Assembly (NCBI RefSeq): GCF_004335015.1
Contig: NZ_RQRU01000002.1
Coordinates: 248,001 to 312,000 of the forward strand
Source: Psychrobacter pygoscelis
Lineage (GTDB): Bacteria; Pseudomonadota; Gammaproteobacteria; Pseudomonadales; Moraxellaceae
Length of the DNA stretch: 64,000 bases
Direction: 5' to 3'
This document shows positions 1 through 64,000 of the stretch, piece by piece; positions within the stretch are counted from its first letter, which is position 1; every line of letters starts with the position of its first letter. The translations under genes were made by a program, and so were the position numbers. The notes beneath the pieces are model-generated. The model was not told where the DNA came from and did not search any database. It worked only from the letters and a program-made list of their open reading frames with translations.

Positions 1-930
1 TATGTGCATACCCAAGTCGGCAATCGTGCTCAGGCCGCTCGTGTTAACCAACGTTATGTCCCGCTTACTTATCAGCTCAAAACTGGTGAGCAGGTTGAGA
101 TTATTACCAAATCCTCTCGTGAGCCTAACCGAGACTGGTTAGTGGCGTCATTGGGCTATATCCATACCAATAGAGCGCGGTCTAAGCTTCGTCAATGGTT
201 CAATCGCCAAGACCGTGATAAGAATATTGAGATTGGACGGCAGATGCTAGCAAAAGAGCTTGATCGCCTCTCCGTACATCCTAACAGTATTGATTTGGCG
301 GATTATATTCAATTTTTTAACGCTAATACTGCTGATGATATCTTGGTCGGGCTGGTTACGGGCGACATAGGCCTGCACCAACTAACCAATCATATCTCCA
401 AGCAGCTTCAGCTTGAGCCTGAAAAAGATGATGAGGTATTTACTCCCAGTGTGCATCCTAAGGCCACAGGGAAATTAGATGCTTATAAGATCTGCGTCGA
501 TGGTTTAGACAATATTGAAATTAACCTTGCCGGCTGCTGTCACCCTGTTCACGGTGAGCCGATTGCGGGATTTATCACTCAATCTAAAGGCGTGAGCATC
601 CATAATAGGGGTTGCCCTGAGTATAATCGTATGATTGAGCGCGAACCTGAACGTAAAATTAGCGCAACATGGCATTCAAAGTCAGGTCGCCACCAGCCGG
701 TAAATATCTGCTTGGAAGCCTATGATCGACGCGGTCTACTACGAGATTTAACTCAGGTTATGGACAATGAGAATGTCAATATTCGTCAGGTTGAGACCAT
801 CAGTACCGATGACAATATTGCTTATTTGAAATTCCATATCGAAGTCGGTGGTCTATCACATTTGTCCAAACTACTGGCCAAGCTTGAGCAGCAACCTGGA
901 ATTCTGCACGCACGCCGTGACGTCACATAA
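1..930 (+). CDS. relA: GTP pyrophosphokinase RelA, C-terminal part (5' end outside window)
   Basis: This is the regulatory C-terminal half of the stringent-response (p)ppGpp synthetase; the catalytic domains lie left of the window and the reading frame is open to base 1. Visible parts are the end of the TGS domain (PLTYQLKTGEQVEIIT), the helical stretch with RDWLVASLGYIHTNRARSK and WFNRQDRDKN, the conserved zinc-finger/CC region GCCHPVHGEPIAGF with IHNRGCPEY, and a terminal ACT domain (VNICLEAYDRRGLLRDLTQV). The WFNRQDRDKNI block matches RelA rather than SpoT as I know the two families. In the cell the C-terminal half binds the ribosome and senses uncharged tRNA. No terminator is obvious before mutM, which begins 114 bases downstream. 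Confidence 0.93.
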   Translation, partial: YVHTQVGNRAQAARVNQRYVPLTYQLKTGEQVEIITKSSREPNRDWLVASLGYIHTNRARSKLRQWFNRQDRDKNIEIGRQMLAKELDRLSVHPNSIDLADYIQFFNANTADDILVGLVTGDIGLHQLTNHISKQLQLEPEKDDEVFTPSVHPKATGKLDAYKICVDGLDNIEINLAGCCHPVHGEPIAGFITQSKGVSIHNRGCPEYNRMIEREPERKISATWHSKSGRHQPVNICLEAYDRRGLLRDLTQVMDNENVNIRQVETISTDDNIAYLKFHIEVGGLSHLSKLLAKLEQQPGILHARRDVT

Positions 931-1044
931 CCTATGTATGGCCTATATTATTTATAGGTCATAAACTCTCAATAACGCTGATGATTGCCATTAAAGTCAT
1001 CATGAATCTCACTGCCCTCATACTCTGGATACTTTGTTTTAATT

Positions 1045-2004
1045 ATGCCTGAATTACCCGAGGTCGAAACCACCAAAGCGAGTCTTTCGCCACTAATTGG
1101 TCATACCATTAGCCAGGTTCAAGTCTTTCAGCCGAAGCTACGCTGGTCGATGCCATCAGACTTAAACCGTCTAGTCGGCTATCAGTTGCAAAGCGTATCG
1201 CGAAGGGCCAAATACCTTATATTAACTTTTAAGCCAGATCCGAGTATCAAAGCTGAGACGGACGCTAATACTACAGTGCCACCGACCAAACGTCTGCTTA
1301 TTCACTTAGGAATGTCCGGTAGCCTGCAACAGTACCCAGCTGACAGTGCTATTCGAAAACATGACCATTTAATCCTCAATTTTTCGGATGCTTCTGGAGC
1401 GCAGACCCAGCTTCATTATCACGATCCGAGACGCTTTGGAGCGGTACTCTGGCACGATGATTATGCTGACAAGCTGCTCAATCATTTAGGTGTAGAACCG
1501 TTATCTGAGACATTTACTGCAGAATATCTCTATAATATTATTCAGCGTATCGACCTGGCTGAAAATAAAAATACTGACAGCACTAAGCCTATAAGTAGGA
1601 CTAACAAGCGTCAAAGACGGCCCATAGAACGACCCATAAAGACCGTTATTATGGAGCAACAAGTGGTGGTAGGCGTCGGCAATATCTATGCTGCAGAGAG
1701 TCTGCATTTAGCTAAAATCCATCCAGCTACTCCAGCTAATGTATTAACGAAAACTCAGCTTGAGCTATTGGTCAAACATATAAAGAGCGTGTTGACTAAG
1801 TCCATTAAACTTGGCGGCTCTACATTGAAAGACTTTACGGTAGCCAGTGGTCAGACCGGCTACTTCCAGCAGACGCTACACGTATATGGTCGTCAAGGTG
1901 AGGCTTGCCTGCACTGCGGTCATACCCTTGATAACCTTAAGCTAGGCGGTAGAGCCAGTGTCTTTTGTCCACACTGTCAACCCTTGGCTTCATTGCCCAT
2001 TTAA
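1045..2004 (+). CDS. mutM: Formamidopyrimidine-DNA glycosylase (Fpg/MutM)
   Basis: Base-excision repair glycosylase/AP lyase that removes 8-oxoguanine and other oxidised purines. The N-terminus is PELPEVE directly after Met, giving the catalytic Pro and Glu and fixing the start although no good ribosome binding site is visible. Other signatures are HLGMSGSL, HDPRRFGA, the VGVGNIYAAE helix-two-turn-helix region and a C-terminal CX2C-X16-CX2C zinc finger (CLHCGH ... CPHCQ). At 319 residues it is longer than the usual ~270. The excess includes an acidic stretch near residues 70-80 and a basic, low-complexity insert around residues 175-195, just before the H2TH motif. It is monocistronic or trails relA. 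Confidence 0.95.
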   Translation: MPELPEVETTKASLSPLIGHTISQVQVFQPKLRWSMPSDLNRLVGYQLQSVSRRAKYLILTFKPDPSIKAETDANTTVPPTKRLLIHLGMSGSLQQYPADSAIRKHDHLILNFSDASGAQTQLHYHDPRRFGAVLWHDDYADKLLNHLGVEPLSETFTAEYLYNIIQRIDLAENKNTDSTKPISRTNKRQRRPIERPIKTVIMEQQVVVGVGNIYAAESLHLAKIHPATPANVLTKTQLELLVKHIKSVLTKSIKLGGSTLKDFTVASGQTGYFQQTLHVYGRQGEACLHCGHTLDNLKLGGRASVFCPHCQPLASLPI

Positions 2005-2135
2005 TTGTCTTGCTTATATGCTAACAACTTGTTTTAATAGCTACTATAGCCAAATAAGCTCAAGTTGAGCAGTCGCAAGGTGCGCATTGGTTATTTAAAT
2101 TTGCTTAGACAATATGCAACTTTGAGGATTCTATT

Positions 2136-2564
2136 ATGGTGGTAGTTCACCCTATTAAAAAAAATATACTTGCCCTTAGTACCGTCATAGCTTTGATGCT
2201 GACACAGCAGTCAGCACAAGCAGCCATAGAAATTGATGAGGCTAATTTTGGTCCCTCTTATGAGACCATGGTAGTTGATACGGTTGTAGGCAAGCCGCTG
2301 CAGTTAGTAAATGCAGTTGCTGGGACTGCCGCTTATATCGTCAGCCTTCCCTTCTCCGCTGTTGGTGGTAATGCAGATCAAGCTCAGCAAAAGCTATTTG
2401 TAGAGCCATGGCAAGCCATGAGTCGCTGCCTAGGCTGCACTGTAGCTGAAGACAATTACTATAAGTCACAGTCGAATAATGATGATGTCGTGCGTATCGT
2501 TGTCGATAAGCCTTCTGAGATATTAATTAGTACCAATGACCAAGTCATCGTTATGCCTCAATAA
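2136..2564 (+). CDS. Secreted/periplasmic protein of unknown function
   Basis: A 142-residue protein that I do not recognise. It starts with a basic n-region (HPIKKN) and a hydrophobic core ending in AQA, a good type I signal peptide with cleavage near residue 30. The mature part has a hydrophobic Ala/Val/Gly stretch (VNAVAGTAAYIVSLPFSAVGG, split here only for description) that could be a membrane-associated segment. A CLGC motif follows, then a short polar C-terminus ending in VIVMPQ. The start is supported by GAGG upstream. It stands alone between mutM and a bidirectional terminator. Confidence 0.75.
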   Translation: MVVVHPIKKNILALSTVIALMLTQQSAQAAIEIDEANFGPSYETMVVDTVVGKPLQLVNAVAGTAAYIVSLPFSAVGGNADQAQQKLFVEPWQAMSRCLGCTVAEDNYYKSQSNNDDVVRIVVDKPSEILISTNDQVIVMPQ

Positions 2565-3121
2565 TGTATTAAAGCATTGAGTGGCTAGTCATTGGCTGAA
2601 GCACAATCCAGCTGGTATGGCCTATAAAGGTGCTGCTCCACTATAGTGGATTCAAGTTGAAGCTGCTATCTATGTTAATACTACTGAAATTTAATATCTA
2701 TTGACTAGTCTAGTAGTGGCTAATGGTAAATGATGCTAGGGTAGATACTCTATAACCGTTACCTAAGAACTTTTGCTTTATTCGAACGATCTGGCCTATA
2801 TTTCTTTATACTACATTTCTAGTACTGTCACTTTCATAATTATTTAACTCTACTAGCCTACAATCTTTTGAGTCAATTCAGTTAAACACTACTAAAAAGG
2901 GCCAACTCATTGAGTTGGCCCTTTTGTTCTAGATTTAGACTAGTATGCTGCTTCAATCTATAAGCTGAAGCACTGTTCTTAACATGCAGACTATATAACT
3001 GGGAAATAACACATTTCACTCAACATCTAAAGAGTTGCCTAAAGAGCAAGAGTAGTCATGAACCTGCTTTAAACAATCTATACTCTATAGCCAACATCTT
3101 GCAGTGGATACTTTGACCCTA
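2565..3121. other. Intergenic region between unknown secreted gene and mscL
   Basis: This stretch separates two convergent genes and is AT-rich with stops in all frames. Its only clear element is the perfect inverted repeat at 2895-2925, listed separately as a terminator. The segment 2636-2660 has a short partial palindrome (CCACTATAGTGG), but I could not assign it to any known element. Confidence 0.6.
2895..2925. terminator. Bidirectional rho-independent terminator
   Basis: Perfect 15-bp arms (2895-2909 and 2911-2925) form a GC-rich hairpin of the form AAAAGGGCC...GGCCCTTTT. The flanking A-run and T-run mean it can act in both directions. It serves the plus-strand secreted-protein gene and the minus-strand mscL. 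Confidence 0.85.
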
Positions 3122-3565
3122 CTATTTGAGAGTAGTGGTTGAAGAGTTACCAAGCTTGCTACTAATCTCACGCAGTAATACTATTTCTTCAGCAGGTGCA
3201 GCTGGGGCTTCTTCTTCTTTACGGCGTAATCTATTAACTGCTTTCACCATCATAAAGATAATAAATGCCAAGATTAAGAAGTTAATCAGTACGGTAATAA
3301 AGTTACCATAAGCTAATATAGGTACACCCGCTTCTTTTAGTGCGTCGTAATTTCTAGCAACGCCTTCAGGTACGTTTCCTAGTACCACAAACATGTTTTT
3401 GAAATTCAATTCGCCGCCGAATATCATCGCCACAATTGGCATAATGATATCTTCAACCAGTGAAGTAGTAATGGTACTAAAGGCGCCGCCAATGATAACA
3501 CCGACTGCAAGATCCATTACATTGCCCTTGAGGGCAAATTCTTTAAACTCAGACATCATACTCAT
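3122..3565 (-). CDS. mscL: Large-conductance mechanosensitive channel MscL
   Basis: Inner-membrane homopentameric channel that opens under membrane tension to release solutes during hypo-osmotic shock. The 147-residue product begins [23 protein letters not shown], with the amphipathic N-terminal helix followed by TM1 containing the gating-pore GVIIGGAF segment. A periplasmic loop comes next, then TM2 ([19 protein letters not shown]) and a charged cytoplasmic helix RLRRKEEE. Length and order match the family (~136 residues) with a short Ser/Thr-rich tail. Start choice among three near N-terminal Met codons is uncertain by a few residues. It is transcribed alone toward the terminator at 2895. 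Confidence 0.97.
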
Positions 3566-3928
3566 AGCATATTATCCTCAATGTATTATTTAGTATTTTA
3601 TACATTAAATACTTGTTTGATTTAGCATAACTATTTAGCCATGCTGTGTTAGCGCGAATAGATAATGATTCTCATTTATATCTACTCTAGTGACATTAAA
3701 GCAAAAAAAGGCCAAAAAAAATAGTAGCAAGAACCGGAAAATAACTATCCAATTCGCTGCTACTAATTTTCACATCGGGCATGTTTTTCACATAGAGGAC
3801 AAGTATGCCTATAATCGCTATTTTACTGAATAAAAGTTTAGTAGTAAATTGTCATCATTTAGTTACAAACTCTTAAGCAAATAAATCAAACGACTCATCC
3901 TAGTACCCTAATGTTAAGCATCTTGCTC
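3566..3928. other. Intergenic region between typA and mscL
   Basis: AT-rich spacer downstream of typA and upstream of mscL on the minus strand. It holds the candidate typA terminator (3714-3764) and presumably the mscL promoter near 3590-3680; no coding frame of note. Confidence 0.5.
3714..3764 (-). terminator. Probable terminator of typA
   Basis: Read on the minus strand, 7-bp arms AGTAGCA/TGCTACT (3758-3764 and 3723-3729) enclose a loop that can partly pair internally. They are followed by a run of T residues (3714-3721). The loop is large, so efficiency is uncertain. Confidence 0.5.
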
Positions 3929-5776
3929 TTAGGCATCTTTCTTACGAGCATGACGCTTACGCTCACTCTCAGTCAAATAGCGCTTACGGAGGCGAATAGC
4001 TTTAGGTGTGACTTCAACCAGTTCATCATCTTGAATAAATTCAAGAGCCTGTTCAAGAGTAAACTTGACAGCTGGGGTCAAAGTAAGTGCTTCGTCAGTA
4101 CCACTGGCTCGAACGTTAGTTAGCTGCTTAGCAGTGGTTGGGTTCACCACCATATCATCGCTACGCGAGTTAAGCCCGACGATCATACCTTCATAAACCT
4201 CAAGCTGTGGCTCAGCGAATAGCTTACCACGCTTTTGCAGATTGAATAGGGCGAAGCCTAGGCAAGTACCTGTCGCCATCGACACCAACACACCGTTAGA
4301 GCGGCCGCCTACTTCACCGATCTTCTGTGGTCCATAATGCGAGAAACTAGAGGTCATGATACCGCTACCTGAGGTCAGAGTCAGAAACTCTGAACGGAAG
4401 CCGATAAGACCACGAGCTGGCATCGTCGCTTCAATACGCATACGGCCTTTGCCATCGAGCTGCATATCGGTCATCTCACCCTTACGTAGACCCACTTGCT
4501 CCATAATAGCGCCTTGATGCTCTTCTTGAACATCAAAGATCACATTTTCATAAGGCTCTTGAAGCTCACCATCTATTTCTTTTACGATAACTTCTGGACC
4601 AGAGACACCAAGCTCAAACCCTTCGCGGCGCATGTTTTCAATCAAAACTGATAGATGCAGCTCACCACGACCTGAAACTTTAAATTTATCAGGAGATTCG
4701 GTGTCTTCGACACGTAAGGCCACGTTATGGATAAGTTCACGCTCTAAACGCTCGCGGATATTACGCGATGTTACAAACTTACCTTCACGACCAGCAAACG
4801 GCGAGTTGTTAACTTGGAAGTTCATAGAGACCGTAGGTTCATCGACTGTCAATGCTGGTAGCGCTTCAACGTTATTTGGGTCACAAATAGTGTCAGAAAT
4901 ATTTAGCGCGTCAATACCGGTAATACAAACAATGTCACCTGCTTGAGCGCTATCAACATCAATACGATCTAGACCATGGTAGCCCATGATTTTTAGGATT
5001 CGGCCATTGCGGGTCTTGCCATCTTTATCGATAACAGTGACTTGGGTATTGGTCTTGACCTGACCACGCTCAATACGACCGATACCGATAACCCCAACAA
5101 AGCTATTATAGTCGAGGCTTGAGATTTGCATTCTAAATGGCGCATCGGCGTCAACCTGAGGGGGCTGAACGACATTGACAATAGTCTCAAAAAGAGGCGT
5201 CATATCTTCTGCCAAATCATCAGCTTCCAGCCCCGCTACACCATTTAGAGCAGAAGCATAAACGATTGGGAAATCTAGCTGCTCATCAGTAGCGCCAAGA
5301 TTGTCAAACAAGTCAAAAATCTGATCCATTACCCAGTCAGGACGTGAGCCTGGACGGTCGATTTTGTTAATAACAACGATAGGTTTGAGACCTTGTTCAA
5401 AGGCCTTTGAAGTCACAAAGCGAGTCTGCGGCATAGGACCATCTACAGCATCGACGACCAGTAGCACACAGTCAACCATAGACATAACACGTTCTACTTC
5501 ACCACCAAAGTCAGCGTGACCTGGCGTATCTACGATATTAATACGGTATTCTGTATCATCTTTCTTGTTGTACCATTTTAAAGCTGTATTCTTAGCCAGA
5601 ATGGTAATACCACGTTCTTGCTCAATATCCCCTGAGTCCATCGCGCGCTCTGCAATATTTGCGCGGTCATCAAAGGTACCTGACTGGTGTAATAGCTTAT
5701 CTACTAGCGTTGTTTTACCGTGGTCAACGTGGGCAATGATTGCAATATTACGCAGGTTCTGAATGTCGTTCGCCAT
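3929..5776 (-). CDS. typA: Ribosome-associated GTPase TypA/BipA
   Basis: Translational GTPase of the EF-G/LepA family that binds 70S ribosomes and supports ribosome assembly and growth under stress and cold. The 615-residue product begins [23 protein letters not shown] with the P-loop AHVDHGKT, then switch [17 protein letters not shown] and NKIDRPGSR (G4). Domains II, III and V and the C-terminal BipA-specific domain ([16 protein letters not shown] ... RLRKRYL) follow. Length is normal for the family (~605-615). It has its own promoter region upstream and a candidate terminator downstream. Confidence 0.97.
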
Positions 5777-6103
5777 ATAAAGTGCTCTTTTGGTTATATA
5801 AAATACCTTAAACTAAAACCTACCTAGCATTAGTGCAAATAATATCAGCACCAAGCTAAGCGATTATAAGTTCTTAGGGCAGGTAGTATATCATTATTAA
5901 GTGATAAATTTGTGACTTAAGTGGACTAGAGTTTCACTATAAAGGTAATTAGCGGTATTAGCCACCTATAGCTATACCCCATCTCTAGTTATAATAAGGC
6001 TTTTGATAATAAATTTTATTAAATTATCCTTCAGCACAATAGAAAAAAGCCACCATTATGGTGGCTTTTTTACTGAAATACTAACTAATAACTAAAGCGA
6101 GAT
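5777..6103. other. Intergenic region between ompA-like gene and typA
   Basis: Spacer downstream of the ompA-like gene and upstream of typA, both on the minus strand. It contains the strong terminator at 6043-6071 and AT-rich sequence expected to carry the typA promoter. Confidence 0.5.
6043..6071 (-). terminator. Rho-independent terminator of the ompA-like gene
   Basis: Arms 6043-6056 and 6058-6071 are perfectly complementary (AAAAAAGCCACCAT with its complement), with a T-run after the hairpin in the direction of the gene ending at 6104. The symmetric A/T flanks make it potentially bidirectional. Confidence 0.88.
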
Positions 6104-7429
6104 TTATTGAACAACCATATCTTTAGTTTGATCAACAGTCATAGTTTTGTCACCAGTAATGATGGCATAAACACGACGGTTCATTGCACGACCTTCTTCA
6201 GTATCGTTTGGCGCGATTGGACGGTCATAACCGTAACCAACAGTGCTTAAGCGGCCTGGAGCGATACCGAACTGGTTAGTCAACATAGACTTAACAGCTA
6301 CAGCACGGGCTTCAGATAGACGCTGGTTGTAGCGTGCTGAAGGACCAGTTTTAGAAGCGTGACCTTCGATACGAGCTGTTGAGTTAGGATACTCGCGCAT
6401 CTTCTCAGCTACTTTAGCGATTTCAGGCTGGTACTGAGCTTTGATGTTAGACTTATCGTTGTCGAAGAAGACACGAAGTTCCATTTTCAATTCGTCAGTT
6501 AGATCGACTTGACGTGCACAGCCGCGCTCGTCAACGACGACATTCATTGCAGTACCTGGGCAAGCATCTTCAGCATCGATTACGCCATCGCCATCAGAGT
6601 CAACTTCTTGTTGAACTGGCTCTACAACGACTACTGGAGTAGTGTCAACTAATGGCGCTTCAGGCTCTACAGTAGGTGGTACTGCTACTGTTGGCGCTAG
6701 GTGACCACCTAGTACAACTTCTAGACCAGCTAAGGCCATGCCTTCCCACCAGTCGTTATCGAAGTTATGGATAGCACGAGCTTCACCACGTAGGCTTAGT
6801 GCGTCATTGATGCGGTACATAGCACCAAGACCTAGGTTACCGATAGTGTCAGTAGACTCAGCAACTTCAGTTCCTGCAGGTACGTTTTGACCAGCTTTAG
6901 TACCTTGGGCATTACCAGTAGCGGTATAAGCTTCTTGGTTTTCTACTTTAATCTTAGACTGACCAGCACCAACTAGTACGTATGGCTTGAATGGGCTTTC
7001 AGTGTAACCACTGAACTCTTCAGTACCGATTAGGAAGTTACCAGATAGGGTTTGCTGTTCAACGTCAAAACGGTTAACACCAGCTTTAGCTGAATCTTCT
7101 GAAGCTTCGCCATTAGCGTTAGAAACACCATACTCAACTTGGAACTGAGTAGAAGGAGTTAATTCGATACCAAGGGCAGCACCAGTGTAAAGACCGCTTT
7201 CTTGAGCAACGCCACCGTTGTTATTACCACGATTGCCATTACCAATTACATCGCCATTAGCGTTTTCATATAAGTTTTTACCGGTACGAAGCACATCACG
7301 CTGTTCGTCAGCAGCTTCGTCAGTATAGTGATAACCTAGTAATAGGGGGCTAACTGTAACACCAGCAGTTGCTGCCATTGGTGCTGCAGCTACTGCAACT
7401 AATGCTAGAGCAATTTTATTCAATTTCAT
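6104..7429 (-). CDS. ompA: OmpA-family outer membrane porin
   Basis: Outer-membrane beta-barrel protein that anchors the membrane to peptidoglycan. The start at 7429 is set by GGAGGA eight bases upstream; an upstream in-frame codon at 7459 lacks such a site. The 441-residue product has a signal peptide (LALVAVAAAPMAATA, cleavage near residue 22) and a beta-barrel region to about residue 235. A Pro/Val-rich linker follows, then one calcium-binding TSP3-like repeat (DSDGDGVIDAEDACPG) and a C-terminal OmpA domain with the peptidoglycan-binding helix region RIEGHASKTG and NQRLSEARA. The barrel carries Asn/Gly-rich loops (NGNRGNNNGG). A long 5' region suggests strong or regulated expression. Confidence 0.93.
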   Translation of the reverse strand: MKLNKIALALVAVAAAPMAATAGVTVSPLLLGYHYTDEAADEQRDVLRTGKNLYENANGDVIGNGNRGNNNGGVAQESGLYTGAALGIELTPSTQFQVEYGVSNANGEASEDSAKAGVNRFDVEQQTLSGNFLIGTEEFSGYTESPFKPYVLVGAGQSKIKVENQEAYTATGNAQGTKAGQNVPAGTEVAESTDTIGNLGLGAMYRINDALSLRGEARAIHNFDNDWWEGMALAGLEVVLGGHLAPTVAVPPTVEPEAPLVDTTPVVVVEPVQQEVDSDGDGVIDAEDACPGTAMNVVVDERGCARQVDLTDELKMELRVFFDNDKSNIKAQYQPEIAKVAEKMREYPNSTARIEGHASKTGPSARYNQRLSEARAVAVKSMLTNQFGIAPGRLSTVGYGYDRPIAPNDTEEGRAMNRRVYAIITGDKTMTVDQTKDMVVQ

Positions 7430-8429
7430 GGACTTCCTCCAAAGGATGATTTGAGTCATGCATTAAGCAAAACCAACTTTCAACTGTATCCTATAGTAAG
7501 TTACCCTCTAAAAGGGATATACCACACTATAAAACAATTACGAAGTAGCTTAGCGACTATCATTAAAGTTTACAACTTTTTTCTGTTAGCAGCTACACAT
7601 TATTACATCTTAACATACAAATAGTATCTAAATCAGCAAGGTAACTTTCAATATTATACAGAGAACCCAAGCAATTTAAGACACTAATACCTATAAGGTA
7701 CAGTCATTAATAATCAGCTTTTTACATTAAACGGCATATTACCGTTATCGATAAAATTGAAAAAACGATTACTGTCAAAATAATACTAACAACTGGTATT
7801 AACCTACTATGGAAGCTAAAGTTATACAGAAAGGCAAAACTATCTTCTAGCTTTCACCCACCACACTTTAGCAATACTTTCAAATCTTTTTAAACTTAGA
7901 TTATTAGTTTAATCCATATCAACTAATTAAGCTACTCGCTACATTAAATTGTAACTAATTTGAAACAAATTATGACATTCTCACTTTAATCGCCAATAAA
8001 ACTAATGCTACCTATAACTAAATATTGAAATAACCTGTTATTACCTGTATTAATAAGACTTATAAAAAAAAATTAACTATTAAAACTTATTTTTTAATTA
8101 ATTTTACCAGTTAATATTCGTTATTTTTGCTCTGTAGCTCTGTGCCTGCTTGATTTACCCTCTCAATAAAATTAAGGGCTGAGTAATGAAGTGGTTATGC
8201 GGTTAAGTATATGAATAGTGATCTTAGCTGATTTTTCATGCTGTTATTAATCATAGTGCTTAGATATTTATCTTGTGAATAGCACACAAGACTTTGAAAA
8301 GTTGCATCGTATGCTCGTATAGCGACTAGCTGATTTTAGACTAAATCAACTTTTATCCCTAAGAGAAAGCTTCGATATAGACAATAAAGCGCCGCCTACA
8401 CTAATAATAAAAACAATGAGGAAGTTAGC
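7430..8429. other. 1-kb AT-rich divergent intergenic region
   Basis: Spacer between the ompA-like gene (minus) and the pseudopilin gene (plus). It is very AT-rich, with A/T tracts around 8055-8105, and shows no reading frame with plausible composition. It must hold both divergent promoters, but I could not assign hexamers with confidence. Confidence 0.5.
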
Positions 8430-8975
8430 ATGTATTCAGTGGAGCAAAAACAAGGAAAAACCTTAATAGAACTATTAGTGGTGATGATCATTTTAGGCAT
8501 TGTTCTTACTCTAGCGGCTCCTAGCATCAAGCAACTGCGAGCCAATATGGAAGCAAAACGGATTAGAGCGCAACTATTTAGCACATTAAAACAAGCCAGG
8601 TCAGAGAGTTATATTACCAGACAGAACATTTTATTTTGTTTGGCCGCAGGTAGCGGTATTTGTCAAAAAGATAATGGCAAATTATTATTACTATTCGTTG
8701 ATAAAAATAATAATAAACGCTTTGATACTTTAAGTGATCAATTAATCCTCAAAGAAGCTTTAAATTTAAAATACGCTACGTTGCGCCTAAGAGCCTCTGG
8801 CCACGCTTATGTCAAATTCTTTGGTAGTACGGGAACACCAAAAGGTTATCAAGGCCACGTTAAATACTGTCCAACCAACTCCGACCCCAATCTTATGTAT
8901 CAGGTATCATTTAACCTACTAGGAGGGCTTAAATATAAACCAAATCAGCAGCATGCGACGGGTTGTGATAAGTAG
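8430..8975 (+). CDS. GspH/FimT-family type IV pseudopilin
   Basis: A minor pilin-like protein expected at the tip or initiation complex of a type IV pilus. The N-terminus has the class III prepilin signal QGKTLIELLVVMIILGIV: Gly9 at -1, Lys10 at +1, Glu14 at +5, then the hydrophobic alpha1-N helix. This is followed by a FimT/GspH-type body with QARSESYITRQN. Three cysteines occur late or mid-protein (residues near 71, 78 and 152) plus one near the C-terminus. The start has AGGAAG at a good distance. Lys at +1 is unusual, since Phe or Met is typical. No other pilus gene is adjacent; it faces pdxJ. Confidence 0.82.
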   Translation: MYSVEQKQGKTLIELLVVMIILGIVLTLAAPSIKQLRANMEAKRIRAQLFSTLKQARSESYITRQNILFCLAAGSGICQKDNGKLLLLFVDKNNNKRFDTLSDQLILKEALNLKYATLRLRASGHAYVKFFGSTGTPKGYQGHVKYCPTNSDPNLMYQVSFNLLGGLKYKPNQQHATGCDK

Positions 8976-9024
8976 GTAGGATTGTCATTAGAATCTTTGT
9001 CACTAAAGCTACTGCTAGCAAGTT

Positions 9025-9771
9025 TCACTGACTCATCGCGGCCTTCATGGCTTTGACAGCATCAGCTAGTCCCATAAAGATAGCGTCAGCAATCAGCGCA
9101 TGGCCAATATTCAGCTCATAAATGCCGTCAATTTTTGCAATTGTAGTTACATTGTCCCGCGTTAGACCGTGACCTGCGTTCACAATAAGTGATGAGTTTT
9201 GCGACTTAGCAAAATCTACTGCTGTTAGAATTCTATCCAGTTCTTGTTGTTCTTTTATGGCATCGTTAGCTAGCCCTGCTTCGGCATAAGCGCCAGTATG
9301 CAGCTCTATCGCATCAGCTTGGCAAGCATTAGCTGCTTCGATTTGAGCAGGTTCAGGATCGATAAATAGCGACACCTTGCAGCCAGCCGTATGCAGCTTT
9401 GCGATGACCTCGGCAATGTGTGATTGCTGAGCCACAACATCAAGACCGCCTTCTGTGGTTAGCTCTTCACGCTTCTCTGGTACTAAACACACCCATTCGG
9501 GTTTTACCTTACAGGCAATGTCAACCATTTCAGCAGTAGCAGCCAGCTCAAGATTCATCCGTGTAGTCAGCTTATCTGCCATCTCGAAGACGTCAGCATC
9601 TTGGATATGACGCCGATCTTCTCGAAGGTGCAAGGTGATACCATCGGCCCCTGCTTGCTCACACAGTAATGCAGCTTCTAGCGGGCTAGGGTACGGTACG
9701 CCCCGAGCTTGACGCAACGTAGCGACATGATCAATATTGACACCTAATAATGGGCGATGGCTTGTCGTCAT
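9025..9771 (-). CDS. pdxJ: Pyridoxine 5'-phosphate synthase PdxJ
   Basis: Catalyses the last step of de novo vitamin B6 synthesis, condensing 1-deoxyxylulose 5-phosphate with 3-amino-2-oxopropyl phosphate. Family blocks seen: [69 protein letters not shown] and NAGHGLT. The start at 9771 (MTTSHRPLL) is preceded by AAGG and fits the family. A GTG at 9786 in the same frame would add five residues. It is the last gene of the lepA-lepB-rnc-era-recO-pdxJ cluster. Confidence 0.95.
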
Positions 9772-9823
9772 AACCTTAAGTCTCACATTTAAAATTGGAT
9801 GTATAATATAGGTTTATTTTAAG

Positions 9824-10540
9824 TTACCGATAGCGGTACTGCTGCTGCCACAATAGTCTACTTTGCAGCGGTTGATAGTCTAATAAATGATCAATCAAAT
9901 CGCGATACAATTGCGACCATAGAGTCAGCGTATCCAGACAAATGCCTTTTTTTTGCATCTCTAACAAGGCATATCCACTAAAACGATTCGCCGCTACTCT
10001 TTCATCATGACCTTCATCACGCTCCCCCCCATCAGCTGCTATCATCTCAAAGCCACTGTCAGGCACATAACGATAAAATTTATGAATATCGATTGGCAAT
10101 GCCGAGCTATCATGACTAAATAATATCTCATAGCCCAATGCACTAAATAAACTATGCTCAAAGGCGCGTAAGCAAAGCTTTAACTCATTTGCTGCTAAGG
10201 GCTGCCTTAAAGCATTTAGACTGGCTTCATACTGAGCCCAAAGGCTAGGGAAAGGGTCCTCAATGGGTAACAGTCGATACAATATCTCGTTTAAATACAG
10301 CGCGGCATACTGCTGACTACCTCGAATAGGAGGCTGAGACGCGCTCAGCTGTACTTGGCTGAAGCTCTTTAACGTACGCTTTCCACTAGCAAATAGCTGT
10401 AAGCTCTCAAATAACGGCAAACCTCTTTTACCGATACCATGGACGACACCAAAGCGCTCAGTAAACATATAATAAAGGGCACGTTTATCTTGATAAGGCC
10501 GGTGGTGTAGCAAATAACCCGTTAACGCTTGGTTTCGCAT
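9824..10540 (-). CDS. recO: DNA repair protein RecO
   Basis: Recombination mediator that works with RecR (and RecF) to load RecA on SSB-coated single-stranded DNA. The 238-residue product begins with an OB-fold (LTGYLLHHRPYQDKRALYYMFTERFGVVHGIGKRG). A helical domain with YLNEILYRLLP follows. The central zinc-finger cysteines found in many RecO proteins are not evident, as in several gammaproteobacterial homologues. The position between era and pdxJ is the conserved one and supports the call. Confidence 0.92.
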   Translation of the reverse strand: MRNQALTGYLLHHRPYQDKRALYYMFTERFGVVHGIGKRGLPLFESLQLFASGKRTLKSFSQVQLSASQPPIRGSQQYAALYLNEILYRLLPIEDPFPSLWAQYEASLNALRQPLAANELKLCLRAFEHSLFSALGYEILFSHDSSALPIDIHKFYRYVPDSGFEMIAADGGERDEGHDERVAANRFSGYALLEMQKKGICLDTLTLWSQLYRDLIDHLLDYQPLQSRLLWQQQYRYR

Positions 10541-10579
10541 AGTGGCAACAGTAAGATGATCATCAAGTAACAGGCTAGG

Positions 10580-11698
10580 CTAGTAGCCCAAGCTCGTCAA
10601 TGCTCGCTCATCGTCAGACCAGCCTTTTTTGACCTTAACCCACAAGGTAAGCATGACTTTTTTGGCAAATAGTTGCTCCATATCTTGCCGAGCATCGATA
10701 CCTACTTGCTTAATTCTCTGGCCTTTGTCACCAATGACGATTGCTTTTTGGCCTTCTCTTTCTACAAAGATAGTGGCATCAATAAAGGTACAAGCCTTAC
10801 GCTTTCGCCCTGTTTTAGGATCCTTATGCGCCTCTTCATCCTTAAAACCGTCAATCTGTACGGTGAGATCATAGGGCACTTCATCACCGGCACTGCGCAT
10901 GATCTTTTCGCGAATAATTTCACTCGCTAAAAAGCGCTCTGAGCGATCTGTAATTTGCTCGCTGTCATAAATAGGCGCGCCGACTGGTAGATGCTTGGCA
11001 ATGACTTCTTCTAGTCGGTCAAGATTTTGATTTTTAAGGGCAGAAACAGGCACGATATCTGCAAAATCAAAGCTTTCATTAAAGTCTTCAATTAACGGCA
11101 GAATACTACCTTTATCCTTAATCGTATCCGCTTTATTAATGACGAGTACGACAGTTAAATTGGTATCACCTAACTTTTGTAAGGTCAATAGGTCATCATC
11201 ACGCCATTGATCTGAGTCCACAACGAACAGTACTAAGTCCACATCCACTAGTGCTGAAAAAGCAGCTTTGTTCATCCGCTCATTGATCGCGCGAACTTCA
11301 TTATGATGGATACCGGGAGTGTCCACAAACACCGCTTGCATCTCATCATTCGTCAAGATGCCATGAATACGATGCCGGGTTGTTTGCGGCTTACGTGAAG
11401 TAATAGATAGCTTCTGACCTAAAAGATGATTCATCAAGGTAGACTTGCCGACATTGGGCCGACCAACAATGGCCACATAGCCTGACTTAAAAGTCTCAGC
11501 GGTGGCGGCTGAAGCATCACTGGCAAAAAACTCATCAATAGCGCTATGCGTCTCGGTGCCAACTTTAGCCACAGAATCGCTGCCCTTCTCGAAACTATTA
11601 CTAGACTCACTGGACATTAATTCTGCCTTATCTGTCGTACTACTATCGGCAGCGATAGATGAAGAAGTCGGTGTGTCTTTGATATTTAAGTCATTCAT
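10580..11698 (-). CDS. era: GTPase Era with N-terminal extension
   Basis: Essential GTPase that binds the 3' end of 16S rRNA through a C-terminal KH domain during 30S maturation. G motifs are visible: GRPNVGKSTLMN (G1), TTRHRI (G2), VDTPGIH (G3), NKADT (G4) and SALK (G5), followed by a KH domain with GDKGQRIKQVGIDARQDME. The protein is 372 residues, about 70 longer than usual. The extra N-terminal segment is Ser/Thr/Asp-rich and looks disordered, with the GTPase domain beginning around residue 72 (GYVAIVGRP). An internal start is possible, but no alternative has a clearly better ribosome binding site. Gene order places it after rnc. Confidence 0.95.
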   Translation of the reverse strand: MNDLNIKDTPTSSSIAADSSTTDKAELMSSESSNSFEKGSDSVAKVGTETHSAIDEFFASDASAATAETFKSGYVAIVGRPNVGKSTLMNHLLGQKLSITSRKPQTTRHRIHGILTNDEMQAVFVDTPGIHHNEVRAINERMNKAAFSALVDVDLVLFVVDSDQWRDDDLLTLQKLGDTNLTVVLVINKADTIKDKGSILPLIEDFNESFDFADIVPVSALKNQNLDRLEEVIAKHLPVGAPIYDSEQITDRSERFLASEIIREKIMRSAGDEVPYDLTVQIDGFKDEEAHKDPKTGRKRKACTFIDATIFVEREGQKAIVIGDKGQRIKQVGIDARQDMEQLFAKKVMLTLWVKVKKGWSDDERALTSLGY

Positions 11699-11978
11699 TA
11701 TGAAAATTTTTGCCTTATAATTTGAAAACTATAGATGATTAGGGATTAGAAGTAGATAGCTTAATAACAGCATAAACAAGGCTGGTGGTAACACAATAGG
11801 AAGTTATTTGGGCATGATTAAAGCGGCAGATAGAACTTAGTCAATCCACTCAAGATTTAGACTACAGTCACTGATATAGGTTTGTGCCGAGTTTTCTTAT
11901 CAAGACTTATCGCCAAAAAATTTATATCTTCAACACGCGGCGCGTTGTTTTAAATAGCATCAACTATATTAGAGTCAA

Positions 11979-12764
11979 TTAACGCTTTTTGGAAAACGCA
12001 GTCAACTTATTTAATTGAGCAACCATCAATTCAGCTGCTTTTTGCTCTGCAATACGGCGACTCTCTCCTGACTCGGTGATGTCAGGACATTCAGGGATAT
12101 TCACCTGACACTTAACGACGAATATTTGATGCGGTGCATTGCCTCTGGTTTCGATAAGCTCATAAGTCGGTAGCTCTACTTGCTTGGCTTGTAACCACTC
12201 TTGCAGTCGGCTCTTAGCATCTTTGAGGACTTTTTGATTGTTTACGTTGTCAATCATATCCCCATACCAAGCCAATACGCAGCGTCTAACAGTATCAATA
12301 TCCTGACTGTCCAAGTAAATAGCGCCAATCAATGACTCAACAGTATCTGCCAGTATTGAAGCTCGGTGACGGCCCCCACCTTTTCGCTCTCCTACCCCTA
12401 ATATAAGGTAATCGCTCAGCGTCAATGACTTAGCAATCTTGACCAAACACTCTTGTCTGACCAAGGTGGCACGCATCCGTGTCAGTCGCCCTTCGTTGTC
12501 ATTAGGATAGCGATGATACAATGCTTCACCAACGATCATACCTAATAAAGCATCCCCTAGGAACTCAAGACGCTCATAATTCTTTTTGCTATCAAAAGAT
12601 CGATGCGTTAGAGCGAGCTTAGGCAGAGCAGGAGAGTTAAACTCATAGCCTAGATGCCGCGTCAATATACTTAGCCGCTGCAAAAACTCTGCGCTCACTT
12701 CTGCTTTAGCAATTGCTGACACTGGGGAGTTTGATACTGTCTGAAAAGAGTCTACAGGCTTCAT
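11979..12764 (-). CDS. rnc: Ribonuclease III
   Basis: Double-stranded-RNA endonuclease for rRNA processing and mRNA turnover. The catalytic signature NYERLEFLGDALLG is present, as is the second acidic site ADTVESLIGAIYLDSQ. The RNase III domain is followed by a dsRNA-binding domain from about residue 185 (DAKSRLQEWLQAKQ ... GESRRIAEQKAAELM). There is an N-terminal extension of about 25 residues before the first helix. A 280-base gap separates it from era downstream; DUF4845 and lepB lie upstream. Confidence 0.96.
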   Translation of the reverse strand: MKPVDSFQTVSNSPVSAIAKAEVSAEFLQRLSILTRHLGYEFNSPALPKLALTHRSFDSKKNYERLEFLGDALLGMIVGEALYHRYPNDNEGRLTRMRATLVRQECLVKIAKSLTLSDYLILGVGERKGGGRHRASILADTVESLIGAIYLDSQDIDTVRRCVLAWYGDMIDNVNNQKVLKDAKSRLQEWLQAKQVELPTYELIETRGNAPHQIFVVKCQVNIPECPDITESGESRRIAEQKAAELMVAQLNKLTAFSKKR

Positions 12765-12848
12765 GCTGTCCTAATTAAACGAGGATGGATCATTAAAAAT
12801 ATCGAGCAAACGCAAAAAGTTAAGGCGCTTAATTCTATCATCTAGCAG

Positions 12849-13244
12849 CTATCGTGCCTTATCATCGACCACAATGTCACTATCAAAACGATTAACAATA
12901 TCTACATTCGCAAAGAAATGACTGGTCTTAGCATATTGTTTGTGAATGGCAAGCTCGCCTGCCCGCTTATTGGTAAAAGTAAAAATATCTTCAGCCTGCA
13001 TATCGTAATTACTATTGATAGCCAGCTGGTTATTAACGGTATCTATAAATTTTTTGGCACTAACTTTATTGGCATTTGCCTCTTGGAGCTCATGAGTCAA
13101 TAACTTGGTGAGCTGATAATCACTAATTTGTGCCGGAAGTATCGCTAACAGTAGCTTTACACCTACGATAAGAGCAAAGATCAGTAGGATAACCCCCACA
13201 CTACTGGCACCACGCTGTTGCTCTGGAAGAGTACGCAAGATCAT
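12849..13244 (-). CDS. DUF4845 membrane protein of the lepB-rnc cluster
   Basis: A 131-residue protein with a short cytoplasmic N-terminus (QQRGASSVG), one transmembrane helix (VILLIFALIVGVKLLLAILP) and a periplasmic tail of about 90 residues. This layout and the RGxS motif before the helix are typical of the DUF4845 family, which in many proteobacteria lies between lepB and rnc, exactly as here. The function is not established. GGAG precedes the ATG. A role linked to protein export or envelope has been assumed only from position. Confidence 0.8.
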   Translation of the reverse strand: MILRTLPEQQRGASSVGVILLIFALIVGVKLLLAILPAQISDYQLTKLLTHELQEANANKVSAKKFIDTVNNQLAINSNYDMQAEDIFTFTNKRAGELAIHKQYAKTSHFFANVDIVNRFDSDIVVDDKAR

Positions 13245-13690
13245 CCTAACTCCATTACAAGACTATTAGTTATTCGTTATTATCTTGCCACAGTACTTAG
13301 CTATTTAATGGTTTTTAGGCTATTAAGATGTGACCAACTAAAGCGTAAATAATTATAAGACTAGGAGGTCAGCCGATAATTAAACTTCAGACTTAAATCA
13401 GCGTTGACTCTTCGAAAGCTAGCTTAAGCGGCAACGTAATAACTGCCATTAAATTAAAAGTAAAGTACATTTATAGCGGTTTAGATATTAAGATAATATA
13501 GCACCTATTACCCTGTAAAGGGCGATTTATACCATTGCAAAGAAAGCACCTGTGTAAGTTTAGCGCCATATAGCTCCTACAATAACTCTCTGTTATGCGT
13601 TAACAGTTAACCTTTGGCTACCTTCTGGTTAAAAATTATCGCATACTAATCTCTAAGTCAATAATATCCACGATGTCGTCAAAGCAGTAC
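13245..13690. other. Intergenic region lepB to DUF4845
   Basis: A 446-base gap inside an otherwise conserved minus-strand cluster. No coding frame and no convincing hairpin followed by T residues is visible; it may hold an internal promoter for the DUF4845-rnc-era part. Confidence 0.4.
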
Positions 13691-14593
13691 TCAATCAATC
13701 GAGCCATTACGATTGAAGCTAGGCATATTAAGACCAGGCGCTTTATGCATCCAGATATAGACTGCCTTTCCCGCTAAATTTTTATCAGGAACAAAACCCC
13801 AGTATCGACCATCAGCGCTACGATCTCGGTTATCACCCATAACAAAATATTGATCCTCAGGAACCGTCAATTGCCACTGAGTACCTGCTGATGTCACGAC
13901 ATTCGGCGACATTACTTGCAAGAACGGCGCATATTGAGAACTATTGAAGTCTTCAAGGTAGCGGACAAGATGCTGATGTGTGCCTTGCTTTTCCTGATAA
14001 TAAGTAGCATGGTCTTCTTCTTCACGCCCATACGCTGCTGCCTGCTCTTCTGTAACTGTCTCACCATTTGGTGTAGCTCCTGCAGGTATGAGTTGGGCGG
14101 TCAGATCCGCATCGGGGGTATAATTGGCAGCTTCGGTATCTATGCTCTCACCATTGATTGCTAATACCCCATTATTATAACTAACCGTATCGCCAGGCAA
14201 GCCAATCACGCGCTTGATATAGTAAATACTTGGGTCTTCAGGATAGCGAAATACCATAACATCGCCGTGCTCAGGACTGCCAGTATCAAGAAACTTAGTA
14301 TAAGTCAGCGGCAGTCGCAATCCATAAGCAAATTTATTGACCGCAATAAAATCCCCAGTGTATAGAGTAGGCACCATAGATGAGGAAGGAATATTGAAAG
14401 GCTCAATCAAAAAGGAGCGTACAATAAGAACCACAGCAAGAATAGGGAAAAAGTCATAGGCGCTGCGTACTAAGGCCCCCTCTTTGCCTCGGCCTCGAGA
14501 TTGGCGCTGTTTCCAAACCAGCTTATCTAGTAACCAGATAGCCCCTAACGCCAACGTTAATGGCACCAAAATCAAGTTAAAATCAAAATCCAT
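13691..14593 (-). CDS. lepB: Signal peptidase I (LepB)
   Basis: Inner-membrane serine/lysine protease that removes signal peptides from exported proteins. The start at 14593 has AAGGG seven bases upstream; an ATG at 14608 has none. Two N-terminal transmembrane helices (LILVPLTLALGAIWLL and FFPILAVVLIVRSFLIEP) are followed by the catalytic Ser in PSSSMVPTL and the catalytic Lys in YYIKRVIGLPGD. A long periplasmic insert of about 70 residues precedes the box MGDNRDRSADGRYWGFV. Domain order and length (300 residues) fit gammaproteobacterial LepB. It lies downstream of lepA. Confidence 0.95.
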   Translation of the reverse strand: MDFDFNLILVPLTLALGAIWLLDKLVWKQRQSRGRGKEGALVRSAYDFFPILAVVLIVRSFLIEPFNIPSSSMVPTLYTGDFIAVNKFAYGLRLPLTYTKFLDTGSPEHGDVMVFRYPEDPSIYYIKRVIGLPGDTVSYNNGVLAINGESIDTEAANYTPDADLTAQLIPAGATPNGETVTEEQAAAYGREEEDHATYYQEKQGTHQHLVRYLEDFNSSQYAPFLQVMSPNVVTSAGTQWQLTVPEDQYFVMGDNRDRSADGRYWGFVPDKNLAGKAVYIWMHKAPGLNMPSFNRNGSID

Positions 14594-14823
14594 CAACGTG
14601 CCCTTCATTCAAAAGAATAAAATTGTGCCTTCGATTGTTATTTTAGCGGCGCCGACCACTCACAAGCTTAGCTCCGAAACAATAACTTTAACAGCTTAAA
14701 GTCACTAACTCTCGAACCTAACTTTCGCCAGCTCAAATCCACATAAGGTATTAATATTACAGCCTTAGTTCTATAAGTTTAATCTTGAACTTTAAAGCAC
14801 AAAACCAAACTAGTGGCTTAATC

Positions 14824-16623
14824 TTAATTATCCACTTGTAGCACAGCAAGGAACGCCTCTTGCGGGATATCCACGCTACCCACTTGCTTCATACGCTTCT
14901 TGCCTTCTTTTTGCTTAGACAGTAGCTTTTTCTTACGCGACACGTCACCACCATAGCATTTAGCAAGGACGTCTTTACGCATTGCTTTTACCGTACTTCG
15001 AGCAATAATTTGACTACCGATCGCTGCTTGAATAGCCACGTCAAACATCTGACGCGGAATAAGCTCTTTCATTTTCTCGACCAGCTGATTGCCTCGATAG
15101 CGCGCTTGTTCTTGATGGCAGATCATGGCTAAAGCATCTACTCTGTCACCATTAATTAACACGTCTACCTTGACCAGCTTATCCGTCTCATAACGTTCAA
15201 ACTCATAATCTAACGAAGCAAAGCCACGTGAGACAGATTTTAGGCGATCAAAAAAGTCCATGACGACTTCGCCCATTGGTACGTCAAATACCATTTGGAC
15301 TTGCTTACCCATAAACCGCATGTCTACTTGCACACCGCGTCGCTCCATACACAGAGTCATGACATTGCCCAAATAATCTTGAGGCACTAAGATATGACAG
15401 CGAGCGATAGGCTCACGAAACTCATCGATTTCGCCAGCCTCTGGTAATCTCGAAGGGTTGTCTACTTTGACAATATCACCATTCTTTTTCTTAATCTCAT
15501 AGATTACAGAAGGCGCAGTGGTGATTAGGTCGAGATCGTACTCACGCTCAAGGCGCTCCTGAATAATCTCCATATGCAGCATACCCAAGAAGCCGCAGCG
15601 AAAGCCAAAGCCTAGTGCATCAGAGGTGTCCGGCTCAAAAAACAATGCAGCATCATTGATCTGTAAACGCTGTAATGCTTCACGGAACTTCTCAAAGTCG
15701 CTAGAGTCTACAGGAAATAATCCCGCATAAACCTGCGGAGTAATTTGTTTAAACCCAGGGATACGATCTACGTCAGGGGTCTTGGCATGAGTAATCGTAT
15801 CGCCGACAGGAGCACCTTGAATGTCCTTAATCCCAGCAATAATAAACCCAACTTCACCCGCCTCTAAAATCCCAGTGTCTAAAGGTTTGGGCGTAAACAC
15901 CCCGATAGAGCTTACTAGATGCGACTCTTTGGTAGACTTGATATATATCTTATCACCCTTGCTCACGGTACCTTGACGCACACGAACCAAAGACACCACG
16001 CCCAGATAATTATCAAACCATGAATCAATAATCAAAGCTTGCAAAGGCGCTTCGCGGTCACCAGTTGGTGCCGGAATCACCTCTACCAAGGTCTCTAACA
16101 ACGCCTCAACGCCTAAGCCTGACTTGGCAGAGACTCGTGGTGCTTCAAGGGCCTCAATACCGATAATGTCCTCAATCTCTTGAATAACACGTTCAGGCTC
16201 GACCTGTGGTAGATCTATCTTGTTTAGCACTGGTAGCACTTCTAATCCCTGATCCACAGCAGTATAGCAATTGGCTACTGACTGAGCCTCTACCCCTTGC
16301 GCGGCATCAACGACCAATAAGGCTCCTTCACAAGCAGCCAAGGAGCGCGATACCTCGTAGGAAAAATCAACGTGACCTGGCGTGTCAATAAAGTTGAGCT
16401 GATAGCGCTCACCATTAGGATGGTCGTAATATAGTGTCACCGACTGCGCTTTAATGGTGATACCGCGCTCACGCTCAATATCCATTGAGTCTAAAACCTG
16501 AGCTTGCATCTCTCGATCTTGTAGTGCACCGCACATTTGAATAAAGCGGTCGGCTAAGGTCGATTTACCATGGTCAATATGGGCAATGATAGAAAAGTTA
16601 CGAATGTTTGCTAATGCGGTCAC
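14824..16623 (-). CDS. lepA: Elongation factor 4 (LepA)
   Basis: Ribosomal GTPase that aids translation initiation/ribosome biogenesis and can back-translocate ribosomes. The 599-residue product begins [22 protein letters not shown] with the P-loop [16 protein letters not shown] (G3) and NKIDLP (G4). The LepA-specific C-terminal domain ends in [27 protein letters not shown], split here only by reading, with [15 protein letters not shown] at the terminus. Length is standard. It heads the lepA-lepB-DUF4845-rnc-era-recO-pdxJ cluster. Confidence 0.97.
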
Positions 16624-17105
16624 AAATGCGCCTATTAAATATTGGATCAGTAAATAAATATGGAATCGGTAAGTGTTAAATCAATAACAGCTAACGTCAT
16701 ACTGGATTACAGTGAGCTACTATATCCGCCACCCACTGCGATGCCATTATAAATTATATACATTATCAGGCTTAGTAAATAACAGTCCTTTAAAAAAGCA
16801 GTTCAACTCACATTAATCTGCCTATTTCAAGCTAAAGTATAAAAGTGATAATGGCGCTGTGCAGTAAAATAGCGCGGGCAAATGGCGTGGGTAAATAACC
16901 ATTATGTTACTCAGCTCTATAGCCGCCCATTTTAACAGCTTTAACAGTAAAGTAATATCCGAATCCACTTTATGGCTTTCAGCTTGATAAGCAAACCACC
17001 ATCCCAAGCGTCAAATCTATACCTAAAACTTATACCTAAAAACTAGACTTAAAATCTAAGCATGAGAACCAGACATCAAGGCTATGTTCGTGATTGAGCC
17101 TGCTC
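16624..17105. other. Intergenic region between kpsS and lepA
   Basis: Spacer marking the boundary between the capsule export locus and the lepA cluster. It is AT-rich and lacks a strong terminator hairpin or convincing coding frame. It should contain the lepA promoter. Confidence 0.45.
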
Positions 17106-18320
17106 CTAAATCTTGTCATTAGCAGAGATGATGGATGCATGTTTATGCATCCAAGGCGACTTGCCATAAAAAGAGCCATTAAGCTGCGTTTGATCAATTA
17201 AAAACTCTCTAAAGCGTAGATAAAACTCATGATCAGGCTTTCTTGGCGTCTGCCAAAACTTATCTAGCGGCTGGGGATCTGTTAGGCGCTCCGTATTATA
17301 TATTGCCCTTCCCATCACTTTAGTCGGTTTTTTATGGTAAATAGATTGTAGCCCAGTCGTACTATTGATCGTAATCATACCAACGCTGTGTTTGACCAAC
17401 GTCGGCAAATGCATGTCACAGCCGTAAAATACTCGGTCGCCAACATTGTAACCTGCAGCAATACCGCGAATGACGGCACGATAATCTCGATGACCACGAT
17501 CTAGCGGATGATGTTTAAATAATAACAACTTATCCGCAGGGGCATGACCAGCAAAGCTACCGATGACCTCATCAATAAACTGCACTATATCCAAATAATC
17601 GCTATGATGAGTAATCTGTGAATCATTATGCACTTGCAGACTTACCAAAAAATACTGCCCATCAGCATTATTAGCTAAGCGATGTTGCAACGCTTTATCA
17701 GGCCAGTAACTCTTTAGCTTACGCCACGGCGCTTTGAGCCAAGCGATTGCTTCTTGCCAAGCCGTCATTCCGCGGTAATGGCTATAGTGGGGATAGCGAT
17801 GCTTAAAGGCTCTGGTGATGACATAATAGACAATAGCCGCTACACACAATCGATAAAAGCGGTTTTGGGTATATAGTGGGGTGTCATTGGCTTTATTTAA
17901 GGCACTAATATCCTCGACATCTAGTCTAGAATAGCCATTAATACCGTGCTCTTGTAAGGTAATGTAATCGGGGCGAAGGTAACCCTCTTCAAACACAAAA
18001 AAGGAGACTTCTAGCTGCTCACAAAGACGGGCAGCCTGTAGGTGATGCGGGCGACAATCGCCAAAGCAAACCACAGCATCTATCTGATGATTAGCAATAA
18101 ATGAAGTGAGCCAAGGCGTGAAAGCAGCAAGTGTCCCGACATAATCATAAGCGTGCTTATGCTTATAAAAAAAGGCATCGCCAGCATTAAAGTTGATCTT
18201 ACTAACTTGAATATCTTGCGACTGTAAAAAACTGGCAAACCGGTCAAAAAACTTGCCCATCTTACCTTGCAATAACAGCACATGATTATGCGTTAGAAGG
18301 TGTTGCATTGATGCTGCCAT
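17106..18320 (-). CDS. kpsS: Capsule polysaccharide Kdo transferase KpsS
   Basis: Member of the capsule export/Kdo-transferase family (KpsS/LipB type) that builds the first part of the poly-Kdo linker on lyso-phosphatidylglycerol for group 2 capsules. Seen: N-terminal VLLLQGKMGKFFDRFASFLQ, CFGDCRPHHLQAARL, the acidic motif FEEGYLRPDYIT, and the C-terminal LLLFKHHPLDRGHRDY and TINSTTGLQSI blocks typical of the family. Length is 404 residues, which is usual. It is separated from kpsC upstream by 409 bases, so it may have its own promoter. Confidence 0.9.
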   Translation of the reverse strand: MAASMQHLLTHNHVLLLQGKMGKFFDRFASFLQSQDIQVSKINFNAGDAFFYKHKHAYDYVGTLAAFTPWLTSFIANHQIDAVVCFGDCRPHHLQAARLCEQLEVSFFVFEEGYLRPDYITLQEHGINGYSRLDVEDISALNKANDTPLYTQNRFYRLCVAAIVYYVITRAFKHRYPHYSHYRGMTAWQEAIAWLKAPWRKLKSYWPDKALQHRLANNADGQYFLVSLQVHNDSQITHHSDYLDIVQFIDEVIGSFAGHAPADKLLLFKHHPLDRGHRDYRAVIRGIAAGYNVGDRVFYGCDMHLPTLVKHSVGMITINSTTGLQSIYHKKPTKVMGRAIYNTERLTDPQPLDKFWQTPRKPDHEFYLRFREFLIDQTQLNGSFYGKSPWMHKHASIISANDKI

Positions 18321-18729
18321 AGGATAAAATCACCGTTTTGTCTAGATCGCGGCTACAATTATAAGCTAAAAGCTAGCGCGCAAAATTGGTTTATCACTTA
18401 AACTTCAATAATTTATTCTACCCCTTATCAATATCATACGAATAAACCCTTCAGTTTGGCTACTAAAGCAATTCATCTAATGTATCGAACTGGCTATTAC
18501 AACTCAGTGAACTATCCTGAATTTATATTGATATCAATAAGTTAGTACTTCAAAACTTTTAAATAAAGGTTGTTAAATAACAGACTTTGACATAAAAGCC
18601 ACTTATACAAAAGATAGCCACTCATGCTTATATTATTGCACGTTAGCACTCGTCTTCATTGACCAGCCAGTACTGAGTGCACTAACAACACCAACCACGG
18701 TCAAGAGCAAATTTAAAGTAGATTGACCG
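18321..18729. other. Intergenic region between kpsC and kpsS
   Basis: AT-rich gap within the capsule locus. On the minus strand, 18636-18735 encodes a short hydrophobic frame (LNLLLTVVGVVSAL...), but it has no ribosome binding site of its own. No terminator is clear. Confidence 0.4.
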
Positions 18730-21159
18730 TTAGCTTTGATTTTTATGCAGCTGCTGCCACCGATGACGCAGTTGCATAAATCGGGTATTTGCTTGTCTTT
18801 TAGCAGGCGATAAAACATTAGACGTTAACGAGGCAACGAAAGACGATTTAGTGTTATTGGTAGAGTGGCTTATATTCGAATATTTTACTGGGTTATGACC
18901 ATCCTTACTGGGGTACAGATAGTCGATAACTTGCTCGGGCTGCGCTAAGCCATACCCTTCTGGCAGACGATAAATTGGGTAGCAGATAAGTGTACAATAA
19001 ATGAGCTGCTCAATCGTCAAGGGTGTATCACGATGTCGACGCCGCAAAAAATCTGATTTTGGAGCAAGGTGAGCATCGATATCATGAGTTAATCCCCAAC
19101 CTGCATAAAAAGGCAAACCATAACAAACCACCTCTAAACCGCGAAGGAGCGCTTCAAATCCTGTTAGCGAGCTAATAGTATGCACCTCATCCACTGCCTC
19201 TAGACAGTCTGGCATCGCCATCTCGTACGCCACACTATCGACTAACTTAAGCGTGTCTTTATCCACGATACCCGCACGTAATCCTGCCTCGACATCGGGA
19301 TGCGGCTTATAAATAAGATAAGCCTCAGGGTAATCTTCACGCACACGCTCAATAAGTGCTGAATTGCTCTTAATCAACGAGCCGCAATACTGAATAGAGA
19401 GGTCATCTTCTACTTGACCTACGATAAGTAATCGGCGCTTATTAGCCATTACCTCTGTATTTATTCCGTTATTGCTATTAGCAGTCCCAACATTGTATTT
19501 GCTCACTCGCTGGGTTAGTAGCTGTTGCCATAATCTCTGCACTCGAGCTTGTTGCTCAGTGCTCAAATTGGCACAAGTGCCGAGCAGCTGCTCCAAATCA
19601 GAAGGCTGAGTGGCATCATAATAAATACCTTGCTTATCAATAACCACAGAGAGCGGCGCCAGTAGCGTTGCGCCTAGGCCATTGGAGCGGATGAAGCCAT
19701 CTTCCATACAGTATATAGTCGGTACGGTAATGCCTTTTTGCTGTAGTTTGTTTTGTAACTGCTGCCGTTTTGCCAAGCCCCAAACCAAGGCCGGGGAATG
19801 ATAATCCATACGAAAATGATCAGGGTGCAGTAGATTTTTTAGCCGCGGCTTAGGCTTAACAAACAACTCTGTCTGCGGAAAATTCACAAAATCCTTAACA
19901 AACGGTAGCTTCCAACGACTAAATTCAAAAACAGTTAGCGGGCCTGCCAGCTTATCTTGCCAATGGCGATTCGTTACCAACCAATCCATAACGGTATTAA
20001 GATCGGAAGCCTGCCTAGTAGCAGGGTCCACGTAACGACTATACTGAATATAAGCAGCATAAAATAACTGTTCAACTGTCGCTGTAGCATTCGCTGAAGT
20101 ATTGTTCAGACGCTTAAACCCGAAGCGCTCCTTTAGATTTTTACTTGGCACGGATTTGGTCTTTAATCGACGTTTTTGTACCTTTTGAAGCAGCTTTTTA
20201 GGCGCATGGCTATCATCAGTCAGCCCCCAACCACTGTACCAATTAACCCCAAAGCAGTGTACCTGCTTACCCAGCATCAGAGCCTCGAAGCCCATATGCG
20301 AGCTGACGGTATAGACGTGCTCTACTTGCTTTAATAAGGCAATGGGATTTAGTACTTCAGTCAGTAGCTTGACGTTTTTAGGCAACTTAAGCGCGGTCAG
20401 ATAGCCTTGTTTGCCAGCAGGATGGGCCTTGATCCAAATAGCCGCTTGCGGGTGAGTACGACAAGCAATTTTTAGCATTTTCTCAAATTGCTTAGCGTCA
20501 GCCCCCGCCCCTTTTATAGAGGCATCTCCATAGGTTTGATCAATTAACAACACATGGTAGCAGCTACTCGTAGGGGCAGGTCGAGCGTTAGTGGCAGACG
20601 ACAATGAGCTATTAAGCTCTGGACAATAGGTCGTATTGTTATATTTACTAAGATTATTATCACAAAGCTTCGTCATCATTGACTGAGCGCTTTGAGATGG
20701 TAAAGACGACCACTTATCACAGTTTTGCAGAATAAACTGCTCTAACCGTGAAGGCTTTGCGAGATCGAAATAGATGCCAAGATCATCAACCACCACACTC
20801 ATACCGTATTTGCTTGAGATCCCTGAGTCCAAAGAGCGTACGAAGCCATCTTCAATACTCAATACTGGAACATGACTGCGGCGCGCAGCTTTGCTAGCCC
20901 GTTTGAAGCTCTTTTTGCGGCCCCAACCTATAAAGGCGTTAGGCTGTGGATTTGATGCTATCAGTCTTGACCAAGGGTACCAACGCTGAACATGGGCCCT
21001 CAATACCTGATTTAACAAAGTATTGTTATTCAGCATCCCTTTACCAACCGCTGCCAACTGCTTAGGAATCGCTGGCTCTAAATCGAGGCGGCTATAGGCT
21101 GTAAGTTCATTGCCGTCTCGATTACTACTGCTACGCATTACAGAGCTATTTTTTATCAT
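18730..21159 (-). CDS. kpsC: Capsule polysaccharide Kdo transferase KpsC (two-domain)
   Basis: Large cytoplasmic, membrane-associated enzyme that extends the beta-Kdo linker of group 2-type capsules. The 809-residue protein contains two related glycosyltransferase modules. Module 1 covers about residues 70-390, with SIEDGFVRSLDSGISSKYG, LLIDQTYGDASI, KAHPAGKQGY and YSGWGLTDD. Module 2 covers about residues 450-750, with CMEDGFIRSNGLGATLL, YKPHPDVEAG, SSLTGFEALLRG and YAGWGLTHD. The duplication is the family hallmark. It starts 20 bases after kpsD ends. The N-terminal start is approximate, since no strong ribosome binding site is seen. Confidence 0.93.
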   Translation of the reverse strand: MIKNSSVMRSSSNRDGNELTAYSRLDLEPAIPKQLAAVGKGMLNNNTLLNQVLRAHVQRWYPWSRLIASNPQPNAFIGWGRKKSFKRASKAARRSHVPVLSIEDGFVRSLDSGISSKYGMSVVVDDLGIYFDLAKPSRLEQFILQNCDKWSSLPSQSAQSMMTKLCDNNLSKYNNTTYCPELNSSLSSATNARPAPTSSCYHVLLIDQTYGDASIKGAGADAKQFEKMLKIACRTHPQAAIWIKAHPAGKQGYLTALKLPKNVKLLTEVLNPIALLKQVEHVYTVSSHMGFEALMLGKQVHCFGVNWYSGWGLTDDSHAPKKLLQKVQKRRLKTKSVPSKNLKERFGFKRLNNTSANATATVEQLFYAAYIQYSRYVDPATRQASDLNTVMDWLVTNRHWQDKLAGPLTVFEFSRWKLPFVKDFVNFPQTELFVKPKPRLKNLLHPDHFRMDYHSPALVWGLAKRQQLQNKLQQKGITVPTIYCMEDGFIRSNGLGATLLAPLSVVIDKQGIYYDATQPSDLEQLLGTCANLSTEQQARVQRLWQQLLTQRVSKYNVGTANSNNGINTEVMANKRRLLIVGQVEDDLSIQYCGSLIKSNSALIERVREDYPEAYLIYKPHPDVEAGLRAGIVDKDTLKLVDSVAYEMAMPDCLEAVDEVHTISSLTGFEALLRGLEVVCYGLPFYAGWGLTHDIDAHLAPKSDFLRRRHRDTPLTIEQLIYCTLICYPIYRLPEGYGLAQPEQVIDYLYPSKDGHNPVKYSNISHSTNNTKSSFVASLTSNVLSPAKRQANTRFMQLRHRWQQLHKNQS

Positions 21160-21179
21160 TGAGGGGCTTTTCTCAGTCG

Positions 21180-22952
21180 TTAGAGATCCAATATAACTTT
21201 AGCCGCTACCGCCAGCTGATAGATAATTTGCGAGACGCCGCGCGTAATTTCAACACGTTTGGTTTTGACTTTTGGCAAGACCATAATTTCGTCACCCTGC
21301 TGGATTCTATAAGCGGTGTTAACGACTTCATTCACCCCGTTTTGGTGAATAATAAGAATCTCATTGGTATCTGCATTATCATCAAACCCACCAGACTTAG
21401 CGATGTAATCACCTACCGTAAAGTCAGGATTAAAGGTTAATGCACCTTGCGCTCGAACCTGACCATTGACTGAAATAACAGAAGTTTGCTCTGGAATTTC
21501 GATCACATCACCCTGCTGCAGGATAACCTCTTGCCATGAGTTAGGTACTACGACAAGCTGACCTGTTGGCTGGACATTGCGAGCTTTAGCAATAAATTGC
21601 TTGACCAGATTGGCATCATCTTGACGCAGTGCCGCTTCTTCACGAGTCGTAGACTGGGTCGCCAGAGTCATCTCTTCTAAGCGGTCAAGAGACTTATTTA
21701 TCAGGCGTTTTTGCTGGTCAGCAATTGAGTCGCGATATATGGTTAGATGCGTCATATTGGCAAGTGGGCTGGGCTGTAGCTGCGGTATGATATCTTTTAA
21801 GCGTGCGCCATAAGGTAGGATCATTGCGCCATTTCCCGTATGCGCCCCTTTGACCTGAACGGCAATGGTTCCAGCATAGCGGTCTGAGGTTACGACCAGC
21901 TGATCACCATTATTCACCGGCACATTTTGCGCTTCTGCTAACGTGTAGTATTCAGCAGTTTGTGCTCGGCCAGCACTTCTGGTAATACTAACATTTGTCG
22001 CATTTGCTGCTGGATTAGCCACACTAAGTACATCACCAATGGTTAGGTCGGACACATTAAACTCAAAGGTATAAGCATTTTGTACTTGACCTGACACTTG
22101 AAAAGTTTTCTTTTGCGGTGCAACGGTAATGACATCACCGTCTTGGAAGGCAAAGGGTTGCAGCTTACCTGCCAATAAAAAATCGTATAAATTCACTTGC
22201 TGTACGAGCGAACCATTGCGGCGAATTTGAATATCAATGTAGCTGCCGCGCTCTGGGTCTACGCCGCCAGCACGGTCCAAATAAGACAATACAGAGTCCG
22301 CAGCAAGACCACCATAATAACCTGGCTGCTCGACAAAGCCTGTGACAAATACCTTCACCGGCTGTGCTTGCTCTAAAGATGCATACACGCCGACATTAGA
22401 GCGGTAAATGCGCTTAACCGCACTCTCAACGACATTCTGTAAATTGCCGTTACTAACGCCAGCGATGCGTACTGGCCCCACATTGGGTAAGAAAATATTC
22501 CCTTGTGGATCTACCGTCATAGTAGCTGCATACTGGTAAGCCCCCCACATGCGTACTTGTACATTGTCACCAGGGTTGATGGTATAGCTGTCATTAAATG
22601 TCGAACCAGAAGTCGTGGAAAAAGCACCGCGAAAAAGCTGCTCGCCAAACATCTGAACTTCTGTATTCACATCTTGATACGGCCGAGTCGTCGTAATAAG
22701 AGACTGCGAGGGCAAGCTTGAAGCTTGAACGGCCTCTTGAGCGGAGGCTTCACCAGGAACCCCACCTACAAAGGCTTGAGTACGAGCGCCTCTATTTTGC
22801 GTCATACTATTCGCTGAGGTTCCAAAACTTGATCCGGCCAGTTGATCGGCATAACTGGTCGCTGAATAGGCTACAGAAGCACTGCCTGTAACCAATAGCA
22901 AACTAAGTGCCTGATACAATACTCTCGCAGTAGGACGGGGGGCTGAATTCAT
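21180..22952 (-). CDS. kpsD: Polysaccharide export protein KpsD/Wza-like (SLBB domains)
   Basis: Outer-membrane/periplasmic polysaccharide export protein that carries capsule polymer from the inner-membrane ABC complex to the surface. It has a signal peptide (LSLLLVTGSASVAYS), then a Ser/Gln-rich segment. A Poly_export domain (DSYTINPGDNVQVRMWG ... QGNIFLPNVGPVRIAGV) is followed by repeated SLBB-type beta-grasp units, for example VFVTGFVEQPGYYGG, FQVSGQVQNAYTFEF and ISVNGQVRAQGALTF. No lipobox Cys is seen, which fits KpsD rather than Wza. AAGGAA precedes the ATG. Length is 590 residues. Confidence 0.92.
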   Translation of the reverse strand: MNSAPRPTARVLYQALSLLLVTGSASVAYSATSYADQLAGSSFGTSANSMTQNRGARTQAFVGGVPGEASAQEAVQASSLPSQSLITTTRPYQDVNTEVQMFGEQLFRGAFSTTSGSTFNDSYTINPGDNVQVRMWGAYQYAATMTVDPQGNIFLPNVGPVRIAGVSNGNLQNVVESAVKRIYRSNVGVYASLEQAQPVKVFVTGFVEQPGYYGGLAADSVLSYLDRAGGVDPERGSYIDIQIRRNGSLVQQVNLYDFLLAGKLQPFAFQDGDVITVAPQKKTFQVSGQVQNAYTFEFNVSDLTIGDVLSVANPAANATNVSITRSAGRAQTAEYYTLAEAQNVPVNNGDQLVVTSDRYAGTIAVQVKGAHTGNGAMILPYGARLKDIIPQLQPSPLANMTHLTIYRDSIADQQKRLINKSLDRLEEMTLATQSTTREEAALRQDDANLVKQFIAKARNVQPTGQLVVVPNSWQEVILQQGDVIEIPEQTSVISVNGQVRAQGALTFNPDFTVGDYIAKSGGFDDNADTNEILIIHQNGVNEVVNTAYRIQQGDEIMVLPKVKTKRVEITRGVSQIIYQLAVAAKVILDL

Positions 22953-23177
22953 GAACCTATTTCCTTAACTAATCTGTCTCAATAACGACTATTTTTACTA
23001 CCAGGCATTTGCATTTTCATTTAGTAGCATCAGTTAGTAGCGTTGTTGTTTAGTATTCTTACTTAGTATCATAGCTATCTAGCATCCTAATTATTAAACG
23101 ATAATTAGTAGCTACGATGCTCAATATTGTTAATTTTAAATGGCTGATTTACCACCCAACTGCTTTTAGCTTACACC

Positions 23178-24284
23178 TTAACTACGATGATCTTTGATAA
23201 CGGCCATGACTAACCGCACAAATCCATATAACACCAACAGCAGCGCTAACGATGTCCAAATAATATACATATGGCGAGGATAAGTAGCTTCTTCTGCTTC
23301 ATAAGGCGCTGAGATGACGATCAGATTTTTCATCTTACGAAAAGCTTCTAAGCGGGCTTTTTCGAGCGAAGATAGCGACAATTTATAGAGCTCAGTGGCA
23401 AACTCTACATCCGCTTTTATACTCTCAAACTGCACGGCTTGGCGGTTAAGCTTAGTAGTATTCGGTGAAGTCAATTTAGTCTGTTCTTGGGCAATTTGTT
23501 CTTCGACTGCTGATATTTGGCTTCTTAATGACACCACTTGCGGAGCATCTGGATTAAGATAACTAAGTAATTGCCGCTCTTCGGTTCGCAGTGACGCCAG
23601 TTGAGCTTGCAAGCTGCCTATCAGCTGGTTGACTAGCTGAGCATTGGCTTGTGGATCAAATATCTCATTTTCATTTTGATAATTCAGCAGCTGCTCTTTT
23701 GAGGAATTAAGTCGATCTTCCGCCTCTTTTAGTTGGGTCTCAGCAAAGCTGAGCTGATCTTGAGCCACTTGCTGTGAAATACGATTAACGAATTGTTCAG
23801 ACTCTTTAAGAATCGCTTGGTTAAGCTGAAGTGCATACTCAGGTGAAAAGCCTTCAGTAGTAACCGTCAACACGTAGCTTTGCTCATCAAGGTCAATATG
23901 CACACGATCTTTAAAATACTCTAATAGCTCTTCTTGTGTGGCATCAGGTGCAATCTCATAGATAGGATCGCTACCATCAATATAATAGGCATCACGAAAA
24001 TGAAACCGCTGATCTAAGCGCTTGATCATATCATTCGACAAGATATATTCGGTCAAATAGGTCGCATCTTCCTTACTGGTGCTATTAACTCCCAATAAGG
24101 CTGACAGTCCCCCTGCTGTCGGTACTGCAGTGTCACTCACCTGCTTCACAACCACATCTGCAGTAGAAATGTAGCGAGGGTGCGCTAAAGTCATCACATA
24201 GAATATGATCAATACCCAAGGTAAAATCACGAGGCCGATCAACAACGAAAAGTTGATGATCTTATTTTTTCGCTTTGTGAACAT
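23178..24284 (-). CDS. kpsE: Capsule export inner-membrane protein KpsE/CtrB
   Basis: Polysaccharide co-polymerase-like adaptor that spans the periplasm and links the KpsMT ABC exporter with KpsD. It has an N-terminal transmembrane helix (INFSLLIGLVILPWVLIIFY), a large periplasmic coiled-coil region (about residues 165-290, rich in Gln/Glu/Leu: AETQLKEAEDRLNSSKEQ) and a C-terminal transmembrane helix (WTSLALLLVLYGFVRLV). The start at 24284 overlaps the end of kpsT by 23 bases, so the two are likely translationally coupled. An in-frame codon at 24329 would add 15 residues lying wholly within kpsT and is less likely. Confidence 0.92.
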   Translation of the reverse strand: MFTKRKNKIINFSLLIGLVILPWVLIIFYVMTLAHPRYISTADVVVKQVSDTAVPTAGGLSALLGVNSTSKEDATYLTEYILSNDMIKRLDQRFHFRDAYYIDGSDPIYEIAPDATQEELLEYFKDRVHIDLDEQSYVLTVTTEGFSPEYALQLNQAILKESEQFVNRISQQVAQDQLSFAETQLKEAEDRLNSSKEQLLNYQNENEIFDPQANAQLVNQLIGSLQAQLASLRTEERQLLSYLNPDAPQVVSLRSQISAVEEQIAQEQTKLTSPNTTKLNRQAVQFESIKADVEFATELYKLSLSSLEKARLEAFRKMKNLIVISAPYEAEEATYPRHMYIIWTSLALLLVLYGFVRLVMAVIKDHRS

Positions 24285-24933
24285 GCTCTTTATACACCTC
24301 AATCGCTTCTTTAGTATCCTCAAACACATGCGCGGTTTGATTCATCAATACAATGCCGATATCACAGTTACGCTCAATATCGCCTAAATTATGGGACACG
24401 ACCAAAAATCCTGCCTGCTCACGCCGAGCTGCTAAAATCTCTTCACTGCGCTTACGAAACGCCGCGTCACCTACTGCTCCTGCCTCATCTAACATATAGT
24501 AATCAAAATCAAAAGCCAGACTGAGACCAAAAGTTAAGCGCGCTTTCATACCGGATGAGTAGCTCTTTACTGGCATATCGAAATAATTACCAATGTCAGC
24601 AAACTCTTCGACAAAACGAATCTTTTCGTCGATATAATCACCGCTTGAATATAACCTACAAACGAATCGGACATTTTGCCGACCGGTTAAGCTGCCTTGG
24701 AAGCCGCCCGCTACCCCAACTGGCCAAGAAATTGTCGAATTGGTAATAATCTCACCACTATCAGGCTCATCAAGGCCACAAATAATTCGCAGTAGCGTTG
24801 ACTTCCCCGCACCATTACGCCCTAATAAGCCGACGCTTTGCTTATCGCCAATCGTTAAATTTAAATCGCGAAAAAGATAATGACGACCTTGTTTGGTCAA
24901 AAAGGACTTGGAAATATTTTTTATTTCAATCAT
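24262..24933 (-). CDS. kpsT: Capsule polysaccharide ABC exporter, ATPase KpsT
   Basis: Nucleotide-binding subunit that powers export of the capsule polymer through KpsM. Walker A is GLLGRNGAGKSTLLR, the signature is YSSGMKARLTFGLSLAF, Walker B is YYMLDEAGAVGD and the switch His is in VVSHN. The short length (~223 residues) is typical of KpsT/CtrD ATPases. The start is taken at ATG 24933; a GTG at 24945, immediately after the kpsM stop, is possible. The 3' end overlaps kpsE. Confidence 0.94.
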   Translation of the reverse strand: MIEIKNISKSFLTKQGRHYLFRDLNLTIGDKQSVGLLGRNGAGKSTLLRIICGLDEPDSGEIITNSTISWPVGVAGGFQGSLTGRQNVRFVCRLYSSGDYIDEKIRFVEEFADIGNYFDMPVKSYSSGMKARLTFGLSLAFDFDYYMLDEAGAVGDAAFRKRSEEILAARREQAGFLVVSHNLGDIERNCDIGIVLMNQTAHVFEDTKEAIEVYKEHVHKAKK

Positions 24934-24945
24934 TGAATAGCCCAC

Positions 24946-25761
24946 TTACTTAGACCGAATTAAGTCTTTTTCTACCGCTTTATATAATAATAGTCCCACA
25001 AAATTAACACTGACCATCCACTTTAAGAAATATCCTATATCAATGTGATGGGCAGGATAGTTTGGCGCCAAGGCATGACGAATCATTTCTAAATTATGAA
25101 TAAAGGGATTATACAGCAGATAACTAAAATAAGGTTCTGGCACAATATGAATTGAGTAAATAACGCCAGAGGCAAAATACAATACGGTAAAAATTAAGCT
25201 AACAACCTTACTAATCTCGCCGCCATAATAGCCTATCACCATCATGATCATGGCCAGACCAAAACTAAACAAAAACAGCGTAATCCAACAAAATAAAACG
25301 ATGTGTAAATTGGCCAAACTGATCGTAAAAGCTCCGAAGAATACTAGTAAAGCAATCAGTAGGACAAAAGTAAAAAAGTAAATAACCAACTCTAAAAACG
25401 ATCGAGCAATAATGACATCGATATGCCTAACCGAGCGATACATCAGCAGACCCTGATTGGCCTCAACTGCGCCTAATGAACGATTGGCAATACGGCTAAG
25501 CATCTGATAAGGCACCAAACCTGCTATCAAAAATAGCTTGTAATCCATTCCTGGCATTACTCTATTCATAACGGCACCAAAGATTACTAAATAAATAGCA
25601 ACTTGAAAGATGACTTCTAAAGGTGCCCAAAGATAACCCAGTCGGTAGCCGCCGAATCGAGTCTGTAGCTCACGCATTAATAATGCATGAAACGCTGCGC
25701 CCATGACCTTGAGGCCACTACGGTGTTTTACGGGACGGTATGGAGGTAGCTTAACTGACAT
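24946..25761 (-). CDS. kpsM: Capsule polysaccharide ABC exporter, permease KpsM
   Basis: ABC-2 type permease subunit forming the inner-membrane channel for capsule export. The 271-residue protein has a cytoplasmic N-terminus with LMRELQTRFGGYRLGYLWAPLEVIF, the typical ABC-2 amphipathic entry, and about six transmembrane helices (for example VAIYLVIFGAVM, LVIYFFTFVLLIALLVFF and ITLFLFSFGLAMIMMVIGYY). A PYFSYLLYNPFIHNLEMIRHAL block follows near the C-terminus (split only for description), as in KpsM/CtrC. It is the first gene of the kpsMTEDCS series on the minus strand. Confidence 0.94.
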   Translation of the reverse strand: MSVKLPPYRPVKHRSGLKVMGAAFHALLMRELQTRFGGYRLGYLWAPLEVIFQVAIYLVIFGAVMNRVMPGMDYKLFLIAGLVPYQMLSRIANRSLGAVEANQGLLMYRSVRHIDVIIARSFLELVIYFFTFVLLIALLVFFGAFTISLANLHIVLFCWITLFLFSFGLAMIMMVIGYYGGEISKVVSLIFTVLYFASGVIYSIHIVPEPYFSYLLYNPFIHNLEMIRHALAPNYPAHHIDIGYFLKWMVSVNFVGLLLYKAVEKDLIRSK

Positions 25762-25961
25762 AATGCCGCAGGACTCGTAAGATTGGCAGGAAAATCAGCC
25801 CCTATGATAAGCAAGCAATGCTTAAGTTACAAGAAGTAATCAGTAGTGGCTTAAAGAGTGCTGTCTTAGGGTAAGGTTCTAGCAAAGATTATGAGCAGTA
25901 AATTGATAGCAGAAAGGCTTTTGAATATCCGACAGGACAACGGTATTAAATTTTGCCCAAT

Positions 25962-25989
25962 AAAAAAGCCAGCAACCTAAGCTGCTGAC
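25962..25989 (-). terminator. Rho-independent terminator of tRNA-Met
   Basis: On the minus strand GTCAGCA (25983-25989) pairs with TGCTGGC (25968-25974) around an 8-base loop and is followed by six T residues. It lies 16 bases past the tRNA CCA end, the expected place. Confidence 0.82.
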
Positions 25990-26004
25990 CTTCTTATATG
26001 AATT

Positions 26005-26081
26005 TGGTGGCGATGAAGAGACTTGAACTCTTGACCTCACGATTATGAGTCGTGCGCTCTAACCAGCTGAGCTACATCGCC
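26005..26081 (-). tRNA. tRNA-Met (CAT), elongator type
   Basis: Read on the minus strand the gene starts GGCGATGTAGCTCAG and ends with an encoded CCA (26005-26007). Acceptor arms GGCGATG and CATCGCC pair perfectly. The D-loop has AGCTGGTTAGAGC, the anticodon loop CTCATAA gives CAT, and the T-arm contains GTTCAAGTC. It lacks the initiator-tRNA features (GGG/CCC in the anticodon stem, unpaired first acceptor base). A tRNA-Ile2 with lysidine-modified CAT cannot be wholly excluded, but the D-arm and anticodon stem (ACGACTCATAATCGT) look like elongator Met. Confidence 0.9.
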
Positions 26082-26095
26082 TTTTGAGGGTCGCT

Positions 26096-26124
26096 ATTAT
26101 GCCGAAGACAGTGACTATCGTCAA
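26096..26124 (-). promoter_or_regulatory. Sigma-70 promoter of tRNA-Met
   Basis: On the minus strand TTGACG (26119-26124) and CATAAT (26096-26101) are spaced by exactly 17 bases. The -10 lies 14 bases before the tRNA 5' end. This is a near-consensus vegetative promoter. Confidence 0.8.
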
Positions 26125-26177
26125 CCCTTAAACTAACAAAAATATGAAAACTTACTAGAATTACTATAATAGATTAG

Positions 26178-26554
<377 letters not shown>

Positions 26555-26560
26555 CGGCGT

Positions 26561-26566
26561 ATTATA
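26561..26566 (-). promoter_or_regulatory. -10 box of rnpB promoter
   Basis: A perfect TATAAT on the minus strand lies seven bases before the deduced 5' end of RNase P RNA. No good -35 hexamer is present, although the preceding TTTGC gives a partial extended -10 context. Confidence 0.65.
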
Positions 26567-26660
26567 GCAAATAATGCCTAGATATACTGAATTCTTTTAT
26601 ATTATTCCTATAAGTCTGTTAAGTGTCAGTCATGACCTAAAGGTTTAAATAATACTATCC

Positions 26661-28137
<1,477 letters not shown>

Positions 28138-28611
28138 ATGGCAAAATCTAAAAAACCTGACAACCAAATTTGTGCCAATAAAAAGGCTCGTCATGAGTAC
28201 TTCATCGAGGAGACTTTTGAGGCAGGCTTGGTACTTGAGGGCTGGGAAGTCAAGGCCATTCGCGCTGGAAAGATGAGCATTACTGAGGCATACGTTGTCT
28301 TTCGAAATGGTGAGGCATTCTTATTCGGTGCTCACATTCAGCCGCTATTATCAAGCTCAACCCACGTCGATCCTGATAGCATCCGCACGCGCAAGCTGCT
28401 ATTAAACCGTCGTGAGATTGATAAGCTATTCGGCGCCGTTAATCAAAAAGGCTTTGCTTGTGTGCCCTTAGCTTGCTACTGGAAGCGCTCAATGGTTAAG
28501 TGTCAGATTGCACTGGCGCAAGGTAAAAAGCTACACGATAAGCGTAAAACCTTAAAAGATCGTGATTGGGAACGTGATAAACAACGCGGCTTTAAACAGC
28601 ATCTGGATTAA
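28138..28611 (+). CDS. smpB: SsrA-binding protein SmpB
   Basis: Partner of tmRNA in trans-translation; it binds the tRNA-like domain and fills the decoding centre of stalled ribosomes. Signatures: [31 protein letters not shown], quoted only for its start and the key Gly-Trp-Glu-Val-Lys, then [11 protein letters not shown] and the basic tail [15 protein letters not shown] followed by ERDKQR. GAGAGG lies just upstream of the ATG and a good terminator follows. The 157-residue length is standard. No ssrA gene is visible nearby. Confidence 0.97.
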
Positions 28612-28665
28612 TGGCTGGATACAAAGCTTGGTCTTTAACTGGTCTATGTTGAACCTCGATGCCCA

Positions 28666-28696
28666 AAGAAGCCCTGCTTAGATTGCAGGGCTTCTT
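28666..28696 (+). terminator. Terminator of smpB
   Basis: Perfect 12-bp arms AAGAAGCCCTGC (28666-28677) and GCAGGGCTTCTT (28685-28696) with a 7-base loop. The T-run is short on the plus side. It also lies downstream of the minus-strand rarD-like gene and may serve both. Confidence 0.78.
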
Positions 28697-28748
28697 ACGC
28701 TTATTACCCCTACCCAAATCGCCTTAATCTAACCCTTATCCCCACTGC

Positions 28749-29780
28749 TTAACTGACAACCGTTTCAGGCTTCGCTTGAGTATCTGCTTGTGGCTTAAGT
28801 AAAGACTCAGTGCTTCGTAAGGAGCGAATACCTTGGCAAATTAGACAAGCAATCCCTGCCCAAATCAGCCCATAGCTAAACAACATCTCTGGCTCAAAAG
28901 GATTGCCAAGTACAGTAACTGCCAACAAAAATAATAACGCTGGCTCAAGATAGCTAAGCATCCCAAATACATTGACTGGTAGCTTTTGACTGGCATCGAC
29001 ATTCGTCTGCATCGCCAGCACGCTAATGACGCCTAAACCTATAAGCATCGCAATAAGGTAACCAGAGCTCACGACAACATCTAAGGTCGCTGGGGCAATA
29101 ATAAATAAATAACCAATGGCAAATGGCGCTAATACCGTCAAATCAACCAACAATCCCGTTAGCGCTGAGATACCTTGCTTGCGGCGCATGATGTAATAGA
29201 TTGGATAGGTCGTACACACCCATAGTGTCGCCCAAGAGATGCTCTGAGTACGAATCAGCTCACTTGCTACCCCAAGCCCTGCCAGCCCCACCGCCAACCA
29301 TTGTAATTTCGATAGCTTTTCGCCAAAGAACACGCAACCAAAAATCACCATCATTAGCGGAAATAAAAAATAACCCATCGCTGTCTGAACGCCTTGACCA
29401 TTAACTGGCGCCCACATAAACAACCAAAACTGACTGGCAAATATTGGTGTAGGCAGTAAGAGCCAAGCCCATTGTTTTACCGACTTTAGGCCTCGTAGCA
29501 GACGAAGGCTATTCGTCATTCGTCCTGATAACGTTAGAAATCCGACCAACGCCGCCCACATCGCTAACATGCGCCAAATAAAGACCTGTGTCCCTGATAA
29601 CGGCTCAAGCCAGCTACTATAAGTGTACAACACACCAAACAGGACGTTAGACAATACTGCAAGTCCAGCCCCTAAGATCAGATTACGTTGGCGCGCATCT
29701 CTGTGACCAAAGATACCAGATAACACTCCGCTCTTATAAGCGCGCTGTGTTTGATAGTTCTGCGTGGCTTGAATAGTCAT
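28749..29780 (-). CDS. RarD-type EamA-family transporter
   Basis: Inner-membrane drug/metabolite transporter superfamily protein with about ten hydrophobic helices. The N-terminus reaches GAGLAVLSNVLFGVLYTYSSWLEPLSGTQVFIWRM (quoted in part), characteristic of RarD: an early helix followed by the conserved LSG and WRM elements. GVQTAMGYFLFPLMMVIFG and LSYLEPALLFLLAV are further family blocks. The first 35 residues are polar and extra. Substrate is unknown. It is divergently transcribed from an Lrp/AsnC regulator 282 bases away, suggesting export or uptake of an amino acid or related metabolite under that regulator. Confidence 0.88.
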   Translation of the reverse strand: MTIQATQNYQTQRAYKSGVLSGIFGHRDARQRNLILGAGLAVLSNVLFGVLYTYSSWLEPLSGTQVFIWRMLAMWAALVGFLTLSGRMTNSLRLLRGLKSVKQWAWLLLPTPIFASQFWLFMWAPVNGQGVQTAMGYFLFPLMMVIFGCVFFGEKLSKLQWLAVGLAGLGVASELIRTQSISWATLWVCTTYPIYYIMRRKQGISALTGLLVDLTVLAPFAIGYLFIIAPATLDVVVSSGYLIAMLIGLGVISVLAMQTNVDASQKLPVNVFGMLSYLEPALLFLLAVTVLGNPFEPEMLFSYGLIWAGIACLICQGIRSLRSTESLLKPQADTQAKPETVVS

Positions 29781-30062
29781 GAATGTCTCTTAACCATAAT
29801 AGGGAATACCTATATTTTAGAGGCATCTCATGATATTATTTCTCTATAAACCGCCATTAGTAGTTTTTATTTTCAAAATACTTCTAAATTAGATATTTTT
29901 TACCATATTATTTTAATATATCAAAAATATATTACTTTGCAGACTGTTAGCTGCATTATTTAGACTACTGACACCCCATTTATTAAGAGGTCATTATTAA
30001 ATTACCCTCTATATAAGAGACACTTATTTATCCTATACCCCTTATTTATTGAGTAAAAATTG

Positions 30063-30530
30063 ATGACTCAGCCTTTAGACAATACTGATAAAGCGATATT
30101 AAACTTGCTGCAAGAGGATGCGACGCTGCCATTAAAGTCTATTGCAGAACAGGTCCACGTCTCAGTCGCTACGGCTCAGCGCCGTGTCCAACAATTAACA
30201 GAGTCAGGAGTGATTACTAAGCAAGTGGCTATCGTGGACCCTAATAAAGTGGGTTTTGGCCTGACAGTATTTGTGATGATAGAAATGGAGCGCTCAAACA
30301 CCTCGATGCAACATCGATTTGAGCGTTTGATGCATGAGCAGCCGCAAGTGATGAGCTGTTATGAAGTGTCAGGAGATTTTGATTTTTTATTGGCAGTCAA
30401 TGCCAAAAATATGAGTGACTACCACAGATTTACCCGAAACATCCTAACCTATGAGAACAACGTGCGCACTTTTAAGAGTCAGTTTGTTATGAACTTTACC
30501 AAAAGTGGCACTAAGATCTTTTTGGACTAA
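30063..30530 (+). CDS. Lrp/AsnC-family transcriptional regulator
   Basis: Leucine-responsive-type regulator of 155 residues. The N-terminal helix-turn-helix covers about residues 5-60 (DKAILNLLQEDATLPLKSIAEQV, SVATAQRRVQQL). A C-terminal RAM/ACT-like ligand-binding domain includes CYEVSGDFDFLLAV and FTRNIL. The ATG at 30063 is preferred over the TTG directly before it. It faces away from the rarD-like gene; many family members regulate the divergent neighbour. The effector cannot be read from the sequence. Confidence 0.92.
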   Translation: MTQPLDNTDKAILNLLQEDATLPLKSIAEQVHVSVATAQRRVQQLTESGVITKQVAIVDPNKVGFGLTVFVMIEMERSNTSMQHRFERLMHEQPQVMSCYEVSGDFDFLLAVNAKNMSDYHRFTRNILTYENNVRTFKSQFVMNFTKSGTKIFLD

Positions 30531-30651
30531 AAGTCCCAGTCGTCGTGAGCTCTGTCAACTACAACGGCTAACTTTGGTAACACGCACTATTTGCTAGCCT
30601 CTAATAAAAAGAATTATGCCTAGATAATAAAGCAAAGGCTGATTATTCTCT

Positions 30652-31140
30652 TTACAGTAAGTCCTTTCGGTACTGCACCATATGGGTTCTAGTCGCTAAC
30701 TTATCGCATAACGTCCGAAGAGTGGAGTTATCCTTTTCAGTCGTCCAATATACGTGATTGCATTCATTAACAGTCGCAAAATCATAAACTTGCTCTAACA
30801 AAACGCGTCCTACTCCTTGACCACGCGCTACTTCACTGACGAATAAATCTTCAAGGCAACAGCAAAAAGACGTACTCCAAGTATTGGGGTGCAATATCAC
30901 GTGAGTGATACCAACCAAAGTATCCTGATCTGCTGCATTCTTTTGCCAAGCACCGAAACCATAGACTAAAGTATCGCTTCCTAACAAATGCTGCCATGTT
31001 GATTGTATCGTGCTTTTGGGCAGCTTAGTCTCAAACAAGCTAAGATAGCGCTGCCATAACTCTAACCAACTCTCATAATGCGATTCAGACAATGGGTAGG
31101 TTTGTACGGTATTGTTATTGTTATTATTATTGTTATTCAA
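30652..31140 (-). CDS. GNAT-family N-acetyltransferase with poly-Asn N-terminus
   Basis: Predicted acetyl-CoA-dependent acetyltransferase of 162 residues. The acetyl-CoA-binding motif A is LEDLFVSEVARGQGVGRVLLEQV (key residues R-G-Q-G-V-G), followed by VYWTTEKDNSTLRTLCDKL, as in single-domain GNATs acting on small amines or thialysine-like substrates. The start codon is TTG, supported by AGGAG six bases before it. The first residues are a run of nine Asn encoded by mixed AAT/AAC triplets (31111-31137). Substrate unknown. Confidence 0.85.
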   Translation of the reverse strand: MNNNNNNNNNTVQTYPLSESHYESWLELWQRYLSLFETKLPKSTIQSTWQHLLGSDTLVYGFGAWQKNAADQDTLVGITHVILHPNTWSTSFCCCLEDLFVSEVARGQGVGRVLLEQVYDFATVNECNHVYWTTEKDNSTLRTLCDKLATRTHMVQYRKDLL

Positions 31141-32100
31141 TGTTTACTCCTAGCTTATTATGCCTATCTAATTTGATCATACTCTTGAACCTGAACTAAG
31201 TATTTCTTTAATATTTGGTGCAGATATATCGCCCCATTGTAGTGATTACAAAATAACTGCACTATAAGTGTGCAATTTTGGTTGATATTAACCTTTTTTA
31301 TGCAGCTGCCTTATTTACTCCTTAAGTCGCTAAATGTAATTTCATTATTGACCTTCAAACGCAGACTGCAAAAAATAACTTCTGTTTAATACACCTCTGT
31401 ATTAATGACCACCCATCTTCTTCATCCCCTCCATTAGTTTCTCTTAGAATCAGGTATAACGTATCCTACCTGTTTCTCCACTCAATTGTTTAATAAAATA
31501 ATACTAATTATATGTTTAGTCTAATCAATAATGCCTTAAAATTAGCTAAAATTATTCATAGGCAAAAATAATGCCAAAAGACACCTCTAATTTTACTCAC
31601 TAAAGTCATTGATATATATAATATTATTTTTTTATCAAAATAATACGCCCTTATAATAGGTTAAGTTAGCTCTATAAGATATAAAATAATTATTTTATTG
31701 CCAAGCGCTGTTTAGACCCTGAAAGCTAAGAGATAAAACTGCTTCATAAAAGAGTAGCTGGTGTAAATTTACTGACTAGCAGTTATGAGATAACGGAGGT
31801 GGGCATAAATGTATTCCAGCGACTTTGTGTCAAATCTAAAATGGATTGACTATATATAGCCATTTTCGCCAACAGTGATGAATAAGCACAGGTATGGTCT
31901 ATACTATATCCATATCCTATAAACTTAATTTCTTATAGAGCCACTACGTTTCGCACCATCTATACTCTTGTGACTTTGAGAAGCTAATTGCTGAGCATGA
32001 GAGCAACTGCTCCTATACAAAATTTTTAGGTGTAAGCACTAGCCCACAAAGCAAGAGCCTTGACCATGACCCTCAACAAACTTATAAAAAGGTAAACCCA
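31141..32100. other. 960-base AT-rich intergenic region
   Basis: Spacer between the acetyltransferase gene (minus) and the lipoprotein gene (plus). It carries long A/T tracts around 31540-31640. A 16-codon frame at 31809-31859 has an excellent ribosome binding site. A motif at 31832-31855 is also found, inverted, at about 11838-11861. No larger coding region is evident. Confidence 0.5.
31809..31859 (+). other. Possible very short leader peptide or relic
   Basis: ATG at 31809 follows GGAGGT with eight-base spacing and opens a 16-residue frame (MYSSDFVSNLKWIDYI) ending in TAG. The ribosome binding site is stronger than that of most real genes here. It may be a leader peptide for the following lipoprotein gene, a fragment of a mobile element, or chance. 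Confidence 0.25.
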
Positions 32101-33029
32101 TTGATAGATTCAACATTTCCTATTGTTAGGTATAAACGCTGGTTTCCATATACTAGTCCTGTGCATTTAGGGTCTAAGACGAGCGCTTTAGTCAGCGCTA
32201 CCATGGCACTGATGATGCTCACAAGCTGCCAAGATGCTAGTCACCCTAGCGCTGAAGACTCGGTACAGATTGAGATGCATGATGAGCGTCAGAACCCTAA
32301 CGTGACAACGACTGAGGGTCATGACCTTGCGGCTACTGAGATAACTTCTGAACCTCCAACTGAGACTGAGATCCAGCAGCCTGGCTCAGTGCTGCAAGTC
32401 GACTGGTCGAAGATCGATAGCGGCGTTTCTCCTATTGCGGCAACCAACTATGACTATCCCTTTGCGCTAGACAGTCAGCCTGTCACCTCTTATATGTCTT
32501 TTTTTGATGTCGATGCACCGACTGCCCAGCATAATCTTACGGTCGGCATGGCGAGTAATGAGGCACTATCTCGAGTGTTGGATCAATTGAGTAACCACTA
32601 TGTCGCACACGAATTAACCGACGGCAATGATATTAAGCTCATTATTCATACCACAGCTGACGTTGCTCCCAGTCGCCACGATTATGTCTTTGCAGATGAG
32701 TTTGCACGCGGGCTAAGTCTACCGATCATTATTCAACCTGATGGTAGTAAGCGGCCCAATCAATAATTGGAGCGAGAGCTACTGACGGTAAATCGCCTTT
32801 TATCAGTACATTGCCTACGGTTATTGATAATGAGATTCGGACAGTAGCAGCTGATACTCAAGCTGGCTTTGGCAACAGATTAGAGGCTATTCTTAGCGAA
32901 GCAAGACCTGCGACTGATGTAGAAGCGAGAAAGGTACGACTGCTTCAAAGCTATGACTATCATACCTCGGTCGATCCATTTTACTTAAGCGCTGCCAATC
33001 CTTCTGTGATCAGTAATCAGTATCACTAA
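32101..33029 (+). pseudogene. Probable lipoprotein of unknown function, frameshifted
   Basis: The first part (32101-32766) starts at TTG with AAAGG upstream and has a basic/hydrophobic leader ending in a lipobox (LMMLTSC, Cys43). A Thr/Glu-rich region and a folded-looking section ending DGSKRPNQ-stop follow. Immediately afterward a frame offset by -1 (open from 32751) continues as SIIGARATDGKSPFIST... to SVISNQYH at 33029, with plausible protein composition and no start or ribosome binding site of its own. The simplest reading is loss of one base within 32752-32766, for example in the CCC run. The intact product would be about 310 residues. I do not recognise the family. A terminator follows at 33058. 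A sequencing error could produce the same picture. Confidence 0.6.
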
Positions 33030-33386
33030 GTCATATTGGTTAGTCTTGGAAAATAAAAAAGACAGCACTGGCTGTCTTTATTGGTCTATGCTATGGCTTA
33101 TCATTGCTATTGTATGATGCTGACTTATGGTCATCTCGTGGTGAGAATGACGCTAAGCATTGAATGCTTTGGTTGGCTATATAGGAATTGGGATGGGTTT
33201 GGGGATAGGTTTGTCTGTGAGTACGACTAACGATTGAACAAAGACGAGACAGAGGGCATTTAGATTTAACAGCCTACTTTATCTCATACCTACATAACTA
33301 ATTATATACGTGTTTATAACTCATGCCTACAATGGTAGAATCACGGCTACAAATAGCTTACCTATCACAAGAGAATATATTACTCC
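33030..33386. other. Intergenic region upstream of the type II R-M genes
   Basis: Holds a rho-independent terminator (33058-33079) and the upstream region of the endonuclease gene. No controller-protein gene or obvious C-box dyad is seen. Confidence 0.5.
33058..33079 (+). terminator. Terminator after the lipoprotein gene
   Basis: Arms AAAGACAGC (33058-33066) and GCTGTCTTT (33071-33079) with an ACTG loop, followed by ATT. The A-run upstream makes it potentially bidirectional. Confidence 0.75.
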
Positions 33387-34403
33387 ATGCAGACTATTGA
33401 AGACCTGGCTCAAGATGCCTGTAATTATTGGCCAACTGAATTAGTGAAAGAAGCCGCTGATAAAAGCACTTTGATTCCGCTTCTAGAAACTCAAGATACC
33501 TTTCTAAGTCTTTTAAAAGTTGCTGATGCCACTCCTTATGCATGGAAGGATATGCTTACTCAAACTAAGTCCTTATCGGCTAATGTTTTTTTGAAGCACC
33601 TAATGGTACTTACTGATCTAGGTGGTGAGCGTCTACAACGCTATGCTAAAGACTTTTCTCAGTTGTTCCCAAAAGGAGTATTAGAGTTTGTATATGATGA
33701 TACTAATCACATCTATGAGTTTAGCAAACCTAAAAAACGTATTTGGAATAATAAAAAGCTAAGAGTCGAAAAATCTTTATTACTAGAAGAGCGACAGATA
33801 TTTACTGATGACATGCTTGATGTTTGTATGTTATTAATTTGGGGCGCTAATACGACTAATCCTATATACCTACCAGATGAAATCTTAGAAAAAGCAATTA
33901 TTGGCAGTTTAATTGGTAATAGCGATAAGTTAGATAAATATGTCAAAGAGCGTTATTTATTTGTCAGTCGCCAAATTGGTGGTTCTACAGCTAACGATCT
34001 GGGTTATATTTGTGAAGCGTATATTAAGGACAAATTAGAGAATTTACTACCAGACCATTATAATCTTGCAGGACATACGTTAGAAAACGTCACTTTAAAT
34101 GATACCCAACTTACTAAATTTGATTTAGTTGTTTTAAATTCTATAACAAACCGCTCTATAGGCATAGAAATCAGTTTCCAAGTTACTACTAACTCTGTTA
34201 TTGAGAGAAAGGCACAGAATGCTAATAACAGACAACAACTTGCCCATCAGAATGGTCATAAAGTTGGCTATATTATCGATGGTTCGGGTAACTTTCAGAG
34301 AAAAAGTGCTATTCAAAACATACTGAACTATAGTGATTGCACTGTTAATTTTTCTGAGAATGGTTTGTTAAAAATGGCTAATTATATAAAAGATAATGTT
34401 TAA
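33387..34403 (+). CDS. Type II restriction endonuclease (predicted)
   Basis: A 338-residue protein predicted to be the nuclease partner of the cytosine methyltransferase whose ATG overlaps its stop by one base (TAATG). A PD-(D/E)XK-like core is visible near the C-terminus: FDLVVLNS (Asp246), then IGIEISFQVTTN (Glu261 and Gln265), followed by a basic helix VIERKAQNANNRQQL and a strand VGYIIDGSGNF. The N-terminal 200 residues are helical and unassigned. The recognition sequence cannot be read. Base composition is clearly more AT-rich than neighbouring ligA, consistent with horizontal gain. Confidence 0.75.
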   Translation: MQTIEDLAQDACNYWPTELVKEAADKSTLIPLLETQDTFLSLLKVADATPYAWKDMLTQTKSLSANVFLKHLMVLTDLGGERLQRYAKDFSQLFPKGVLEFVYDDTNHIYEFSKPKKRIWNNKKLRVEKSLLLEERQIFTDDMLDVCMLLIWGANTTNPIYLPDEILEKAIIGSLIGNSDKLDKYVKERYLFVSRQIGGSTANDLGYICEAYIKDKLENLLPDHYNLAGHTLENVTLNDTQLTKFDLVVLNSITNRSIGIEISFQVTTNSVIERKAQNANNRQQLAHQNGHKVGYIIDGSGNFQRKSAIQNILNYSDCTVNFSENGLLKMANYIKDNV

Positions 34404-35668
34404 TGATAAGATTTATAGATTTATTTGCTGGAACAGGTGGTATCAGACTTGGCTTTGAACAAGCCCTAAATGAGCTAGGTATAAAGTCAAAATGTATTCT
34501 GAGCGCAGAAATAGATAAAGAAGCATGTAAAACTTATGAGGCAAATTTTGGTGAAAACGCCTACTGTGATATTACACAACTGTCTGAGGTAGAAGACTTT
34601 GATGTTCTTCTTGCAGGATTTCCTTGTCAGGCCTTTTCTTCTGCAGGAAAAAGATTAGGGTTTGAAGATACAAGAGGTACTTTATTCTTCGATGTAGCTC
34701 GTTTAATCAAAAGTAAACAGCCATCACTATGTATTCTCGAGAATGTACGAGGTTTAGTAGGTCACAATAGAGGAAGAACTTTTGAGACTATTAAAAATGT
34801 CTTAAGCGATTTAGGCTATAAGTTTGAGTATAGATTACTAAACTCTAGTAACTATGGGTTAGCTCAAAATCGTGTACGTATTTACATAGTAGCAGTCAAA
34901 GACTTTTCTCCAATACTTACATTAGCTAATGATGTTGGTGCTGTAGACTCTCATGCTTTTAAAAATAACTTGATGAATGGTAATTTATTTCATGAACATC
35001 AATCAGTATTAGTTAAAGATATTCTAGAAAACAATCCGAATGCTAAATATGACTGCTCTGAAGAATTTACTAAGAAGTTAACTAAGGTATTAGAAGGCGA
35101 TCTAAATAAGCTACATGGTATACGCCTTATCGATAGTCGAGGTGGCAACTCCATTCATTCGTGGGATTTAGGTCTGCGCGGTGAATGCTCAGTGCATGAA
35201 ATAGAATTTATGGATTTGCTAATCGCTAATCGTCGAAAAAAAATTTTTGGTACGCACCAAGATGGTAAAGCCCTTAGTAAAAAACAAATAGAAACTTTTT
35301 ATCCTTATGATGATATTGACTCAATTATTAGTTCTCTATTGCAAAAACGCTATATTAAGGAAGCGAATGGGCTATATAATCTGGTTGCAGGTAATATGTC
35401 ATTTGAAGTTTTCAAATTTCTTGACCCTGATAGTATCTCCATCACATTAACGGCCTCTGATTCTAATCGGTTAGGTGTATACCATAATGGGCGTGTGCGG
35501 CGTCTTACACCTAGAGAATGTGCAAGATTACAAGGCTTTCCTGACTCTTATGTCTTACACCCTAAGGATACCTGTGCTTATAAACAATTCGGTAATGCAG
35601 TAAGCGTTCCTGTAATCAAAGCACTTGTTAAAGATGTTATGATTCATAACCCTAACCTTTTTAAATAA
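34403..35668 (+). CDS. DNA (cytosine-5-)-methyltransferase
   Basis: Modification enzyme of the type II system. The m5C motifs occur in order: FIDLFAGTGGIRLGFE (I), AGFPCQAFSSAGKR (IV, catalytic Cys75), ENVRGLV (VI), QNRVRIYIVA (VIII), RRLTPRECARLQGFP (IX) and QFGNAVSVPV (X). Between VIII and IX is a target-recognition region of about 190 residues, including IHSWDLGLRGECS and a helical segment LLIANRRKKIFG. That determines the sequence methylated, which I cannot deduce. At 421 residues it has normal length. The last codons overlap a 10-bp inverted repeat (35652-35682) without a T-run. Confidence 0.95.
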   Translation: MIRFIDLFAGTGGIRLGFEQALNELGIKSKCILSAEIDKEACKTYEANFGENAYCDITQLSEVEDFDVLLAGFPCQAFSSAGKRLGFEDTRGTLFFDVARLIKSKQPSLCILENVRGLVGHNRGRTFETIKNVLSDLGYKFEYRLLNSSNYGLAQNRVRIYIVAVKDFSPILTLANDVGAVDSHAFKNNLMNGNLFHEHQSVLVKDILENNPNAKYDCSEEFTKKLTKVLEGDLNKLHGIRLIDSRGGNSIHSWDLGLRGECSVHEIEFMDLLIANRRKKIFGTHQDGKALSKKQIETFYPYDDIDSIISSLLQKRYIKEANGLYNLVAGNMSFEVFKFLDPDSISITLTASDSNRLGVYHNGRVRRLTPRECARLQGFPDSYVLHPKDTCAYKQFGNAVSVPVIKALVKDVMIHNPNLFK

Positions 35669-35727
35669 GCTTAAAAGGTTAGCAGTTCATATATCTAATT
35701 ATATATACCTTTGTCAAACATAATATT

Positions 35728-37857
<2,130 letters not shown>

Positions 37858-38403
37858 TCAAATATTCAGATGACGATATGATAGCAAGATTGCAGCGTGG
37901 ATGGCACGAGAGAGCGGTATAAAAGTAGTTGTTATTCGTACATTATTACGCCTAGTCATCTTCGCTCAGGAGGCATCGTTGCCTATGGAGGTAGCGTTTC
38001 AATGCTGCTATAGCAGGGGTTAGCAGTCAGGCTATCTGAATAGCAGTTTGGCAAATTATGCCATGATGATTTTGATAGATAATTGTGGATACTATGACTG
38101 TTGCTGCTAGAAAGAGGGAAATTTTATATTTTAGGTGGTATGTAGTATGTAACGACTATCCTAGAGGCTTATCAGCCACGACTGTTGGCGCTCAATGACT
38201 AAATATAGCCACTTATATCATCAAGCTGACAACTATCTTACCTGGCTTGCTCGGCACTGAGGGCTAGAGTTAAGAGGTATCTCTGCCTAACAACTTGCTC
38301 ACTACTCGCCAATCTTTGCCGAGCCTGCAAAACCAGTGCAGAAAGCGCACTTTAATATTTATAAGGATATTCGCTGCAAAACGCTATCGTCAGTAATCTT
38401 TAA

Positions 38404-38580
38404 CACCTCATCAAAGGTAAAGTGGCAAGTGCTAAAAGCTTGCTAAACCCAGCCACTACTCTAAAACTCCTGAAAGAACAGCAGGTGGGTAAGTCCAAGA
38501 CTATTTTGATAACAGCGGCTAGCTTAAGTATTGGTATAGGGATGATCAAGGAGCCTGCAAAGCTGGATCTCAAACTATGA
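38404..38580 (+). other. Possible gene relic (58 codons)
   Basis: A stop-free stretch whose translation (for example SLLNPATTLKLLKEQQVGKS and ASLSIGIGMIKEPAKLDL) has the texture of real protein: amphipathic Leu/Lys spacing and balanced residues. There is no start codon with a ribosome binding site and a stop precedes it directly. It may be a decayed fragment of an inserted gene. I do not recognise a family. Confidence 0.3.
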
Positions 38581-38588
38581 CCCCACCT

Positions 38589-38630
38589 CGCCATGATGGG
38601 CAGATACAAGTGGATTGCGGCATCGCTAGC
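38589..38630 (+). repeat. REP-like element, single copy
   Basis: The first 22 bases (from CGCCATGATGGGC) are identical to 43111-43132 and the remaining 20 are similar with substitutions. It is therefore a second copy of half of the inverted-repeat element near zipA. It lies just past the possible gene relic. Confidence 0.65.
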
Positions 38631-39162
38631 CTTCTTATTCATTGATTCATATTTTATTGAAGTCACTACTCTTTTAGACCTATGTTATAGGTCTTTAACT
38701 CCTGATTAGTTTCTAGAGCAATAAATTCTTTAAATTACCGTCTCACGACTCCCTTCTCCTTTAGTTCCTTAAAATATCTACCATTACCTGCGCCTCCATA
38801 GGTGCATCTAGTAACGTAATGATTATCGATTACCCCCTACGCGCTTAGTCCCTATTGTCAGGTTATTGGACATAATTAGAAGGAATTTTCATAACGATAC
38901 TTTATAAATATCTTTAAAAAACCTCGGTTTACTCCTATACTCATATGATAAATGAACGATTGTTAACTAATTTATTAGCTGTAGTTAACAAAGGTGTAGC
39001 GATATTAAATACTGCTATAACTGTGTGATTCGATCGTCAAGGAATAGTTCACTACCAACTGAATTAGTGATACCAACCAATCTAGTGCTTTCGCTATTTT
39101 GGCATTATCTCGATAATGCTAAATGCCGATATGGATTGTTTTAACTGTAATTAGGATAATTT

Positions 39163-42100
39163 ATGAACCACGTATATCGTATTATTTGGAACCGCACTTT
39201 AGGCATGTGGCAATGTGTGGCTGAGACCGCAAAATCCATGGGCAAACGCTCACATTCTAAAACCCAATCCTCATCCAGTCAGCGAAGCTTGGCACTCAAG
39301 CCTTTAACGCTGGCGCTACTGGCTATTTCTGCGCCTGCAATAGCGGATGTTACCTATGATGATGGGAAAACAACGTCTCTACCAAGTGATGTCGGTGTAG
39401 ATCAGACATTGACAGTGACCAATGGTTCTACTGTTACCGCTACCAATGTCGGTATTGGTAACCAAGGTACAGGTGCGCTAATTATTAATGACAATAGCCA
39501 CTTTGATGCTAGCGAATCTATTGGTGTGGCCCTGCAAAAAGGCAGTAATGGTAGTATAAAAGCTAGCGGTGCAGGCACAACTATCAGTGCTAAGAATGTG
39601 AATGTGGGTGAAATTGGCACTGGAGATTTTCACGCTGAAAAAGGAGCAAAAACTTCAGTTTCAGATTCGCTAGCTATAGCACTTATAGAAGGTAGTACGG
39701 GTACTTTAACTTTGACTGATGACAATACCTCTCTAAGCGCTAAATTACTGGGCGTGGGTAATAGAGGTTCAGCGACATTAACAGTAGAAAAAGGCGCAGA
39801 CGTTCAAGTTGCAACTGATACTATCGTAGGCCACAGAAACGTTAGTAATGGTAATGCGACTATAACGGGCCAAGGAACTACCTTAAATTCTGGAAACGTA
39901 CTGATAGGTAATCAAGGCCAAGGGAACTTAACTGTAAAGGATGGGGCAAGCTTTAAAGCAAAAACTGACTTTGTCGTTGGTGTCGCTAATGGCTCTAATG
40001 GTACAGCCACTATCTCTGGAGAAAAATCTACAGGTAGTGCAGAGCGAGTTTTGATAGGTAATGACGGTAAAGGGCGGCTTAAGATTGACAAAGGAGCCAA
40101 AGTTACTGCTAATGGCGTGGCAAGTATTGGAACAAAAAGCACTGCAGATGGTGAGATACAACTGACCGATGCGGGCTCTCAATTATCAGCAGTTGAGTTG
40201 TATGTTGGTGATGAAGGAGCTGGAGCGTTAAAGGTTCAATCGGGCAGCCAAGTCACTATCGATAACTTAACTATAGTTAGCCGAGAATTGTCTGGTAAAG
40301 GTCAAATCGATATTACCGGTAAAGGCAGTAAGTTTAAAGGAGATAATCTTGTTGTTGGTCATAAGGGTGAAGGTGTCTTCAATATCACTAAGGGCGGTAA
40401 CGCTGAATTCAGCACTTTTGCACGTATTGGCCAAGCTAACTTCATAAAAAATAATAGTACTATCAATGTAACAGATGCAGGTTCTAATCTGACTGCTGAC
40501 GAGATTCAAGTTGGCTTTGAGGGTATCGGTAAGCTAAATATTAATAATGGCGCCTCTGCAGAAGCAAATAAAACATTGCTCGGACTAAAGCGCTTTGGCG
40601 CAGGTGTCATCAACGTAACGGGATCAGACTCTAAGCTAACTACCAACCAATTGGCTATAGGTAGCCAAGCTAGTGGCGGTGTGGTGGTCGATGATAAAGG
40701 CTATGTTAAAGTGAAAGATTTGGCCGTTATTGGTGATAACTCATTTGCCTCCGGTACTCTGACTGTGGATAACAACAGTGTATTCGAGTCACCTAAAGTT
40801 ATCGTCGGCAACAATGGTAACGGCAACATTAACTTAAACAACAAGGGTACTCTACTTACCCAATCACTGACTGCGCCAAATACCACAGGCGCAAAGGTGA
40901 ACTTTGACGGTGGCATACTGCGCTTATCCGGCAATCAAGATGCTCTATTCGATGGCTTTTTGTTTGGAACTCGGGGTGACGTCAACATCAAAGCTGGTGG
41001 CGCCACCATTGATACTCAAAGTTATGACGCGGGTATTGCTACTGCTAAGCTGAGTGGCGAAGGTCAATTGACCAAGCTTGGCAGCGGTACACTCAGTATG
41101 AAAACCGCCAGTAAAGATTGGCAAGGCGGTACCAATATTCAAAAGGGTATCTTAAAGCTCGATGGCGACTACACCATGACCGAAGGTGAGAAGCTGACCA
41201 TCGGTGTGGACAATATGAGCGACTACGGCAAGCTGCAAGTGAGTGGTCAGGCAAAATTAACTCAAGGTGAGCTGTTCGTTGACGCTGCCGATGCACAAAA
41301 CTTGGTGGAAGATGGGGTGTTGGCCGATGTGGTCAGTGCGAATAAGCGTGAAGGCGAGTTTAAAAAGGTCTCTGATAATAGTCGCTACTTTAATCTTGAG
41401 GCGGACTATACAAAAGCTAACGCCGTTGACTTAAAATTAGTGTCTGCTACCAAGCCTGAAACCAAGCCTGAAACCAAGCCTGAAACCAAGCCTGAAACCA
41501 AGCCTGAAACCAAGCCTGAAACCAAGCCTGAGACCAAGCCTGAGACAATCAGTCAAGACGTTATCGCTCAGAACAACTATGCTGCCCGCGATGTCGCACG
41601 AGTGCTAGACAAGGCTATTCAAACGGATACCGATGGCGAATTAGCAAAGTCATTTGTCGGTATAAAAACAACTGAGCAAGGTGCCAACGCTGCGAGTGAG
41701 ACACTACCATTATTCACAGGAATGGTCTCGCGCCTACTGCTCGATGACTCAAGACACCTCACTGATACAGTGGCGCAGCGTAGTATCGATCGTAGCATCC
41801 GTCCTGAAGGCAATGTCTGGGGCAAAATCACGGGTCATAGTGGTCAGCAAGACCCTAATGGTAGCTTGCCAGGTTATCAAAACGATGACTTAAGTGTCGT
41901 TGTAGGTGCTGATACTATGTTAGATAGTAACTGGCGTCTTGGCGCGGCTGTCGCTTATAACCAGAGCGATGCTGACACGGATGGTCACTTAATCAATCAC
42001 GAGATGACTGCCGATACTTGGCGCGTCTTAGGCTATGGTGACTATCAGGCCGGTAATACTATCGTTGACTTCCAAGCAGGTGGTGGTAACAGCCGTATTA

Positions 42101-42630
42101 AAGGTGAGCGTCACATTGGCTTTGCCAACCGTATTGCCTACTCTGACTATGATGCGACCATACTTCAAGCTGGTGTGGGAGTCAGTCAGCGCATTGGTCA
42201 AGAAGACCGCTACATTGCACCATTTGTTCGAGCTGATTTTGCACAGATAGATAATGAAGGCTATCAAGAGACTAAAGCTGGTGCCTTGAATCTAAATGTC
42301 GATGACAGCAAGCAAAAGTCATTAATCTGGCGCGCCGGTATCACTGGTAAGCAAGCAGTCTCCGAGCGCTTGAGCCTCTCTGGCGTTGCGGCTGTCGGTA
42401 TTGACAATGGTGATCGTAAAGCGACCACTACCGCGAGCTTCGCTGGTATGCCAAACGAGAAATTTGTCACGCAAAGCTTAGAGACAGGTCACACTCTAGC
42501 CAACCTTGGCCTGGGCGTCAGCTATAAAGTCACGCCAAATAGCGACATCTCAGCCAACGTGTCAGCAGACTGGCGTGAAGATGGCTATGAAGATCAAGCG
42601 GTCTCTTTAGTGTGGCAGTCGAAATTCTAA
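39163..42630 (+). CDS. Type Va autotransporter adhesin with extended signal peptide
   Basis: A 1155-residue classical autotransporter. The N-terminus (MNHVYRIIWNRTLGMWQCVAE) is an extended signal peptide region. A basic Ser-rich stretch and a hydrophobic core ending AISAPAIA follow. Residues ~55-700 are a Gly/Thr/Asn-rich beta-helix passenger built from roughly 45-50-residue degenerate repeats of the form VGxxGxGxLxVxxGA...SxGxxxITG. A proline-rich linker has eight tandem TKPE units (residues ~763-794). The last ~270 residues form the beta-barrel, starting near NVWGKITGHSGQQ and ending VSLVWQSKF with the expected terminal Phe. AGGA precedes the ATG and a terminator follows. Likely role: surface adhesion or autoaggregation. 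Confidence 0.93.
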   Translation: MNHVYRIIWNRTLGMWQCVAETAKSMGKRSHSKTQSSSSQRSLALKPLTLALLAISAPAIADVTYDDGKTTSLPSDVGVDQTLTVTNGSTVTATNVGIGNQGTGALIINDNSHFDASESIGVALQKGSNGSIKASGAGTTISAKNVNVGEIGTGDFHAEKGAKTSVSDSLAIALIEGSTGTLTLTDDNTSLSAKLLGVGNRGSATLTVEKGADVQVATDTIVGHRNVSNGNATITGQGTTLNSGNVLIGNQGQGNLTVKDGASFKAKTDFVVGVANGSNGTATISGEKSTGSAERVLIGNDGKGRLKIDKGAKVTANGVASIGTKSTADGEIQLTDAGSQLSAVELYVGDEGAGALKVQSGSQVTIDNLTIVSRELSGKGQIDITGKGSKFKGDNLVVGHKGEGVFNITKGGNAEFSTFARIGQANFIKNNSTINVTDAGSNLTADEIQVGFEGIGKLNINNGASAEANKTLLGLKRFGAGVINVTGSDSKLTTNQLAIGSQASGGVVVDDKGYVKVKDLAVIGDNSFASGTLTVDNNSVFESPKVIVGNNGNGNINLNNKGTLLTQSLTAPNTTGAKVNFDGGILRLSGNQDALFDGFLFGTRGDVNIKAGGATIDTQSYDAGIATAKLSGEGQLTKLGSGTLSMKTASKDWQGGTNIQKGILKLDGDYTMTEGEKLTIGVDNMSDYGKLQVSGQAKLTQGELFVDAADAQNLVEDGVLADVVSANKREGEFKKVSDNSRYFNLEADYTKANAVDLKLVSATKPETKPETKPETKPETKPETKPETKPETKPETISQDVIAQNNYAARDVARVLDKAIQTDTDGELAKSFVGIKTTEQGANAASETLPLFTGMVSRLLLDDSRHLTDTVAQRSIDRSIRPEGNVWGKITGHSGQQDPNGSLPGYQNDDLSVVVGADTMLDSNWRLGAAVAYNQSDADTDGHLINHEMTADTWRVLGYGDYQAGNTIVDFQAGGGNSRIKGERHIGFANRIAYSDYDATILQAGVGVSQRIGQEDRYIAPFVRADFAQIDNEGYQETKAGALNLNVDDSKQKSLIWRAGITGKQAVSERLSLSGVAAVGIDNGDRKATTTASFAGMPNEKFVTQSLETGHTLANLGLGVSYKVTPNSDISANVSADWREDGYEDQAVSLVWQSKF
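41449..41544 (+). repeat. 12-bp tandem repeat encoding (TKPE)8
   Basis: Eight direct copies of ACCAAGCCTGAA, the last two with a terminal G (GAG codon). The unit is a multiple of three, so copy changes lengthen or shorten the linker between passenger and barrel without breaking the frame. Confidence 0.95.
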
Positions 42631-42698
42631 TAGGTAGCCATTAGTTTATTGGCTTAAGGTCAATATTAATGAGTACCTTAATCGTCTGATAGTCAAAC

Positions 42699-42728
42699 AA
42701 GGCTGAGTGTGATACTCGGCCTTTTTTA
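42699..42728 (+). terminator. Terminator of the autotransporter gene
   Basis: AAGGCTGAGT pairs with ACTCGGCCTT (one wobble) around a five-base loop and is followed by a T-run at 42722-42727. It lies about 70 bases after the stop codon. Confidence 0.82.
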
Positions 42729-42860
42729 TGGGCAAATGCAGCAAATAATTATGTTTTGACCCTAAAAGACAGAACACAACACTGCTAACGAATCGCAGAA
42801 TTTCTCTTGCGAACTTAATATCTTATCTAAGTGCAACAAAGGTTATTATAGTGGCTACAA

Positions 42861-43153
42861 GATGCGGTTTAGCCCCTGAGAGCCGTTTAAAAATTGCACT
42901 GCAATTTTAGGCTCGCAAGGGAAATCCTTTAAATAGGATTTCCGTAAAGGCTAATACCATCACCGATTGAAATAACTACTAGTGAAGTTGCCTTGCGATG
43001 CGGTTTAGCCCCGATAGGAGCGGTATCCTGCCTATCAGGGCGGGGTTCGGTGACTGGCTGGGCGGCGGTCTCTCGGTAGAAGGAACGTCGGGCAGACTTA
43101 GTCACCGCCCCGCCATGATGGGCAGATACAAGCGGATAGCGGGATTGGCTACC
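42861..43153. repeat. REP-like composite element with nested hairpins
   Basis: A 16-base direct repeat GATGCGGTTTAGCCCC occurs at 42861-42876 and 42997-43012. Between the copies lie two perfect hairpins (42890-42898/42900-42908 nested in GAGCC/GGCTC; and 42920-42927/42936-42943). The right half is an imperfect palindrome: 43039-43045 pairs with 43108-43114 and 43049-43055 with 43100-43106. Outer arms share GTATC, TGCC and ATCA blocks in inverted order. The right arm recurs at 38589-38630. Confidence 0.75.
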
Positions 43154-43212
43154 AAGGGCACTGTATATCGAGTTGTGGGTTGGGGTGAGCTAGAGAATGG
43201 TTAGCCATAAAA

Positions 43213-43242
43213 AAGGGCCAATAGTCACTACTATTGGCCCTT
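43213..43242 (-). terminator. Terminator of zipA
   Basis: Perfect 12-bp arms AAGGGCCAATAG (43213-43224) and its complement (43231-43242) with a six-base loop. A/T runs on both sides suit bidirectional use. It lies 23 bases beyond the zipA stop. Confidence 0.85.
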
Positions 43243-43265
43243 ATTAGTCATTTGTCGCGCATGAG

Positions 43266-44300
43266 TTAATGAGACGCTAGGCGGTAGTCTTGAACTTCAG
43301 TACGTAGTTGAGCTTTACGGTCGCTGGTCAGCTGGTCATTGTTTTCATCTAAAATAACAGCGTCAAGCTCACGTGCCATAAGACCGGCGATACTCATCAT
43401 GCTATCAAAACCTTGTAGCGCTTTGGGGTGCGGCAAGGACAAGAACATGACCAGACCGCTATAGGCCGTCTGCGGCATCGTGTTAAGATCAAAAGGGGCG
43501 ATGCCATCATCAGTAATGCCCATCATACTAAACCAGAGAATGCCCGTACCGTCTTTGTTCTCGTAGCGGTGAAACATGTTCATAGCGCCGTATTTAAGAC
43601 CGAACTTGTCGACGAGGCCCAATAACTCTTCACCGCGAATAATAGCTAAGGGCTGGTCGGCGTAGTGCCGGGGCATGATGGTGATGTTAACGTTATCAGA
43701 GGCATTGTTCAGCGGACTATTTTGATCTTGGTCAGCAGCGGCCAAAAGATGCTGATCGAGTACAGGGCTATTGTCCGTGAAGGTCGGCTCTTCGGCAGTA
43801 TCAATGACGGGCATAAGGTTGTCAGTCGCTGAGACCAAGGTGGAGAATGCGTCGTGCTCGCTTGGCTCATGACCATTAAGCTCAGTAGCAATTTGCTTAA
43901 ACTCCTCATCGTCGGCTTGATGCTGACGGGCCTGCCACTCGCTATACTCCGGATCATCAGTAGGCGCTTCTTCATGACGGCGAAACGCACTTTGAGAGTG
44001 CTGACTTTGATCGGGCGCAAATGTCTGGGAGCTATCGTCTGTCTCGTCTTCGATCACCGCTGATAAGTGTGTGCGGCTCGGGGCAATCGTCGTCTCGCCA
44101 GCGACGGTGTCATCAAAGTCTGGCTTATCGATAAGATTGCGTTCATGACGGGGGATAATAGGAATACCGTTTTTGTCAAATTCGACGTCACCCGCTACCT
44201 CATCATGATTACGGCGCTTGAGGCTGCGGATGACCATAAATAACCCTGCTAAAATAATCAGTGCAGCAATGACAATCAAAATAAACTGAATCGTGGTCAT
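43266..44300 (-). CDS. zipA: Cell division protein ZipA
   Basis: Inner-membrane anchor that tethers FtsZ filaments at the division site. The start at 44300 (MTTIQFILIVIAALIILAGL) directly gives the N-terminal transmembrane helix; an in-frame TTG at 44330 is less likely. A basic cluster (RSLKRRNHDE) and an acidic Asp/Glu/Ser/Gln-rich disordered linker (residues ~40-190) follow. The C-terminal ZipA_C domain includes LGLVDKFGLKYGAMNMFHRYE, quoted in part, with GTGILWFSMMG and TAYSGLVMFLSLPHP. Together with smc upstream it matches the conserved smc-zipA-ligA order. Confidence 0.92.
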   Translation of the reverse strand: MTTIQFILIVIAALIILAGLFMVIRSLKRRNHDEVAGDVEFDKNGIPIIPRHERNLIDKPDFDDTVAGETTIAPSRTHLSAVIEDETDDSSQTFAPDQSQHSQSAFRRHEEAPTDDPEYSEWQARQHQADDEEFKQIATELNGHEPSEHDAFSTLVSATDNLMPVIDTAEEPTFTDNSPVLDQHLLAAADQDQNSPLNNASDNVNITIMPRHYADQPLAIIRGEELLGLVDKFGLKYGAMNMFHRYENKDGTGILWFSMMGITDDGIAPFDLNTMPQTAYSGLVMFLSLPHPKALQGFDSMMSIAGLMARELDAVILDENNDQLTSDRKAQLRTEVQDYRLASH

Positions 44301-44675
44301 GGTGTCGTTACATCCTAGCGCCTGTGGCAATATGCTACCAAATCTATAGGATATCTACTCTTGGCTCTGAGCACTGATATGACAAGGTAGTGCGGGTTAT
44401 GAGCTGTCAAGATAGATGATACGCTATAGATGGTATAAGATTAAAAAATAAAAGTCATATAAATGGCAATAGTCTACCATGACTGACAGATGTCGTCACC
44501 ACAGCGCGCAAAAATGTTAGATAAGATTGGCAATACAAGTGCTAGCAGGTAATAGCATGGCCGTAACCCTCGATAGTCGCGCTATAAAGAAAGGGTTAAA
44601 GCGGCTATTGGTTGGACGCTGTACCGCTATAGGATAACCGTCAATCCGCCCTTGTAGCCGCAGTAAAGAACCTTA
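44301..44675. other. Intergenic region smc to zipA
   Basis: A 375-base gap between two minus-strand genes. A possible zipA promoter lies at 44440-44469; nothing else stands out. Confidence 0.45.
44440..44469 (-). promoter_or_regulatory. Possible zipA promoter
   Basis: On the minus strand TTGCCA (44464-44469) and TTTAAT (44440-44445) are spaced by 18 bases in an AT-rich context about 140 bases before the zipA ATG. Confidence 0.35.
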
Positions 44676-47600
44676 CTAAGCATCGACGTATCGCTCTGCC
44701 TCTTCTAAGCTGACGCTAACTAAAGTAGAGATGCCTGCTGTGGGCATGGTGATGCCTTTTAGCTCATCTGCAATCTGCATGGCCAGCTTGTTATGACTGA
44801 TAAAAATAAACTGCACCTCGTCAGCCAACTCATGGATTAGTCCGGTAAAGCGCGCAACATTAGCATCGTCTAGCGGCGCATCAACCTCATCGAGCACACA
44901 AAACGGTGCGGGGTGCTGCTTAAATATCGCGAAGATCAGGCTCAATGCGGTAAGGGTCTTTTCCCCCCCAGAGAGTACCGCCAAGCGGCTGTTCTTTTTG
45001 CCTTTAGGCTGCGCCATTAGCTCAATCCCAGCGCGCCATTTATTGTCCTTACTCAGGCTATCATCATCTTGTAAGCTAAGCTGCGCTTGACCGCCACCAA
45101 ACACCTTGGCAAACAGACTCGATAAGTCCTGATTGACAGCCTCAAGCGTCTGCATAAATAAAATCTTGGTTTTGGTATCTATGGTAGCGATGGCATCATT
45201 AAGGGTATCCATACTGGCGGTGATATCTTCAATTTGCTGCTCAAGCGGCTGTAACCTCGTATTCACTTCTTCAAGCTCGGCGGCGGCAGCTAAGTTCACC
45301 GCACCCATAGTTGCTAATTTAGCAGTGAGCTTGGCCTCACGCTGTTGCAGCGTTTGTTGCTCATCCACGTGCTTTCCGGCTCTACTTGCTCTATGATGAT
45401 GCCCACCAAAAGCAATAATCTCTGCCAATATGGTAGATGGGCTGACTGCAGCGCCAGTCGCTTCTAGCCGCTCACTGGCATCATGGATTCGCTCGGCAAA
45501 CACCGCAACTTGGGTGCTGGTCTCGGCTAAGTGAGCTTGCTGGGCTTGCAGCTTAGCCTGACCTTGCTCAAGTTGCTGCTGCTCATTATCGTGATCAGAT
45601 TTGAGCGCGGCTAAGCTGGCTTTATACTCGTCCAGTGCCACTTGCTGCTCATGACAGGCAGTATCAGCGGCTTTTTGCATAGCTTGTAGCTCTGGCAGCT
45701 TGGCTTGGTCACGATCTAATTGACGCTCAGCAGCTTGCAGCGTATTTGCTAGTTGCTCTTGCTGGGCGGTAATTTTGCTCAATTGCTCACTAGCATGACT
45801 GGCCGCGAGCTTGGCTTCTTTTATCGCAAAACGTAGATTTTGCAGTCTATCTTTGTCTGCTTGCAAGGCTTGCTGCTGCTTGTCACGCTCAGCGGCTAAT
45901 TGACTGCGCTTGCCTTGTAAATCGGCTAATTGCGGCTGCAGTGCCGCGAGCACGTCAGCAGTTTGCGCCACTTGCGCGTCTAGCTCTGACTGGGCTTGCG
46001 CCAGCTCTTGCTGTTCAGCGTCCAGTACTTCGCGCTCAACTTGTAGTCGAGCCTGCTCTGCTTGTTGCCGCTCAAACTTAGCAGTTAAAGTCGTGAGCTG
46101 CTGTTGCTGGTTATGTTCATTATGCGTCAGCGTCGTCGCCTGCGCTGTCAGCTCTTGAACCGTCACTGCTAGCTCATCGTGCTGCGACTGCACCGCTTTA
46201 ATCTCACTATTGCTAATCTCCAGCTCATCTTCAACTTCGGTTAAAGCCTCCTCTAGCTCAGCCAAACGCTCTGACTGCTGCAAGCGCTGGGTCAAAAACT
46301 GCGCGTTAGTTACCGCGCTATCCTCGCCTGTGAGCTTAGTCAGGTGCAGCGCCGCAGCATGACTAATCAGCCAACCTGTTGCAGTGAGTAACAATGCACC
46401 TTTAGGCAACTGATTGAGAGTCGCTTTAAGGGCAGCCTCCTCTTGCACTGTACCTGTATATAGATAGCAGTGCTGCCAGATTGCCAATCGCGGTTTGGCA
46501 ATCAGCTCATCTAAGCCAACGACATTTCGCGTCTGCAGCGCCGGACTCTGCGTCGTATTAGCTGAATCTACTGCGAATAACACACTATTAATCGGTACGG
46601 CGGCTTTTGCAGGCGAGTTGGGTTTTGAGCCTGCTGTACACTTTGCATCTGGCGCTACTGAATATAGCGCTTGTAGCGACTCCAAAGACTCTGAGGCAAC
46701 GATACTATCTAGCCATAGCGTTAACCAATAATCTAAAACTTCAGCATGGGGCTTACCTGCCGCGCTTAACTCAAGCTGTTCGCTTAGTTTGGGCTGCTGT
46801 ACTAAATGAGCAATTTTGTCATTGATTGAAGACGGTGAAGAATTATCCGGCTGCATTGCTGCCTTAGTCGTCTGCTGCTGGCCACTAGATTGCTTAGGTG
46901 GATGCAGCATTCGGTGCAAGCTGTCGTATTCTCCAGACAAGGTGGCATGACGCTTCTCTAGAGCCTGCTGTGTTTGACGTTTATCCGCTAAAGTTTGCGC
47001 AAGCGTATTGAGCTTGGGTTGTGCACTTGCCAAGCGCTCTTGCAAGTCTTCTTGCTGCCGACTTAGGCTCTTAAGCGTGGCGTTAATTTGGCCAATCTGC
47101 TCATCTAATGCGTCTACCGAGGTAGATGCCGAAGGCTGCGATACTTGGCTCTGCCATCTGCTATCTTGGCGCTGCCATTTATCGCGCTGCTGGTTAAGCT
47201 GCTTTTGCGCTTGTCCATGTAAGGCTTGCTGCTGCTGCTCTTTACGGATTTGTGCCTGTACCTCATCGATCTGCGCTTGAAGGGTCTGCCACTTAGCCTC
47301 TAACGGCGCTTGGTTGTCTTGCTGCTGTGCTAACTGCGTCTCAAGCTCGGCAAATTTTGGGTTAAGCTCGGCCAGTCTCGCTGTCTGGGCCGTGTGCTTG
47401 TCATTCAATACTACTGACTCTTTATCACTGCGCTCAAGCTGTGCCTGCAAGCTATCCATCCGGCGCTCGCCTTGGGTTACCTTATCTTGCAATGTCGTGA
47501 GCTGATGCGTCGCTTGTTGCCGCGCCAACTCATGCTGATGGTAACGGTCTTGAGCATCGTCTTTGAGCCACTGCGCCTCCGCCATCCGTGCGTCAAGCTT

Positions 47601-48428
47601 GCTAAGCTTGGCTTTTAGCGTCGCTATCTTAGCTTCTGACTCTGCGACTTGCTTACTAATGCGCTCTTGCTCAGCCTTAAACGCTAGCTCTTGCACCTTC
47701 GCTTCGGTCAGCTGTGCTATAGCGAGTTTTTGCTGCACATCAACCAGCTCATCTTTGAGAGCTTGATAAGCTTGTGCACTCTCGGCTTGCTTGATAAGGG
47801 TCTTTTGCCGACGCGCCAGCTCGCTACGCACGTCATCCAATCTAGCAAGATTGTCCTCAGTGCTCTCTAGCTTTTTTTGTGTCTCCTCTCTGCGAGCTTG
47901 ATAGCGCGACACGCCAGCAGCCTCTTCGATAAACTCGCGCAGCTGCATCGGGCTTGAGTCTACGATGCGCCCAATCATACCTTGTTGAATGACGGCATAG
48001 CTTCTTGAACCCAGACCTGTCCCTAGAAATACATCGATAACGTCTCGTCGGCGACAGCGTGTCCCATTAATAAAGTAATCGGATTTACCCTCTTTATTAA
48101 TTTGACGACGAATAGACAGCTCTTGGTAGAGGTTGAGCTCATGGCGGATGCCTGATTGCTCATCTTGGGTATGCTCAAAGGTCAGCTCGACGCTGGCCAT
48201 ACTTTTGGCAGCTCTGTCCTGAGTGCCGGCAAATATCACGTCACTCATTGCCCCGCCGCGCAGCTGCTTGGCAGAGGATTCACCCAGCACCCAGCGAATG
48301 GCGTCAATCACATTGGACTTGCCACAGCCATTCGGCCCGACGATGGCCGTAATGCCATGTCGGAAGGTAAAGGTAGTTGGGTTGGCGAAGGATTTAAAGC
48401 CTGCCAGCTTGAGAGATTTTAGTCGCAT
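44676..48428 (-). CDS. smc: Chromosome segregation ATPase SMC
   Basis: Structural maintenance of chromosomes protein for nucleoid organisation and segregation. The 1250-residue protein has the N-terminal Walker A GPNGCGKSNVIDAIRWVLGE, long coiled coils (Gln/Ala/Leu/Glu-rich, residues ~170-500 and ~700-1040), a hinge near residues 530-690 and the C-terminal signature LAVLSGGEKTLTALSLIFAI with Walker B FCVLDEVDAPLDD. It is slightly longer than the usual 1150-1200 because of a long Ser/Gln/Pro-rich stretch before the hinge. The scpAB genes are not in the window. The smc start lies 121 bases after the defence operon. Confidence 0.96.
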   Translation of the reverse strand: MRLKSLKLAGFKSFANPTTFTFRHGITAIVGPNGCGKSNVIDAIRWVLGESSAKQLRGGAMSDVIFAGTQDRAAKSMASVELTFEHTQDEQSGIRHELNLYQELSIRRQINKEGKSDYFINGTRCRRRDVIDVFLGTGLGSRSYAVIQQGMIGRIVDSSPMQLREFIEEAAGVSRYQARREETQKKLESTEDNLARLDDVRSELARRQKTLIKQAESAQAYQALKDELVDVQQKLAIAQLTEAKVQELAFKAEQERISKQVAESEAKIATLKAKLSKLDARMAEAQWLKDDAQDRYHQHELARQQATHQLTTLQDKVTQGERRMDSLQAQLERSDKESVVLNDKHTAQTARLAELNPKFAELETQLAQQQDNQAPLEAKWQTLQAQIDEVQAQIRKEQQQQALHGQAQKQLNQQRDKWQRQDSRWQSQVSQPSASTSVDALDEQIGQINATLKSLSRQQEDLQERLASAQPKLNTLAQTLADKRQTQQALEKRHATLSGEYDSLHRMLHPPKQSSGQQQTTKAAMQPDNSSPSSINDKIAHLVQQPKLSEQLELSAAGKPHAEVLDYWLTLWLDSIVASESLESLQALYSVAPDAKCTAGSKPNSPAKAAVPINSVLFAVDSANTTQSPALQTRNVVGLDELIAKPRLAIWQHCYLYTGTVQEEAALKATLNQLPKGALLLTATGWLISHAAALHLTKLTGEDSAVTNAQFLTQRLQQSERLAELEEALTEVEDELEISNSEIKAVQSQHDELAVTVQELTAQATTLTHNEHNQQQQLTTLTAKFERQQAEQARLQVEREVLDAEQQELAQAQSELDAQVAQTADVLAALQPQLADLQGKRSQLAAERDKQQQALQADKDRLQNLRFAIKEAKLAASHASEQLSKITAQQEQLANTLQAAERQLDRDQAKLPELQAMQKAADTACHEQQVALDEYKASLAALKSDHDNEQQQLEQGQAKLQAQQAHLAETSTQVAVFAERIHDASERLEATGAAVSPSTILAEIIAFGGHHHRASRAGKHVDEQQTLQQREAKLTAKLATMGAVNLAAAAELEEVNTRLQPLEQQIEDITASMDTLNDAIATIDTKTKILFMQTLEAVNQDLSSLFAKVFGGGQAQLSLQDDDSLSKDNKWRAGIELMAQPKGKKNSRLAVLSGGEKTLTALSLIFAIFKQHPAPFCVLDEVDAPLDDANVARFTGLIHELADEVQFIFISHNKLAMQIADELKGITMPTAGISTLVSVSLEEAERYVDA

Positions 48429-48549
48429 GAAGGCCGCATAATGTTAAAGAACTTATAAAAGGGTGATGGAATTTGGAAAATTAAGATTGCGTATTTTACC
48501 TTAGATTGGGCGAGATTTGAGAATGTTATATCTTACAATCAAGAATATA

Positions 48550-50052
48550 TCAATTTAGCTCATAACCCAAATCTTCTAATACACTATATATTTCAGTTCT
48601 CAAATGATTTCTTAAATCACTATCCCCATTAAACATAAATCTTAAGTCGTTACCATAGTCTGACTTAATAGCCTCCTCTTTCTTTTCTTGATTCTCTAAC
48701 AAAATACATCGTTTATCTCGTCCTTTTGCGTAGCCATATTCATACAAAACATTGGCATTATTATTGGTTATATCAGCAATGAAAATCTGGCAATTATCAA
48801 TTTTTTTGAATATATCGACAATAATATTATGGGCTGGGGAATGGTTCGCCATAATAGAATAGTTCGATAAATTGATATGTGGGTTTTCCTTTCGTATTTT
48901 CTGAACGACTGTAATCAATGCCTCATTATAGTCTGTAACTTTAGCTTCACTATAATAAGGCATTGCCATAAATATTTTGACTTCATTATCATGTAAACCA
49001 TTATAAATCTTAACTAGCTCCTTAGGGCTTTCTAACGCTACCTTACACATGTGATTATTAACCAACCATTTAATAAAGCATTTAGCAGGCTGACTATTTA
49101 AAGTATTACTACGTTCAGGATGATTTTTAAACTCACGGTAAGTGTAATAAAATATAGCTATAAAAATGGTTTTGTCATTATTAAGACTTGGACTTTCACC
49201 ATACAACTGATTAACTAAAGAAATACTTTTATTAAATATCGATACATCCTCTAAGTCGTTTTCTATTATACCTTCTTCATGGAAGAATTTAATAATGTCT
49301 ACTAGGATACTTCTTGCCTTTTGTTCAAACACCAGCTTGATATCTTGCAAATGATCAAAGCCTAAATCACTATGAATCTTTCGAGTTAATACATACTCCC
49401 AGCCCATATCAATTTTTAGATCGCCATCATCATAACCTGATGCTTCAAATATTCCCTTTAATGTTTCCTCAGAAGTTAATGCCAAGCCTTTAGAGTTGAT
49501 ATTGTGAAAGATAACGCTTTGCTGAACTTGACCAATATCATAGCCGCCCGAACTAAATAAAATGATGCAAAAAGGACACATTTTATTAAGCTGTGACTGA
49601 TCCAACCCATCAACTGCTTGCAGTCGATGATTACCATCTACTCGGGTAAAAGGCTTCTCTTCTAGAGCATAATCTGTATCTAACCTTAGAGCGACATTTC
49701 TTACTATTTTTGGGTTATCAGAACTTTGATCCACAAGTTTGGATTGATTAGCAGTGAGCTCAATAGGTGATCCTTTCGTATCATCTTTTATCAGTATATC
49801 TTTAGAATTAGGATTGCTTGAAAAATTAGTGGCATGGTCATCTATATCTATTGCCATGATAATTTCACTAAAAAATACATTTTTACCTCTCTCATAGAAG
49901 TCAGCAATCTCCTGTTTATGTTCAGAGTTAATCTCTCTTTGAAAGCTTACATCTGTTCGAGATATTTTTGCCAGATCACCTAGCGTAGCGTAGCCCCTAA
50001 TACATGGATAATTGCCTAATACATTCTCTAGTAGTCCTCTTAAAACTATCAT
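48550..50052 (-). CDS. DGQHR-domain / nucleoside-deoxyribosyltransferase(TIR)-like fusion protein
   Basis: A 500-residue two-part protein, third gene of a coupled operon; its ATG follows the specificity-subunit stop by one base. The N-terminal part (to about 240) resembles DGQHR/DndB or ParB-like proteins: ISRTDVSFQREI, FTRVDGNHRLQAV with the DGNHR core at 139-143, and FHNINSKGLALT. The C-terminal part (357-500) has VKIFMAMPYYSEAKVTDYNEA and IFIADITNNNANVLYEYGYAKG with Glu438, and ends YSVLEDLGYELN. The AD[IL]TxxNxNVxYExGYA pattern is known from deoxyribosyltransferase/TIR-like effector domains that act on nucleotides or NAD. A role as defence effector or regulator linked to the methylation genes is inference; the catalytic activity is not proven by motif. 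Confidence 0.65.
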   Translation of the reverse strand: MIVLRGLLENVLGNYPCIRGYATLGDLAKISRTDVSFQREINSEHKQEIADFYERGKNVFFSEIIMAIDIDDHATNFSSNPNSKDILIKDDTKGSPIELTANQSKLVDQSSDNPKIVRNVALRLDTDYALEEKPFTRVDGNHRLQAVDGLDQSQLNKMCPFCIILFSSGGYDIGQVQQSVIFHNINSKGLALTSEETLKGIFEASGYDDGDLKIDMGWEYVLTRKIHSDLGFDHLQDIKLVFEQKARSILVDIIKFFHEEGIIENDLEDVSIFNKSISLVNQLYGESPSLNNDKTIFIAIFYYTYREFKNHPERSNTLNSQPAKCFIKWLVNNHMCKVALESPKELVKIYNGLHDNEVKIFMAMPYYSEAKVTDYNEALITVVQKIRKENPHINLSNYSIMANHSPAHNIIVDIFKKIDNCQIFIADITNNNANVLYEYGYAKGRDKRCILLENQEKKEEAIKSDYGNDLRFMFNGDSDLRNHLRTEIYSVLEDLGYELN

Positions 50053-50053
50053 T

Positions 50054-51424
50054 TTATTCTATATTCCCTAATATCAAGTCTTCTATCCGTTGTTGAGCCG
50101 TTTTTAATATTTCGTCCGCTTGTTGCTGCAACTGCGCGGCGGTTGTTCTAATTTGGTCAATATGTTGAACAACTTCTTGTTGTTTATTTATAGGTGGATG
50201 GGGTATCAATATTTTTTTTAAATCTCTAATATATACATGAGGTTGACCCGCACCTTTCTGTAATCTGTAAATTTCAGCTTGTTTGAAACTTAAAATTTCA
50301 TATACAAACCTAGCTAGGTATATATCCTTATCTTGTACTGTTAGAACGATACAGTCCGAAGCAAATATTGGATAATCATGATATCGAACATATCCTGAGT
50401 AAGCACCACTTGCACTAATGGTAATAGTCTCGTCTGTAAAGTTGTAGGTATTATGACTATAAGGGCTAGTCTTTCCTCCTGCTACGACTGGGTAATCTCC
50501 TTTTACTACCCTAGAGGAACTAATACTTGTTCCTTTGCTAAAGTTTACTGCTTTATCTAATGGAGCATTGCTGAATTTTTTCCCTTCTGCCTGATATTGT
50601 CTATTAAAAAATATAGATGGGTCGTAATTATCACTTAATTGACTCGCTTGAATAGTAAATATTCGACTAGATAAACTGTTATCTATTTCGGGAAGCGTAA
50701 TTCCCAGCTCTGTTAGTAGGTAGTCGTTGATACTGGCTAATAATCGACTGGCTTCTATCTTCTTTTCTTTATATATACTTACGCAATGCTTATTTTCTTC
50801 TATAATTTTCCTTTGAATCTCGACTGGTGGAACTACGAACGGAATCAATGATAACTGCTGATAGTTAATATTCTTTTGGGCTGCTTGAGGGGCTAAGCTT
50901 TCTATATATTCTCTAACCAAAGATAGATAAATTTCGACATACTTTAAAAGCAACTTATCATCTTTAGGTTTTATAGCAATTAAGCTATCTGGAAAGCACG
51001 CTGGATAATCTAGGATAGCTGTATACCCAATATTAGCAGCAATGGTAAACACAACTACTTGTTCATTAAACAATCGGCTAGTCTTTAGTCCTTTTTCATT
51101 TAGAGTCTGACTAAATTCAATTTTGCTTTTGTTCAAATGAGCTTTAACAACATCTCCAGTCTGAATAAATGGATAAACACCGTCATAAAACTTTGGGTCG
51201 TTACGAGGTCGATGTCCAAACCTCCCTCGCTGCATATCCAGTACGTTACTTATTTTTTCAACAGGATAAACCGTATTTTTTACTATTTCTAACTTATTTT
51301 TTGCAAAATAATATTGAGGATCTATCCTTCCTTCAATCTCACTTAAATTGACCAAGAATACTTTATCAGGGTGCACATTGTCCGAAATCTGAAATGACGT
51401 ATGATTTAGGCTGGTGCTACTCAT
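50054..51424 (-). CDS. hsdS: Type I-like DNA specificity subunit (HsdS/BcgIB-like)
   Basis: The 456-residue protein has two target-recognition domains and two conserved helical spacers. TRD1 covers about residues 20-190 and ends PFVVPPVEIQRKIIEENKH. TRD2 covers about residues 260-410 and ends KILIPHPPINKQQEVVQHID; a C-terminal coiled coil (RTTAAQLQQQADEIL) follows. This arrangement recognises a bipartite DNA target, which I cannot deduce. The first eight bases overlap the end of the upstream nuclease-methyltransferase gene (ATGAGTAG), so translation is coupled. Two-domain S subunits pair with type I or BcgI-type enzymes. Confidence 0.88.
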   Translation of the reverse strand: MSSTSLNHTSFQISDNVHPDKVFLVNLSEIEGRIDPQYYFAKNKLEIVKNTVYPVEKISNVLDMQRGRFGHRPRNDPKFYDGVYPFIQTGDVVKAHLNKSKIEFSQTLNEKGLKTSRLFNEQVVVFTIAANIGYTAILDYPACFPDSLIAIKPKDDKLLLKYVEIYLSLVREYIESLAPQAAQKNINYQQLSLIPFVVPPVEIQRKIIEENKHCVSIYKEKKIEASRLLASINDYLLTELGITLPEIDNSLSSRIFTIQASQLSDNYDPSIFFNRQYQAEGKKFSNAPLDKAVNFSKGTSISSSRVVKGDYPVVAGGKTSPYSHNTYNFTDETITISASGAYSGYVRYHDYPIFASDCIVLTVQDKDIYLARFVYEILSFKQAEIYRLQKGAGQPHVYIRDLKKILIPHPPINKQQEVVQHIDQIRTTAAQLQQQADEILKTAQQRIEDLILGNIE

Positions 51425-53594
51425 AAGTCTCCCCCTCTACTACGTCGCTAATAAACCTTTTTAGCTCGGCAGTTATCATATCCAGCTCATTAACAGCCGT
51501 GGGCTTGCCTGTTGCGTCATAGCCGATATCTTCAGCTATCGCCATAAATATAGGATAGTCTGGCAGGCTAGACTGTTTACGCTCTAAGTAGAGATCTTCC
51601 ATATCTTGCTTTAGTTGCTTAATCTGCTCGGTATACTCAGCTGTTTTTTCGGTCTTCCAAGCTTTATACTGTGCCGTCTTTTTGAACGTTTTTAACTCGC
51701 CATCATAGTTAATATCAGGATTATTTAAAGCGTCTTTTTTGACTTTTTCAATAGTATTAATCTGCTTTTTATAATCTTGCTCTTGCATTAGCGAGCTTTG
51801 CAAAGCTAGCTTTTGCTCTTGTAATTTATCGGAATAGCTTTGGGGATATTTGCGTAAGAACAATACGCTACTTTTGACCCCAGCGCCTGTTGCCGCAAAT
51901 GCTGTCTGCGGTAAGCTCACCACCGCCACGATACGATACCACTCCTCTATCTGATCACGGACATACTGTAGTGAGCTATTGGTAAGCACGCCATCGGGTA
52001 GGACGATAGCTAGATAGCCCATGGGAGCTAAAAACTGGTAGCACTGCTCGATAAACAACACTTCGGTGCTTTGTGTACCTCGATCTTTGACTCCACTATT
52101 TTTTAGATCCAGCCATGACGTATCTCGTTGACCGAAGTTATAAGTCTCTAAGTAAGCTTTTTCAGTTTGTTTGACACTACTGCCAAACGGCGGATTGGTT
52201 AAGATAAAACTGAAGTGGTTGTACTTGAAATCGTTGTTACCTGATAATGACTGTAAGGCTTTATCATTTAGCAAGCCATCTGCGGTGATAACATTGGTAT
52301 GACCATCGTCATGAATAATCATATTCATTTTCGCAGCGCGGCTGATCTGCTCGTTAATCTCAATACCGAACAAGCGCTTTTCAGCGAAATCGTGCCAGTA
52401 TTGCCAGTGCTCCTTGCTATCTGGCTCATAAAACTCATTGGCTTGACGACGTATCTTTTCTAACGCATGCAGCAAGAACCCCCCACTACCGCATGACGTA
52501 TCTAATACATAATCGTCTTGCTTAATGGGTAACACATCGGCGATGAACTGAACGATAGGTCTTGGGGTAAAGTATTGACCGAAATTACCTCGGAAGAACG
52601 ATCCCATAAAGGTCTCAAATGCGCGGCCTTTACTATCTAGATCGGTCTCACTTAAATTAATATCTTGCAAGTATTCTACAATAGTACGAACTCGGCTTGG
52701 GCTTAGGCGGATATCATCCTTAAAAACCTCTGGATCTTTTTTTCTGCCTTCCTCATAAAGTGCTGTTACCCTCTCGTATAGGGCGTTATTGGTTTTTTGT
52801 ATAGCATCCTTCTGTCTTTCTTCCTTTGTCTTGCCAGTGCCTTGCTCAGTAATCACCTGAAAATCATAAGGCACGCCTGCTTTTCGCGGTTTTCTTTCAT
52901 CCCAAATCTTACAAAATATGAGTTTGTCTAGCTCATCAAATGCCTCTGATGGGTTTAATTGACCACCAGCCCAAAGTGCATTATGCGCTTGTTTAAAGCG
53001 GTGAGTCAGCTCAGATTCTATAACGACAGACAGATCAAAAAAGTGTTGATCCTGATGGGATTGATTGTACCTCTCAGCGTATTTTACAAACTTATAAGGC
53101 GCCACTTCTTTGATGCCATAAGCTGGAATATCTGGACTTTCTTCTCTGGTTTGCTGGCTTTTATCAACCTTTAAGAAGATATTCTTGATCTTAGAGGTCA
53201 CCCAAATCCATTTGGTATTATTAGGCAATGAATATGCATAGGAATAAGCTTGCTCGACAGCTTGCTTAAACTCAGCTTCTGATACTTCTTGTTTTTTGCA
53301 CTCTACTAAGATGTGTGGCTGTAGACAGGCAGCATCATTATAAACAACGATGTCTGCTTCACGCTGACTTGATCCCATCGTAACAGGCACAAAGCATTTG
53401 ATACGTTCCTTGGGATAGCCATACTTAATAACTAACTGACAGAATATTTCGGCTTGAACCCGCTCCTCTGGATTAAGGTAAGAGCGACTTTTAGTGTAGC
53501 CAAAGTAAGTGATGCGGTTATCTTCATCATTTAATTCAATAATACCTTGACGCAAGCCCTGTTGAAAATAATTGTCTACGGTTTCTTCTGACAT
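51417..53594 (-). CDS. Nuclease-N6-adenine methyltransferase fusion (BcgI-A/HsdM-like)
   Basis: A 725-residue fusion. Residues ~40-145 form an HSDR_N-type PD-(D/E)XK nuclease: READIVVYN (Asp81) and ILVECKKQ (Glu98, Lys100). From ~205 an HsdM-type region follows: GQYFTPRPIV (339-348), SAM motif I DTSCGSGGFLL (365-375) and the catalytic motif IV NPPF (467-470), with an N-terminal helical bundle before it. A coiled C-terminal region (residues ~600-680) follows. No DEAD-box translocase is present in this protein or nearby. So cleavage and adenine methylation appear combined in one chain that uses the following S subunit, as known for type IIB BcgI. AAGG precedes the ATG. Confidence 0.85.
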   Translation of the reverse strand: MSEETVDNYFQQGLRQGIIELNDEDNRITYFGYTKSRSYLNPEERVQAEIFCQLVIKYGYPKERIKCFVPVTMGSSQREADIVVYNDAACLQPHILVECKKQEVSEAEFKQAVEQAYSYAYSLPNNTKWIWVTSKIKNIFLKVDKSQQTREESPDIPAYGIKEVAPYKFVKYAERYNQSHQDQHFFDLSVVIESELTHRFKQAHNALWAGGQLNPSEAFDELDKLIFCKIWDERKPRKAGVPYDFQVITEQGTGKTKEERQKDAIQKTNNALYERVTALYEEGRKKDPEVFKDDIRLSPSRVRTIVEYLQDINLSETDLDSKGRAFETFMGSFFRGNFGQYFTPRPIVQFIADVLPIKQDDYVLDTSCGSGGFLLHALEKIRRQANEFYEPDSKEHWQYWHDFAEKRLFGIEINEQISRAAKMNMIIHDDGHTNVITADGLLNDKALQSLSGNNDFKYNHFSFILTNPPFGSSVKQTEKAYLETYNFGQRDTSWLDLKNSGVKDRGTQSTEVLFIEQCYQFLAPMGYLAIVLPDGVLTNSSLQYVRDQIEEWYRIVAVVSLPQTAFAATGAGVKSSVLFLRKYPQSYSDKLQEQKLALQSSLMQEQDYKKQINTIEKVKKDALNNPDINYDGELKTFKKTAQYKAWKTEKTAEYTEQIKQLKQDMEDLYLERKQSSLPDYPIFMAIAEDIGYDATGKPTAVNELDMITAELKRFISDVVEGETYE

Positions 53595-53748
53595 GCTATA
53601 GCCTTAAATACTAAGAATGAATAATGTTTTATTGATAATAATGTTAATGCCCAAATAGTAGCATAAGTTTTGGAAAATCAACTTTTTTAGTTCGCTAGTT
53701 CGGGGTTAATGAGCTATTCTCTATATCGATTTTTAAATGGGTCATCTA

Positions 53749-54564
53749 TCAAACCACCCCCATTCCCTGCAACCCACCCCAAAATAGCTGACCGCCAGCG
53801 AAGATAAGCAACACACCAAAGGCCTTTTTTAAAGTCGCTGCAGGCAGTTGATGCGCAAGTTTCGCACCGAGCTTGGCAGTGATAAAGCTGGCGAAGGAAA
53901 TAGCCAGAAAGCCAATAATATGCACAAAGCCAATCGCACCTTCAGGTAAATTAACCACATCTTGACCGAACCAAGCAAAGCCTGCCGCCCCAGCTAGCGC
54001 AATCGGAAGGCCACAAGCTGCAGAAGTGCCCACAGCTTGACGCATCGGCAACCCTGCCCAAGTCAAAAACGGTACAGTCAGACTGCCACCACCAATGCCG
54101 AAGATGGCTGAAGCTAAGCCGATGCCTGAGCCTGCCCCCACCTGAACTGGGGTAGAAGGTAAGGGCTTGCCAAGCTGTTCTTTATTGGACAAAAACAACA
54201 TTTTACAAGCGACTAACAGCGCGGCGACCCCGATAAGTGCCTGCAAAGTATGACCATTAATTTGATCCGCTACCGCAGCGCCCAATAGACTACCGACGAC
54301 CAAACCACCTGCCATACGCTTCCAAACCTCCCAGCGTACGCCGCCTCGTTTATTGTGCGCGGTCAGTGAGCTAATTGAGGTCACTACAATGGTGGCCAGC
54401 GAAGTGCCGACGGCCAGATGCGCAACCACGTCCGGCGAGTAACCAAAAGCGGTAAATATCCAAATCAGCGCAGGCACAATAATCATACCACCGCCAATAC
54501 CAAACAATCCTGCACAAAGGCCAGCGAAGGCGCCAGCTACCAAAAACCACAATACCATTGTCAT
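53749..54564 (-). CDS. TauE/SafE-family sulfite/anion exporter
   Basis: Inner-membrane permease of the TauE/SafE family, predicted to move sulfite, sulfoacetate or similar organic/inorganic anions. The start at 54564 (MTMVLWFLVAGAFAGL) has AAGGA eight bases upstream; longer in-frame starts lack one. Two pseudo-repeats are seen: GLCAGLFGIGGGMIIVPALI in the N-terminal half and GLASAIFGIGGGSLTVPFLT in the C-terminal half, each with the family GIGGG motif. About eight transmembrane helices in 271 residues fit the family. The substrate is not clear from context. Confidence 0.9.
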   Translation of the reverse strand: MTMVLWFLVAGAFAGLCAGLFGIGGGMIIVPALIWIFTAFGYSPDVVAHLAVGTSLATIVVTSISSLTAHNKRGGVRWEVWKRMAGGLVVGSLLGAAVADQINGHTLQALIGVAALLVACKMLFLSNKEQLGKPLPSTPVQVGAGSGIGLASAIFGIGGGSLTVPFLTWAGLPMRQAVGTSAACGLPIALAGAAGFAWFGQDVVNLPEGAIGFVHIIGFLAISFASFITAKLGAKLAHQLPAATLKKAFGVLLIFAGGQLFWGGLQGMGVV

Positions 54565-54913
54565 CGTTACTGTCCTTAGATAGTTGTATTTATTCGAATC
54601 AGTCAGTATAGCAAAGCTCATCTCTTTGATACGCATGCTATTCAATGGTTTAGTTAAATAAAGCCAGAATTGTATAATCCACAAAGGCAAACGACTTAAT
54701 TTTACTCATAAACATCAGCCAGTAGTCAGCAGCAGTGCTACTATTTTCACCCCATCTTATATCAATTATATGCACTAAAACTTATAAACTAAAACTGGCT
54801 TTACACCTATCAAACGCTAGAAGATTAGTCGTCACTGCCTTATTATTACTATCATTTGTCTTGAGACTTATCTAATCTATTTGACCTTAACCACCACGAA
54901 GTACCTTTACCCT
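54565..54913. other. Divergent intergenic region TauE/SafE gene / birA
   Basis: AT-rich spacer between divergent genes; no terminator or coding frame is convincing. It should hold both promoters. Confidence 0.4.
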
Positions 54914-55825
54914 ATGCCCCTACCTCCTACGCCCTTACACCCTACACCCCTATTTGAGCGGCTAAATCACCGTCATATCAGCTGCACGGCTTCTACCAAC
55001 TCTCAGCTGATAGACGAGCTTAAAACTGCCAAGCTTGATCCGCGTGCGCCGCATTTATTGACGGCTGATAGCCAGAGTGCAGGCCGTGGTCAGCATGGTC
55101 GCAGTTGGCAGTCGCCTAAAGGCAATGTCTATCTGTCGCTGTACCTGCCCATGACTGCGCCGATGACAGGGTTACTGTCATTAGTCGTCGGTTATGAGCT
55201 GGCAAAAATGCCGTTAATTGAGCAATTAAATACTCAGCGCCAGCCACTGAGTCTGCCCACGGTAGGCGTCAAATGGGCGAATGATTTGGGATTTTACGGC
55301 TTAGATAAAAACCCACAAGGCCATCTGTTATTTAATAAGCTTGCAGGGATTTTGATTGAACCGGTATGGCAGTCAGGCAAGCTGTTAGGCGGCGTCATCG
55401 GTGTCGGCATGAATATTACTACTACGCCCAGATTGACGGCGCAGACTTTAGAGGGCATGAGCTATCAGGCGGTTAGCTTGGCGGATTTATGGATGAGAGC
55501 CGAGAGCTCAGTTTCATCCGTACCAAGCCTCAGTACGGTCTACGAGCAGATTGCGCAGGCGCTATTGACTGCAAATACTCGCTTTGAGCAGATAGCCGCC
55601 ATGCCACAGCTTATTGAGGATTTTTTACCACTATTTGCCCAAGTGGATGCCTTAGCGGGTCATAACATTCAGGTCAGTCAGCAAATAAAAGACAGCGTAG
55701 AGACGGTATCTGGCAAGGCCGAGGGGATAGACCAAAACGGCTGTTTGCAATTGCGCTTTGATGACGCTACGCTAACAGCGCTATTTACCGGTCGCATTGA
55801 CGTGCTTGAAACGTTTGATAGTTAA
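54914..55825 (+). CDS. birA: Biotin--[acetyl-CoA carboxylase] ligase BirA (monofunctional)
   Basis: Attaches biotin to the BCCP subunit of acetyl-CoA carboxylase. Motifs: SCTASTNSQLIDEL, SAGRGQHGRSWQSPKGNVYLSL (the GRGRxG-like biotinyl-AMP loop, here AGRGQHGRSW), VGVKWANDL, KLAGILIEP, GGVIGVGMNI, and a C-terminal SH3-like domain (VSGKAEGIDQNGCLQL). The catalytic domain starts almost at the N-terminus, so the wHTH repressor domain of E. coli BirA is absent. The start is uncertain: ATG 54914 is taken, with a TTG at 54881 as alternative. coaX follows 116 bases later, a common pairing. Confidence 0.93.
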   Translation: MPLPPTPLHPTPLFERLNHRHISCTASTNSQLIDELKTAKLDPRAPHLLTADSQSAGRGQHGRSWQSPKGNVYLSLYLPMTAPMTGLLSLVVGYELAKMPLIEQLNTQRQPLSLPTVGVKWANDLGFYGLDKNPQGHLLFNKLAGILIEPVWQSGKLLGGVIGVGMNITTTPRLTAQTLEGMSYQAVSLADLWMRAESSVSSVPSLSTVYEQIAQALLTANTRFEQIAAMPQLIEDFLPLFAQVDALAGHNIQVSQQIKDSVETVSGKAEGIDQNGCLQLRFDDATLTALFTGRIDVLETFDS

Positions 55826-55941
55826 GCCTTAAACTTTGCACCCTAGCTTACTTTGCCAAATCGTTTGCTAACTTATTGACTTAGCCCTCTTTATTTTAAT
55901 CCGCTTTTTGACTCACAGACCTAAACGAAGGACAACTGCCT

Positions 55942-56676
55942 ATGACCACGCTTTGGCTCGATCTTGGTAATACTCGACTTAAATATTGGCTGACTGACGA
56001 TGTCGGCCAAGTCATTAGCCACGATGCCAAACAGCATTTGCAAGCACCTGCCGAGCTACTTATAGGCTTGACCGATCGTTTTGAGCGCCTCGCCCCTGAC
56101 TTTATCGGTATCTCCTCGGTCCTAGGTGAGCAAATTAACACTTTGGTCGCGCAGACCTTAAGCCATTTGAGCATTCCTTTTGAATTTGTCCATGTGGACC
56201 CTGCTCATCCACTTATGCGTAGTCACTACGATGCCAATCAGCTTGGGGTCGATCGCTGGCTGCAAATGCTGGGGGTGGTCGATCGTAAGAAGCGCCAATG
56301 CGTCGTTGGCTGCGGCACGGCGGTAACCATCGACCTCATCGACCATGCCGAGCATCTCGGTGGCTATATCTTTCCCAGTATTTATCTACAGCGCGAGTCG
56401 CTATTTTCGGGTACTAAGCAAATCACTATCTCAAACGGAGAGTTTGACAGTATCGCACCGGGAATGACCACCCAAGATGCGGTGCATCGCGGTATCCTGC
56501 TGTCCATCATCGGCGCAATCAATGAGATTAGCCAACGCCACGGTAATTTTGAGCTAATATTGACCGGTGGTGACGCCGCAATTATTGCTCAGCACATCGC
56601 TCGGCCTGTCTGTATTCGTGATGATTTATTATTGGATGGTTTGGCGCGGTTTTTTAAATCGCATTTAAACCAATAA
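55942..56676 (+). CDS. coaX: Type III pantothenate kinase CoaX
   Basis: First step of coenzyme A synthesis: phosphorylates pantothenate with ATP and a monovalent cation. Motifs of the ASKHA fold: LWLDLGNTRLKYW (phosphate 1), HPLMRSHYDANQLGVDRWLQM (pantothenate site; key GVDRW), VVGCGTAVTIDLID (phosphate 2), LGGYIFPSI and LILTGGDAA. At 244 residues the length is typical. AAGGA precedes the ATG. It probably forms an operon with birA and complements coaD elsewhere in this window. Confidence 0.95.
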   Translation: MTTLWLDLGNTRLKYWLTDDVGQVISHDAKQHLQAPAELLIGLTDRFERLAPDFIGISSVLGEQINTLVAQTLSHLSIPFEFVHVDPAHPLMRSHYDANQLGVDRWLQMLGVVDRKKRQCVVGCGTAVTIDLIDHAEHLGGYIFPSIYLQRESLFSGTKQITISNGEFDSIAPGMTTQDAVHRGILLSIIGAINEISQRHGNFELILTGGDAAIIAQHIARPVCIRDDLLLDGLARFFKSHLNQ

Positions 56677-56758
56677 GTGGCAACCAACGATAGAGAGTGA
56701 GAATAAAGTAAAAAGATAATATCTCTACAAGTAGTGAAGAACCATTAAGGAAAATGCT

Positions 56759-57535
56759 ATGACTACTTTGACGCCCGAGCAGCTTGCAGAGCAGCTGTAC
56801 AATGCTTACCGTGACCAGCTATCCCTACCAAAGTCAGTATTTATCGATGATATGGATGTCGAACAAGCTTACCAAATTCAGCATCAAGTGACGGCGCAAA
56901 AAGTAGCTAACGGTGCGACTCTAGCAGGCTATAAGATTAGTATGACCAGCGAGCGTACCATGGCGCTATTTGCTTCTACCAACCCTATGTATGGTCAGCT
57001 GACTGATAGACAATTATTAGAAAATAATGCGCAATTATCATTAAATACAGATGTCAACGATGCCTTAGTCGAGCTTGAGCTGGCCTTTATTGTTCAAGAG
57101 ATAGTATTGCCAACGGATGATATTGAAGACATTTGCCGTAAATGCTTAATCGCGCCTGCGTTGGAAGTCCCTGACTGCCGTTATCAAGATTGGTTTGCCA
57201 ATATGAGTAAAGAGCATCTGTGCGCAGATAGCGCTGTCGCTGGCTATCTATGTTTAGGCGACGCCCAATCAATGAGCGTCGATAAAATTGGTGCAGAGCT
57301 TGGTAAACTCACACACGGCAGTGAGCTGTTACTGACCGAACCTGCTAGCGTAGTGCTAAAGCATCCTGCCAAAGCAGTTCAATGGCTGGTACAAAAGCTT
57401 GAGTCTCATGGTCTCAAGCTTGACGCAGGTATGGTGGTATCTTCTGGCTCGTTTGGCATGCCCGTACCGTTAAAATCTGGCGAATATGTGGGTCAGTTTC
57501 AGCAAACGGATACAGTAAGATTGCGAGTAGTATAG
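56759..57535 (+). CDS. 2-keto-4-pentenoate hydratase / FAH-family enzyme
   Basis: A 258-residue member of the fumarylacetoacetate-hydrolase superfamily closest to MhpD/DmpE-type 2-hydroxypentadienoate hydratases or 4-oxalocrotonate decarboxylases. Seen: AYQIQHQVTAQKVANGATLAGYKI, FASTNPMYGQLTD, DALVELELAFIV with the metal-binding Glu residues (ELE), PALEVPDCRY, and LDAGMVVSSGSFGMPVP near the C-terminus. These enzymes act in the meta-cleavage pathway of aromatics, but no other pathway gene is nearby, so the true substrate is open. AAGGAA precedes the ATG. Confidence 0.85.
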   Translation: MTTLTPEQLAEQLYNAYRDQLSLPKSVFIDDMDVEQAYQIQHQVTAQKVANGATLAGYKISMTSERTMALFASTNPMYGQLTDRQLLENNAQLSLNTDVNDALVELELAFIVQEIVLPTDDIEDICRKCLIAPALEVPDCRYQDWFANMSKEHLCADSAVAGYLCLGDAQSMSVDKIGAELGKLTHGSELLLTEPASVVLKHPAKAVQWLVQKLESHGLKLDAGMVVSSGSFGMPVPLKSGEYVGQFQQTDTVRLRVV

Positions 57536-57550
57536 ACATATTAATAGGCT

Positions 57551-58015
57551 TTAAGGTCTCATAATTCTAATGGGCAGCATGATCATACCTTTTACCGCCT
57601 TACCTTTATTAATGAAAGGGTTAACCCGCGACTTTTGTAACTCCTGAATGATTATTCTATCCACACGCGCTATGCCGCTACTATCAAGCATATCAACCCG
57701 TAATACCTTGCCCTGTTCATCGACTAAGAGCTTAAAACGTACGTCTATATAATCCGCTTGGCACGGTTCGATATAGCCCCGATCCTCATCAAACGTACAG
57801 CCAAAAGCGTCGCCGCGCAGATAGCGATGAACACGGCTCATATCTGGTTTTCTTGCCCAGCTAGCACTCATCGTCGCAAACTCTATCTTCTGCTCGCCAG
57901 AAGACAAGTCAATAAGCTCGGCTTGTGCAGGCGCTGCAAATACAGTAGCGACTATCATGGCGGCGAGGATAAAACATGGGTTAAAGCGGCGGTAGCGACA
58001 GTTGGCTAGCTTCAT
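57551..58015 (-). CDS. Secreted TonB-C-like domain protein
   Basis: A protein of about 154 residues with a signal peptide (CFILAAMIVATVFAAPAQA) and a C-terminal region that looks like a TonB C-terminal domain: VRFKLLVDEQGKVLRVDMLDSSG, VDRIIIQELQKSRVNPFI and KGMIMLPIRI. It lacks the N-terminal transmembrane/Pro-rich parts of a true TonB, so it is not the energy transducer itself. Two Cys in the middle (FGCTFDEDRGYIEPC) could form a disulfide. The start is uncertain: ATG 58015 or GTG 58030. Function unknown. Confidence 0.75.
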   Translation of the reverse strand: MKLANCRYRRFNPCFILAAMIVATVFAAPAQAELIDLSSGEQKIEFATMSASWARKPDMSRVHRYLRGDAFGCTFDEDRGYIEPCQADYIDVRFKLLVDEQGKVLRVDMLDSSGIARVDRIIIQELQKSRVNPFINKGKAVKGMIMLPIRIMRP

Positions 58016-58502
58016 AAGGTTAGTACTCACTTTTATAAAAAAACGACGATGACAATCTGGCTGTCATCGTAGTATATATCAACTTCTGTACGTAGAATAA
58101 AGGTCTAGGGCCTGAATTTCGAATAAAATTATTGATTAGATTAACCATAGCTCTAGACTAGCAAATTGATACATTATTTATCACTAATTAGCATATTTAA
58201 TCACTCTTTTGGTTTAGACCAACAGTAATTTACCACTCATTGGTTATTAGTTATGACGATGGATATAATAGGCTGTATGGATTACGCATGTTGACACTCT
58301 CTTTAGAGTCAGCGAGTCACTATTAATGATACGTTTACCTTTTGTTTTTATATTAGATATAAATTTTATGATAAAGTTAATTAAGAAAATGATTATTAAA
58401 AATTAATTTATAATGCTTGGGTAACGTCTAACCTCAAATTCTAATATGGTTATTACATTAATTTTATAGTTATTACATTAATTTTATCAATCAAGGAATG
58501 CT
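58016..58502. other. Intergenic region with 20-bp tandem duplication
   Basis: AT-rich divergent spacer between the TonB-C-like gene and a small unknown gene. The segment 58449-58487 is a near-perfect tandem duplication (unit GTTATTACATTAATTTTATA), ending six bases before the ribosome binding site of the following gene. Confidence 0.6.
58449..58487 (+). repeat. 20-bp tandem duplication upstream of unknown gene
   Basis: Units at 58449-58468 and 58469-58487 are identical over 19 bases. Each contains a possible AT-rich -10-like TTTTAT. Confidence 0.85.
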
Positions 58503-58964
58503 ATGGACTGCCCTGAAGCAAATCCACCATTAACTCAATTAATTTGCACCCAAGATTGTCTTAAAGCAATGACTGAGTCAGTAGATATGACCGCAAGAGA
58601 AAGGCAATTTTGTCTTTTATTAAATCGTAGCGATGCCTTAAGTCGAAAGGCTTGCGCGCATCTTTATGCCAAAGTTGATATTGCCAAACTTATCGATAAA
58701 GGCTATATCATCGATTGTGGAGCAGACGAAGAGTCCACGACCACTCACAAAGCACAAAGCGCTAATAACGAGGGAGCGCGCGCAGAGGACACCCAAGTAA
58801 CAGCGACTCACAACCCTCCCAATGACTCAGCCGCCAAAGTTACCCCTCTTGGCACAGAAACTTCGCAGCTCACAGCTGCTGCGGCTCTATCATCAACCTC
58901 ATCACAACTTGATGATGAGATTGAGATCGATCCTGCATTACGCTTTGTCGTTGGAGATTACTAA
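58503..58964 (+). CDS. Protein of unknown function
   Basis: A 153-residue soluble protein that I do not recognise. The first 75 residues form a folded-looking part (MTARERQFCLLLNRSDALSRKA ... IAKLIDKGYII) that could be a small winged-helix-like fold; four Cys occur before residue 60. The rest is Ala/Thr/Ser-rich and disordered, closing with an acidic stretch DDEIEIDPALRFVVGDY. AAGGA precedes the ATG, supporting translation. It converges on the flavoprotein gene with only 29 bases between the two stops. Confidence 0.7.
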   Translation: MDCPEANPPLTQLICTQDCLKAMTESVDMTARERQFCLLLNRSDALSRKACAHLYAKVDIAKLIDKGYIIDCGADEESTTTHKAQSANNEGARAEDTQVTATHNPPNDSAAKVTPLGTETSQLTAAAALSSTSSQLDDEIEIDPALRFVVGDY

Positions 58965-58993
58965 TCTAACCCTAGTAAAGTCAAAGTGAAGGA

Positions 58994-60259
58994 TTAAGCT
59001 GCTGGTAACTTAATGGTTACCGTAGCGGCGATTTCTTCTTTATCATCTTGCTGCTCCATCACCAACTCCTCATCAGTGTCAGTGACAGTCTGCCAAGTCG
59101 CGCCGCCATTTGGCACGCCAGTTACCATAACCGAGATGGCTTTATTTTTTAGGCGAATCATAGGCGGCTTATGTGTATAGCCGTCATGATCTCTACCTAA
59201 TACTGAGTCAGCTATGGTAGCAGCTTGCGCGCGAAGCGGTGCTACGTATCTACACGCTACGCCACCAATCGACATACAATCCCCAATGGCATAGATGTGT
59301 GGCTGCGAGGTCTCAAGCGTCTGCTCATCAACGACAATACCAGTACGACGATCAAACTCAATGCCAGCTGACTCTGGTAATTTGTCATCCACCAATAGCC
59401 CAGTACTGGCAATCACATGATCCACGATGATACTTCTCTCTTTATTAATATTGCCACTATCGGCTTTATCAGTATTGCTCTTTAATCCTGCCACAGCCAC
59501 TTCATACTGACCGTCATTTAGGGCGGTGACCTGAGTAACCTGACAGCCGCCTAAAAACTCAATCCCTTGCGAGCGCACGGCATCTTTAATTCTGCTCGTC
59601 GCTTGAGGCGGTAGCATCTGAGCCAGTGGCGCGTCATTTAGGTCAATTAGGGTGATGTTATGCCCGGCTTTTAATAAGTCTTCGGCGATTTCTGTGCCGA
59701 CCATACCTGCACCCACGATAGCAATCTTTTGACTGCTGTTCGCCAGCTCAGCTTGTAATTGAGCAAAACGCTCGATGTGGTTGACATGCCAGACCAGCTC
59801 TTCTGGCAAGCTTTTTGGAAACGCAGGGTGCGCCCCCATCGCCAGTACCAGGTTGTCATAAGCAAGCGCTTGCGTGACCTGATTGTCACCACGGTTTGCC
59901 GCCACCATCACCTGCTGGTTGTCAGCGTCAATTTGCGTTACTCGGGTGTTGGTCATGAGCTTAATATTGGCGGTTTCTGCTGCGTCTACACCCGTTGCGC
60001 GAATGAGATCAGCGGCGGATTTATTTTGGCTGATCGCCATGGTAAGCATCGGCTTGTGATAGCGATCACCACTATCGGCGGTAATCATGGTGATGGCGAT
60101 ATCTTGGTCTTTAGCGCGAATCGCATCGACGACGCCCCACCCCGCCAGTCCAGCGCCGACAATGATAACACCCGCTCCGGAGTGTGTTGCAGATACTGAG
60201 GCTATTGTCTGATCTGTCTTTTGGTTTTGCGTGGATTCTAAGTTTGCATCTACTGGCAT
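58994..60259 (-). CDS. NAD(P)/FAD-dependent oxidoreductase, rubredoxin-reductase-like
   Basis: A 421-residue two-dinucleotide-fold flavoprotein. FAD site: VIIVGAGLAGWGVVDAIRA. NAD site: IAIVGAGMVGTEIAEDLLKAG. The second FAD motif is IYAIGDCMSIGGVACRYV, which places flavin near the conserved Asp. The overall layout and C-terminal domain resemble rubredoxin-NAD+ reductase (AlkT/RubB type) used in alkane oxidation and oxygen detoxification. No rubredoxin gene is adjacent, so the electron acceptor is inferred only from similarity. The first 25 residues are a polar extension. Confidence 0.87.
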   Translation of the reverse strand: MPVDANLESTQNQKTDQTIASVSATHSGAGVIIVGAGLAGWGVVDAIRAKDQDIAITMITADSGDRYHKPMLTMAISQNKSAADLIRATGVDAAETANIKLMTNTRVTQIDADNQQVMVAANRGDNQVTQALAYDNLVLAMGAHPAFPKSLPEELVWHVNHIERFAQLQAELANSSQKIAIVGAGMVGTEIAEDLLKAGHNITLIDLNDAPLAQMLPPQATSRIKDAVRSQGIEFLGGCQVTQVTALNDGQYEVAVAGLKSNTDKADSGNINKERSIIVDHVIASTGLLVDDKLPESAGIEFDRRTGIVVDEQTLETSQPHIYAIGDCMSIGGVACRYVAPLRAQAATIADSVLGRDHDGYTHKPPMIRLKNKAISVMVTGVPNGGATWQTVTDTDEELVMEQQDDKEEIAATVTIKLPAA

Positions 60260-60862
60260 AAATATTCCTTATATTTTATTCGAATCACTGATTATTTCGA
60301 ACTACGGGTTATGGGACAATATTAGCTAAGCGGCAAAGACAAATATTAAAACGGTGACTGGTCCATCCTGCCGCATTTTGACCAATCTAGCAAAGATAGC
60401 CCCTACCCTTATAAAACAGTTTATATCCTATTTTATCAGTAAACAATTGGACACTTATTACAAGTTGCTCAAAACCTTACCGTCACGTCCCTTTTCACGC
60501 CAAAGCAGCAGAACAACTTATATAACAACTTATATATAGTCGAGTCTAAAGAAAATAGAGTCATCATAAGGTGATGCGGAACTGGTATAAATTTTTCTGG
60601 CTTGCTGCGGGCTCGCCGATAGAGACTGCGAAAAACTCATCCCAGTACCGCGGTAGCATTTTTATAATGAACGTACTATAGAATAGTCACTACCTCTTGC
60701 CTCTCTCTAAGTACCTTTGTAATGGCTAACACTTGCAATGGGCTTTTTCAATAAATGCTACCTGCTCAAGCTATCGCTTATTGATAAAACGTGCGACGCC
60801 CCCATTAATTAAGCAAATGAGCAAATTATTTCAGATTAATATAAGATTTTAAGAGCCACTCT
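60260..60862. other. Divergent intergenic region with 12-bp tandem repeat
   Basis: Spacer between the flavoprotein gene and hslO. Two adjacent copies of AACAACTTATAT occur at 60512-60523 and 60524-60535. No coding frame is supported and no promoter could be assigned with confidence. Confidence 0.5.
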
Positions 60863-61795
60863 ATGACGACATCCAATACCGACCTTCGCCAACGCTTCTT
60901 TATTCAAGACTCGCCTGTCCGCGGTGACGTGGTACGACTTGAGCGTAGCTATGCCACTATTGCTGCACAAAAAGACTATCCTGAATCTATCAAGCGCTTG
61001 CTTGGCGAGATGCTCACCGCGGCAAGCCTGCTAATCGGCACGCTCAAAATCAACGGCACGCTTTCCATCCAGTTGCAGTCCTCTGATGAGAGCAGCCTGC
61101 TCAATTGGGCGATGGCTGAATGTGACCACGCCGGTATCATTCGCGCGCTTGCTAGCTGGAAAGGCGAGAGCGAGGGAGAGCAGCAAGCTTGGGCAGATAA
61201 GACCAGTGCTAACGACGCGTTTGACGAGCTGGGTGAAGTGGGCAAAGGCGTGCTATTTATCAATATTCATCCTGAGGGCGGCGAGGCTTATCAGGGTATC
61301 GTTGAGCGCAGTTATGACAATCTTGCCGACTGCTTAGCACATTATCAGCGTCAGTCTGCGCAGATTCCGACCCTCATCAACCTCGCGTGTGATGGTCTGC
61401 AAGCAGGCGGCATCCTCGTGCAGCTCCTACCACGCACAGCACAGGAGTCGCTAGAGGCTGAGCAAGACGAAGACGCCGGTATCGATGATGATTTATGGAC
61501 GCGATTGAGTATTCTCACCCGCACCGTGAAACCTGAAGAGCTAACCGGACTCGATGCCAGCGAAATCATCTACCGCCTATATAACGAAGAAAATGTCGTC
61601 GCCCCTGAGCCCGTAGCGCTACAGTTTGGCTGTACTTGCTCACGTGAGAAGTGTGTAGCGGCCATTGAGCAGATTGGGGAGGCCGAGGCGCTAGAGATTG
61701 TGGCAGAGCAAGGCGGCAGCTTTGAGATGGATTGCGGCTTTTGCGGTACGGTCTATACCTTTGATAAAGATGATGTCCGTGATGTGTTTGTTTAG
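60863..61795 (+). CDS. hslO: Redox-regulated chaperone Hsp33
   Basis: Cytoplasmic holdase activated by oxidative unfolding. N-terminal part: DLRQRFFIQDSPVRGDVVRLE, GEMLTAASLLIGTLKINGTLSIQLQ (quoted in part), FINIHPEGGEAYQGIV. The C-terminal zinc redox switch has all four cysteines: FGCTCSREKC and DCGFCGTVY (CXC...CXXC). The acidic linker (QDEDAGIDDD) before the switch is typical. At 310 residues the length is normal. The ATG has only a weak GAG upstream. A terminator follows. Confidence 0.96.
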   Translation: MTTSNTDLRQRFFIQDSPVRGDVVRLERSYATIAAQKDYPESIKRLLGEMLTAASLLIGTLKINGTLSIQLQSSDESSLLNWAMAECDHAGIIRALASWKGESEGEQQAWADKTSANDAFDELGEVGKGVLFINIHPEGGEAYQGIVERSYDNLADCLAHYQRQSAQIPTLINLACDGLQAGGILVQLLPRTAQESLEAEQDEDAGIDDDLWTRLSILTRTVKPEELTGLDASEIIYRLYNEENVVAPEPVALQFGCTCSREKCVAAIEQIGEAEALEIVAEQGGSFEMDCGFCGTVYTFDKDDVRDVFV

Positions 61796-62216
61796 CAATA
61801 AATTGACCTAAGGTTTGGCGCGCTATTGCTGCTAGATAGCTGGTCTAATTAACCATTCTTGATAACTAATCTAATTAACCAAAAGGTGGGCAATTTGCCT
61901 GCCTTTTTTTATGAGTGAGGCTTTATGGATTAGGTTTATTCTTACGCTAGAACATAATCTTCCTAAGCCTTTACTTTGTGCCCATCTCTACAGCCAAGCT
62001 ACTATTATAGCTATCATAACAGACGAGTGAGCTTCTTAAGCCTTGTCGCTGCTAAATCAGCTTACAACAACTATTAAGCGTTGCTTAAGGTTAAATATCG
62101 TGTCTAGCATTTTCACCTAGCTTTGACGCATGGAGGGGGTGATTCACAAAGTTGTAACACCTTACTGGTAAAACTACATAATGAAATATTTATTAACTGA
62201 CCAGTAGGATAGTAAT
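61796..62216. other. Intergenic region hslO to alkaline phosphatase
   Basis: Contains the hslO terminator and the upstream region of the phosphatase gene. A Pho-box was looked for, but no clear pair of CTGTCAT-like repeats is seen. The site AGGAGG-like TAGGAT at 62205-62210 is the ribosome binding region. Confidence 0.45.
61881..61910 (+). terminator. Terminator of hslO
   Basis: AAAGGTGGGCAA can pair with TTGCCTGCCTTT, with G-U wobbles, followed by a run of T residues to 61910. It is positioned 86 bases past the stop. Confidence 0.75.
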
Positions 62217-63812
62217 ATGACAATAAACAAAAAGAAAATTATCAAAAAATTCCTGCCAAAACTTATTGCCAGTAGCCTGTCATTAGTGGGCATTTCAGCA
62301 AGCGCTGATGTCCTACCTGCCTACCAACTCAATGACGGGTGGTACAAAGACGCCCAAGCGAGCGTCAGTAAAAAAGTCGCGAGTAAAAAAGACCTAGGTC
62401 AAGCTAAGAATGTCATCCTTTTCGTCGGCGATGGCATGGGCGTATCGACCTTGACCGCCGCGCGAATCTTGGACGGTCAGCAAAAAGGTATGCTGGGGGA
62501 GGAGAACTTTTTGAGCTTTGAGCAGTTTCCCAATACCGCATTGATTAAGACCTATAACACCAACCAACAAACGCCAGATTCAGCCGGAACGATGACTGCA
62601 ATGGCGACGGGCGTGAAGACCAAAGCAGGTGTTCTCAATATCGCGCCCAAAGCCCTGCGCGCCAACTGTGCCAGTAGCAAGGGCAATGAGCTGACCACCA
62701 TCTTTGAATTCGCGGAGGCCAAAGGGCTATCCACTGGCATCGTGACCACCGCCCGTCTAACTCATGCCACCCCCGCCGCCACTTATGCTAAGACGCCAGA
62801 GCGTAATTGGGAGAGCGATAACAAGCTAACCGATGAGGCAAAATCGAACGGCTGCAAAGATATCGCCACGCAGTTTGTAGAGTTTGGCTCTGATATAAAA
62901 AACAGCGACGGTATCGATGTCGCTTTTGGTGGTGGCCGTCGTCATTTCATTAGTAAAGACGTCACTGACTTAGAGGGCAAGACGGGCAAACGTACCGATG
63001 GGATCGACTTGACGCAAGTTTGGCAAGCCAATACTGGTGGCGTCTATGTAGAAGACCAGCGCGGTTTCGATGCTATCCCTGACAACGCTGACAAGGTGCT
63101 GGGGCTGTTTAACGCCTCGCACATGCACTATGAATCTGACCGAAAAAATGACAAATCGGGTGAGCCTTCTTTGAGTGAAATGACCGCCAAAGCCATTAAG
63201 CTTTTAGAAAATCGTAGCCAAAAGACGGGCAAAGGCTATGTCTTGGTAGTAGAGTCCGGCCGCATTGACCACGCACACCACGCGGGCAACGCTTACAACG
63301 CATTGAAAGACACGATTGAATATTCTGAAGCTGTCGATGCTGCCAAGAAGCTCGCAGACGATGACACCTTAATTATGGTCACCGCCGACCACAGCCATGT
63401 CTTCACCATCGCAGGCTACCCCAAACGTGGCAACCCTATCCTAGGCAAAGTGGTCAGTACTGATAAAAATGGCCTGCCGGAAACCACACCAAAGCTGGCC
63501 AGCGATAACCTGCCTTATACCACGCTAGGCTACACCAATGGTCTGGGCTACCGTGACCTTGGGACCGAGACGGACGCCGATGTGGCCTATGACGCTGGCC
63601 CTGCCGCAGGCCGTCACGACTTGACCAACATCGATACGACAACCCCTGGCTTCCACCAAGACGCGCTCGTACCGCTAGATTCAGAGACGCACGCTGGTGA
63701 AGACATTAGCCTACACGCGACTGGTCCTGGCTCTGCCTTCGTGCAAGGCGTGATGGAACAAAACTCAGTGTTTCATGTCATTAATAAAGCTTTAGCACTG
63801 AATGCTTATTAG
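62217..63812 (+). CDS. Secreted alkaline phosphatase (PhoA family)
   Basis: Periplasmic or secreted metal-dependent phosphomonoesterase of 531 residues. It has a signal peptide (basic KKKIIKKFLPK, hydrophobic LIASSLSLVGISASA). Catalytic and metal residues in order: FVGDGMGVST (Asp), TPDSAGTMTAMATG (nucleophile Ser), ARLTHATPAA (His), VVESGRIDHAHHAGN (Glu, Asp, His), VTADHSHVF (Asp, His) and DSETHAGEDI (His). The DSAGT active site matches the PhoA superfamily. AGGA precedes the ATG. It supplies phosphate from organic esters; a Pho regulon link is plausible but not visible here. Confidence 0.93.
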   Translation: MTINKKKIIKKFLPKLIASSLSLVGISASADVLPAYQLNDGWYKDAQASVSKKVASKKDLGQAKNVILFVGDGMGVSTLTAARILDGQQKGMLGEENFLSFEQFPNTALIKTYNTNQQTPDSAGTMTAMATGVKTKAGVLNIAPKALRANCASSKGNELTTIFEFAEAKGLSTGIVTTARLTHATPAATYAKTPERNWESDNKLTDEAKSNGCKDIATQFVEFGSDIKNSDGIDVAFGGGRRHFISKDVTDLEGKTGKRTDGIDLTQVWQANTGGVYVEDQRGFDAIPDNADKVLGLFNASHMHYESDRKNDKSGEPSLSEMTAKAIKLLENRSQKTGKGYVLVVESGRIDHAHHAGNAYNALKDTIEYSEAVDAAKKLADDDTLIMVTADHSHVFTIAGYPKRGNPILGKVVSTDKNGLPETTPKLASDNLPYTTLGYTNGLGYRDLGTETDADVAYDAGPAAGRHDLTNIDTTTPGFHQDALVPLDSETHAGEDISLHATGPGSAFVQGVMEQNSVFHVINKALALNAY

Positions 63813-64000
63813 ACCTTAAATGACTAAGTTTACCTTAGCGTCATTCGCGGTCAATTTACAGGCTGTCAATTAATGAGCTGTCATTGAATGATCTGACAAC
63901 CAACAGACCATTAGTTCATCAGTTCATAGTCAATCTGAGGTGCAAATGACGCAACGAGCAAATACCTTGCATACTATTTCATAACTTTATTAGGAAGCCT

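Follow-up and report, generated by a model that had tools for sequence, protein, structure and literature searches.

What is the strongly structured stretch that occupies positions 42861-43153 of the window, by which we mean the whole 64,000 nucleotides of Psychrobacter pygoscelis DNA that were analysed (within contig G000:C22 of a 3.41 Mb genome, G000, hereafter the host genome)? A reading made from the sequence alone had called it a composite REP-like element. We found that these 293 bases are indeed a composite, but of two side-by-side elements from two dispersed repeat families instead of one, and the REP-like part of that description was not supported as far as we tested it. The right-hand element is a long hairpin, which we call the rod, with a leader ahead of it, and the left-hand one is called type 2. 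The features concerned are as follows.

43006-43151, + strand: rod element, a hairpin of the Flavo-1 class, 146 nt, TAGCC...GGCTA (RF01705 42.5 bits; R1 145.9 bits; covariation)
43006-43031, + strand: conserved 5' base of the rod, TAGCCCCGATAGGAGCGGTATCCTGC (invariant columns of the alignment of host-genome copies; common to Flavobacterium)
43124-43151, + strand: conserved 3' base of the rod, AGATACAAGCGGATAGCGGGATTGGCTA (invariant alignment columns; 27-base IUPAC pattern)
43040-43113, + strand: apical domain of the rod, about 74 nt, modular, of several types (limits approximate)
42975-43005, + strand: type A leader ahead of the rod, ending in GATGCGGTT (limits approximate)
42861-42876, + strand: left copy of the 16-base repeat GATGCGGTTTAGCCCC (end of a rod-type leader plus TAGCCCC)
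42997-43012, + strand: right copy of the same repeat (leader end plus TAGCCCC of the intact rod)
42877-42946, no strand assigned: type-2 element, TGAG...hairpin...GCAAG...hairpin (blastn pieces and folds; limits by eye from several sites)
38583-38623, + strand: 3' end of a broken rod copy (88% over 41 nt)
39163-42630, + strand: autotransporter gene, with the broken rod on one side and the intact rod on the other; 5' neighbour of the window rod
35728-37809 and 43266-44330: ligA-like and zipA-like genes, outside the rod-flanked interval (by eye)

The 16-base direct repeat had been noticed in the sequence-only reading and was found at both positions, even if a repeat search at default settings left it unlisted. 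It arises because the type-2 element abuts a rod-like 5' edge, and we read its left copy as the edge of a rod that was lost or interrupted. An arrangement like that of the left copy was also seen at L036 and L004, and at L096 a rod is split by type 2, between AGCTAATCCC and TTTCGCTACTATC. The hairpins and the large palindrome of the earlier description correspond to a pair of hairpins on the left and, on the right, to a single long rod, for which a covariance-model match spans 43004-43153. Strong structure on either strand was borne out as well: the DNA fold of 42855-43160 reached -69.8 kcal/mol (z -7.2, with 0 of 100 shuffles as low), and the RNA-fold z-scores were -5.3 (+ strand) and -4.9 (- strand) for the rod and -4.8 and -4.6 for the two strands of the left part. 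The stretch contains no credible gene, as had been claimed: of the frames of at least 60 aa, a single one overlaps it (68 aa, 42998-43204). A terminator had been placed on its right side, where a terminator-like inverted repeat is found at 43210-43245.

The sequence reported to recur near 38589 is the broken rod end of the list above, which was unmatched by our covariance model R1 at E 0.1. The end of the autotransporter gene that lies between the two rods (L001:2-1141) is part of alignment A4, one member of which has a Pfam Autotransporter beta-domain, and this gene is a possible candidate for exchangeable cargo. Two groups of genes that look by eye like restriction-modification systems lie on either side of the ligA-zipA-smc region, at 33387-35668, with a cytosine-methylase-like gene at 34403-35668, and at 48550-53594, where the group has three genes.

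That the stretch belongs to an amplified, dispersed and non-coding family was confirmed. A blastn search with the whole rod returned 31 pieces in the host genome, and R1, which was built from 18 rods that all come from the host genome, returned 33 matches there. Since match counts can include the same rod on the other strand, we counted distinct places instead, which gave at least 26 distinct copies in the host genome (24 distinct places among the matches listed, plus L015 and L121, which were found otherwise) and at least 28 distinct places for the 38 R1 matches of G072. The sequence proposed as a probe in the sequence-only reading, CGCCATGATGGGC, is a poor one for this family because it lies within a variable part of the stem, the conserved parts being both ends of the rod. 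Within the genus, R1 matched 75 of 80 genomes, the host included, with lengths of 145-152 nt among the matches listed, and the number of copies per congener ranges from none (5 of the 80) through one (many genomes) to dozens (a few). In the class, only 1 of 369 genomes was matched, the host itself, with the low sensitivity of a search that scored 8 candidates per genome. Three Flavobacterium genomes gave 62, 73 and 65 R1 matches, mostly of about 80 nt among the matches listed; of 296 genomes from the phylum to which Flavobacterium belongs, 40 matched at E 1e-5 (36 over the cut-off), against 0 of 14 control genomes. No blastn match to one rod was found in plasmids and phages, and no exact match to one 27-base rod pattern in viral contigs.

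The matches in Flavobacterium bring in a known family. A scan with Rfam assigned the window rod to RF01705 (Flavo-1), with 42.5 bits over 43003-43150 against a cut-off of 42, the tip being treated as a 74-nt insertion. Over the host genome the same model listed 8 places at 17.6-29.4 bits, all below the cut-off and without the window copy; at this loose limit it also matched 5 of 14 control genomes, and its cut-off was passed by none of seven further Psychrobacter loci. Since the window score barely exceeds the cut-off and other copies fall below it, the kinship rests on the reverse test, in which R1 matched the Flavobacterium loci L034, L037 and L038 with 75-78 bits (E 4e-21 to 4e-20), places that score 70-71 bits as Rfam Flavo-1. 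R1 aligned both of its ends to these three copies of about 80 nt, in which the conserved base with its TAGCCCCGAT.G.AGCGG / AGATA..AGCGRA.AGCGGGA loops is present and the apical domain is absent. In addition, a 27-base IUPAC pattern of the rod 3' end occurred in only five stretches among about 85,000 species, three from Flavobacterium and two from Psychrobacter (L035 and L036), in a collection that may omit records close to the host genome. We take this comparison of models to show that the rod is homologous to Flavo-1.

The two are alike in their ends, internal loops, rod shape and many copies per genome, and they differ in that Psychrobacter rods are longer by an apical domain of about 74 nt and occur outside Bacteroidetes. 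Six Flavobacterium copies that we fetched are also long (145-165 nt), with a tip of different wording from that of Psychrobacter rods. In the accessible part of the describing study, the authors' table lists Flavo-1 under Bacteroidetes (PMC2864571), so that a gammaproteobacterial host lies outside the range described. In F. psychrophilum, the accessible part of PMC9723704 places Flavo-1 matches sense or antisense to transcribed regions, with many outside any, and PMC9029176, as far as its accessible text goes, merely lists the family. The Psychrobacter rod is thus a real extension of Flavo-1, to a new phylum, to a longer modular form and with evidence of spread, of a sort that we did not meet in the literature searched for Flavo-1.

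Is it the folded form of the rod that is kept? Among the 18 host-genome rods, 31 of 45 pairs showed double changes. Among 105 distinct rods, this rose to 36 of 45, 92.9% of cells paired (70.3% when shuffled and 28-41% when slid) and covariation was 0.596 (0.181 when shuffled and 0.04-0.10 when slid), showing that the pairs of the rod covary. Across 40 pairs, G-U cells outnumbered A-C cells by 150 to 34, and a wider scan of 60 paired-looking column pairs gave 480 against 355, an excess that may be inflated since alignment and structure were both fitted to the + strand; these counts support, with caveats, the TAGCC...GGCTA strand as the one that would fold. At a fixed site, beside purL in six species, 13 pairs vary, of which 7 are broken in some species, 5 changed on one side and 1 compensatory. 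Split by tip, 6 pairs vary in type one (4 broken, 2 one-sided) and 3 in type two (1 broken, 2 one-sided). In four dispersed rods of G072, 8 pairs vary (5 broken, 1 one-sided, 2 compensatory). The numbers are small, and we read them as pairing that would be selected during spread and would drift after arrival. At one rod of the host genome (L010, C32:130159-130306) the tip appears by eye to be inverted between the stem arms while the base is unchanged, and R1 scores both strands there.

Comparisons between copies of a same genome then bear on how the family multiplies. In G031, the match between loci L150 and L152 coincides exactly with the 150-nt span of the model, at 96%, with nothing else alike in the 3-kb loci, and L152 and L154 match over 174 nt, corresponding to the rod plus 24 nt of leader, with rods 97% alike, against a background of 48-52% for random flanks. 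In G072, the rods of L131 and L132 are identical, within a common stretch of 257 nt at 89% that has more repeats around. Since rods 96-97% alike occupy otherwise unrelated places of one genome, these comparisons show that the family is dispersed and spreads inside one genome. For a MITE one would expect terminal inverted repeats, a target-site duplication and a parent transposon. The ends of the rod pair with each other (TAGCC/GGCTA). No parent transposon was found, no target-site duplication was seen by eye in five inverted rod pairs, and no clean empty site was demonstrated, the rod-free ech and metH sites differing in too much else.

Where these copies stand relative to genes was examined for 103 rods (106 rods from 100 loci, from which we removed L015, the reverse-strand match of L010, and L167, a duplicate of the L058 place; L160-L162, L169 and L174-L177 are among those not included). 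By eye, leader-like sequence lies upstream of many of them. The stop codon of the 3'-side gene faces the rod in 77 of 100 rods, at a median of about 100 bp, compared with 52 of 97 for the 5'-side gene (Fisher p 0.0006, orthologous sites being counted more than once). No constant distance between rod and terminator was found, a terminator being present in 28 of the 77 converging cases, at 8-135 nt. Recurrent sites include purL, where motif searches placed a rod within about 105 bp of the stop codon in 6 of 30 loci viewed and R1 added a seventh (G085), and metH, with a rod by motif within 60 bp in 6 of 30 loci; by eye, the metH rods stand where other species have a terminator-like hairpin.

At three loci, purL, ech and an RHS array of the host genome, the genes on the 5' side of the rod are exchanged. 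The cargo at purL is Lamassu LmuA/LmuB, a NACHT gene, an HD-CE protein or a gene of 131 aa, and the cargo between the ech stop codon and the rod is two diverged Tmn-like genes or a pair of AAA-plus-McrC genes, with a rod 97-99% identical in three species; in the RHS array, near-identical rods follow different genes (by eye). Comparisons of L008 with L018/L027, of L051 with L052 and of L061 with L063 indicated that leader and cargo switch at |TAGCC or a few bases from it, with a near-identical rod and the same right flank retained. A different pattern was found at purL between L048 and L061, from two species, which have in common the cargo, the leader (72 of 72 nt) and the right flank (95% over 3.1 kb) and whose rods are 82% alike with different tips, the tip having been exchanged as a block. 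At ech in G009 (L053), it is the right flank that changes, at the end of the rod. Because some breaks lie within the rod or past its end, homologous recombination via its conserved ends is favoured for these exchanges. Cargo is flanked by two inverted rods in L081 and L084, and a type IIG system lies between two inverted rods beside metH.

The exchange loci were picked by hand. An impression gained from them, that defence genes are enriched at rods, failed in a random sample of 30 of 79 loci (89 minus 10 same-site loci): PADLOC models at E 1e-10 matched three of the thirty 5' neighbours, as a cyclase, LmuB and type IIG, and also three of the thirty 3' neighbours, each time through the mad2 model, and with such equal counts a general link to defence is not supported. 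For the whole set, with 89 neighbours on each side and at E 1e-5, 135 PADLOC families were matched on the 5' side and 63 on the 3' side, families not being equal to members. We also considered that the copies at C22:192-203k might form a cassette array and rejected it, as the array consists by eye of RHS tips duplicated with their following genes and rod; the array is in L068 (G000:C22:186001-206000), with a near-identical rod after three of the following genes. Some other sites are worth recording. In L078, a rod separates Cas3 from Cas1 in a type I-F CRISPR locus, with another near the other end, beside purF (by eye). In G036, G017, G052, G040 and G044, part of the purL 3' end is present a second time, about 1-6 kb away from the complete gene, which is what islands carrying their own gene end would leave.

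Considering all of this, the rod is probably a non-autonomous structured mobile element, homologous to Flavo-1, whose identity would be its folded strand. It consists of 146 nt with invariant internal loops at the base and a modular tip. A putative trans-acting enzyme would recognise the folded base, as RNA or as single-stranded DNA, and would copy the rod, mostly to spots just past the 3' ends of genes, where the copies would then stay put and slowly lose their pairing. Type 2 would be a second mobile palindrome that landed within a rod edge or next to one, so that the 16-base repeat now lies on either side of it. Because about 27 nearly constant bases are common at each end, rods would also give recombination a portable anchor, across which the cargo beside some rods (Lamassu, McrBC, Tmn-like and restriction genes) and the rod tips would be exchanged as a secondary effect. 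Such cargo resembles the minimal mobile elements of Neisseria, in which cargo between conserved genes is swapped without mobility genes of its own, with the difference that some Psychrobacter sites have a structured repeat at one of the edges.

A rather unlikely alternative, which nevertheless accounts for part of the data, is that every rod functions where it stands as a structured RNA, acting in 3'-end processing, termination or antisense control of the neighbouring gene, and that the rod was multiplied by duplication. The strong covariation (0.596 against 0.181), the asymmetry between G-U and A-C cells, the 3'-side stop codons that face the rod and the metH rods that by eye stand at the place of a terminator-like hairpin of other species all agree with it, as does the finding that the gene neighbours of Flavobacterium copies recur between two or three species (kdsA, purB, asnS and prfA, by eye), which could also be explained by a function in cis. 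It fits poorly, however, with a copy number of 0 to dozens in one genus, with rods that are almost identical in unrelated positions of one genome and with pairs that are poorly kept at a fixed site, and in F. psychrophilum the accessible part of PMC9723704 gives Flavo-1 no clear link to transcripts.

Alternatively, rods may be recombination sites at which a putative dedicated recombinase joins cargo and leader at the TAGCC edge. The attC sites of integrons are long imperfect hairpins with a conserved base and a variable tip, a description that the rod shares, and at some sites the rod edges exchangeable cargo; by eye, no match to the attC core consensus was seen in the rod. The switches near |TAGCC with the same right flank at the RHS array, ech and purL, the identified cargo (Lamassu LmuA/LmuB, Tmn-like, McrBC, type IIG, NACHT and HD-CE) and the cargo between two inverted rods in L081 and L084 would suit such sites. 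We still hold this for improbable, given the L048/L061 break inside the rod, as homologous recombination would give, the differing right flank of L053 from the end of the rod on and the equal PADLOC counts on both sides of random loci. Hardly more probable is the wider proposition that Flavo-1 as a whole is a cross-phylum structured mobile DNA and not an RNA gene, attC-like without an integron, with a putative trans-acting enzyme that would read the folded strand, spread the element and join defence and other cargo at the |TAGCC edge.

The least probable of the explanations, in our estimate very improbable, is that a RAYT transposase moves the rod as a REP/REPIN, as proposed initially, or as an element of the IS200/IS605 type. 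The rod is a long, gene-free hairpin in many copies, and, like REP/REPIN elements, it is a dispersed palindrome beyond gene ends; Y1 transposases are 2 of its 89 5' neighbours. It differs from them by its 146 nt, its invariant internal loops and its sequence, and no link to RAYT was found. PF01797 matched 14 of 28 chosen genomes, and the seven loci examined that we take to be RAYT-like, from their score and for some from a sequence signature, have their own flanking palindromes, unlike the rod (by eye). R1 found no rod within about 1.5 kb of 13 RAYT-like and 17 other Y1-transposase loci; of the 32 loci searched in this way, only L059 and L170 held a rod, both having been selected for rods. Moreover, the rod-rich genomes G011 and G070 have no PF01797 match, those of rod-rich G072 are taken as IS200-like only, and G035 has low-scoring RAYT-like matches and no rod. 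Paired inverted copies, which had been anticipated for a REPIN, do exist in the form of five inverted rod pairs about 160-860 bp apart, but their unit is a rod of 146 nt and not a short palindrome. REP-like palindromes of several kinds do flank RAYT-like genes of the genus, as seen by eye at L240, L248, L236 and L239.

If the rod is the mobile element that we consider probable, then a sequence catalogued as a small RNA, until now a Bacteroidetes candidate, looks like a mobile element that crosses phyla, and the question would shift from what a Flavo-1 RNA regulates to what moves Flavo-1. With few to many rods per species, Psychrobacter is a genus in which such movement can be tested.

The type-2 element was found as 20 blastn pieces in the host genome, several of them in tandem, and had no Rfam match at E 1. 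In the window, it may either have entered an older rod that is now lost or have brought a copy of the edge with it. We considered tandem strings of leader and type 2 as a regular feature of rods and rejected this, since TTTAGCCC or CGCTAGCCC occurs within 700 nt upstream in only 5 of 103 rods (one of them without type 2), compared with 2 downstream. L004 and L012, at the two ends of contig G000:C22, show near-identical leader/type-2/leader/type-2 strings before different rods, and such a string probably broke the assembly there. By eye, type-2 copies lie beside tRNA genes (L352, L348), inside CRISPR arrays (L355, L356) and next to a terminator-like hairpin (L359); together with the rod, these sites give the impression of an element that favours structured targets.
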